Virus record (IMG/VR): IMGVR_UViG_3300044613_001728
Span: 1 to 35,664 of that record
DNA from: a virus
Direction: 5' to 3' (one strand)
DNA length: 35,664 nucleotides
Below, piece by piece: positions 1-35,664 of the stretch. How positions within the stretch are numbered: position 1 is the first letter of the stretch; each line of letters begins with the position of its first letter. A model generated the notes under the pieces. The model made no database searches. It was not told the origin of the DNA and saw only the letters and a list, made by a program, of their open reading frames with translations. A program made the translations under genes and the position numbers.

Positions 1-155
1 TGCACGACAAATACAAAAACAGACCGTCTGTATTATCAGAAGAATACAGACGGTCTAATGCGAATGTTCATTTTATACCACAACAAAATGCACAACCTGC
101 AAATCCTAGAAGTGCATTGATTGGTAATTTTACACCACCACCAAAGACATTTTAA
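1..155 (+). CDS. 3' end of an unidentified phage gene (partial)
   Basis: An open frame enters from the left edge (first complete codon at position 3) and runs 50 codons to a TAA at 153-155. The visible C-terminus is rich in Gln, Asn and Pro and ends in PPPKTF. It is too short to assign a family. It converges on the minus-strand gene ending at 152, overlapping by 4 bases. A perfect 14-bp inverted repeat (21-56) lies inside it. The other two plus frames are closed by stops over the same stretch, which supports this frame. Confidence 0.6.
   Translation, partial: HDKYKNRPSVLSEEYRRSNANVHFIPQQNAQPANPRSALIGNFTPPPKTF
21..56. repeat. Perfect 14-bp inverted repeat with 8-base loop
   Basis: The arms AGACCGTCTGTATT (21-34) and AATACAGACGGTCT (43-56) are exact reverse complements around ATCAGAAG. 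The repeat lies inside the coding end of the partial gene, about 100 bases before its stop, and has no T-run, so it does not look like an ordinary terminator. It could fold in RNA or be a dimeric protein site. Confidence 0.8.
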
Positions 156-658
156 TGTCCAGTTTCTTGCAATGCTCTTTGGATTAAAGTATTAAGCATT
201 GGTGGAAATCCTACTTGAGCATTTAATCCATTATTATCGGTTGTTCTCAATAAATGACTAATAGTGGCATTTAATGCTTTTATTCTGAAATTAGGATCAC
301 CGGTGTCAACTCCAAAAGTAGTTCTCCAAAATTCTGGATTATTCCAATTTTTATCCATTAGATTTAATTTATTTAATTGGTAAATTCCAGTTGATGTGCT
401 CCAATGAGGATGATTTGGATCATATCCTCTGGTATCGGCTCCTCTAAAAAATGGTTCTGTAGATGGTCTATCCATCAATCTACCACTGGGTGTTCTGCTG
501 ACATCATCAATAGAAACTTCTCTACCTCTCCATTGAGGATTGGAATCGTAATCACCTGCTTGTGGATTATAATTGACCCAGTTATTTCTAGTGCTTGAAT
601 CACCCATAGACATTACACGTTCTATAGATTCTCTTAAGGTTACTTTATTATTCTTCAT
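152..658 (-). CDS. Hypothetical protein, 168 aa, late-promoter driven
   Basis: Not recognised by family. The protein is soluble and rich in Asn, Trp and Pro, with no membrane segment. Its N-terminus (MKNNKVTLRESIERVM) resembles that of the gp22-like scaffold in this window (MKKNNKKSLYETIQQM). It also contains an L-x-E followed by S, which is close to a T4 prohead-protease site. By inference it may be a capsid-internal protein, but this is weak. A perfect TATAAATA (minus strand, 671-664) ends 5 bases before the ATG at 658 and there is no Shine-Dalgarno, so the late transcript would begin at or very near the start codon. It converges with the partial gene at the left edge. Confidence 0.7.
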   Translation of the reverse strand: MKNNKVTLRESIERVMSMGDSSTRNNWVNYNPQAGDYDSNPQWRGREVSIDDVSRTPSGRLMDRPSTEPFFRGADTRGYDPNHPHWSTSTGIYQLNKLNLMDKNWNNPEFWRTTFGVDTGDPNFRIKALNATISHLLRTTDNNGLNAQVGFPPMLNTLIQRALQETGH

Positions 659-663
659 AAGAA

Positions 664-671
664 TATTTATA
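664..671 (-). promoter_or_regulatory. T4-type late promoter box TATAAATA
   Basis: The minus strand reads TATAAATA, the exact T4 late -10 element. It ends 5 bases before the ATG of the gene at 658. In T4 the start point lies about 6 bases downstream, so the predicted mRNA is leaderless. Confidence 0.65.
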
Positions 672-746
672 AAATATATCTATAGTTACTCTAAAGAACC
701 TTAAAGTTTACTATAAGTATATCATGTATTTTTAATACTGCAAATA

Positions 747-753
747 ATAAATA
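747..753 (+). promoter_or_regulatory. Late-promoter-like box ATAAATA
   Basis: ATAAATA ends 6 bases before the ATG at 760, in the divergent 100-bp gap 659-759. No Shine-Dalgarno lies between box and start. The same spacing recurs at 1437-1443 and 6902-6909. Confidence 0.5.
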
Positions 754-759
754 TTTAAA

Positions 760-1437
760 ATGGATTTACCCAGAAAAGCCCCAATAAAGAAAAACATAAC
801 ATCCTTTCAAATTGAAAGTGATGCTCTTAGTAGAGAAGATCAAAGAAAAGCAAAATTAGAATTAGTTAAAAAAGATATCTTGATAAAAGATATTGACAAC
901 TATCTTCAAAAAGAAGTAATGTCTGCAAAAGACATTGCAGATTCAGATTATACCCAGTATTGGGGATCACAGCACCAAAAACAACAATATGAAAAATTAA
1001 AAAGAAAAGATCCTATATTTGAACAATTTATTATTAAAACATATGGATCATATGAAAATTATGAATTAGCAAATAATTTGGATACAATTTCCAATGTGTT
1101 TGATCCATACAGTGATTTTAAAGTCGATGTGACAATTATTACAGAAGATAAATTTTACAAATCAGATCATATTTCACCATATGAAGTAATAGTTGAATCC
1201 ATGTCTGGTATATGTACATTTGATTATTTGAATGTAAAAAATCATTCAGATAGAATTATTGGCACTCTTTATAAAAAATTGATCACACCAAATAAATTAA
1301 ATGAAAGATACAATTTCTTTTCTCCTTTGATGGGAAATAGAATTGGTGTCTTTAATCTTGTAAAACAAGATTGGTCTACATTTTACATGAACAGATTGTT
1401 AAGATTCGTTAGAGATGATACGACTGGTCTAGAATAA
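760..1437 (+). CDS. Hypothetical phage protein, 225 aa
   Basis: Not assigned to a family. The N-terminal half is charged and helical (Lys/Glu/Asp-rich, residues 1-90). The C-terminal part looks like a small beta-rich domain ending in a basic and aromatic stretch (YMNRLLRFVRDDTTGLE). No catalytic motif or membrane segment is visible. The start is the ATG at 760, directly downstream of an ATAAATA box. It is followed after 12 bases by the small gene at 1450, whose own ATAAATA box overlaps this gene's stop codon. This suggests late expression and perhaps a virion or assembly role, by inference only. Confidence 0.75.
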   Translation: MDLPRKAPIKKNITSFQIESDALSREDQRKAKLELVKKDILIKDIDNYLQKEVMSAKDIADSDYTQYWGSQHQKQQYEKLKRKDPIFEQFIIKTYGSYENYELANNLDTISNVFDPYSDFKVDVTIITEDKFYKSDHISPYEVIVESMSGICTFDYLNVKNHSDRIIGTLYKKLITPNKLNERYNFFSPLMGNRIGVFNLVKQDWSTFYMNRLLRFVRDDTTGLE

Positions 1438-1443
1438 TAAATA
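1437..1443 (+). promoter_or_regulatory. Late-promoter-like box ATAAATA
   Basis: The box overlaps the last base of the preceding stop codon (TAATAAATA) and ends 6 bases before the ATG at 1450, the same spacing as at 747-753. Confidence 0.45.
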
Positions 1444-1449
1444 TTATTG

Positions 1450-1623
1450 ATGTCGAATGATTCCAAAAGTTCTGATCATCTACATGCAATCCTTTTCCGA
1501 GAAGCGAAGATTATTCTTTCAAAATATGAAGAGTATCTTCGGGATAAAATTACATCAAAAGAATTAGCAAACAAAATGTTAAGTCTTCGTGATGCAGTTA
1601 AAAGAATAGAAGAATCAAAATAA
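1450..1623 (+). CDS. Small helical protein, 57 aa
   Basis: ATG at 1450, TAA at 1621-1623. The product is highly charged and predicted all-helical, with a heptad-like pattern from FREAKIILSKYEEYL to the C-terminal RDAVKRIEESK, suggestive of a short coiled coil. It fills the only gap between its neighbours on the same strand and has a promoter-like box 6 bases upstream. Function unknown. The open frame on the opposite strand is longer by a few codons but has no start context. Confidence 0.6.
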   Translation: MSNDSKSSDHLHAILFREAKIILSKYEEYLRDKITSKELANKMLSLRDAVKRIEESK

Positions 1624-1626
1624 TTA

Positions 1627-1654
1627 TTGACCAATAGATTGTATGTGTTATTAT
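1627..1654 (+). promoter_or_regulatory. Sigma70-like promoter, TTGACC-N16-TATTAT
   Basis: TTGACC at 1627-1632 and TATTAT at 1649-1654 are separated by 16 bases. It shares TTGACCAA and the 16-base spacer with the promoter at 8477. The GMP reductase ATG at 1663 lies 8 bases past the -10 box, so the transcript would be nearly leaderless. Confidence 0.55.
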
Positions 1655-1662
1655 TGTCGTTC

Positions 1663-2700
1663 ATGATTGTAAATTACGAATCAAAATTAGATTATTCAGA
1701 CGCACTAATTGTACCGAGACTTTCGGATGTAAAGTCTCGTAAAGATGTAAATCTTGAAGTTGGTACTACTTTTAGATCTGGGTCTTGTTGGACTGGTGTG
1801 CCTATTATGGCAGCAAACATGTCTACAGTTGGAACACAAGAAATGGCTCTTGTATTGTCAGAATACAAGATGATTACATGTCTTAAGAAAGGTGGTGAGT
1901 ATTATGTTACTTTTGCCACTACTTATCCCGATAAAGAAAAATATGTTTCGTTGACTCTTGGTTTGGATGCCGAGAGTAAGTTGTTTGTTGATAATGCGAC
2001 AATTAATGATCCAACTTTTGTTTGTGTAGATGTTGCAAATGGTTACATGACAGAATTTCATAACTTTGTAAAGAAAGTGAGACAGAAATGGCCGAAGTCA
2101 ATATTGATTGCAGGGAATATAGTAACCCCAGAGGGGGTCGTGGCATTGTCAGATGCTGGAGTCGATCTAGTAAAAGTGGGAATAGGATCGGGGTCGATGT
2201 GCCTGACACGCCGAGTAGCAGGAGTGGGGTATCCCCAACTATCGGCGGTCATAGAGTGTGTGGAAACCGCAACAGCGTTAGGTATTGGGATCGTATCTGA
2301 TGGAGGAATTGTACATCCCGGCGATTTTGCTAAGTCTTTTGTGGCTGGGGCTGCATTTGTTATGGCTGGAGGTGCATTTGCAGGTCATGACGAGTGTGGT
2401 GGAGAAATTCGTCACTCCAATAATAACGCATCACTCACGATGCTTCATTATGGTATGTCCAGTAAAACGGCAAATGAAAGATACAACGGCGGACTTAAGG
2501 ATTACCGTGCTTCCGAGGGCCGCACTGTGGAAGTACCTTATCGTGGATCTGTACATCATACCGTTCAAGAAATTCTTGGTGGATTGCGCTCTGCTTGTTC
2601 GTATGTGGGTGCTTTTAATTTGCCTGATCTGTATTCGCGTGGTACAATGGTTAAGGTCAATCGTACTATAAACAACATTTTTGAGAATCACGAAATATGA
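1663..2700 (+). CDS. guaC: GMP reductase
   Basis: 345 aa, close to the 347 aa of E. coli GuaC. GMP reductase converts GMP to IMP and ammonia with NADPH. The IMPDH/GMPR barrel is complete. The catalytic-loop cysteine is C180 in GIGSGSMCLTR, followed by GVGYPQLSAV, the GMPR-type continuation. Then come SDGG and PGDFAKSF, and a C-terminal YGMSS...YRASEGRTVEVPYRG...EILGGLR block that is specific to GMP reductases and absent from IMP dehydrogenase. No CBS domain is present. The ATG at 1663 is preferred over an upstream TTG at 1627, because the family N-terminus begins here and the TTG lies in the promoter. The stop overlaps the next start (ATGA), so the two genes are translationally coupled. Base composition is richer in G than in the late genes, consistent with an early/middle gene. 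Confidence 0.92.
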   Translation: MIVNYESKLDYSDALIVPRLSDVKSRKDVNLEVGTTFRSGSCWTGVPIMAANMSTVGTQEMALVLSEYKMITCLKKGGEYYVTFATTYPDKEKYVSLTLGLDAESKLFVDNATINDPTFVCVDVANGYMTEFHNFVKKVRQKWPKSILIAGNIVTPEGVVALSDAGVDLVKVGIGSGSMCLTRRVAGVGYPQLSAVIECVETATALGIGIVSDGGIVHPGDFAKSFVAGAAFVMAGGAFAGHDECGGEIRHSNNNASLTMLHYGMSSKTANERYNGGLKDYRASEGRTVEVPYRGSVHHTVQEILGGLRSACSYVGAFNLPDLYSRGTMVKVNRTINNIFENHEI

Positions 2701-3260
2701 ACATTTTTGTTTTGGACAATGATGCTGCTACTTCCGCTCGTATGATGTGCGACAAGCACGTCGTAAAAATGATTCTTGAGTCTTGTCAGTTGCTTTCAAC
2801 GGCTCATCATGTTTTGGATGGCGAGCCGTTGGAAGTCAATACTGGTAAGCGTAGATATGTTACGCATGTATGTACAAAGAAGAATATCTGCAAGGCTGCA
2901 ATGATTAATCATCCATGCAATATTTGGACTCGCACTACCAGTGAGAATTATCTATGGCTGTGGAAACATGCATATGCATTGTGCAAGGAATACACTCGCC
3001 GTTATGGTAAAGTGCACTCCATGGAATCTATGTTGTTGAATGAATTGTACGACTGCCCTGCTAACTTGCAAAAAGGCAAATTGACTACCTTTGTTCAAGC
3101 AATGCCAGAACAATATAAGAATGAAAATGCAATAGTTGCCTATCGCAGTTATTATATCAACGAGAAGGCGGCGTTTGCGAAGTGGAAGGCGACTGAGGTG
3201 CCTGATTGGTTTTCAGAGAAGATTGCTGACGTTTCTTCTGACGTTCTGGTTCCGTTCTGA
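2697..3260 (+). CDS. Conserved phage protein of unknown function, 187 aa
   Basis: The start overlaps the GMP reductase stop (ATGA). The protein opens with MNIFVLDNDAATSARMMCDKHVVKMILESCQLLSTAHHVLDG-type sequence (CDKHVVKM at residues 18-25), then NHPCNIW and FVQAMPEQYK near residues 77 and 132. I recognise this pattern from many lytic-phage hypothetical proteins but know of no established function. Conserved Cys and His residues would allow metal binding, which is speculation. The tail converges on and overlaps 104 bases of the minus-strand lysozyme gene. Confidence 0.8.
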   Translation: MNIFVLDNDAATSARMMCDKHVVKMILESCQLLSTAHHVLDGEPLEVNTGKRRYVTHVCTKKNICKAAMINHPCNIWTRTTSENYLWLWKHAYALCKEYTRRYGKVHSMESMLLNELYDCPANLQKGKLTTFVQAMPEQYKNENAIVAYRSYYINEKAAFAKWKATEVPDWFSEKIADVSSDVLVPF

Positions 3261-3789
3261 TTGCATCAGCAAGTTTTTGCATTCTTGGTGCAATACCAGT
3301 TTTGTCTCTTACAGATTCTCTATAGTCTTTAGCGTTTAAATATTCGGTAGATGCACCAGCAAAATCTCCTGCGCTTAATTTTTTAAGAGCGTTAGGAGAT
3401 TTTCCTAACATACCTCTAAATTGTTCAGAAGCAAGTTGACCTTGAAGTTCTGAAGAATAATTACTAAAATTAGGAACTAATTTTTGAACTTGTGGTAAAC
3501 GAGTTCGAACATCTCTTTCAAGTAATTTATCTGCTTGTTCTGGTGTTAGTTTTGCTTTACCGCTCAATACATCAGGACTAATATTTAATTCAGCAAAAAT
3601 TTTTGGAGACTGTGCGGTTACTAAATGTCCATGACCAACTGTATCCAATCCTTTGCTGTCTTTATATACAGAAAGAATTTTTTGTTCATTACCAGCAGAT
3701 TCATATTCTTTTATTACTTTGCAAATACCATTAATATCACATTGAACTTGTTGAGCACCTTCGATTAAAAATTGTTGAAATGATTTCAT
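3157..3789 (-). CDS. T4-lysozyme-type muramidase (GH24) with capsid-targeting-like N-terminus
   Basis: 210 aa from the ATG at 3789. The GH24 core is visible: catalytic Glu candidates E28/E30, then VYKDSKG (D44) and LDTVGHGH (T50), matching the E-D-T triad of T4 lysozyme (D to T spacing 6, as in T4). It continues with LLERDV and a C-terminal helical lobe. The N-terminus MKSFQQFLIEGAQ matches the T4 internal-protein capsid-targeting sequence (MKTYQEFIAEA), including an L-x-E/G prohead-protease cleavage site after E10. After about residue 180 the tail is Gln/Ser/Pro-rich and is encoded antisense to the neighbouring gene. An in-frame ATG at 3849 would add a 20-residue hydrophobic leader (LQGLIIAGILTIA) and lies 13 bases after a CTAAATA box, so a membrane-exported lysin form is an alternative. 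Neither start has a clear Shine-Dalgarno. Confidence 0.8.
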   Translation of the reverse strand: MKSFQQFLIEGAQQVQCDINGICKVIKEYESAGNEQKILSVYKDSKGLDTVGHGHLVTAQSPKIFAELNISPDVLSGKAKLTPEQADKLLERDVRTRLPQVQKLVPNFSNYSSELQGQLASEQFRGMLGKSPNALKKLSAGDFAGASTEYLNAKDYRESVRDKTGIAPRMQKLADAIRTEPERQKKRQQSSLKTNQAPQSPSTSQTPPSR

Positions 3790-3800
3790 ATTATTGTTAT

Positions 3801-3828
3801 TTGCTATTGTTAAAATGCCTGCTATAAT
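3801..3828 (+). promoter_or_regulatory. Sigma70-like promoter, TTGCTA-N16-TATAAT
   Basis: TTGCTA at 3801-3806 and a perfect TATAAT at 3823-3828, 16 bases apart. An AAAGGA ribosome site follows before the ATG at 3850. It fits early/middle transcription of the Sm-like and deaminase-like genes. Confidence 0.55.
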
Positions 3829-3849
3829 AAGACCCTGTAAAGGAAACAT

Positions 3850-4158
3850 ATGAACGTAAAACTATTTAGACTAAACTCCGGTGAAGAAGTTCTCGCAAGA
3901 TTTGAAGATCAAGGTGATTCATGGCTTCTTAAAGATCCAGCAATTCTCATCCCAGTAGGGGAAGGTCAGATTGGTATGATGCCTTGGATGATTTATACTA
4001 AGGCTTCTAAGGGCGTATCTATCTCAAAGAGCTTTGTTGCGTTTACCGTTGAACCTCTTGATGAACTCAAGAGTCAGTATGATTCTAGCCTCAACAAGGG
4101 AATCGTTACTCCGTCTTCCTCGGTGTCTAACACGAGTGGACTGAAGCTGACGTTGTGA
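3850..4158 (+). CDS. Sm/Hfq-like small protein, 102 aa
   Basis: Small beta-rich protein. The pattern VKLFRLNSGEEVLARFED, then DPAILIPVGEG and MMPWMIYT, resembles the Sm-like (Hfq-related) domain proteins common in T4-type marine phages. A relative with a similar LTSGEEIIGMV motif is encoded at 34988-35659. Such folds often bind RNA or form rings, but no function is proven for the phage family. An AAAGGA ribosome site precedes the ATG. It is 3 bases from the next gene, so they likely form an operon. The C-terminus (residues 85-102) is Ser/Thr-rich. Confidence 0.6.
   Translation: MNVKLFRLNSGEEVLARFEDQGDSWLLKDPAILIPVGEGQIGMMPWMIYTKASKGVSISKSFVAFTVEPLDELKSQYDSSLNKGIVTPSSSVSNTSGLKLTL
3863..3869 (-). 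promoter_or_regulatory. Possible late box CTAAATA for the lysozyme
   Basis: The minus strand reads CTAAATA, ending 13 bases before the alternative lysozyme ATG at 3849 and 73 bases before the preferred ATG at 3789. It lies inside the coding start of the divergent Sm-like gene, so it may be chance. Confidence 0.3.
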
Positions 4159-4161
4159 TAA

Positions 4162-4536
4162 ATGAACATAGATCATGTGATTGAAAATTATCTTCCTATT
4201 GCAAAGCCATTGTCGGTTGCAATGGAAAGACAAAAAAAGCATATATCACTGATTGTTTACAAGCGCAAAATTATCTCGGTGGGTCAAAATGTTTTTAAGA
4301 CCCACCCTGATACTTTGCGTTTGGGTTATAGATGTGCAGACATGCATTCTGAATTGGATGCATACAGAAAAGTTCCCAAGAGTCTTCGTGGTGAAAAGTT
4401 GATACTTCTTAATTTTAGATTTAACCGTTTTGGTGAATTTAGAAATTCAAAACCTTGTTCTGTTTGTGCAAAATGGTGTGGTGAGATATTTCATAAAATT
4501 TATTATACTGATGATAGTGGTATAAATATTCTATAA
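4162..4536 (+). CDS. Cytidine/deoxycytidylate deaminase-fold protein, 124 aa
   Basis: The zinc-deaminase signature is present. H62-x-E64 in MHSELDAYRK supplies a zinc ligand and the catalytic Glu. C99 and C102 in KPCSVCAKW supply the other two ligands. Spacing and size fit a minimal member of the CDA/dCMP-deaminase superfamily. The substrate is unclear: free dCMP or cytidine is plausible in a phage that also carries GMP reductase, and a nucleic-acid substrate cannot be excluded. The gene follows the Sm-like gene by 3 bases and shares its promoter. Two tandem late-type boxes for the next gene overlap its 3' end. Confidence 0.7.
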   Translation: MNIDHVIENYLPIAKPLSVAMERQKKHISLIVYKRKIISVGQNVFKTHPDTLRLGYRCADMHSELDAYRKVPKSLRGEKLILLNFRFNRFGEFRNSKPCSVCAKWCGEIFHKIYYTDDSGINIL

Positions 4537-4539
4537 ATA
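4521..4539 (+). promoter_or_regulatory. Tandem T4-type late promoter boxes
   Basis: TATAAATA occurs at 4521-4528 and again at 4532-4539, 11 bases apart (about one helical turn). The second fits a transcript with a short leader carrying GAGGAT before the ATG at 4556. Confidence 0.6.
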
Positions 4540-4555
4540 TCTTTGAGGATTAAAT

Positions 4556-5176
4556 ATGGGCGCAAAAGACACAATGCAAAATTTTTTTATGGGAATGGCT
4601 GGCCAGATGACTTCTGGATATGGAGCCAGAACTATCAGCACCCCAATGGGACCATTTAAATGGGATGACAACATAAACATGTGGGTCAACACAAATAATG
4701 GTATGGTTATGTCTAATATTTCATTTCAAGATCAATTTGCCATGATAGACTATGGCACAACTGATGGAAGTGGATTGCAAGCTGATCCTGTAACTGTATC
4801 AATTTCACCCACTTCTTGGGGAAATTTTACAGGAGGTAATGCTGGAACTGATGTATGGGCATCTGCAGCAGGTCCTACTGCATTGATAGCATCTGCCACA
4901 CCAGTAACATTTACAATTAATGCCTCTGGTGGTCTCCCAAATACTATTAGTGTTTCTCTTAGTGTAGAAATTGTTGGCTTGGGTGGTGGTTCGTTGATTT
5001 ATGGTAAAAATGCTTTGGCTAAAGCAACGTACAGCACACCATTTACAATGAGTAATGGGGATACATTAAAACTTGGTATAGCTTCTTCTGCTTTTTCAGA
5101 TGCTACTGCAATAATTACCGTAAGAAATGCAGCAAATCAAAATGTTATAGGAACAGTATCTGGTTCGTTTGCTTAA
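4556..5176 (+). CDS. Virion structural / fibre-like protein, 206 aa
   Basis: The N-terminal part (PMGPFKWDDNINMWVN and NGMVMSNISFQDQ) resembles a motif seen in structural proteins of marine T4-type phages. The rest is Gly/Ser/Thr-rich beta-strand sequence with almost no charge, typical of fibre or capsid-decoration domains. A late promoter pair and GAGGAT ribosome site lie upstream. It is first in a run of late genes with the Cys-rich protein and two small basic proteins. The exact virion position is unknown. Confidence 0.65.
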   Translation: MGAKDTMQNFFMGMAGQMTSGYGARTISTPMGPFKWDDNINMWVNTNNGMVMSNISFQDQFAMIDYGTTDGSGLQADPVTVSISPTSWGNFTGGNAGTDVWASAAGPTALIASATPVTFTINASGGLPNTISVSLSVEIVGLGGGSLIYGKNALAKATYSTPFTMSNGDTLKLGIASSAFSDATAIITVRNAANQNVIGTVSGSFA

Positions 5177-5186
5177 TAAGTTACAA

Positions 5187-5193
5187 ATAAATA
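5187..5193 (+). promoter_or_regulatory. Late-promoter-like box ATAAATA
   Basis: ATAAATA within CAAATAAATATAG, 16 bases before the ATG at 5210. Confidence 0.45.
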
Positions 5194-5209
5194 TAGTGTA
5201 AAGATTTTT

Positions 5210-6574
5210 ATGCCTAAAAAAGCTTGCTGTTGTAGACAACCAGAGCCTGAAGAAAATAGTTGTTGTAGACCAATATTTAAAAATTGTGTTGATAAAAAAT
5301 ATACTTTTGAAGTACTATTTAAAGCAAAATATCCTTGTTTTAAAAATAATCCCCTCGGTACAACTCCTAGATATAGAGAAGCTCAATACAGATGTTTAAA
5401 TAATGGTACACTTCATAATATACCAGGAAACGCAGAAACTTTTATATTAACTCTTGAATATAAAATTTCAAAACCTGCAAATGTATATTATACACAAGAA
5501 GATGTAGCTCAAATAGGTGACATTCCAATACCATGTGGATATCCTTATTATGCTTGTTGGCCAAATTTTGATCCTACAATAGAAGCAACTTGGCCACCTA
5601 GTGCAAGTCCTTTTGGGGGTCCTCCATTTGTAAATCCATTTTTATATCTCACATGTATTGGCTGTGGATGTCTTAATAATGATACATATTCTTTTTGTAA
5701 TTTTGATGAAGAAAAATTAAAAGAATCTTGTAATTGTACGGAAAGAGGTTATATTACTCAAGATCCAACACAATTTTGGAATCAATGTTATTCATTTTGG
5801 ACATTACATCCTCCAGATAAAGATTATGAAGGAATGAATCAAGAGCCTCCTAATTCGGGTTGTTATACTGGATGCACTTATACAGCAGGTGATCGAAATT
5901 TGTCGGCTATTGCCGATTCTTATTCTTTTCAATTTATTCCAGATCCAAATATTCCTGAACAAAATTTGCCAAGCTATCAACCCAGACTTCAGCCAGATGT
6001 ATTAAATTTTCAAGTACATTGTAATCAAGGTGACTTTTTGGACCTTGATGTGTATAGGGGATATAATCTAGTTTTAGAATTGGGAATTGGATATAAAGCA
6101 TCATTTAATTGTGGTGTTGGTGTTACAGAAATTCTTGAAATTCCATTTCAGCAAACACAAGATTTTTTTGGATATGGATATTTTAATGATGGAATTTATG
6201 TTAAACAAAATTATAGAAGATCTAGTCTGACAAATGATCCTATGGATTCGTGTGTACCACAAACAACTTATAATTATCCTTATACAACAAATAGTTGTAT
6301 TAACGTTTCATATGATCAAAGTGGAGGTTATCCTATAGCTAGGTGTCCCGATCCCCAAACAAATCTTCCAACTACTTTATATAAAGATGAGTGGAGTAAT
6401 TGTAAGTGGGGGCCAGCCGTACCTTATGCTGGTAGTTTAGAATATGGTTTAATAGCAGCTGATCCTGGTTCTAAAATGCCTCAATTTTGTGATTCTAGTT
6501 TTTATGAAATACAATGGGAAAATCATTGTCAGTATTTTAATTTAACTGATGATATTATTGTTGAATCAGATTAA
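5210..6574 (+). CDS. Very cysteine-rich hypothetical protein, 454 aa
   Basis: Not recognised. It holds about 27 cysteines, starting with a CCC cluster (residues 6-8) and CC (18-19), then further groups such as CIGCGC, SCNC and CYTGC. Tyr, Pro and Asn are also abundant. No signal peptide, membrane segment or enzyme motif is visible. The mix of Cys clusters and aromatic beta-rich segments suggests a metal-binding or disulphide-stabilised structural protein. It sits in a late gene run between a fibre-like protein and a small protein with its own CxxC, which supports a virion role by context only. Confidence 0.7.
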   Translation: MPKKACCCRQPEPEENSCCRPIFKNCVDKKYTFEVLFKAKYPCFKNNPLGTTPRYREAQYRCLNNGTLHNIPGNAETFILTLEYKISKPANVYYTQEDVAQIGDIPIPCGYPYYACWPNFDPTIEATWPPSASPFGGPPFVNPFLYLTCIGCGCLNNDTYSFCNFDEEKLKESCNCTERGYITQDPTQFWNQCYSFWTLHPPDKDYEGMNQEPPNSGCYTGCTYTAGDRNLSAIADSYSFQFIPDPNIPEQNLPSYQPRLQPDVLNFQVHCNQGDFLDLDVYRGYNLVLELGIGYKASFNCGVGVTEILEIPFQQTQDFFGYGYFNDGIYVKQNYRRSSLTNDPMDSCVPQTTYNYPYTTNSCINVSYDQSGGYPIARCPDPQTNLPTTLYKDEWSNCKWGPAVPYAGSLEYGLIAADPGSKMPQFCDSSFYEIQWENHCQYFNLTDDIIVESD

Positions 6575-6583
6575 GGAATTATT

Positions 6584-6910
6584 ATGAGTGAAGTTCGTGT
6601 AACATATTATGGCAAATCTGGCAATAAAAAAATTGCTTTTTTTAAAATAAATAAAGAATCAATTTTAGAATTAGTAGAAACAAAAGATTATGTTTCTCCA
6701 ATAAAAATAGATCCCGATATACAAAAAAAATTAAAACACGAAGAAATACAAAAACAAATAAAACCCAGAATAGGATTTGGAGAAGTTGTTGCATCCTTTA
6801 CTAAATTATTTGGTTTTAAACCCTGTGCACCATGTAATAAACGCAGACAATATTTAAACAGAATAACTCCAATTTTTATTGCAAATATTATTGGTAAGTT
6901 CTATAAATAA
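6584..6910 (+). CDS. Small basic protein with a CxxC motif, 108 aa
   Basis: An AAGGA ribosome site precedes the ATG. The N-terminal part is Lys-rich. The C-terminus carries KPCAPCNKRRQYLNRI (residues 80-95), a Cys-x2-Cys followed by a basic helix, a pattern I have seen in several small phage proteins near tail genes. With two cysteines it could bind zinc as a dimer or with a partner. It is co-transcribed with the Cys-rich protein 9 bases upstream. Function unknown. Confidence 0.65.
   Translation: MSEVRVTYYGKSGNKKIAFFKINKESILELVETKDYVSPIKIDPDIQKKLKHEEIQKQIKPRIGFGEVVASFTKLFGFKPCAPCNKRRQYLNRITPIFIANIIGKFYK
6902..6909 (+). promoter_or_regulatory. T4-type late promoter box TATAAATA
   Basis: Exact TATAAATA overlapping the 3' end of the preceding gene and ending 6 bases before the ATG at 6916, with no Shine-Dalgarno between. 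Confidence 0.55.
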
Positions 6911-6915
6911 TTTAT

Positions 6916-7122
6916 ATGGCAAAGCAAAGAATAAAAAATAAAAATCGAAAACCAAAAGAAGATTTTAGTTATTACTTTGTTGCTCATGTAGATTCTTCTG
7001 GAGAAGTTACTCCTTTGTTGCTTACAGATGTTGAATATAAGAAAGCAAAGCAGAGAGCACTTAAAAATAAAGAAGATGTTCCAGAAAATTTTATAATTTT
7101 TTCACAGGGTTCTAAGAGCTAA
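6916..7122 (+). CDS. Small basic hypothetical protein, 68 aa
   Basis: A Lys/Arg-rich N-terminus (MAKQRIKNKNRKPKEDF) is followed by a short beta-like stretch (YYFVAHVDSSG, PLLLTDVEYKKAKQRA). Function unknown. The predicted transcript starts at or near the ATG from the TATAAATA box immediately upstream. It is followed closely by the Dps-like gene, which has its own CTAAATA box overlapping this stop codon. Confidence 0.6.
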   Translation: MAKQRIKNKNRKPKEDFSYYFVAHVDSSGEVTPLLLTDVEYKKAKQRALKNKEDVPENFIIFSQGSKS

Positions 7123-7125
7123 ATA
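7119..7125 (+). promoter_or_regulatory. Late-promoter-like box CTAAATA
   Basis: CTAAATA covers the stop codon of the preceding gene and ends 7 bases before the ATG at 7133. No ribosome site is visible. Confidence 0.45.
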
Positions 7126-7132
7126 TTATACT

Positions 7133-7495
7133 ATGTCATGCATTCAAAAACTTGTAAATTTTCAAATTGAAATTCGTTTTCACCACTGGGGAACTCAATC
7201 CTATTCGGCACACAAAGCCCTAGGAAAGCTCTACGAGGGCTTGGATCCACTAATTGACTCCTTTACCGAAGAACTGCTCGGAGTCAAGGGAAGGCAAGAG
7301 TTACGAGGAATTAATAGCCTTGAACTCAACGGAGCTTTTAAGACTAACGCATTATCTGTTGTTGAATCTTTAGAAGAATATTTAATGAATGAAATTCCAA
7401 AAGAATTAAATGAGAACCAAACATCCTTGTTAAATATAAGAGATGAGATGCTTGGTCTGGTTCAACAAACCAAGTATCTCCTAACGTTAAGTTAA
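7133..7495 (+). CDS. Dps/ferritin-like helical protein, 120 aa
   Basis: Helical throughout. Residues 17-48 (FHHWGTQSYSAHKALGKLYEG, then DPLIDSFTEELLG) follow the Dps/ferritin pattern of H-W, a spaced His, L-Y, and D with downstream Glu residues. The protein is shorter than true Dps (about 160 aa), so the four-helix bundle may be minimal. Possible roles are iron or oxidant protection of DNA, or simply a helical structural fold. Whether the metal site is complete is uncertain. It is followed by an AAGGAG ribosome site and a second small gene. Confidence 0.6.
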   Translation: MSCIQKLVNFQIEIRFHHWGTQSYSAHKALGKLYEGLDPLIDSFTEELLGVKGRQELRGINSLELNGAFKTNALSVVESLEEYLMNEIPKELNENQTSLLNIRDEMLGLVQQTKYLLTLS

Positions 7496-7505
7496 GGAGT
7501 TACAA

Positions 7506-7871
7506 ATGAAAATCCCAGAGCTAGTTTACGAAATTCGCAACTTGGCTCGCAAAGAAGAAGATCCCGTCAAAAAGGATCTTTTTTATCAATGCGCCAAATC
7601 AATGGAAATTCTTGGCAATCTTGCAAAGATATCAGATCTTGCAGTTGCAGAACATGCAGCAGCAGATGCTCCAGCCATAAACGAAGATGACAATATCAAG
7701 TGGAATATTGATGATGTAACTTTAAAAATGCTTGAAGAATACATAGAAGCTTTGGTCCACTATGGATTCATGGACAAAGATGATCGTTGGCCATATGGCG
7801 AACAACCATTTACAAAATTTGTATCAAAATATTTAAAATCTCAAATTGTAAACGATTCTAACACCGAATAA
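7506..7871 (+). CDS. Hypothetical acidic protein, 121 aa
   Basis: Preceded by a strong AAGGAG ribosome site 10 bases after the Dps-like gene, so probably in the same operon. The protein is acidic and mainly helical (residues 1-50), with an Ala/Glu/Asp-rich linker near residue 55 and a C-terminal Trp/aromatic part (DDRWPYGEQPF). No family recognised. Its last 31 bases overlap the convergent metallopeptidase gene, and a terminator-like hairpin covers the stop. Confidence 0.7.
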   Translation: MKIPELVYEIRNLARKEEDPVKKDLFYQCAKSMEILGNLAKISDLAVAEHAAADAPAINEDDNIKWNIDDVTLKMLEEYIEALVHYGFMDKDDRWPYGEQPFTKFVSKYLKSQIVNDSNTE

Positions 7872-8440
7872 ACCTTCGGTGGTATCGTTTTGTGGCTAAG
7901 AACAGCCATATTTGATGGCATAATCTTCAAAACATACTTGCTATAGTATGGATTTCGCTTGTATGAGTGAAATTTACGAGTTTTTTCCATCAAAAAGTGG
8001 CTGTAGATGTATACGTGGGCTCGTTTTGCGTACATTTTGCTGTTAATGGCTAGGTTGAAGTCCTTGATGATCTTCATGGCCCGTCTTTCGCAGTCTCTCT
8101 CCATGGCTCGTACAATGAAAAAAGCCCTTTTTACCTTTTTGATAGGATAATTTTTGCCTTTTAGCCACGCATCAACCACATAAGAAGCGTCATAAGATTT
8201 TGTATAAATTTTTGCGTTGTTTATGTATTGCAAAAAATGGCAATATTCATGTACCAGAACCTGCATAAATTCATTTGCTTTGCCTGCTACAGCAATAGCC
8301 TTTCCAGATTCATCAAAATATCCAGAACAACGGAAACCATCTACATTTACATGCTTTCCACGGCCAATAATAAGTTTCATACCGTACTCTGCGAGATGTT
8401 GCCTCACAAATTTTACGAACTGACGATTGCTCTGAGCCAT
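7841..8440 (-). CDS. Zinc metallopeptidase-like protein (HEYCH), 199 aa
   Basis: HEYCH at residues 64-68, inside VLVHEYCHFLQY, is an HExxH zinc site with the catalytic Glu. A downstream RAMERDCERRAMKII helix (E114, E118) could give the third ligand, as in gluzincins of the ImmA/IrrE or minigluzincin kind. No signal peptide, so it acts in the cytoplasm. The target cannot be read from sequence; options are host regulatory proteins or virion processing. A GGAGG ribosome site lies just upstream of the ATG at 8440, preceded by a CTAAATA box, so late expression is likely. It converges with the gene ending at 7871. Confidence 0.75.
   Translation of the reverse strand: MAQSNRQFVKFVRQHLAEYGMKLIIGRGKHVNVDGFRCSGYFDESGKAIAVAGKANEFMQVLVHEYCHFLQYINNAKIYTKSYDASYVVDAWLKGKNYPIKKVKRAFFIVRAMERDCERRAMKIIKDFNLAINSKMYAKRAHVYIYSHFLMEKTRKFHSYKRNPYYSKYVLKIMPSNMAVLSHKTIPPKVYSVLESFTI
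7851..7889. terminator. Terminator-like hairpin between convergent genes
   Basis: An outer arm AACGAT (7851-7856) pairs with ATCGTT (7884-7889) and an inner arm CACCGAA (7862-7868) pairs with TTCGGTG (7875-7881). A short TTTT follows on the plus strand. It lies in the overlap of two convergent coding ends. Confidence 0.5.
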
Positions 8441-8461
8441 AGGGCCTCCTTCAGTCAGAAT

Positions 8462-8468
8462 TATTTAG
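8462..8468 (-). promoter_or_regulatory. Late-promoter-like box CTAAATA
   Basis: The minus strand reads CTAAATA, 21 bases before the metallopeptidase ATG (8440), leaving room for a short leader with GGAGG. Confidence 0.5.
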
Positions 8469-8476
8469 GGAATTGC

Positions 8477-8504
8477 TTGACCAACACGATATGTGGTGTA
8501 TATT
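8477..8504 (+). promoter_or_regulatory. Sigma70-like promoter, TTGACC-N16-TATATT
   Basis: TTGACC at 8477-8482 and TATATT at 8499-8504 with a 16-base spacer. It is followed by an AAAGGA ribosome site and the ATG at 8535. Closely similar to the GMP reductase promoter (shared TTGACCAA). Confidence 0.65.
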
Positions 8505-8534
8505 AACGTAACTTCTTATAAGAAAGGAAAGTTT

Positions 8535-8771
8535 ATGGAAATTACTACTGTTGATCGTCCGACCAAAATTCAGAGAGTGTTTGATTTTATGCGCAGCGGT
8601 GCATCTTTGACCGCTGGTGAGGCTCGCAAGCGTTTCCGCGTTACCAATATGCGCGCAACGATGCATGACCTTCGTGAGGCTTTTGATCGCTTTGACATGA
8701 ACTACACCGTAGTTCGTGAAACAAAGAATGGTCGTTCGTACTACCGTGTAGTCCGTAACCGGTCTCGATAA
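8535..8771 (+). CDS. Small winged-helix / HTH-like DNA-binding protein, 78 aa
   Basis: The start is the ATG at 8535 after AGAAAGGAAA; an earlier in-frame ATG at 8493 lies inside the promoter. The pattern of RVFDFMRSGASLTAGEARKRF, then RVTNMRATMHDLREAF, then a beta wing (YTVVRETKNGRSYYRVV) matches small phage wHTH proteins in which SLT/S-x-EAR marks the first helix. It is strongly basic. The strong promoter and terminator make it a single-gene unit, so it may be an early or middle regulator. The DNA target is unknown. Confidence 0.7.
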   Translation: MEITTVDRPTKIQRVFDFMRSGASLTAGEARKRFRVTNMRATMHDLREAFDRFDMNYTVVRETKNGRSYYRVVRNRSR

Positions 8772-8792
8772 AATTTAAAAAAGTTTTATCAA

Positions 8793-8820
8793 ATAAAACC
8801 CACTTAACGGTGGGTTTTAT
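8793..8820. terminator. Intrinsic terminator, bidirectional
   Basis: An 11-bp perfect stem (ATAAAACCCAC at 8793-8803, GTGGGTTTTAT at 8810-8820) with a 6-base loop. U-tracts arise on both strands. It serves the wHTH gene and the convergent minus-strand operon, whose stop codon lies within the stem. Confidence 0.85.
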
Positions 8821-10091
8821 CCTATTTCGACATTTAAGTCTATTGTTACTGGCCCAGCAAATTCAAAATAAAGATCTCTTGGAGATGTTGATTGCTTGAC
8901 ATATATGATTCCACCTTGATCAAAACCAGGAGTACCAGTATAATATAAATTTTGTGTAATCAAATTTACTTTATTGCTATCAGAATACACATTTACTGTG
9001 TACCCCTTTAATGATGGATGACTCAAATCAATTTTGAATCCATTGTCAATAGGAACAGATATAAAAGTTGAAGATCTTAAAACATAAGATGTTGGATAGT
9101 TCAAAAGCAATCTTGCGGTAAAATTACCATTTGTATCGGTTGATTCAATTATTGCTGCAAATATGGAAGCATCAAATGTAAATGTCTTGTCTGCACTTGC
9201 AGCATTATATGAACTGTCTGTCAATCTTGAACAAGAATCGCATAGGATCCATTGAGTGCTATAAGTAGCGCCTTCATATTGACTTCGTAAAAATGCTTGA
9301 AGTTCATTTTGTTTTTCAAAACAATTTACTTGGTTGCCAAAACCATCATAAACAACATAACACCCAGTGGTCTTGGTACTTTTTGCCAGTATGTCTGGAT
9401 TGGAATTGCCTCTTAAAAATTGAGTTATTGTAGTTTGTTGTGTTGACAGATTCTCATTTGTAAGAGTAACACCACAATAAATTAACTCTTGTTTGTCTTT
9501 TAGTTGCACAGATCCAGATACTAAAAGTTTTCCAGAATTAAGAGTTGATCCAGCTATTTCAACATACTCTTGTTTAGAAAATACAGATCCAAGAATACCT
9601 TTATTCATGACAGATTTAAATCTGGAATCATTTAATGTATTCTTTATCCAATTTGAATTGGTCGCTCCTGCATAACCAGTAGAATACTGTGGAGGTTTTA
9701 CAAAATTGTTTTTATTGTAATACTTGTAAGCATTATCATATGTAAACCCAGAAACAATCCCACCAATTATCAATTTATCATTATTTGTTAAAGATTGTAA
9801 ACTGAATACACCAGAAATGTCTCTGAGAATATCTAGATCTGAATCATAATAATTACCATTACTGAGTGCAAAGGTAGTTCCAGATGGAGTGTTTTTAAAC
9901 AATTTTACTATTGTTGTTCTATCCGAATTATCATAACATTCAGAATAATCAATATAGCAACTGGTTCCGGCTATAGAAACATTTGGCGAAGAATTAACAT
10001 ATCCCTTGGTAAACACTGGATCGTATGTGGATCCAGTAATTTCAAAACCATAATTTTGAATTACTTGAGATGCTGTTAAAAAGAACGACAT
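8817..10091 (-). CDS. Probable virion protein, 424 aa
   Basis: Not assigned to a named family. Sequence is Ser/Thr/Asn/Tyr/Gly-rich with many predicted beta strands and low charge, as in phage fibre, whisker or decoration proteins. Two cysteine pairs (CDSCSR near residues 284-289, CYIDYSECYD near 46-55) are notable. It begins 1 base after the stop of the 307-aa gene, so both are made from the late promoter at 11041. It ends inside a strong terminator. By inference it is part of a fibre or surface structure. Confidence 0.65.
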   Translation of the reverse strand: MSFFLTASQVIQNYGFEITGSTYDPVFTKGYVNSSPNVSIAGTSCYIDYSECYDNSDRTTIVKLFKNTPSGTTFALSNGNYYDSDLDILRDISGVFSLQSLTNNDKLIIGGIVSGFTYDNAYKYYNKNNFVKPPQYSTGYAGATNSNWIKNTLNDSRFKSVMNKGILGSVFSKQEYVEIAGSTLNSGKLLVSGSVQLKDKQELIYCGVTLTNENLSTQQTTITQFLRGNSNPDILAKSTKTTGCYVVYDGFGNQVNCFEKQNELQAFLRSQYEGATYSTQWILCDSCSRLTDSSYNAASADKTFTFDASIFAAIIESTDTNGNFTARLLLNYPTSYVLRSSTFISVPIDNGFKIDLSHPSLKGYTVNVYSDSNKVNLITQNLYYTGTPGFDQGGIIYVKQSTSPRDLYFEFAGPVTIDLNVEIG

Positions 10092-10092
10092 A

Positions 10093-11016
10093 TTATGATG
10101 CTAGATATGTAATTACTTGTGTTCCGGTGTTTGAAATTGCGTAGACAGTATTTGTGTTAATTACATTCAAAGATACACTTTCACCGGGATCAAGAGCATA
10201 TCCAAAAGATGATCCTAGTAATCCAGATGTATTGCCGATATAAACAAAGTCTGTATTGGTTGAAAGTGCTTTGATATTAATTTCTGCAGTAGTTGTATAG
10301 CCACCAGAATCCATTTGGCCTACTGCAGCAGAAGATACAGATAGTCTTCCTGTCTTAAATGCAGATGGTCGCCCAACTCCAAGAGCAGTTAAATCTGTTC
10401 TTAAACCAACTACTTGACCGTAAATTGCGGTCATGCCAGTCATAATAGTTGTATCATTAATATTTAAGGCATAGCCACCAGAGAAACCTTGTACAGATAA
10501 TGTAGTTCCAACTGTAGCATTAATTGCTGCTCCGACAACGCTGACCTTTAATGCATCTCCAGAAGTTCCGATACCAGCTCCGCTGGAATCTACAAGATTG
10601 GCATAAACGTAAGTTAGACCACTTGGGCCCCATACAGATACTGAATCTGTTGCTTTGGTAAGTGGGCGCCCACCCGTAACTTCAACTCTAGTACCAGACT
10701 GGGTAGATACAAATACAGGGGAGCCACTTAAACCAATAGCATTTACTGTTCCGCTTACTACTACAGGGCCTCCAGCAGGACCTTGTACATAAATGGTACC
10801 AGTGAAACCAGAGATGGTAGCAGTCATGCCAGCTGCAATTGTTACTGGCAGTGGCGAGCTGCTGGTTACAACCGTAGCGGTTCCAGTAGCACCATATGCA
10901 AGCTTCATCATTTGGAAATGGGCAGTTATACCACCAAAGCGAGCTACGTCAGTAGCAACGGCAGCGGTTAAACCAGAAGTTTCAATAACAATGTTTGTAT
11001 CGTTGTCTACGGCCAT
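10093..11016 (-). CDS. Probable virion surface/fibre protein with repeats, 307 aa
   Basis: Ala/Gly/Ser/Thr/Val-rich and almost without Cys or His. Repeating short beta segments (VVVSGTVNAIGLSG, LKVSVVGAAINATVG, LSVQGFSGG) suggest a beta-helical or Ig-like fibre. The C-terminal 70 residues look like a compact beta-sandwich (DFVYIGNTSGLLG, LDPGESVSLNV) resembling decoration or fibre-tip domains. An AGAGGA ribosome site and a CTAAATA late box lie upstream. First gene of a two-gene operon. Confidence 0.65.
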   Translation of the reverse strand: MAVDNDTNIVIETSGLTAAVATDVARFGGITAHFQMMKLAYGATGTATVVTSSSPLPVTIAAGMTATISGFTGTIYVQGPAGGPVVVSGTVNAIGLSGSPVFVSTQSGTRVEVTGGRPLTKATDSVSVWGPSGLTYVYANLVDSSGAGIGTSGDALKVSVVGAAINATVGTTLSVQGFSGGYALNINDTTIMTGMTAIYGQVVGLRTDLTALGVGRPSAFKTGRLSVSSAAVGQMDSGGYTTTAEINIKALSTNTDFVYIGNTSGLLGSSFGYALDPGESVSLNVINTNTVYAISNTGTQVITYLAS

Positions 11017-11040
11017 GGTATCCTCTAAATAGTTCTAGAA

Positions 11041-11047
11041 TATTTAG
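11041..11047 (-). promoter_or_regulatory. Late-promoter-like box CTAAATA
   Basis: The minus strand reads CTAAATA 24 bases upstream of the ATG at 11016, with AGAGGA between. Confidence 0.55.
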
Positions 11048-11060
11048 GTGTATTAAATTA

Positions 11061-11088
11061 TTGGATATTGTGAATATGGTGGTATACT
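11061..11088 (+). promoter_or_regulatory. Sigma70-like promoter, TTGGAT-N16-TATACT
   Basis: TTGGAT at 11061-11066 and TATACT at 11083-11088. The gp33-like ATG at 11095 is only 6 bases further, so the mRNA would be leaderless. Confidence 0.5.
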
Positions 11089-11094
11089 GATTAT

Positions 11095-11331
11095 ATGTAC
11101 ATAGACGAAGCAGCCAAAGAAAAATTTTCTTCAAAGGTTTTAGATAGAGTAAAATTAACACATCTGTCTTTTATGGATTGTGTTCTTGAGTTGGCAGAGG
11201 AACTAAATTTAGATCCCTCTGCAGCTGGAAAACTTCTAACTAAACCTTTAATTGAAAAAATTGAAAATGAAGCAAAAAATCTTCATTTGATCAAAACAAA
11301 AATAAAAACCAAGAAACTCCCAGTTGACTAA
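11095..11331 (+). CDS. 33: gp33-like late transcription coactivator, 78 aa
   Basis: Small helical protein. The core (SFMDCVLELAEELNLDPSAAGKLLTKPLIEKIENEAKNLHL region, residues 25-65) follows the pattern of T4-type late promoter accessory proteins, which bridge the sliding clamp to the phage sigma factor gp55 on host RNA polymerase. T4 gp33 is 112 aa, so this is a shortened form. It sits directly upstream of gp32; in T4 the two are also near neighbours. The many TATAAATA-type boxes in the window require this kind of coactivator. The gp32 promoter overlaps its last codons. Confidence 0.7.
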   Translation: MYIDEAAKEKFSSKVLDRVKLTHLSFMDCVLELAEELNLDPSAAGKLLTKPLIEKIENEAKNLHLIKTKIKTKKLPVD

Positions 11332-11351
11332 CCATCTACTTGGGCTATAAT
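11324..11351 (+). promoter_or_regulatory. Strong sigma70-like promoter of gp32, TTGACT-N16-TATAAT
   Basis: TTGACT at 11324-11329, a 16-base spacer and a perfect TATAAT at 11346-11351. The -35 overlaps the stop of the gp33-like gene. Confidence 0.75.
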
Positions 11352-11364
11352 TAGAATAGAAAGG

Positions 11365-11381
11365 CCGAGGTAGGTCCTCGG
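11365..11381 (+). promoter_or_regulatory. Leader hairpin just upstream of gp32
   Basis: CCGAGG (11365-11370) pairs with CCTCGG (11376-11381) around TAGGT. It ends 9 bases before the ATG and contains the only Shine-Dalgarno-like GAGGT. It could mask the ribosome site and act as a translational operator, as gp32 leaders do in T4. Confidence 0.5.
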
Positions 11382-11390
11382 GAATATACT

Positions 11391-12248
11391 ATGTCAAACT
11401 TTGCAGATTTTAAGAAGAAGAGTAAGAACTCAGTCGCATCTCTAACCGAGCGTATGGATAAGCTCACCTCTAAGGAGAGTTACAAGGACGAACGTCTTTG
11501 GAAGCCCGGTATCGATAAGTCGGGCAATGGATACGCTGTAATCCGTTTCCTGCCTGAAATTCAGGGAGAAGATACCCCCTTCGTATCAATGTACAGCCAT
11601 GCCTTCAAGGGCAAGGGTGGTTGGCTGTTTGAAAACTGCCCCACTACAATTGGTGAGAAGTGTCCAATTTGTCAGGGTAACACGGAACTTTGGAATAGCG
11701 GTATTGAAGATGATAAGAACATTGCACGGAATCGTAAGCGTAAGTTGGCTTACATCTCCAATATTCTTGTAATTGAAGATCCTGCTAATCCAGAAAATAA
11801 GGGAAAGGTTTTCCTTTATCAGTATGGCACCAAGATCTTCCAAAAGATCCAGAGTCTTGCTCATCCAGAGTATCAGGATGAGGTTGCAGTTGACCCATTC
11901 AACTTCTGGACTGGTGCAGATTTTAAGATCAAGATTCGTAATGTCGGAGGTTACGTCAATTATGATCGGTCAGAATTTGCATCTCCTGCTCCTCTTCTCG
12001 GTGGAGATGACAAGAAGCTAGAGGAACTTTGGAAGAAGCAGTACCCTCTAAAGCCATTTGTTGATAAGAGCCAGTTCAAGAGTTTCGCAGAACTCACTGA
12101 ACGATACAAGAAGGCTGTTGGCGATGATGTTCGTGCTCAGTTTACTGAAAGTAAGAACATTGAGGATGATGTGACAGACACAGTGGTGTCTGAAGATATT
12201 GAGGAAAAGGATCCTCTAAAGTACTTCTCCGAGATGGAGAACGATTGA
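11391..12248 (+). CDS. 32: Single-stranded DNA-binding protein (gp32)
   Basis: 285 aa (T4: 301). It coats single-stranded DNA during replication, recombination and repair. The basic N-terminal cooperativity segment is visible (KKKSKNS, residues 8-14). The OB-fold core holds the zinc site H70, C83, C91, C94 (SHAFKG and ENCPTTIGEKCPICQ), as in T4 gp32. The C-terminus (from about 245) is acidic (EDDVTDTVVSEDIEEKD), the usual partner-binding tail. Codons are more GC-rich than those of the late genes, consistent with high early expression. A strong promoter and a hairpin leader precede it and a GC-rich terminator follows. Confidence 0.93.
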   Translation: MSNFADFKKKSKNSVASLTERMDKLTSKESYKDERLWKPGIDKSGNGYAVIRFLPEIQGEDTPFVSMYSHAFKGKGGWLFENCPTTIGEKCPICQGNTELWNSGIEDDKNIARNRKRKLAYISNILVIEDPANPENKGKVFLYQYGTKIFQKIQSLAHPEYQDEVAVDPFNFWTGADFKIKIRNVGGYVNYDRSEFASPAPLLGGDDKKLEELWKKQYPLKPFVDKSQFKSFAELTERYKKAVGDDVRAQFTESKNIEDDVTDTVVSEDIEEKDPLKYFSEMEND

Positions 12249-12249
12249 G

Positions 12250-12273
12250 AAAAGCCCCCGCAAGGGGGCTTTT
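12250..12273 (+). terminator. Intrinsic terminator after gp32
   Basis: A 10-bp stem (AAAAGCCCCC / GGGGGCTTTT) with a GCAA tetraloop and a T-run. It also lies just past the stop of the convergent minus-strand operon (12275). Confidence 0.9.
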
Positions 12274-12274
12274 T

Positions 12275-12757
12275 TTATCCCCAAGAAGGTCTGCCAGTAG
12301 ATCTTCCCAATCTATCAAAAAACATAATGTTTTTTTGCATGATTGATACTCTTGATTCTGTCAATGCCGTATCGTTTTTAACTAAATCTTGTTTTCTTCC
12401 TATTTGGGCATTTAATTCATGTAGTGCAGAATGAATGGTATTCATTTCTTTGTATAGATTTTCTTGGCTAGACGTAGCACTAGATAACGATGCTTGGGCT
12501 TGTTCGGCTTGTGAAACAATCGGCCCTGTTTGAAGTAATATTGAATCCATTTTACCAGACATTGGAGCCATAACTTCCCTATCTGGAATAGTTGTAGTTC
12601 TGGGATCAATAGTTATTTTTTCTGGTTCGGGTGTTTTTATTTCAGATAATTCAATTTTATAAGGTGAATCGCTTACCTTTACATCGGTATTGATGTATTG
12701 ATTAAACCTTGATTGTTCTGCTTGAAAATCTATATTGAATGTATTGTCTTCTGTCAT
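12275..12757 (-). CDS. Hypothetical coiled-coil protein, 160 aa
   Basis: Not recognised. The N-terminal half is Pro/Asp/Ile-rich and probably extended. The C-terminal half (residues 75-140) is a long helical, Gln/Ser/Ala/Leu-rich stretch likely to form a coiled coil. It starts 3 bases after the stop of the -1-frame extension and ends the operon. In lambda-like phages the gene after the G/GT chaperone is the tape measure. This one is much too short for that role, but an interaction with the hub or tape measure is plausible by context. Confidence 0.65.
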   Translation of the reverse strand: MTEDNTFNIDFQAEQSRFNQYINTDVKVSDSPYKIELSEIKTPEPEKITIDPRTTTIPDREVMAPMSGKMDSILLQTGPIVSQAEQAQASLSSATSSQENLYKEMNTIHSALHELNAQIGRKQDLVKNDTALTESRVSIMQKNIMFFDRLGRSTGRPSWG

Positions 12758-12760
12758 AGG

Positions 12761-12955
12761 TTACATCATTGTAAATGGGTTATTATTTTGAGTTTGCTTT
12801 TGTGCTTCTATATGATCTAAAAGTAAATTAATATAAATTTCTCTTTCCCATACCATCATGTTTTCAATATCAGTTATGTTCCAAGAAAAAGAATTTACTA
12901 ATTTAAAATTAGATTTATAGTAATCGGTAAGATCAAAATATCTTACCGAAAGATA
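12761..12955 (-). CDS. -1 frame extension of the gp26-like protein (gp51/T-like domain)
   Basis: 64 codons open in the -1 frame relative to gp26-like, entered at the T7 run (12955-12961) and ending at TAA 12763-12761. It fills the only gap in a tightly packed operon. The peptide has a helical ENMMVWEREIYINLLLDHIEAQ core. The first internal ATGs (12862 and 12859) have no Shine-Dalgarno and would give only about 32-33 residues, so frameshift expression is favoured. The fusion would be 282 aa (218 + 64). It is analogous to the T part of lambda GT. In T4, genes 26 and 51 are adjacent, just before the hub and tape-measure genes. Confidence 0.7.
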   Translation of the reverse strand, partial: YLSVRYFDLTDYYKSNFKLVNSFSWNITDIENMMVWEREIYINLLLDHIEAQKQTQNNNPFTMM

Positions 12956-12961
12956 AAAAAA
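12925..12961 (-). promoter_or_regulatory. Programmed -1 ribosomal frameshift signal
   Basis: Read on the minus strand: a T7 slippery heptamer (12961-12955) placed as T TTT TTT in the gp26-like frame, a 6-base spacer ATCTTT (12954-12949), then a perfect 9-bp hairpin CGGTAAGAT / ATCTTACCG (12948-12925) with a 6-base loop. The zero-frame TAA lies inside the 5' arm. All three canonical elements are present in the right phase and spacing. Confidence 0.8.
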
Positions 12962-13608
12962 TCTAATAACCCACTTACCTCCTTTTCTGATCCATCAGTT
13001 AATGTTATTGAGGTAGTGAGTTTGGGTTGATCTTGAATAAATTTATCCAATTCTGACAATACTGATATTGGTAAATTGTTCATTATTTCTTTTATTTCAT
13101 CTGGAATATATTTTTTAAAATCATATATCTCATTCTTCACAATAATTTTTTTAATACAAGATTGTTGAAAATCGTGTTTTTCAAAAGAATTGAGTTCCAT
13201 TAAATCTTTTAATGTTGGTGATTCCAGCTCAATTACAATATTATTGTTTATATTTAATATTTTATTTTGCAATGTGTTTACACATTTTATTTCATTTATG
13301 TTCAATTTATATTTTGCATTTTCATAAATGATAGAAATGATTTCATCAATACTTTTTGATCTGATTTGCAAAAACAAATATTCAGCATCAGTTATATGAA
13401 GTTGTTTTGGTTCAACACCTTCACAATTATTTTTTAGTATTTCATATAATGCAGTCAGTGCTAGTTTTTTATTGTTTTCTTGTAAAACAATTGCTAAATT
13501 TTTTGCATCTTTTACTTTAAAAGGAGAAAAAGATACTTTTAATTTACTGACAGGTAAAATTGTTTCATATTTTGGAAAATATGTTTTTAGTTCTTCAATC
13601 AAATTCAT
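12943..13608 (-). CDS. 26: gp26-like baseplate hub assembly protein (likely tail assembly chaperone)
   Basis: 221 aa (T4 gp26: 208). The N-terminal pattern LPVSKLKVSFSPFKVKDAKNLAIVLQ (residues 18-43), followed by a helical EILKNNCEG segment, matches the T4 gp26/baseplate-protein family, in which a K-F-x-P-F-x-V-K motif and an acidic or Asn-rich helix precede a conserved Cys. A slippery T7 and a hairpin at the 3' end would send a fraction of ribosomes into a 64-codon -1 extension. It follows a tube-fold gene by 3 bases, the same order as tube-chaperone in other tailed phages. No own promoter is seen; it is transcribed from the late box at 14598. Confidence 0.75.
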   Translation of the reverse strand: MNLIEELKTYFPKYETILPVSKLKVSFSPFKVKDAKNLAIVLQENNKKLALTALYEILKNNCEGVEPKQLHITDAEYLFLQIRSKSIDEIISIIYENAKYKLNINEIKCVNTLQNKILNINNNIVIELESPTLKDLMELNSFEKHDFQQSCIKKIIVKNEIYDFKKYIPDEIKEIMNNLPISVLSELDKFIQDQPKLTTSITLTDGSEKEVSGLLDFFIFR

Positions 13609-13611
13609 ATA

Positions 13612-14172
13612 TTAAACACTTTCATGTTTGAAATCTCTATAATTAAAAACAACGCTATAACGCATATAAGGATCTGGAGCAATGCTATTTGGTTTTATTG
13701 GAAGTGTTTCTACTGGCATTACTTCGTTAAAAGTAAATCTGGACACTGTATTTCCGTTTAAATCTAGTAAATTCAATACTACTTGGCAATTTTTTACAAC
13801 AGTATCATAATACCCTAATCTAAATGGAGTATTGAAGGTACCTACAGAATAACCACCACTATAGATTAAATTAAACCAGTCGTTCATAAACAACATGATT
13901 TTATTATCTCCAGTTACTGGAAACGTTACTCCAAATCCTTGTTCAAATCTTTGTCTGCGTGGAATCAATCTTCCAATACCATAACCATTTAAATTATCTG
14001 ATACTGTATCGATTGCTCGTTTATTTAGTTGAAACTCATCCACAACATATTCGGTATCTCTAAATGAAGAATTGGGAGCATTTACAAAAGACATAGAATA
14101 TCTATTCGGTCTCTGAACACCCTTGTGTTGTGAAAAATAATCTTTTAGACTGTTTATTGTATTATTAAGCAT
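13612..14172 (-). CDS. Tube-fold protein (gp19/gp54-like), 186 aa
   Basis: The start is taken as the ATG at 14172, which overlaps the gp4-like stop by 8 bases; an upstream TTG is less likely. The N-terminal RPNRYSMSFV opening, an FNEVMPVETLPI segment near residue 150 and a C-terminal RYSVVFNYRDF strand follow the gp19 tail-tube pattern also seen in the two gp19 genes here. Its place beside gp4-like and gp26-like, and opposite the gp48-like gene, favours a gp54-like tube initiator or another specialised tube ring. Which ring it forms is inference. Confidence 0.65.
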   Translation of the reverse strand: MLNNTINSLKDYFSQHKGVQRPNRYSMSFVNAPNSSFRDTEYVVDEFQLNKRAIDTVSDNLNGYGIGRLIPRRQRFEQGFGVTFPVTGDNKIMLFMNDWFNLIYSGGYSVGTFNTPFRLGYYDTVVKNCQVVLNLLDLNGNTVSRFTFNEVMPVETLPIKPNSIAPDPYMRYSVVFNYRDFKHESV

Positions 14173-14584
14173 TGGCAAATAGCTCTTTTTCTGTTAAAAT
14201 TTTAAATATCATATTGTATTTTTCGCAATATGCTTTGGCGGCTTTCCATTTGGCGCTATTCACCGCCCATGTAATGCGTTCCTTTTTTGATGCATTTTCC
14301 TTCAAAAGGGTTTGCTTTTTTGGTTTTACTTCAATCATCCATGTTTCTATTTTACCATTTATTTTAATCTGAACGGTAAAATCTGGTATGTAATTTCTTA
14401 TTTTATTATCAATTGGATTGTGGTATGGCACCATCATTTCTTCAAAAGACCATTTTACCACATTTTCATTTAGATCACAAAATTTACAAACACTTCTTTC
14501 CCATAAAGAACGACAGTTTATGGAATCAGAATCTCCCACATATTTGCCTTTGTTGACTGGTTTATATTTAGTTTTATAGGCCAT
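14165..14584 (-). CDS. 4: Head completion nuclease-fold protein (gp4-like)
   Basis: 139 aa (T4 gp4: 150). Opens with KYKPVNKGKYVGDSDSI and SLWERSVCKFCD, as in T4-type gp4. The PD-(D/E)xK-like nuclease core is visible: IPDF (D68) and IEVKPKKQ (E85, K87). T4 gp4 acts in head completion after packaging, probably trimming or sealing the DNA end at the head-tail junction. First gene of the minus-strand operon. A CATAAATA box ends 6 bases before its ATG and no Shine-Dalgarno is present. Confidence 0.85.
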   Translation of the reverse strand: MAYKTKYKPVNKGKYVGDSDSINCRSLWERSVCKFCDLNENVVKWSFEEMMVPYHNPIDNKIRNYIPDFTVQIKINGKIETWMIEVKPKKQTLLKENASKKERITWAVNSAKWKAAKAYCEKYNMIFKILTEKELFANA

Positions 14585-14590
14585 TAAAAA

Positions 14591-14598
14591 TATTTATG
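14591..14598 (-). promoter_or_regulatory. Late promoter box CATAAATA (minus)
   Basis: The minus strand reads CATAAATA and ends 6 bases before the gp4-like ATG at 14584. It is back-to-back with the plus-strand box at 14605. Confidence 0.6.
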
Positions 14599-14604
14599 AA
14601 AATG

Positions 14605-14611
14605 ATAAATA
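14605..14611 (+). promoter_or_regulatory. Late promoter box ATAAATA (plus)
   Basis: GATAAATAAT, ending 7 bases before the ATG at 14619, with no ribosome site. Together with 14591-14598 it makes a 34-bp divergent late promoter region. Confidence 0.6.
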
Positions 14612-14618
14612 ATATTAT

Positions 14619-15431
14619 ATGGCAAACAGGACATATTTTGCGCAATACCCAATGGGCTCATATGCTCAAGAACAACCTTTATGGGTCAATTTCTATGTTG
14701 CACGATATTCATTAAGAAATATTGATCGTATGCGCTCCACAATAGTCAATAATAGCTTTGGGCAGATTAAATTACCTCTTCCCAAAGAACCAGGATTTCA
14801 TGCAGCACACGAATTTGGTCAAAGTGACAGCCCTGTAGGACCAGTAATGAGCATGGCTGGAGTAGCAAACTCAGGTGGCTTTGGTAATTTTGATACTTTA
14901 TTTGATAGAACACTACAGCCAGCACAATTTTATTCTGAAAAGCAATTTGCAACATCTACTTATAGACGTTTTTCAAACATTACCGAAATGTCTATGATAA
15001 GTGAAGCAAGAAAAACTTATAAATTTGATTATATCTTTGTTCCCCATAATGCTCAAGAAAGTAAAGCAGTAGAAGATATTGTTGCTTCTTTTAGAAAATG
15101 GTCTTATCCTGTAATTTCAACTTTTCCTGAAAGAACTTTACCACAAAATCTATGGGCTATTGATGTTATGTCTGGAAATCAGAGTTCATCTTTTCAAAAT
15201 TTATCAGAAATATGGCTTGGTGAACCTTTACCATGTGTATTAGAACAAGTTATGGTAAAGAAAAATGATAACGTAGATTCTGTAATAAGATTTTTGCCAA
15301 ACGGAGCATCATCATATACTTTGATGTCTCTTATATTTACAGAGTTTGAAACTGGAACATTTGTTCCAGCATTGAATTACATCAGATCAAAATCGGAAAT
15401 ATCTTATATGTCTTTTGGAAATAATGGTTAA
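14619..15431 (+). CDS. 48: Baseplate tail-tube cap protein (gp48-like)
   Basis: 270 aa (T4 gp48: 364). The middle part (ARKTYKFDYIFVPHNAQESKAVEDIVASF region, residues 125-160) and the following FRKWSYP and LPCVLEQV segments resemble T4-type gp48, a gp19-fold protein that joins the tail tube to the baseplate hub. First gene of a long plus-strand baseplate operon in which stops and starts nearly touch. A gp54-like role is the main alternative, since gp48 and gp54 are related. Confidence 0.65.
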   Translation: MANRTYFAQYPMGSYAQEQPLWVNFYVARYSLRNIDRMRSTIVNNSFGQIKLPLPKEPGFHAAHEFGQSDSPVGPVMSMAGVANSGGFGNFDTLFDRTLQPAQFYSEKQFATSTYRRFSNITEMSMISEARKTYKFDYIFVPHNAQESKAVEDIVASFRKWSYPVISTFPERTLPQNLWAIDVMSGNQSSSFQNLSEIWLGEPLPCVLEQVMVKKNDNVDSVIRFLPNGASSYTLMSLIFTEFETGTFVPALNYIRSKSEISYMSFGNNG

Positions 15432-15440
15432 GAAATTCAT

Positions 15441-16292
15441 ATGAAACTTTTTACAAATTTACCTAAAAAAACTTATTCCACTGAAATTGGTGATATTAGT
15501 ATTTGTAGTTTTTATAGTTTTTACAATAAAAATATAAAAAACCAAAGACAAACTAGTCTAATTATTGACAAAAAAACAACTTTAATAGAAGCATCTTTAT
15601 CAATTTTTGACGATCCCGATTCTCTATGGGTATTTTTGCATTCTAATAATGCAATAAATCCATTTAAAATTACTGATGAAAATGCTACTAATTTTATTTC
15701 CGAAAATGAAATAAAAACAGCTTTTAATCCTTATAGTACTTCTTCGGGTTATTATCTTAGCGGAACTACATTCAATCCTCCAGCAGGAAGTATATTGACA
15801 CCATATGTTGGTGCAACTTCAGGAAATCCATGGGAATATACTTATGTTGGAAATTTTGATTTGAATAGTGGACTTGCTCTTGTTGAAAAGTCAAATTCTT
15901 ATAGTAAAAATGTAGCAGTAAAACCAAATGTAGATACAGGTGAAAATTTTATATATCCATCTACAACACCTATAACAAATTTAACTTTTATTTATAAAGG
16001 TGATACTTATTTTGCAACAAATAATAATACTACGGCAAATAATAGTATAAAATATACAGAAACCATATTTGAAGAATTCTCATCAGATAAAACAAAAAAA
16101 ATTAATACTCCTGCCGGAGCAGAACCAGCAGGAGATAGTGATGCCTTTTTAAATGTAAGTAACACAAATTTAACAACGGTAACTGTTGAAAATTATATAA
16201 AAGATAAAACAAAACAAATAAACGTTATTACACCTATAGACTTAGTTTCATCTTTATCTTCTTTGATCACTCCTAAATACTCTGGTTTATGA
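15441..16292 (+). CDS. 53: Baseplate wedge protein (gp53-like), 283 aa
   Basis: The N-terminal 75 residues carry a LysM-like pattern ending in IFDDPDSLWVFLHSNNAINPF, which resembles the T4 gp53 motif in which a D-P-x-x-x-W helix is followed by N-x-I-x-D/N-P. The rest is Asn/Thr/Ser-rich and low in complexity, unlike the 196-aa T4 protein, so the C-terminal extension is lineage-specific. Its stop overlaps the start of the hub gene (ATGA). The call rests on the N-terminal motif and baseplate context. Confidence 0.5.
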   Translation: MKLFTNLPKKTYSTEIGDISICSFYSFYNKNIKNQRQTSLIIDKKTTLIEASLSIFDDPDSLWVFLHSNNAINPFKITDENATNFISENEIKTAFNPYSTSSGYYLSGTTFNPPAGSILTPYVGATSGNPWEYTYVGNFDLNSGLALVEKSNSYSKNVAVKPNVDTGENFIYPSTTPITNLTFIYKGDTYFATNNNTTANNSIKYTETIFEEFSSDKTKKINTPAGAEPAGDSDAFLNVSNTNLTTVTVENYIKDKTKQINVITPIDLVSSLSSLITPKYSGL

Positions 16293-18202
16293 GTACAAAT
16301 TCAAATCCATTTAATTCGCCATTGGTTGGTATTCTATTACAGGATAGCACTGGAGATGTATCTTTAGACATTTTTACAAGAAATTCAGAATGCGAATATC
16401 ATCGTCTTGAATTGACCGAAAGCTTATTTGATACGTTTCCATCCGGCGTATTAATTGTAAGAGATAAAGCTGACTTTATTTCTAGGTTGAGTCTTTATGG
16501 TGTTTCATATATAACATTTCTATATCAAAATGGAAGTTCAGACCGTTTTAGAATACATGCAACTTCTCACGTTAATAATGCTGCATCTGCTACAGAGGAA
16601 ACATATGTTGCAGTTCATTTTAGTAATTATTTGTATTTCTTTTGTCAAGAAAATAGTCTCTCTAGTTTATTAAATACTACTAAACCAAAAGTTGTAAGAA
16701 TAGATCAATTTTTTACAAATGTTGCTTCTAAAATAGGTGCAGAGTATACACAGGGAATGAAAATAAATGATGCAACGGATAATTATGTCTGTTATCGTCC
16801 TTTAAATCCAAAACTTGATGGCACTGAAGTTGGTTCTGATAATGTTGGAGAATATTTAAATTATCTTGCAAATTGTGCAGTTCCATTAGAAAATGGAATA
16901 TATGCTAGATTGAAAGGTAAACCAAGATTTGTTTTTTGGACTGATTGGGGAAGTTATTTAAATTTAAAATGTATTTCTTCTGTAACAGAAGATGTCGATG
17001 GGCTGTTGGCATTAAATTCATATAATTTAAGATACGCAATATATTCGGGTGACATATCACAACAAAAAATTAATGGTACTTTATATAAAAAATTATATAA
17101 TTACAGTACTAATCAAGGTCTTCAGTACATTACTAAACAATATTATTATGTAAGAAAAACACCAAAAATATTGGATGGTATAACTGGTGGAAACATGTAT
17201 GAAAATCTCGCATATCAATTTTTAGATGAAGGTCAAAGATATAATATTCAACTTGTTGGAAATACTTCTGGAACAAATGCATTTCAAAAAGGTGCAGAAG
17301 AATTAGAATATTCCGGGCAGTGGGGATATATTGATGATGCAAAAACAACTGGAAAAAATGCCTCTTCAACTCACATGAGTGGCCAATATGGAGTTGAAAA
17401 ACAATATAAAAACTTTAACTTAGCTGGTATATCATCGGCTTTTCAATTTATTGATAATAATGAGATGTGGAAAAATGTCTTTGATCTAACTCCTCTCGAT
17501 CCATATTATCCTACAAACACATTATCAGTACCAGATCCCAGTAATAGTAATTTACAAAAAGTCCTTGATATTAAATATAACGCTGCAGTAAACTTAACAT
17601 CACCGGGTTTAAGTGGTTCAAGTCAATTGGATTTAATTCGTAAAGTCGAACTTCAAAACTTTGTAATGTATTCATTGTGTTGTATGGGCCAGGATCAAGA
17701 TGATTCATTCTTTGCTATTTTGACTTCATATGATTTAAATGCACAAATAGATACAAATGGAACTGGTAGAAAATATGTTTATGGATGGAATAAAATTAAT
17801 TTTGCTCCTAAAACTCAAGGTAATAGTCTTCAAATATATCAAAATGGTGATGTAATGGATATTTCACACTGGGTATTGGACCCAAATATTAAATCGATTT
17901 CTGGTCAAACAGATACTTTTGCTATTAATATAAATGAATCTGGTAATCTTGGTACTTCATCATATAGTCCTGGTTGGGTTGCTCCACCAAATGGATTTCG
18001 ATATAGACCAGTAGGACTGGCTTCAAGTGCTACGTTAGCATCAAGTGGTCCAGTTTATCATTTTGTAAAAATGTATAAAAAATCTTGGCAAAATATTTTT
18101 GCAACTGCTGGTGTTCCTTTGAGTGACTGGAACTCATCATATGATAATAAATTTTTGTATTATTTTACTGCGGAAAACGTGGTAGACGGGACATGTATAT
18201 AA
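16289..18202 (+). CDS. Large baseplate hub protein (gp27-like), 637 aa
   Basis: Residues 30-80 (LELTESLFDTFPSGVLIVRD, SRLSLYGVSYITFLYQ) follow the first tube-like domain of tail hub proteins such as T4 gp27, where S-L-F-x-x-x-x-x-G-x-L-x-V-x-D opens a barrel. The remainder is Tyr/Asn/Ser-rich with no recognised motif. It is longer than T4 gp27 (391 aa). It lies between a wedge-like gene and a 238-aa gene whose C-terminus looks like another hub barrel, so the hub may be built from both. No lysozyme or spike domain is visible in it. Confidence 0.55.
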   Translation: MSTNSNPFNSPLVGILLQDSTGDVSLDIFTRNSECEYHRLELTESLFDTFPSGVLIVRDKADFISRLSLYGVSYITFLYQNGSSDRFRIHATSHVNNAASATEETYVAVHFSNYLYFFCQENSLSSLLNTTKPKVVRIDQFFTNVASKIGAEYTQGMKINDATDNYVCYRPLNPKLDGTEVGSDNVGEYLNYLANCAVPLENGIYARLKGKPRFVFWTDWGSYLNLKCISSVTEDVDGLLALNSYNLRYAIYSGDISQQKINGTLYKKLYNYSTNQGLQYITKQYYYVRKTPKILDGITGGNMYENLAYQFLDEGQRYNIQLVGNTSGTNAFQKGAEELEYSGQWGYIDDAKTTGKNASSTHMSGQYGVEKQYKNFNLAGISSAFQFIDNNEMWKNVFDLTPLDPYYPTNTLSVPDPSNSNLQKVLDIKYNAAVNLTSPGLSGSSQLDLIRKVELQNFVMYSLCCMGQDQDDSFFAILTSYDLNAQIDTNGTGRKYVYGWNKINFAPKTQGNSLQIYQNGDVMDISHWVLDPNIKSISGQTDTFAININESGNLGTSSYSPGWVAPPNGFRYRPVGLASSATLASSGPVYHFVKMYKKSWQNIFATAGVPLSDWNSSYDNKFLYYFTAENVVDGTCI

Positions 18203-18203
18203 T

Positions 18204-18920
18204 ATGGCTGATAGAAAAAATACAAATCAAATAAAAATATTTCCATATACTATTGCAAAAAATGCACTAACTCCTGTAAATTCTAGACATTCATATGAAT
18301 GTGCCAATTCCGAAATAACAAGAGGATTGATACAATCTCCAGCCTCCCTTCAAGAATGTTTTAATTCTTTTCCGGCTGTACAAACTATAGCCACTCAATT
18401 AGGTGTAAATAATTCAACTATATGGCGTGGCCCAACTGCAGATGTTCCTCCAATCGGAACTTTAGTTATTAGAGATCTTCTTACTGGTATAACTGGAGGG
18501 GAGTGTGATGAAATACAGAGTAGCCTTGGTCAAGATTGGCTGGGATGTTTATGGGGAACTCCAGAAGCTTCTTTTAGTTGTGTATGCCCCGAAGTAGGTG
18601 CTAATTTTGAAGCGTACTTAAAACATCGTTTAAACGTTGCTACTTTCTGGAAAACACCAGTTAAAGTTCCAGTAGATAGACGAGAATTTTTAGATGGCTT
18701 AAAATATCTTTCCAAAGTTGATATAACAGTTGCAGGAGATTTTAATCTTCGTCCGGGTTATATAATAGAATTATTGGTGGATCATCCCACAAGATCTCCT
18801 ATTGATACTGGAGCATCTATATTTTCTGGCTTATATCTTATAGTTTCTGTCAAACACATTTTAAACAGTGGCGGAACCCACGAAACAGCATTAACTGTAA
18901 CTCAAATTCCAGATAAATAA
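18204..18920 (+). CDS. Hub-associated baseplate protein, 238 aa
   Basis: The C-terminal part (GDFNLRPGYIIELLVD, then SGLYLIVSVKHILNSGGTHETALTVTQI-type strands, residues 175-235) resembles the last barrel of gp27/gpD-type hub proteins, where R-P-G-x-x-I precedes Y-L-I-x-x-V-x-H. The N-terminal half holds several cysteines (SFSCVCPE) and no known motif. One base separates it from the large hub gene and two from the gp25-like gene. It may be a split-off hub domain or a separate hub plug; which one is not decidable here. Confidence 0.5.
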   Translation: MADRKNTNQIKIFPYTIAKNALTPVNSRHSYECANSEITRGLIQSPASLQECFNSFPAVQTIATQLGVNNSTIWRGPTADVPPIGTLVIRDLLTGITGGECDEIQSSLGQDWLGCLWGTPEASFSCVCPEVGANFEAYLKHRLNVATFWKTPVKVPVDRREFLDGLKYLSKVDITVAGDFNLRPGYIIELLVDHPTRSPIDTGASIFSGLYLIVSVKHILNSGGTHETALTVTQIPDK

Positions 18921-18922
18921 TT

Positions 18923-19306
18923 TTGATGCAAACTAGAGATTTTTCAATACTGTTTGAAAAAATACCAACTACCGCTAGCACTACCGATATTGCTATGGTA
19001 TCTGGGTATAATAGTATAGTACAAAAAATTACACATTTATTTAATACGAATAAAGGTGAGTTATCATCAGATCAAAATTTTGGTTCCAACTATTACGTTT
19101 ATTTGTTTGATCCAACAAGTAATAAAAGTACTTTAGAAAAAACTATGGCCCATTATATTGAGGCATCTATTCAAGGTGTAATGGATGTGGTGGTTCAACT
19201 GTATTACTACAGTCAGTCGTCTTTGCAATTTAAAATTACATTTTCATATTTTGATGGGTTAAAATTACAGAGTAACATATATTGCTCTATAGAGGTCAGC
19301 TTATAA
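18923..19306 (+). CDS. 25: Baseplate wedge protein (gp25-like)
   Basis: 127 aa (T4 gp25: 132). The family core is clear: DIAMVSGYNSIVQKITHLF, then NTNKGELSSDQNFGSNYYVYLF, and the EKTMAHYIEASIQ helix. Gp25 and P2 gpW start the baseplate wedge and nucleate the sheath. The stop overlaps the start of the gp6-like gene (TAATG). Confidence 0.88.
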   Translation: MMQTRDFSILFEKIPTTASTTDIAMVSGYNSIVQKITHLFNTNKGELSSDQNFGSNYYVYLFDPTSNKSTLEKTMAHYIEASIQGVMDVVVQLYYYSQSSLQFKITFSYFDGLKLQSNIYCSIEVSL

Positions 19307-20376
19307 TGGCATATAATACAAAAAATTTAAATGTTTCTTCATTAGACTACACAGATATAGTAAATTCTTTGACAAGTTTTTTAGAAGTTCAGCCCGGTTT
19401 GGTTGGAATTGATTTTAGAAATACAGCCAGTGCCGCTAATATGTTGATAAACATATTGGCAACCGCAACAGCCTATAATGGTGCATATAGTTACTTTGGC
19501 TTCAATGAATCATTTAAAATTTCTGCACAAAATTTAGAATCATTTTCTGGATTGGCTTCCAACGAATCCATATTATTACCATTTACACAGTCGGCATCAA
19601 CTGACGCTACAATTTTGGCATCAACTTCCATATCGCCATATACGGCATTTCCAGCAAAAAGCTTAGATGGTACTAATGTTTTATTCTTTAATATTAATAC
19701 TATACCTGCTGGTACAAATGTTTATACTTTGTACTGTGGATCACAAATTGTAAGTTATACAAATTATGATTATACTGGCCAGTACATTCTTTTGCCTTTA
19801 AGTATAGATCCAAGAACAATAAGATTTGTCGTTACTGATCTTCCAACAAACACACAAACAATTTATAGCAGAGTAGATAGAGGTTCAGAAGTAACCACCT
19901 CCGGTAATTATTTTACAGTAATAAATGGACCAAATGGTTATATCGTAACAAATAATTTTATAAATTCATCTTCTATTGATTTGTCTAAGCGTGTTGAAAT
20001 CATAGCTGTAACTACAAACGGAAGTCTTGGAAATGATGCAACAATAACACCACTTTCAACTACAACCTTCATTTCTCTTCCAACTCCTTCTGGTGGGTAT
20101 GATACTTTAAATGTTGAACGTGCAAGATCTACAGTTCTTTTTAATGGAAACGGAAGACGTAGGTGGGTAACTTTGAATGATCTTAAATATGCAATTATGT
20201 CTTCTGGAGTTTTTGGTACGACGGATCCAGATTTAATCACAGTATCAAATGGAAGCACTCCTTATTCTGTTAATGTATATGTTGATGCTGGACTATCTCC
20301 ATCTGATCAAACATCTCTATTAGAATTTTTATCTGCTACTGGGCCAGCTGGAATAACAATTAATTATACTCTATGA
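19306..20376 (+). CDS. 6: Baseplate wedge protein (gp6/gpJ-like)
   Basis: 356 aa from the ATG at 19306; an earlier TTG lies inside gp25. The N-terminus (LDYTDIVNSLTSFLEVQP, DFRNTASAANMLINILATATAYNG, FGFNESFKISAQ) is characteristic of the gp6 and gpJ baseplate wedge family, which forms the inner ring around the hub. It is much shorter than T4 gp6 (660 aa) and nearer to P2 gpJ (about 300 aa). The stop overlaps the next start (ATGA). Confidence 0.82.
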   Translation: MAYNTKNLNVSSLDYTDIVNSLTSFLEVQPGLVGIDFRNTASAANMLINILATATAYNGAYSYFGFNESFKISAQNLESFSGLASNESILLPFTQSASTDATILASTSISPYTAFPAKSLDGTNVLFFNINTIPAGTNVYTLYCGSQIVSYTNYDYTGQYILLPLSIDPRTIRFVVTDLPTNTQTIYSRVDRGSEVTTSGNYFTVINGPNGYIVTNNFINSSSIDLSKRVEIIAVTTNGSLGNDATITPLSTTTFISLPTPSGGYDTLNVERARSTVLFNGNGRRRWVTLNDLKYAIMSSGVFGTTDPDLITVSNGSTPYSVNVYVDAGLSPSDQTSLLEFLSATGPAGITINYTL

Positions 20377-20993
20377 TATTATTATTCAATCATATTCCCG
20401 TAACTGTTGAAGGTAAAATAGAAAAGCTTATTCAAAAAGCCAAACAGCTTTATGGATCGGAATTCTATAATATTCAAGGAGAATATTGGTTTGGTGATTC
20501 TCTTACAGTAAATTCATTATTTCCTGAATGGATTATTAAAGCTTATAATAATGATACTGAAAATGTATTGGTAATTCCAATTATTAAAAATTATCTTAGA
20601 TGGCTTTTTAGTTTAAAGTATGGTTATGGAGCCCAACTAGATTGGGAAAACATAAGATCTCCCATTACAATTGATTCTAAACTATTAGAAGGATTTGCTG
20701 AAAGTTATTTTCCTGGTGCAGATTTTGCATCTGATGACCTTTCAGATATATTACCAAACATAAGAAGATTTTCTTTACAAGTTCAGGGTTCATATTTTGA
20801 TATTAAAGGCACCACAAAAGCAATAAAATATGTCCTGACTTGCCTTTTAGGTATGCCTTACTCTACAACAGAAGTTTATACTGCTTCTCCCGGAGTAATT
20901 CAAATTAAAGCAAATGTTTTGGATAAACATAAAAATTTCTTAGCTGAACATGTCATTCCAGCAGGCATGACTGTAATTTATGAAAGTGTGTAA
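20373..20993 (+). CDS. Baseplate protein resembling tail protein I, 206 aa
   Basis: Residues 60-100 (LVIPIIKNYLRWLFSLKYG) and 140-160 (DIKGTTKAIKYVLTCLLG) follow the P2 gpI-type pattern, in which K-G-T-x-x-A-I precedes a helix and L-L-G. In P2 the order W-J-I is fixed and here gp25-gp6-this gene has the same order. A gp7-derived wedge protein is the alternative. No gp7, gp8, gp9, gp10 or gp11 is found between it and gp13. Confidence 0.5.
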   Translation: MILLFNHIPVTVEGKIEKLIQKAKQLYGSEFYNIQGEYWFGDSLTVNSLFPEWIIKAYNNDTENVLVIPIIKNYLRWLFSLKYGYGAQLDWENIRSPITIDSKLLEGFAESYFPGADFASDDLSDILPNIRRFSLQVQGSYFDIKGTTKAIKYVLTCLLGMPYSTTEVYTASPGVIQIKANVLDKHKNFLAEHVIPAGMTVIYESV

Positions 20994-20995
20994 TT

Positions 20996-21436
20996 ATGTT
21001 CAAAAAAATGATGATGCTGGCAATGGCCATAGCATCTAGGGGATTGAGTAATACTAAAATTGATCTGCCTACTAAAAAATTAAGAACTCTTTCTTGTTTT
21101 GGTCATGGTGCAATACCACCTTGTTCAAAATTAAATAAAAGTAAAAAATCAGAATATTTTTACTGTGGTGGATGTGGGTGTGGGGATAATAGCAATACAT
21201 GGTTACTAAAAGCGGAAGGAGAGTATTCTAAATTAGACTACCCTTCTCTTAACTGTCCTTTACAGCTGCCAGGTTTTACTAACTATGACCCAAACAGTCA
21301 AACAGAAAAACTTAGAAGAGATCAAATTGAAAATTTTGATCCAGAACAACTGAGTCTTATACAAGTTACCATAGGCCATAGTGAAGAAAAAGAAAAATTA
21401 TTAGAAGAAGTAAATAAAATTTTACGTAATTCATAA
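20996..21436 (+). CDS. Zinc-ribbon-like protein, 146 aa
   Basis: Cysteines occur as a group (LSCFGHGAIPPCSK, YFYCGGCGCGD, NCPLQL), a pattern known in small phage zinc-binding proteins where C-x-C-G-C is followed by a W and a late C-P. The N-terminal 20 residues are Met-rich and hydrophobic/basic. The C-terminus is charged and helical (residues 110-146). Its place between baseplate and neck genes suggests late expression. Function unknown. Confidence 0.65.
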   Translation: MFKKMMMLAMAIASRGLSNTKIDLPTKKLRTLSCFGHGAIPPCSKLNKSKKSEYFYCGGCGCGDNSNTWLLKAEGEYSKLDYPSLNCPLQLPGFTNYDPNSQTEKLRRDQIENFDPEQLSLIQVTIGHSEEKEKLLEEVNKILRNS

Positions 21437-21439
21437 ATA
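21432..21439 (+). promoter_or_regulatory. Late promoter box CATAAATA before gp13
   Basis: CATAAATA overlaps the previous stop and ends 8 bases before the ATG at 21448. No ribosome site is present. Confidence 0.6.
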
Positions 21440-21447
21440 TTTGTATA

Positions 21448-22278
21448 ATGGCAACACCAACCACAAAACAAGAATTTATTGATTACTGCCTTCGAACTTT
21501 GGGTGCACCTGTTCTCCAGATTAACGTAGATCCTCAGCAAGTAGAGGATAGACTGGAAGAAGCTCTGGAGTATATGCACGAGAGGCATTTTGATTTTAAT
21601 CAACGTGCTTTGTTCGCCTATCAATTAACATCTCAAGATATTGCCAATCGGTATATTAATACTACGGCATTGGGAAATGCTATTGGAGCACAACAAAGAA
21701 CACTGTCTGATGGAAGCACAGAAATGTGGCCAAAGGCAACAGATATACGTACTATAAGTAAAGTATTTGCTCCGAATGCCTCTGTTGGTGATTATATGTT
21801 TGATTTAAGATATCAACTTACTTTATTTGATTTCTTTGGTTTGTATTATAATCAATCAGGTACTCCCATGGGACCAATCGCATCATATATGGAATCCATG
21901 AGCTATGTAAAATTGGTTAATGATGTATTTAATTATCCAATGTCATTTACATATACAAGAACGACCGACAGACTATTTTTAGATACTGATTTTACCAAAC
22001 TTCAGGCAGAAGGCTATATGATGATTGAGGCTTATGTTGAAGTCGATACAGATCTATATTCAAAAGTTTGGAAAGATAGAATTTTTCAAAATTACTTTAC
22101 AGCAATGTTGAAAAAACAATGGGGTCAAAATTTGATCAAGTTTGCTGGTGTTCCTCTTCCCGGTGGAGCACAACTGAATGCAGCTGCTATTCTTAGTGAA
22201 GCTATTAGAGAACTAAAAGAACTAGAACTCATGTTAACTAAGACACAAGAACTACCCGTCGAACCCCAGATAGGCTAA
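21448..22278 (+). CDS. 13: Neck protein (gp13)
   Basis: 276 aa (T4: 309). The N-terminus (TTKQEFIDYCLRTLGAPVLQINVDPQQVEDRLEEALEYM region) is diagnostic of T4-type gp13, which with gp14 closes the portal vertex and joins head and tail. The gene order 13-14-15-16-17 is as in T4. The stop is 1 base from the next start. Confidence 0.92.
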   Translation: MATPTTKQEFIDYCLRTLGAPVLQINVDPQQVEDRLEEALEYMHERHFDFNQRALFAYQLTSQDIANRYINTTALGNAIGAQQRTLSDGSTEMWPKATDIRTISKVFAPNASVGDYMFDLRYQLTLFDFFGLYYNQSGTPMGPIASYMESMSYVKLVNDVFNYPMSFTYTRTTDRLFLDTDFTKLQAEGYMMIEAYVEVDTDLYSKVWKDRIFQNYFTAMLKKQWGQNLIKFAGVPLPGGAQLNAAAILSEAIRELKELELMLTKTQELPVEPQIG

Positions 22279-22279
22279 A

Positions 22280-22921
22280 ATGGCAATTAATCCGTACTTT
22301 TATAATAACACGAATGAACAAAATCTTGTCGAAGATATCACCGTTGAAATTATAAAAGCAACTGGGCAAGATTGTTTATATGTTCCCAGAGAATATCTAA
22401 GCATAGATAAAGTTTTTGGTGAAGATCCAGGTTCATCATTTACCACCACATACACAATTGAAATGTATCTTCAATCTTTTAAAGGATTTGATGGCACGGA
22501 TATCATAACTCAATTTGGTATTGAGATTAAAGACAAAGTTTCACTGGTTTTTGCAAGACGCCGTTTTAAAGAAGAAGTTACAAATAAAAACACTGCAATA
22601 ACAAGACCCCGTGAAGGAGATTTAATATATTTTCCCACATCAAAATCTTTGTTTGAAATAAACTTTGTTGAGCATGAAAATCCATTTTATCCATTGGGCA
22701 AACTATATTCATACATGATAACTGCAGAACTCTTCACTTACAGTTATGAAAAAATTGATACGGATATTCCTGCATTGGATTCTGTATCGTCTGGAACAAA
22801 GGATACATCTGGAAGTACAATAATACCACTTAATAATATAATTGGTACCACAGCAGGTATCAATGATGTAATTGATGACGAAGCCGAGCTATTTAACGTT
22901 GATAAAAACGAACCTTGCTAA
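22280..22921 (+). CDS. 14: Neck protein (gp14)
   Basis: 213 aa (T4: 256). The N-terminal INPYFYNNTNEQNLVEDITVEIIKATGQDCLYVPRE region and the FARRRFKEEV and PREGDLIYFP segments match T4-type gp14. It binds gp13 at the portal vertex. The C-terminal 40 residues are acidic and low in complexity. Confidence 0.9.
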   Translation: MAINPYFYNNTNEQNLVEDITVEIIKATGQDCLYVPREYLSIDKVFGEDPGSSFTTTYTIEMYLQSFKGFDGTDIITQFGIEIKDKVSLVFARRRFKEEVTNKNTAITRPREGDLIYFPTSKSLFEINFVEHENPFYPLGKLYSYMITAELFTYSYEKIDTDIPALDSVSSGTKDTSGSTIIPLNNIIGTTAGINDVIDDEAELFNVDKNEPC

Positions 22922-22932
22922 TAGGATAACAA

Positions 22933-23613
22933 ATGTTTACTTATTTCTATAATCAAAATTTAAGAAAAATTGTAATAGGATTTGGTTCTCTTTTTAGCAA
23001 TATCGATGTTCAGCACACCAATCCAGATAATGCATATGATCCATTTACGATACGGGTACCAATTACATATGCACCTCAAGAAAAATTTATAAGAAGATTA
23101 TTGGAAACATCATCTATTAACGATGGTACTCGCATTGAAAACCAACTTCCTAGAATGAGTTATATGATGACTTCTATTGTTCCAGATCCATCTAGAAGAA
23201 CAAATAAGTCTACTCCATTGAAAACAATGTCAAATTATCCTGCCAATTGCACTGGAAATGCAGGACTTATTTCTCAACAAGTACCAGTAAATATTTCATT
23301 TTCTTTGTTTATATACACTAGGCATTTAAATGATACTTTGCAGATTGTAGAACAAATAATGCCTTATTTTAATCCAGATCACATAATTTCTTTGGATATG
23401 AACAGTGCACAATCTGATGTTCATGTTCCAATAACAATGGTAAGCAATAGTATAAGTGAAAGATATGATGGTGATTTTGGAAACCGTAGAATGAATATTT
23501 CTAGTTTTAATTTTATTGCTAAATCTTATATTTTCGGTAAGGTCAATACATTTACAACAATTGCAGATGCAAATCTACGTGGTCTTACTTTCGATGATTC
23601 TTATTATAGTTGA
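22933..23613 (+). CDS. 15: Tail completion / sheath stabiliser protein (gp15)
   Basis: 226 aa (T4: 272). The opening MFTYFYNQNLRKIVIGFGSLFSNI and the following IRVPITYAPQEKFIRRL are characteristic of gp15, which caps the tail at the head-proximal end and meets gp14 on joining. An AGGATAA ribosome site lies upstream. Confidence 0.9.
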   Translation: MFTYFYNQNLRKIVIGFGSLFSNIDVQHTNPDNAYDPFTIRVPITYAPQEKFIRRLLETSSINDGTRIENQLPRMSYMMTSIVPDPSRRTNKSTPLKTMSNYPANCTGNAGLISQQVPVNISFSLFIYTRHLNDTLQIVEQIMPYFNPDHIISLDMNSAQSDVHVPITMVSNSISERYDGDFGNRRMNISSFNFIAKSYIFGKVNTFTTIADANLRGLTFDDSYYS

Positions 23614-23622
23614 TTGCTCTTT

Positions 23623-24072
23623 ATGAATATAAACAAAAATTTATCTAATTTTTTTAATGTACCAACAAATTTAGAAAAACAAACATCAGCCAAAGATATG
23701 GCTGGCGGTACATTTAACACAAATAACTTTCAAAAAGATTACGAAACTGTTCAATCTAATTTTAAAGAACTTATAAATTCTGGAAATGTCGCACTGGAAA
23801 GTGCTTTAAAAGTTGCTATTGAATCTGACGCACCCAGAGCATTTGAAGTTGTTGCTATTCTTCTTAAGACCATGGCCGATTTGAACAACAACGTACTTGA
23901 TGTTCATAAAAAAGCCAAAGACACTACATCACAAAAAATTGAAGTAAAACAAACAAACAATTCAGTGTTTGTTGGTTCTACTACCGATCTTCAGAATCTG
24001 TTAAATAAAGAGAGAAGTACAGAAAAAGTTATAGATGCTGAAGTGTTAAATTCAAATGAGCCTAAACAATAA
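23623..24072 (+). CDS. 16: Small terminase subunit (gp16)
   Basis: 149 aa from the ATG at 23623 (T4: 164); an upstream in-frame TTG at 23614 is less likely. The central helical part (DYETVQSNFKELINSG, SALKVAIESDAPRAFEVVAILLKTMADLNN) matches T4-type gp16, which recognises DNA and regulates gp17. It overlaps the gp17 start by 17 bases. Confidence 0.88.
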   Translation: MNINKNLSNFFNVPTNLEKQTSAKDMAGGTFNTNNFQKDYETVQSNFKELINSGNVALESALKVAIESDAPRAFEVVAILLKTMADLNNNVLDVHKKAKDTTSQKIEVKQTNNSVFVGSTTDLQNLLNKERSTEKVIDAEVLNSNEPKQ

Positions 24073-25711
24073 AAATCAAGGGTATAGAAACAACCCAAAG
24101 TTAAAACCTCCTGGTATCGATATACCTTATACCAAAGAGCAGCTAGAAGAATATATCAAGTGTGCCAAAGATCCGGTTTATTTTTGTAGTAAATATGTAA
24201 AAGTAAAAACTCTTGATAAAGGTGTAATGCCTTTTGAGTTATACGATTATCAACAAAAATTTGTAAAAGCAATTCATGATAATCGTTTTACCATTTCAAA
24301 ATGGCCTCGCCAGTCTGGCAAATCTACTTCGGTAATTGGTTACATTACACATTATGTGACTTTTAATCAATCTGTAAGTTGTGCAATTCTTGCAAACAAA
24401 TTAAAGACTGCAAAAGACGAATTATTTGCCAAACTGCAATTGGCATATGAAAATCTACCACATTTTTTACAACAAGGTGTAGTAGAATGGAATAAGACGA
24501 GTTTTAAATTAGAAAATGGGTCTAGAGTCGTATGTGACGCAACATCGTCTTCTGCGATCCGTGGTGGCTCTTATAACCTACTTCTGTTGGACGAATATGC
24601 GTTCTTGCCGTCTCATATTGCTGAAGAATTCTATTCATCTACGTATCCTACCATTTCAGCAGGTTTAACAACTAAACTTATTATTGTTTCTACACCAAAT
24701 GGGATGAATCATTTTCATAAACTTTGGGTAGACGCAAATCGTCCAGAAGGACATAAATTAAAAAATAAGTTTGTTCCCATTGATGTAAGTTGGAGACAAG
24801 TTCCAATTACTCCCGGTGGTCCGCGAAGAGATGATGCATGGGCAGCAGAACAAATTGCTAACACAAGTGAAGAACAATTTCAACAAGAATATGGCTGCAG
24901 CTTTCTTGGATCTGCCAATACTCTTATATCTTCAACAAAATTAAATGTATTGGCTCCAGAAGAATTTATTTCAGAAAATGCTGAAGGACTTAGAATTTTC
25001 GAAGAACCCATAAAAGATAAAATATATTTTTTGCAAGCTGACGTTTCACGTGGACAGGGATCAGATTATTCGGCATTTACTATCATAGAAGGATCTGAGA
25101 CTCCATATAAGGTGGTTGCCACTTTTAGAAATAATACTATAAGCCCGTTTAATTTTCCTCAAATTATAAAAATAGCAGGCGAAAAGTACAATAACGCCTT
25201 TGTGCTTATTGAAACTAATGATCTGGGTGGACAAGTTTCCCATATCCTTTATAATGATCTTGGGTATGAAAATTTATTAATGACAAAAATATTGGGAAGA
25301 AAAGGACAAGTTTTGTCTCAAGGATTTGGTGGAACTGGTAGGAATGAAATGGGATTAAGAACAACAGCTCAAACAAAAAAATTGGGATGTGCTATCTTAA
25401 AAAGATTGGTAGAAGAAGACAAAATATTGTTAAATGATGATCGGATAGTGCAAGAGTTGATGTCGTTTGTATCAAGATCTAACACTTACAAGGCCGAAGA
25501 AGGTCAACATGACGATTTAGTCATGACATTAGTTTTCTTTTCTTGGTTAACCAGACAGGAATACTATGCAGATTTAATAGAAAGTGCTAAATTTGCATAT
25601 ACTCAAACAGACACTACAGAAGAAGATAATGTTCTTTTTTCAATGAATACTCAACAAAATCCTGATGATGAAGAGTTTTCAGATGGTCATGTGGTCTGGT
25701 ACCCTGCTTAA
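24056..25711 (+). CDS. 17: Large terminase subunit (gp17)
   Basis: 551 aa (T4: 610). Walker A is WPRQSGKST at residues 83-91 and Walker B is LLLLDEYAFL, with the acidic pair D179-E180. A coupling-motif-like VSTPNG follows at 211-216. The C-terminal RNase-H-like nuclease shows D329 (LQADVSRGQGSDY), E386 (VLIETNDLG) and D486-D487 (QHDDLVM). All catalytic residues expected for a headful-packaging motor are present. It lacks the N-terminal extension of T4 gp17. Confidence 0.95.
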   Translation: MSLNNKNQGYRNNPKLKPPGIDIPYTKEQLEEYIKCAKDPVYFCSKYVKVKTLDKGVMPFELYDYQQKFVKAIHDNRFTISKWPRQSGKSTSVIGYITHYVTFNQSVSCAILANKLKTAKDELFAKLQLAYENLPHFLQQGVVEWNKTSFKLENGSRVVCDATSSSAIRGGSYNLLLLDEYAFLPSHIAEEFYSSTYPTISAGLTTKLIIVSTPNGMNHFHKLWVDANRPEGHKLKNKFVPIDVSWRQVPITPGGPRRDDAWAAEQIANTSEEQFQQEYGCSFLGSANTLISSTKLNVLAPEEFISENAEGLRIFEEPIKDKIYFLQADVSRGQGSDYSAFTIIEGSETPYKVVATFRNNTISPFNFPQIIKIAGEKYNNAFVLIETNDLGGQVSHILYNDLGYENLLMTKILGRKGQVLSQGFGGTGRNEMGLRTTAQTKKLGCAILKRLVEEDKILLNDDRIVQELMSFVSRSNTYKAEEGQHDDLVMTLVFFSWLTRQEYYADLIESAKFAYTQTDTTEEDNVLFSMNTQQNPDDEEFSDGHVVWYPA

Positions 25712-25717
25712 AAAAAT

Positions 25718-25725
25718 TATAAATA
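25718..25725 (+). promoter_or_regulatory. Late promoter TATAAATA before the tail sheath gene
   Basis: Exact TATAAATA 23 bases before the ATG at 25749. The leader includes an AAGG ribosome site. Confidence 0.65.
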
Positions 25726-25748
25726 TTTGGAAGAGATAAGGTAGCAAC

Positions 25749-27056
25749 ATGCCAAATACGAATCCAAATTTAGGATCATTTTTAAACTCAAGCCAATTTA
25801 ATGCACTCACTCCCACAGCTAATCCAATTAATGGAGCTATTATAGCTGGTAGCACGTTTGTTCTTCCAGCTTTCTCCAGTGCAGCACCAGGTGGGATTGG
25901 TTCTGCAGAAAGAGATCCAGGTGGATTGTTTGGCTGGCTTATATATGCAAGAAATTATAAAACTACACCAGCATTAGGAAGTACGGGAGACAGATATCTG
26001 GTATATACAGATCCAGCAACATTTATTGGTGATCTTAATAAATTGTCTGGAGTAACCAATGCTATCGTATCTTTTACCGGAAGCGGCGGAACATGGGGTC
26101 TGTTTCAACAAACATCGGCAACTGATATTGCTACACGTGGACCACAAGGAAATGATTTCTTGCATTGCTTACACTATCTTGCATATGGTTCAAAACTTAT
26201 TATTGCGGGAACAACAGCTGGATTAGATCAGTATGAGATTGCTACAAATACAAATATTGAAGTATTGATTGGAAATACAGCCAATGCAGCATTAGGAAAA
26301 TGGTTAGAAAATAAACCGGGAGTTATAGGAGTGTTTCCTTCTGCGGGCGATGGTAATGGAACCACCGCAGCAGACTGGACAACTTATCTTGGTTCGGAAA
26401 ATGTACTATTTGTTACCGGAGCAACTGTAGCTGATAGAATTTTCAATGTATACGGTATCAATGGTACTACCTACACAACAACAACATTGCAAAACGGAAG
26501 TCAACTGACTTATCAAATTCCTGCTGTAGCAGACGTTGCTGGTGCGTTCAATACTTCCAAAAATCTCAATGAATTATTCTTAACTGTTGCTGGTATAGAT
26601 AGATCTACAGTTTTAAACAGAGCAATTATAAACTCGGTTGAATGGTCTTCTATATTAAAAACTACTTTAAGATCAAATAGAGTTAATTTTTATGTAAATA
26701 ATGATCCTAAATTTTTAGGTAGCGATTTGGTAGGTGCAACTGGATCTTCTAGTCCCGTTATAGTAGATGAACGAGTTGGGCCTGCATTCTTGAGAAGAAT
26801 TCTAACACAAAAAGTTAATCAAGTTGGTACAAAATATCTGTTTGAAATAAATACTCAAACAACAAGAAACTCTTTGATTGCTGATGTTAATAATATTCTA
26901 GATCAATATGCATATGCCATGGTCCGCAATGAAGCTCAGGTAATATGTGATTCATCAAATAATACAGATTATGGTACTCAACTTACAGTAGATTTGATAA
27001 TTAAACCAATTCTTGGAACAGATGCGTTTGTGATCAACATCACTTTCACAAGCTAA
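25749..27056 (+). CDS. 18: Contractile tail sheath protein (gp18)
   Basis: 435 aa, against 659 in T4, so the outer protruding domains are probably reduced. Family features are visible in the C-terminal half: the RILTQKVNQ, YLFEINTQTTRNSLIADVNNILDQYAYA and VDLIIKPILGTDAFVINITF segments, typical of the conserved sheath C-domain that meshes neighbouring subunits. Own late promoter, followed 5 bases later by the first tube gene. A compact sheath agrees with the other shortened tail parts here. Confidence 0.9.
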   Translation: MPNTNPNLGSFLNSSQFNALTPTANPINGAIIAGSTFVLPAFSSAAPGGIGSAERDPGGLFGWLIYARNYKTTPALGSTGDRYLVYTDPATFIGDLNKLSGVTNAIVSFTGSGGTWGLFQQTSATDIATRGPQGNDFLHCLHYLAYGSKLIIAGTTAGLDQYEIATNTNIEVLIGNTANAALGKWLENKPGVIGVFPSAGDGNGTTAADWTTYLGSENVLFVTGATVADRIFNVYGINGTTYTTTTLQNGSQLTYQIPAVADVAGAFNTSKNLNELFLTVAGIDRSTVLNRAIINSVEWSSILKTTLRSNRVNFYVNNDPKFLGSDLVGATGSSSPVIVDERVGPAFLRRILTQKVNQVGTKYLFEINTQTTRNSLIADVNNILDQYAYAMVRNEAQVICDSSNNTDYGTQLTVDLIIKPILGTDAFVINITFTS

Positions 27057-27061
27057 TATAA

Positions 27062-27604
27062 ATGGCAAATAATACTATAAATGATTTTAAAGATGGGTTT
27101 AATGGTGGAACCAGAGCAAATAGGTTTCAAGTTTATGGTTTTTGGCCAGCAGGAGTCCTAAATCCAACAAATACTGAGATGAAAATAAAAATATTTGCAT
27201 CATCTCTTCCAAGCTCTACCCTTGGAACAATTTCTGTTCCTTATAGAGGTAGATCATATTATCTTCCCGGAGATAGACAATATTCTGTATGGTCTGTTGA
27301 TATATTTGATGATAGCGGTGACAGGACAATATGGAAAGCTTTCAATAAATGGAAAGAATTGATGGATGGTCATGAAACACATAGAGTAAGCAACAACGAT
27401 TATGCATATCGAGATCTTCAAAAAACTTGGACGATTGACCAATTAAATTTAAATGGCGATACCATTAGAACTCTTCAATTGCAGAAGTGTTGGCCAAGTG
27501 AAATAGGATCACTTACTTTAGACATGGGATCTACCGAACCATCTATATTTCGTGTAACAATGACTTTTGATTATCTTAAATTTATAACAGGACTCAATCA
27601 ATAA
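27062..27604 (+). CDS. 19: Tail tube protein (gp19), first copy
   Basis: 180 aa (T4: 163). The opening INDFKDGFNGGTRANRFQVYGFWP, the central VPYRGRSYYLPGDRQYSVWSVDIFDD and the C-terminal CWPSEIGSLTLDMGS match the gp19 tail tube fold. The stop overlaps the start of the second copy (TAATG). Most likely the main tube subunit or one of two tube isoforms. Confidence 0.9.
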   Translation: MANNTINDFKDGFNGGTRANRFQVYGFWPAGVLNPTNTEMKIKIFASSLPSSTLGTISVPYRGRSYYLPGDRQYSVWSVDIFDDSGDRTIWKAFNKWKELMDGHETHRVSNNDYAYRDLQKTWTIDQLNLNGDTIRTLQLQKCWPSEIGSLTLDMGSTEPSIFRVTMTFDYLKFITGLNQ

Positions 27605-28134
27605 TGTTAAACGAATTTAAATCAAATTTTCAAGGTGGAGCAAGACTTAATAGATTTTATGTGACAGGAAATATTCCATTTTCCAATACAAGCATTACTA
27701 GATTTCATGTCAGAGCATCTTTGATTCCACAACTTCAAACACAAACACTTTCTTATGATTATCGTGGAAGAAAGGCATTCTATCCCGGTGAGAAAGTTTA
27801 TGCAAACTGGGCCATTTCAATATTAGACGATACTGGAAGTGGAAATATGTGGGCTGCATTTCAAACATGGCAAAATGCATTGAATGATCATGATGTGAAT
27901 ACAGTTAATACAAATGTATTAAATCACAGACCAGAAAACTTTAAAGCAACATGGAATATAAATCATTTGAATTTAAATGGTGATGAAAACCAACCTTTGA
28001 AGAAAATGACAATGTTTGGATGCTGGCCAAAAGTCATCAATCCTATTAATTTTAATATGAATAGACCAAATACATTAAACGTATTTGACGTAGTTATGAT
28101 TTACGACTACATAAACATACAGAACGTGACATAA
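27604..28134 (+). CDS. 19: Tail tube protein (gp19), second copy
   Basis: 176 aa. It is clearly a paralogue of the preceding gene: the same FQGGARLNRFYVTGN opening, YDYRGRKAFYPGEKVYANWAISILDD and CWPKVINPINFNM segments. Coupled translationally by a 1-base overlap. T4 has one gp19 at this position, so the duplication suggests a specialised ring or a mixed tube. Which copy is abundant cannot be read. Confidence 0.88.
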   Translation: MLNEFKSNFQGGARLNRFYVTGNIPFSNTSITRFHVRASLIPQLQTQTLSYDYRGRKAFYPGEKVYANWAISILDDTGSGNMWAAFQTWQNALNDHDVNTVNTNVLNHRPENFKATWNINHLNLNGDENQPLKKMTMFGCWPKVINPINFNMNRPNTLNVFDVVMIYDYINIQNVT

Positions 28135-28144
28135 AGAGGAATAC

Positions 28145-29707
28145 ATGGAAATTGATATTTTTGGATTTCAGTTCAATAAAAAGAACACACCTAAAGAAGA
28201 AAAAGAATCAAAAGCTCTTCAAGCTTTTGCAGCCCCGGAGATGTTCGATGGTACTGTAACTGTAGAAGCGGGGGGCTTTTATGGAACAGCACTTGATTAC
28301 GGTGCAAATCTACGTGATGAAAATAATGCAATAATTCAATACAGAAACATGTCAGTTTATCCAGAAATTGACAATGCTGTAGATGAAATTGTAAATGCTT
28401 CAATTGTATTTGGAACAGAAAGAAAACCTGTAAGGATTGATCTTACAAATGTTCAGATTCCAGAACAAATCAAAGCAAAGATTTATAAAGAATTTGATAG
28501 AATTATTCATTTATTGGATTTTAATGGTAAAGCATATGAAATTTTTAGAAGATGGTATATTGATTCTAGAATTTATTACAATATTGTAATTGATAGAGAT
28601 ATGCCCACCGATGGAATAAAAGAAATTATTCCAATGGATCCTTTAAAAATTAAAAAGATTAGAAAAATTAAAAAGGAAATGGAAAAAGTTGAAAACCAAA
28701 CTGTTTCCGTGATTAAAGATATTGAAGAATATTATCTTTATATTAATAATGATAAAGATAGTTTTATGGTAACGGGTCCAAGCGGCTTGCATCTGTCCGT
28801 AGATAGCGTTGTTTACTGCCCATCTGGAATTGTGGATCTGAACACCAAAAGAGTCTTGGGATACCTCCATAAGGCTATTAGACCATTAAATATGCTTCGC
28901 CAACTAGAAGATTCTCTTCTAGTTTACCGTGTAGCACGTGCACCTGAGCGCCGAGTGTTTTATGTCGATGTAGGTCAATTGCCAAAGCAAAAGGCCGAGC
29001 AATACATGCGTGATATGATGAGCCGTTTTAGAAACAGACTCATTTACAATCAAGCAACAGGCGAAGTAAGAGACGAAAGAAACCATCTTTCAGTTCTTGA
29101 AGATTATTGGTTGCCCCGTAGAGAAGGTTCACGTGGAACAGAAATCACCACATTGCCCGGTGGTAACGCGATGTCTCAGATTGAAGACGTAGATTACTTC
29201 AAGAAGAAACTATATGCTTCTCTCAACGTTCCTCTTAGCCGTTTGATGGCCGATCAAACAGGATTCAATATGGGTCGTTCTGTTGAAATCACACGAGAAG
29301 AAGTAAAGTTTTACAAATTTATTGAAAGAATTCGCCATCAGTTTTCTAATTTCTTTTTGGATTTCTTAAGAGTTCAATTGATTCTCAAGGGAGTAATGAC
29401 TGAAGAAGATTGGTATGAACTCAAGAACGACATTAAATTTGTATTCAATACTGACAACTATTTCTGGGATCTAAAAGAAGCAGAAATTTTGGCAGAACGA
29501 ATGAAAATGTTGTCTTTTGTTGAACCATATGTTGGAAAGTATTTCTCAACAGATTATGTCCGTAGTAAAATTCTACGCCAAACTGAAGAAGAAATCAAAG
29601 GTATTGATGAACAGATGAAGATTGATAAACAAAGACTTCAGGCTGAACAAATGGCACTGATGGTACAACAACAGGCACAAGGTCAACCAGAAGAGCAGCA
29701 ACAATGA
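28145..29707 (+). CDS. 20: Portal protein (gp20)
   Basis: 520 aa (T4: 524). Family segments are visible: YPEIDNAVDEIVNASIV near residue 75, the PMDPLKIKKIRKI strand, the RAPERRVFYVDVGQLPKQKAEQYM block near 265, and LPGGNAMSQIEDVDYFKKKLY. It forms the dodecameric portal and starts prohead assembly. The C-terminus is Gln-rich. An AGAGGA ribosome site precedes the ATG. Confidence 0.95.
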   Translation: MEIDIFGFQFNKKNTPKEEKESKALQAFAAPEMFDGTVTVEAGGFYGTALDYGANLRDENNAIIQYRNMSVYPEIDNAVDEIVNASIVFGTERKPVRIDLTNVQIPEQIKAKIYKEFDRIIHLLDFNGKAYEIFRRWYIDSRIYYNIVIDRDMPTDGIKEIIPMDPLKIKKIRKIKKEMEKVENQTVSVIKDIEEYYLYINNDKDSFMVTGPSGLHLSVDSVVYCPSGIVDLNTKRVLGYLHKAIRPLNMLRQLEDSLLVYRVARAPERRVFYVDVGQLPKQKAEQYMRDMMSRFRNRLIYNQATGEVRDERNHLSVLEDYWLPRREGSRGTEITTLPGGNAMSQIEDVDYFKKKLYASLNVPLSRLMADQTGFNMGRSVEITREEVKFYKFIERIRHQFSNFFLDFLRVQLILKGVMTEEDWYELKNDIKFVFNTDNYFWDLKEAEILAERMKMLSFVEPYVGKYFSTDYVRSKILRQTEEEIKGIDEQMKIDKQRLQAEQMALMVQQQAQGQPEEQQQ

Positions 29708-30114
29708 ACAACATTTCACGCAAACTTTTAAAAAATGGAATACAGGCTCTCCTTGAGCAAAAAGAAACATACTTTAAGAAGAATGTTATCAAGAGTCTTT
29801 CTATTAAATTAAATGATGCAATTACAGATGTTTTGACTGAAACAAATAAAAATCTTCTCCACTCAAGCAAAAGTTTAAAAAATTCAAAAGAACTTCAAAC
29901 TTTCTTGACAATACTGGAAAAGAAAGAAAAAATTATATTAAAAGACAACAGTATTATAAATATTACTGAAAATGAAGCATACGCTTTAAAAGAATTGTTT
30001 GAACATTTAAATACCGAAAACAGACAAAAAATGATTGAAACTGTTTTTGACTCTTCAAACAACTACAACCAACACATAGAATTTTACAATAATGCCAAAG
30101 GAATGTTTAGATGA
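29704..30114 (+). CDS. Probable prohead core protein, 136 aa
   Basis: The start overlaps the portal stop (ATGA). All-helical, Lys/Asn/Leu-rich, with an N-terminal KNGIQALLEQKETYFKKNVIKSL pattern like small scaffold or internal core proteins. In T4 the genes between 20 and 21 are 67 and 68, both core components, so its position fits gp68. No sequence match to gp68 can be shown by eye. The next gene starts at an overlapping ATGA. Confidence 0.55.
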   Translation: MNNISRKLLKNGIQALLEQKETYFKKNVIKSLSIKLNDAITDVLTETNKNLLHSSKSLKNSKELQTFLTILEKKEKIILKDNSIINITENEAYALKELFEHLNTENRQKMIETVFDSSNNYNQHIEFYNNAKGMFR

Positions 30115-30569
30115 ACAATAAAAATGTCAAAGAATTAGTTAAAAATGTAATTGAAGAAAATGCAGTTGCATTCAAAACAACTTTAAACCGCACACTCTAT
30201 AGCAAAGTCGGTCAAAAACTTCAAGAAAAGTATGTACAACTTTCTCAAAATATTTTTGAAGTAGCGGGTGATCGTGATGCGGGCCCACCCACTACAATGG
30301 ATGGGTTAAATACCCCACAATTTGACCAAAATAATCCAATAACTCTTCCAAAAATGCGTAAAGCCGGCGAACGTGTCGAAAAACTTGCACTTCCTAAGAC
30401 TGATACACCAGGTGCTGAGCAACCTTGGAAGCTTAATCCTCCTCCACCAGTAGGTACAACATATTGGTATCTTGGTCGTCAATTTAGATATAATGGGGGT
30501 GGTTGGGATGTATATGAAAACGGTAAATGGAGACTATTCTGGTGGGGTGAACAAGAACGTAATTATTAA
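30111..30569 (+). CDS. Probable prohead core / internal protein, 152 aa
   Basis: The N-terminal 45 residues are helical (KELVKNVIEENAVAFKTTL, KLQEKYVQLSQNIFE) and resemble the previous gene's N-terminus. Both V-I-E-E and I-F-E give possible prohead-protease sites. The middle is Pro/Thr/Asp-rich and the C-terminus is a Trp/Tyr/Gly-rich WW-like repeat (YWYLGRQFRYNGGGWDVYE). Position between portal and protease supports a core role. Function unknown. Confidence 0.55.
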   Translation: MNNKNVKELVKNVIEENAVAFKTTLNRTLYSKVGQKLQEKYVQLSQNIFEVAGDRDAGPPTTMDGLNTPQFDQNNPITLPKMRKAGERVEKLALPKTDTPGAEQPWKLNPPPPVGTTYWYLGRQFRYNGGGWDVYENGKWRLFWWGEQERNY

Positions 30570-30581
30570 AAAGGATTATAA

Positions 30582-31226
30582 ATGAAACTTATCACAGAAC
30601 TAACAGAAGACATCAAGTACATCAAAGAGAATGTAGGCAATGGAGATAAAAATTACTTCATTGAAGGTGTTTTCATGCAATCTGATGTAAAGAACCGCAA
30701 TGGCAGAATCTATCCAAAGAATACTCTTGCCAAGGAAACTGGTCGATACATCAATGAATACGTCAATAAAGGTCGAGCTCTTGGTGAACTGAACCATCCA
30801 ACTGGCCCAACTGTTAATCTTGATAGAGTTTCCCACATTGTGAAGGAACTTTACGAAGACGGAAAGAACGTCTATGGTAAGGCCAAAGTTCTTGATACTC
30901 CAATGGGCAAGATTGTAAAGAACCTCATTGATGAGGGTGCCCAACTGGGCGTATCCACTCGTGGTATGGGTTCTTTAAAGTCCAAGAATGGCTACCAAGA
31001 AGTTCAAGAAGACTTCATGTTAGCCGCAATTGACATCGTTGCCGATCCTTCAGCCCCTAATGCTTTCGTAAACGGAATCATGGAAGGAAGAGAATGGATC
31101 ATGGAAAATGGAATGTGGTCAGAACATCAAATCCAAAATGCCAGAAGAATCATCAAGAATTCTTCTTCAAGAAACATTGACAAGAATGTAGTCAAAGTAT
31201 TTAAGGACTTCTTTAGAAATATTTAA
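30582..31226 (+). CDS. 21: Prohead maturation protease (gp21)
   Basis: 214 aa (T4: 212). A serine protease that sits in the prohead core and cleaves capsid, scaffold and internal proteins after [LI]-x-E. Catalytic elements: H72 in GELNHPTG, S125 in LGVSTRGMGSL, and the acidic residue in DIVADPSAPNAF (D151/D155). The N-terminal EGVFMQSDVKNRNGRIYP block is typical. An AAGGA ribosome site precedes the ATG. Confidence 0.93.
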   Translation: MKLITELTEDIKYIKENVGNGDKNYFIEGVFMQSDVKNRNGRIYPKNTLAKETGRYINEYVNKGRALGELNHPTGPTVNLDRVSHIVKELYEDGKNVYGKAKVLDTPMGKIVKNLIDEGAQLGVSTRGMGSLKSKNGYQEVQEDFMLAAIDIVADPSAPNAFVNGIMEGREWIMENGMWSEHQIQNARRIIKNSSSRNIDKNVVKVFKDFFRNI

Positions 31227-31227
31227 A

Positions 31228-31812
31228 ATGATTTTGGATGAAAATACAACAATTTTTTTGATTCAAGTATTGAATGAAGCCGATGAAATGGGTGGTGGTG
31301 TGTCATTAACACCATATGAACAAACTGTTGATGTTGTAGACCCAAAAACTGGTAAAACTAAAAAAGTAAAAAACAAACAAGATGAAGATAAATTTTATAA
31401 GGATCAATTACAAAATATTTTAAATATAGATCCAGAAAATAAAATTGATCTTGAAAATGAAGATACTTCAAAACCAAGTTTAGGGCTATTGGCTAGCCTC
31501 GGAGTCGCTAAACGCCGTCTTGGTTATAAAACAGATCCATATGGTTCTGTTTCCATGAAAGGTGATAACATTACAAAAGACATAGCTCAAAGTGTTGCTG
31601 GTGGTGCTCTGGCTGGTACTGCGTTGCAATTTATGGGTCCACTTGGGCAAGCAGTTTCACAAAAACTTCCATATCTTACAGCATTGGGTGTAGATCCTTT
31701 TGATTATGCTACAAAAGTTATGGGCGTCGATTACGTAAGAGACCAACTAGGAAAATTAGGAGCAAGACAAGCAAAACAGATTACTGCTGGTCAGGGCTAC
31801 CCTACATTATAA
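31228..31812 (+). CDS. Hypothetical protein between gp21 and gp22, 194 aa
   Basis: Starts 1 base after the gp21 stop. The first 18 residues are hydrophobic (TIFLIQVLNEADEM) and include L-N-E followed by A, a good match to the gp21 cleavage consensus. The middle is charged (residues 35-80). A Gly/Ala-rich hydrophobic segment (VAGGALAGTALQFMG, 130-145) could insert in a membrane or pack in a helix bundle. Not recognised. Location and the cleavage-like site suggest a capsid-internal or core protein. Confidence 0.55.
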   Translation: MILDENTTIFLIQVLNEADEMGGGVSLTPYEQTVDVVDPKTGKTKKVKNKQDEDKFYKDQLQNILNIDPENKIDLENEDTSKPSLGLLASLGVAKRRLGYKTDPYGSVSMKGDNITKDIAQSVAGGALAGTALQFMGPLGQAVSQKLPYLTALGVDPFDYATKVMGVDYVRDQLGKLGARQAKQITAGQGYPTL

Positions 31813-31818
31813 AAATTT

Positions 31819-31826
31819 TATAAATA
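31819..31826 (+). promoter_or_regulatory. Late promoter TATAAATA before gp22
   Basis: Exact TATAAATA 25 bases before the ATG at 31852. The leader includes CAAGGAT. Confidence 0.65.
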
Positions 31827-31851
31827 CTTAAAGTTCAAGGATAATATTGAT

Positions 31852-32937
31852 ATGAAGAAAAACAACAAAAAATCACTATACGAAACAATCCAACAAATGC
31901 CAATGGCTGGCGGTCCACAAGCTCAACAAATGGGCGGTGGAATGCAAATGGCTCCAAATGCTCCCATCAATGGAGTATCATATACTCCAGATGGTAAAGG
32001 CGACATGATTCCTGCTCCTATTGATTATCAAGCCATGAACAGAGCAAGATCTCAGACTCCAATCAACATGGCTGCTTCAATGTCACAAATGTCTGCTAAT
32101 GCAGGAACTGCTCCAGTTGATGAGGAAGAGCCAGTTGAAGACCAAGAAGAAGAAGAAGTAGAAGAAGGCGAAGAAGAAGAAGTAGAAGAAGTAGAAGAAG
32201 CTTTTAAAGCTAAATTTAAAAATTCTATTATGAATCTTTTAGGTGAATCTAATGTTTCTTCTGAACTTGTAGAACAATTGGAAGCAGTATTTGAAGCTGC
32301 TGTTCAAGACAGAGTTGAAAGAAATGTTTCTGTCGTCCTTGAAGAAGTTGACGCAAACGTCAAGAACTATCTCTCAAACGTCACCAACAATCTTGTTGAG
32401 AAGGTTGATGATTATCTTGAGTACGTAGTCGAAGAATGGATGACTGACAACGCAGTAGCCGTCGAACAGGGCATCAAGACTCAAATTGCAGAAAACTTCA
32501 TCGGTGGTCTAAAGAACCTCTTTGAAAATCACTACATCGATGTTCCAGCAGAGAAGTACAATGTCCTTGATGAGCTCTATGCTCAAAACAAGGAATTGCA
32601 AGTTGCTCTCAACCAAAGCATTAATGAAAACATCAATCTCAAGAAAGAAGTTTCATTGACCGAATGCGCTGGAGTCTTTGTTGCCGAGACCAGAGATCTT
32701 GCAGATACTCAAATCGCAAAACTTCAATCTTTGATGGAAAACGTTTCCTTCAACAGCGTTGACGAATACCGTAATAAACTCACATCAATCAAAAATAATT
32801 ACCTCACAAGTGCTCGTCCAGCTGCACCCAAAAAGGTAATTACCGAAGAACAAACTTTTTCCAAAGTTAACGAAGTCCCAGGAACTTTGGTAGAAAATTA
32901 TGTAAGCGCCTTGGGACGCCTTAACAAGAAAGTTTAA
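31852..32937 (+). CDS. 22: Prohead core scaffold protein (gp22)
   Basis: 361 aa, longer than T4 gp22 (269). Residues from about 118 onward follow T4 gp22: a long helical core (VEEWMTDNAVAVEQGIKTQI, GGLKNLFENHYIDVPAEK) and a C-terminal VENYVSALGRL helix. The first 117 residues are an added domain: Met/Gln/Gly/Pro-rich (1-88), then a very acidic Glu tract (90-117) that recalls the acidic T4 core protein gp67. The scaffold is degraded by gp21 during maturation. Confidence 0.88.
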   Translation: MKKNNKKSLYETIQQMPMAGGPQAQQMGGGMQMAPNAPINGVSYTPDGKGDMIPAPIDYQAMNRARSQTPINMAASMSQMSANAGTAPVDEEEPVEDQEEEEVEEGEEEEVEEVEEAFKAKFKNSIMNLLGESNVSSELVEQLEAVFEAAVQDRVERNVSVVLEEVDANVKNYLSNVTNNLVEKVDDYLEYVVEEWMTDNAVAVEQGIKTQIAENFIGGLKNLFENHYIDVPAEKYNVLDELYAQNKELQVALNQSINENINLKKEVSLTECAGVFVAETRDLADTQIAKLQSLMENVSFNSVDEYRNKLTSIKNNYLTSARPAAPKKVITEEQTFSKVNEVPGTLVENYVSALGRLNKKV

Positions 32938-32942
32938 AATTT

Positions 32943-32949
32943 CTAAATA
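32943..32949 (+). promoter_or_regulatory. Late-type box CTAAATA and strong ribosome site before gp23
   Basis: CTAAATA 27 bases before the ATG at 32977. The leader carries AGGAG at 32961-32965, one of the best ribosome sites in the window, as expected for the major capsid gene. Confidence 0.6.
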
Positions 32950-32976
32950 ATTTTAATTACAGGAGATACTACTAAA

Positions 32977-34386
32977 ATGAATTTTCAGGAAAATACCCCT
33001 TACGACATCTTAACCGAGAAGTGGAATCCGGTTCTAAACCACGATGCCCTTCCCTCAATCAAGGACGATTACCGTAAAAAGGTAACTGCCGTTCTTCTCG
33101 AAAACGAAGAGCAAGCAATTCGTTCACAACGTCTAAACGAAGATATGACCTCCAACAACTTGGGCATGCCTTCCACCTTTACCAACACTGGTACAGTTTC
33201 TGGTTATGACCCAGTACTCATCAGCTTGGTTCGTCGTGCAATGCCAAATCTCATGGCCTATGACATCTGCGGCGTTCAGCCAATGACTGCTCCAACAGGC
33301 TTGATCTTTGCTATGCGCGCTAACTACGGTGGTGATAAGCTTTATGCAAGCAACACCTATGCCGAAGCTATGTTCCAAGAGCCAAACCCAGCATGGGGTG
33401 GTTCAGGCTGGACTCTTGATGCCGTTTATCGTGCAACTAAGGGTCTCTGCGGTTTCTGCGGTGGTACTGATCCCACCAGCGTTCGTCAAAATGGTATTGA
33501 TAGCATCCGTGGTATCCTCACCAACTATGGTGAAGGTCTCGGCGGTTCTAGCAACGCTGTTGCCAAGTATCAAACATGGAATCAAATGGCTTTCACCATT
33601 GACCGTGTTGCAGTACAAGCTAAGACCCGCGCTCTAAGCAGCAACTACACTGTCGAATTGGCTCAAGACCTCAAGGCTGTTCACGGTCTAGATGCTGAAG
33701 CCGAACTCGCCAATCTTCTCAGCACCGAAATTCTTGCTGAAATCAACCGCGAAATCGTTCGTACCATCTATTACGTTGCACGCACCGGATCTAGACAATC
33801 CGATCTCACAGGTGCTTCTAGCGGTGGTATCTACGATCTAGATACTGATTCTGACGGTCGTTGGTCTGCTGAACGCTTCCGTGGCCTCAGTTTCCAAATC
33901 GAGCGCGAGTGCAATGCAATCGCCAAGGAAACTCGCCGTGGTAAGGGCAATTTCATCATCTGCGATAGCGATACCGCAGCCGCCCTCGCCATGTCTGGCT
34001 TCATGAGCCTCAGCCCTGGAATTGCTCCTCAACTAAACGTTGATGACACTCAAAGCACCTTTGCTGGTGTATTGAGCGGCAAAGTCAAGGTCTACATCGA
34101 TCCATACAGCCCCGCTGGCTACAACTTCTTTGTTGCTGGCTATAAGGGTGAGTCTGCTTACGATGCAGGTCTCTTCTACTGCCCATACGTTCCGCTACAA
34201 ATGGTACGTGCAGTTGATCCCAACACTTTCCAACCCCGTATCGCGTTCAAGACCCGTTACGGCGTAGTTGCCAACCCATACGTTCTAAATGGCACTACAC
34301 CAGATGGTGATACCTTAACTGCTGGTCTCAACCAGTACTACCGTTTCACTCAGGTTATAAACCTCCACGGTAACACTCAGTTCTGA
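32977..34386 (+). CDS. 23: Major capsid protein (gp23)
   Basis: 469 aa (T4: 521). Family segments: DPVLISLVRRAMPNLMAYDICGVQPM near residue 78, TGLIFAMRANYG, the ELANLLSTEILAEINREIVRTIY block, and a C-terminal RIAFKTRYGVVANPY. A likely gp21 cleavage is L53-N54-E55/D56, giving a mature protein of about 414 aa. Codons are clearly more GC-rich than those of neighbouring late genes, as expected for the most abundant product. A strong terminator follows. Confidence 0.96.
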   Translation: MNFQENTPYDILTEKWNPVLNHDALPSIKDDYRKKVTAVLLENEEQAIRSQRLNEDMTSNNLGMPSTFTNTGTVSGYDPVLISLVRRAMPNLMAYDICGVQPMTAPTGLIFAMRANYGGDKLYASNTYAEAMFQEPNPAWGGSGWTLDAVYRATKGLCGFCGGTDPTSVRQNGIDSIRGILTNYGEGLGGSSNAVAKYQTWNQMAFTIDRVAVQAKTRALSSNYTVELAQDLKAVHGLDAEAELANLLSTEILAEINREIVRTIYYVARTGSRQSDLTGASSGGIYDLDTDSDGRWSAERFRGLSFQIERECNAIAKETRRGKGNFIICDSDTAAALAMSGFMSLSPGIAPQLNVDDTQSTFAGVLSGKVKVYIDPYSPAGYNFFVAGYKGESAYDAGLFYCPYVPLQMVRAVDPNTFQPRIAFKTRYGVVANPYVLNGTTPDGDTLTAGLNQYYRFTQVINLHGNTQF

Positions 34387-34411
34387 TAACTGACCGTGAG
34401 TAAGTCACACG

Positions 34412-34439
34412 AAGACCTCCCCAGAAATGGGGAGGTCTT
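34412..34439 (+). terminator. Strong intrinsic terminator after gp23
   Basis: An 11-bp perfect stem (AAGACCTCCCC / GGGGAGGTCTT) with a 6-base loop and a following TCATTTT. It separates the capsid operon from the gene at 34461. Confidence 0.93.
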
Positions 34440-34448
34440 TCATTTTAA

Positions 34449-34455
34449 ATAAATA
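34449..34455 (+). promoter_or_regulatory. Late-promoter-like box ATAAATA
   Basis: TAAATAAATAAT ending 5 bases before the ATG at 34461, with no ribosome site. Confidence 0.5.
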
Positions 34456-34460
34456 ATTTT

Positions 34461-34991
34461 ATGACAGTATGTAAAAATAATATAAATCCACTTTATAGCA
34501 ATTACTTTAAATTAACTTTTTCCAGAGGAACTAGTCAATTTGAACTTATGTGTCAGCGAGCTAATCTTCCTGGATTGAGTATTGGTGAAACCAAACAACC
34601 TACTACTTTAGGTACAACCATTCCAGTCCCAACGTTGTCGGCCACATTTGAACCTTTGCGTGTTGAATTTATAGTTGATAATGATCTTACAAACTGGAAG
34701 AGTATATATTCGTGGATGAGAAATATTACAAATATTTCAGAAGATGATACCCATAATTTAATTTATCAAAATTGGCATATTAAAGCAACATTAGATATTT
34801 TGGATCCATTGGATTGCAATGCTGTAGTACTGACATTCATATTCCATAATGTGATACCAGTATCCCTCGGTGGTATTAATTTTCAAACAGATAATTCAGA
34901 TGTAAATTTGGTCAAAACCACGGCAGCATTTGCATATTCATATTATACTATGTCACCAGATGCAGAATCTAATCTGTACGGACAAGTTTAA
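34461..34991 (+). CDS. Tail tube-fold protein, 176 aa
   Basis: The N-terminus (YSNYFKLTFSRGTSQFELMCQRANLPGLSIGE) and the middle (FEPLRVEFIVDNDLTNWKSIYSWM) follow a tail tube pattern common in marine T4-type phages, in which an NYF-x-L-x-F strand, an A-x-L-P-G-L turn and an F-x-V-D-x-D-L-x-N-W helix occur in that order. It is distinct from the tandem gp19 copies. A specialised tube ring or a tail terminator-like role is possible. It has its own late-type box and converges with the Sm-like gene, with a 4-base overlap at the stops. Confidence 0.65.
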   Translation: MTVCKNNINPLYSNYFKLTFSRGTSQFELMCQRANLPGLSIGETKQPTTLGTTIPVPTLSATFEPLRVEFIVDNDLTNWKSIYSWMRNITNISEDDTHNLIYQNWHIKATLDILDPLDCNAVVLTFIFHNVIPVSLGGINFQTDNSDVNLVKTTAAFAYSYYTMSPDAESNLYGQV

Positions 34992-35659
34992 TTAAAATAC
35001 TGAGAAGGGTCGTCTGGCCAACTTTCTGCCTTATTTGGGTCACCTTCAGGATTATAAGGTAGTTTTTTGGGCTCAGGATTCATTGTACGGCGTTTCTTTG
35101 GCTTGGGTGGCTTGGGAGTCTCTTCTTTGAGCTCTTCAAATGGAGGGCATTCTGGTTCAGATTCTTCATTTCCAGCGTCCAATTCTTCATCTAGAAGAAT
35201 TTCAGCACCCTCAAAATTATCAATTAGGTCATTTACAAAATTTACAAAATCTTCATTTGTAAAAAGATCGTTCAACATTTGAAGTCCTGCTTCATGGCCA
35301 AATTTCATGTCATCTGGCATTGGAGCAATTGTTGTTTTGGATTCTGTTTGCATGGTCATGAAGAATACTTCATACATTTTTTCTAATTCTAATGTTGGAG
35401 AACCCATGTATACTATGACATTACGTGATAATGAAATTTCATAACCACGTATGTTTGAAAGATAATTTGTAAGTTTTACGTATTCTATTAGTTCGCTTTT
35501 TTCATCACGAACTACATAGGTTTCAACACGAGCAGGCAACTTAATTGAAATTCTATCGGGGTATGCTTCATTTACCATACCAATTATTTCTTCACCTGAA
35601 GTAAGCTTAACAACTCGCAATACACCGCCAAAAGAATTCTCGGGAAGTGATTCGGACAT
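34988..35659 (-). CDS. Sm-like domain protein with long acidic/basic tail, 223 aa
   Basis: The N-terminal 80 residues (RVVKLTSGEEIIGMVNEAYPDRISIKLPARV) resemble the Sm-like protein at 3850-4158 (FRLNSGEEVLARFED). After residue 150 the chain becomes acidic (LLDEELDAGNEESEPE), then Pro/Lys-rich (KPPKPKKRR), so the C-terminal third is probably disordered and could bind nucleic acid or protein. The start is at 35659, 5 bases from the window edge, so its promoter is not visible. An in-frame start beyond the window is possible. Confidence 0.6.
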   Translation of the reverse strand: MSESLPENSFGGVLRVVKLTSGEEIIGMVNEAYPDRISIKLPARVETYVVRDEKSELIEYVKLTNYLSNIRGYEISLSRNVIVYMGSPTLELEKMYEVFFMTMQTESKTTIAPMPDDMKFGHEAGLQMLNDLFTNEDFVNFVNDLIDNFEGAEILLDEELDAGNEESEPECPPFEELKEETPKPPKPKKRRTMNPEPKKLPYNPEGDPNKAESWPDDPSQYFN

Positions 35660-35664
35660 ATGTA

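Follow-up and report, generated by a model that had tools for sequence, protein, structure and literature searches.

A conserved frameshift in phage tail genes was reportedly described by Xu, Hendrix and Duda in 2004. The title of the work on T4-like tail chaperones by Vladimirov, Gautam and Davidson from 2022 stresses a mechanism other than frameshifting. T4 itself was named in a 2016 review as an exception to the conservation of the tail-gene frameshift (PMC5009743). Its gp51 is an essential chaperone of hub assembly and is absent from the virion (PMC3004832). A comparison of T4-like genomes in 2010 reported gp51 of cyanophages and marine vibriophage without the first ~200 residues, the cyanophage protein being truncated to about 20% of the T4 length (PMC3037559). 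According to the passages of PMC10885494 and PMC12846349 that cite the work, the tail assembly chaperones (TACs) of T4-like phages were identified by Vladimirov, Gautam and Davidson (Virology 2022, 566:9-15). In the same passages, some T4-like phages are stated to have two such genes, a short one and a long one (PMC10885494), and a paper of 2025 credits poly-T slippery sequences in T4-like TAC-N genes to the 2022 study (PMC12846349). An earlier note on the DNA analysed here had proposed gp26 and gp51 as the chaperone pair, a reading that is well supported but already known from the 2022 study. The same note had regarded a shift in T4-type gp26/gp51 as undescribed; this does not hold given the poly-T sites already credited, and frameshifting in T4-like phages is known at least in part.

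Gene content and order of the window

The window, as the whole stretch of DNA analysed is called here, was a 35.7-kb record of an uncultivated virus (IMGVR_UViG_3300044613_001728). Its T4-type gene content comprised gp4, 13, 14, 15, 16, 17, 19, 20, 21, 22, 23 and 32. On the minus strand, a gp4-like gene was followed by a tail-tube-like gene, a gp26-like gene, a gap of 185 bp (12758-12942) and a gene of 160 aa. The gp4-like head-closure gene (14165-14584, minus strand) was the first of the operon and matched phrog_218 (2.3e-45); its gene order matched that of S-SSM5 and KVP40. The tail-tube-like gene (13612-14178, minus strand) lay directly upstream of the gp26-like gene, and its match to the phrog_45 tail tube (1.2e-8) agreed with the tube fold assigned to it in the earlier note. 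The 160-aa gene (12275-12757, minus strand) had no significant family match and held the position of the small genes after gp51 in HTVC008M and Cr30. No tape-measure gene was recognised within the 35.7-kb window. Searches against NCBIfam and Rfam gave no match, and a PDB sequence search gave no relevant match.

Two tail-tube paralogues were present in the window, both affiliated with phrog_45. The copy at 27062-27604 (plus strand) adjoined the sheath gene and the copy at 13612-14178 (minus strand) preceded the chaperone gene. A dehydrogenase-like gene at 1627-2700 (plus strand; phrog_9582, 1e-101) was a possible auxiliary metabolic gene. Heptamers with 9-bp hairpins within 10 nt downstream also occurred near 8776 (plus strand, AAAAAAG) and near 34449 (minus strand, TTTAAAA).

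Predicted frameshift site and products

The gp26-like gene (12943-13608, minus strand) encoded in its zero frame a protein of 221 aa, the short form, as the equivalent of TAC-N and lambda gpG. It matched PF12322 T4_baseplate with 1.4e-29 and phrog_150 with 6.5e-31. The slippery heptamer T TTT TTT (12955-12961, minus strand) was located in X XXY YYZ phase within the overlap of both frames, where the zero frame read GAT TTT TTT ATC TTT CGG TAA. A spacer of 6 nt, ATCTTT (12949-12954), separated it from a candidate stimulatory hairpin (12925-12948, minus strand) with 9 perfect bp and a 6-nt loop. The hairpin was formed by the perfectly pairing arms CGGTAAGAT (12940-12948) and ATCTTACCG (12925-12933) around the loop ATTTTG, and the zero-frame stop TAA (12943-12945, minus strand) lay inside the 5' arm. 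All of these elements were present as the earlier note had described them. The same was true of the -1 frame, described there as open for 64 codons through the 185-bp gap: it ended with a stop at 12761-12763, 66 codons from the slip dipeptide FF and 64 after the heptamer. The resulting C-terminal domain of 66 aa (12761-12961 with stop, minus strand) was of gp51 type and T-like, and matched the baseplate hub assembly catalyst phrog_634 (E 7.1e-19). The predicted long form comprised residues 1-218 of the short form and the -1 extension, 282 aa altogether. The first in-frame ATG, GTG or TTG of the -1 peptide was its residue 35 and had no ribosome site, which bears out the earlier statement that internal ATGs lack one.

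Based on 60 dinucleotide shuffles, a heptamer with a 9-bp hairpin was expected in 0.22 cases per window, counting any phase and either strand. Given the local composition, an open frame of 64 codons had a chance of p ~0.002. Homology was decisive for the reality of the -1 frame. The -1 peptide was encoded in 555 phage records, with alignments usually beginning at its first residues, FF, and nine diverse relatives aligned to that of the window without internal gaps over the shared region A2. Behind the slip, the differences to 16 close relatives fell on the first, second and third codon positions of the -1 frame in 126, 34 and 219 cases, hence 219 of 379 on the third. New stops in these relatives numbered 13 in the zero frame and 1 in the +1 frame, with none in the -1 frame. 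This pattern indicates coding selection on the -1 frame.

The short form and the -1 domain were modelled separately and not as a fused protein. The AlphaFold2 model of the short form had a pLDDT of 88.5. Its best fold match in the PDB, the HK97 tail assembly chaperone 2ob9, was non-significant (E 0.43, probability 0.57-0.60), and the significant matches were confined to viral models, of which many were of gp26 type. In the model of the -1 domain, two long helices were separated by a short one. Two products with a common N-terminal domain were seen at the sequence level only.

Conservation across related phages

Altogether, 195 loci were compared, including the window and annotated isolates. 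Some were overlapping stretches of one contig and were merged by clustering at 80% identity, resulting in 84 clusters. The gp51-type frame was the -1 frame relative to the gp26-type frame in 195/195 loci, and an in-phase T6N heptamer was present within the overlap in all of them. The check on conservation of run and frame that the earlier note had called for thus had a clear outcome. Among the 84 cluster representatives, the heptamer was TTTTTTC in 62, TTTTTTT in 18 and TTTTTTA in 4, and the zero-frame stop usually came one codon later. Only 2 of 76 other FF dipeptides in the same genes were encoded by T6; therefore, neither FF nor AT-richness accounted for the slippery run. T6N and an open gp51 frame were also found in seven of eight further isolates, including the DLP6 locus with 53% GC.

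Synechococcus phage S-SCSM1 (locus L210, ~893-930), the exception among the further isolates, carried a T6C heptamer, and its -1 frame closed after the six residues FFRLES. There, the gp51 frame was reachable only in the other alternative frame, suggesting a local insertion or a sequencing error. Annotation of the extension varied. In S-CAM1 (L203, 914-1097) and ACG-2014d (L204, 914-1100) it was unannotated and the stretch from gp26 to the following gene left empty, and other records gave it as a separate gp51 of 40-60 aa.

Downstream hairpin and upstream Shine-Dalgarno-like element

RNAfold added a tenth pair (the flanking T-A) to the hairpin of the window, which reached -13.5 kcal/mol with a z of -4.4 and was among the strongest of the lineages folded. 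Within the clade of the window, pairing was retained, with one-sided G-U changes in four lineages (L186, L187, L191 and L192). Folding potential was near background along the gene and peaked in the 45 nt that follow the heptamer. Downstream folding had a mean z of -2.0 against dinucleotide shuffles (controls -0.45) and of -2.15 against synonymous codons (controls -0.29). Across all lineages, covariation in fixed columns showed no clear helix because the stem shifts between lineages. Per-sequence folding, synonymous resampling and pair counts in one geometry were used instead, and compensatory variation of stem pairs was found in the cyanophage-type geometry. The stem position differed among deep lineages, and in some of these the hairpin was weak or absent (L098 and L153, MFE 0). 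Overall, the hairpin check named in the earlier note spoke for a downstream stimulatory structure that was weak in some deep lineages.

Beyond the features named in that note, an internal Shine-Dalgarno (SD)-like element, AAGGAGGT (12977-12984, minus strand), was found 15 nt upstream of the heptamer. Its duplex with the anti-SD was calculated at -12.9 kcal/mol, with p 0.013 against synonymous codons; the p-values on the stimulators are indicative only since the lineages are not independent. Anti-SD affinity showed a single strong peak at the element within 90 nt on either side. Upstream of the heptamer, at a distance of 9 nt, 46 of 84 lineages had GGAGGG, GAGGG or GAGG. The Glu codon at this position was GAG over GAA with an odds ratio of 4.8, and synonymous resampling gave a z of -1.1 compared to +0.06 for control blocks. 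According to PMC5009743, -1 shifting is stimulated by an SD located 9-14 nt upstream, E. coli dnaX being an example, and the 15 nt of the window were just beyond this range. The element is probably a 5' frameshift stimulator. With the heptamer and the stem-loop it would form a three-part cassette of the dnaX type, putative in the window with its spacing of 15 nt.

T4 and other T-even phages as a natural control

The T-even control set comprised T4, 44RR, ZZ1, QL01, Kpn6N and a Krischvirus. In all six, gene 51 was separate and of full length and gene 26 had no T6 run; T4 gene 26 read TTC TTT at the slip position. The alternative frames checked in these six phages held no gp51-like extension of gene 26. 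T4 genes 26 and 51 were adjacent, as the earlier note had it, but were located on opposite strands. In T4 gp51, residues 1-201 made up an entire PF12322 domain, and a phrog_634 domain came after it. T4 gp51 aligned end to end with the marine fusion, and T4 gp26 aligned only with the first part of the fusion. For T4, the description of gp51 as a T-like domain must accordingly be replaced, since gp51 consists of an entire gp26-like protein to which the gp51 tail is added. The match of the T4 gene pair to the parts of the fusion suggests that the same two products arise by frameshift in marine phages and from duplicated genes in T-evens. No shift is used by T4 itself, with gp26 as the short form and gp51 as the long form from its own gene. 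The apparent truncation of cyanophage gp51 would then be explained, since what was annotated as its 'gene' is the -1 continuation of gene 26. The equivalence to T4 gp51 was thus obtained here together with the anatomy of the locus, its conservation, the coding selection and the conservation of the signals.

The Pseudotevenvirus Enterobacter phage EC-F2 (L199, 1201-2494) differed from T4 in that a long gp51-type gene was followed by a short gp26-like gene on the same strand. In Acinetobacter phage ZZ1 (L198, 1201-1955), gp51 matched in two pieces and was annotated as truncated, with a note that a CDS with an identical name overlaps it; this probably reflects an error in the frame or a further shift.

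Proposed mechanism and alternative explanations

The locus is best read, with a probability of roughly 0.92, as a programmed -1 ribosomal frameshift that would yield two forms of the tail assembly chaperone from one mRNA. The joining of a gp26-like to a gp51-like part by such a shift, the core of the earlier note, is well supported by homology and by the register in 195/195 loci. That ribosomes shift here, how frequently, and what the products do in assembly we infer. Most ribosomes would end at the TAA and release the 221-aa short form. In a minority, the hairpin and probably also base pairing between 16S rRNA and the SD-like element would cause a pause; after slipping by one base in the -1 direction on T TTT TTT, these ribosomes would go on for 64 more residues and produce the long form of 282 aa. 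If lambda gpG/gpGT is a guide, the tape-measure protein would be coated by the short domain, tail-tube subunits would be recruited by the added helical domain, and neither form would be part of the virion. T-evens would reach the same end via two genes, 26 for the short and 51 for the long form. HTVC008M showed the order tube-type gene, gp26, gp51, small gene(s) and tape measure, and Cr30 the order gp26, gp51, small gene(s) and tape measure, as in lambda-type tail operons. Based on homology and gene context, the tail assembly chaperone role is well supported, and its mechanism is a prediction.

A role of the frameshift fusion in assembly of the baseplate hub, rather than as chaperone of tube and tape measure, would agree with the classical annotation of T4 gp51 as hub assembly chaperone (PMC3004832) and with the baseplate names in Pfam and PHROG. 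It is unlikely in view of the order of tube, gp26/51 and tape measure in relatives, the lambda-like two-product design and the published re-identification as TACs (Virology 2022, in the citing passages of PMC10885494 and PMC12846349). Even less probable is a gp51-type gene of its own, reached by translational coupling or by ribosomes that re-initiate downstream of the gp26 stop. Most GenBank records do annotate a separate short gp51, an ATG was present within 10 codons of the slip in 49 of 84 lineages, and intergenic SD elements can serve coupling (PMC5009743). However, none of the 49 early ATGs had an SD-like site, 20 lineages including the window had no ATG, GTG or TTG before residue 20, and the SD cores served no start codon in any of the 51 lineages with such a core. 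Re-initiation also leaves the invariant in-phase T6N unexplained, and T4 gp51 is a covalent long form.

Transcriptional slippage could produce mixed frames, as poly-T can make RNA polymerase slip, but runs of 9 have been described for this (PMC5009743) and most lineages had only T6 followed by C. The run began at the third codon position in 84/84 clusters, a phase relevant only to the ribosome, and with its spacer, hairpin and SD-like element the site carries signals for the ribosome; transcriptional slippage is accordingly very improbable. The likelihood of a sequencing or assembly error in the T7 that splits one continuous gene is negligible. Such errors are common in homopolymers, and in T4 the gp51 gene is one uninterrupted frame, but five other IMG/VR contigs showed the identical T7 and spacing, and the -1 register in 195/195 loci refuted such an error. 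The programmed -1 ribosomal frameshift remained the preferred explanation.

Going further, the frameshift of marine T4-like tail chaperones may use an unreported three-part signal of the dnaX type that tunes the ratio of short to long form, and T-evens may have duplicated the gene and then lost the slippery run. This combined proposal is tentative, with slightly less than even odds. What may be new here is the SD-like element, a testable detail on how the protein ratio may be set, as well as the loss of the slippery run from T-even phages. The tail-chaperone frameshift, long called missing from T4 (PMC5009743), would be the norm among the marine T4-like phages studied here, and annotation would be corrected for hundreds of records with a separate gp51 or none.

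Comparison with known systems

The locus resembled lambda gpG/gpGT in its tail-gene context, in the fusion to a T domain and in a -1 shift close to where the short gene ends. It differed in having no recognisable sequence homology to lambda and a larger N domain in the long form. The slippery heptamer of lambda gpG/gpGT is also different from that of the window. The TAC locus of Pakpunavirus Adele shared the -1 shift, a conserved poly-T (GTTTTT) at the TAC-N end and a -1 frame that was open throughout; it belongs to another phage family, and the passages of PMC12846349 considered here mention no upstream SD. The E. coli dnaX cassette combines an internal SD, an X XXY YYZ heptamer and a stem-loop, the three parts also proposed for the window. 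It is located in an unrelated gene and has an A-run rather than a T-run; here, the shift would lead to the longer product, and the SD spacing of the window was 15 nt. Also close were the T4-like TACs gp26/gp51, which are of the same protein families and comprise a short form and a long form with a C-terminal domain. T4 has two genes on opposite strands and no shift, and the window represents an uncultivated marine clade in which the heptamer is TTTTTTT and not TTTTTTC.
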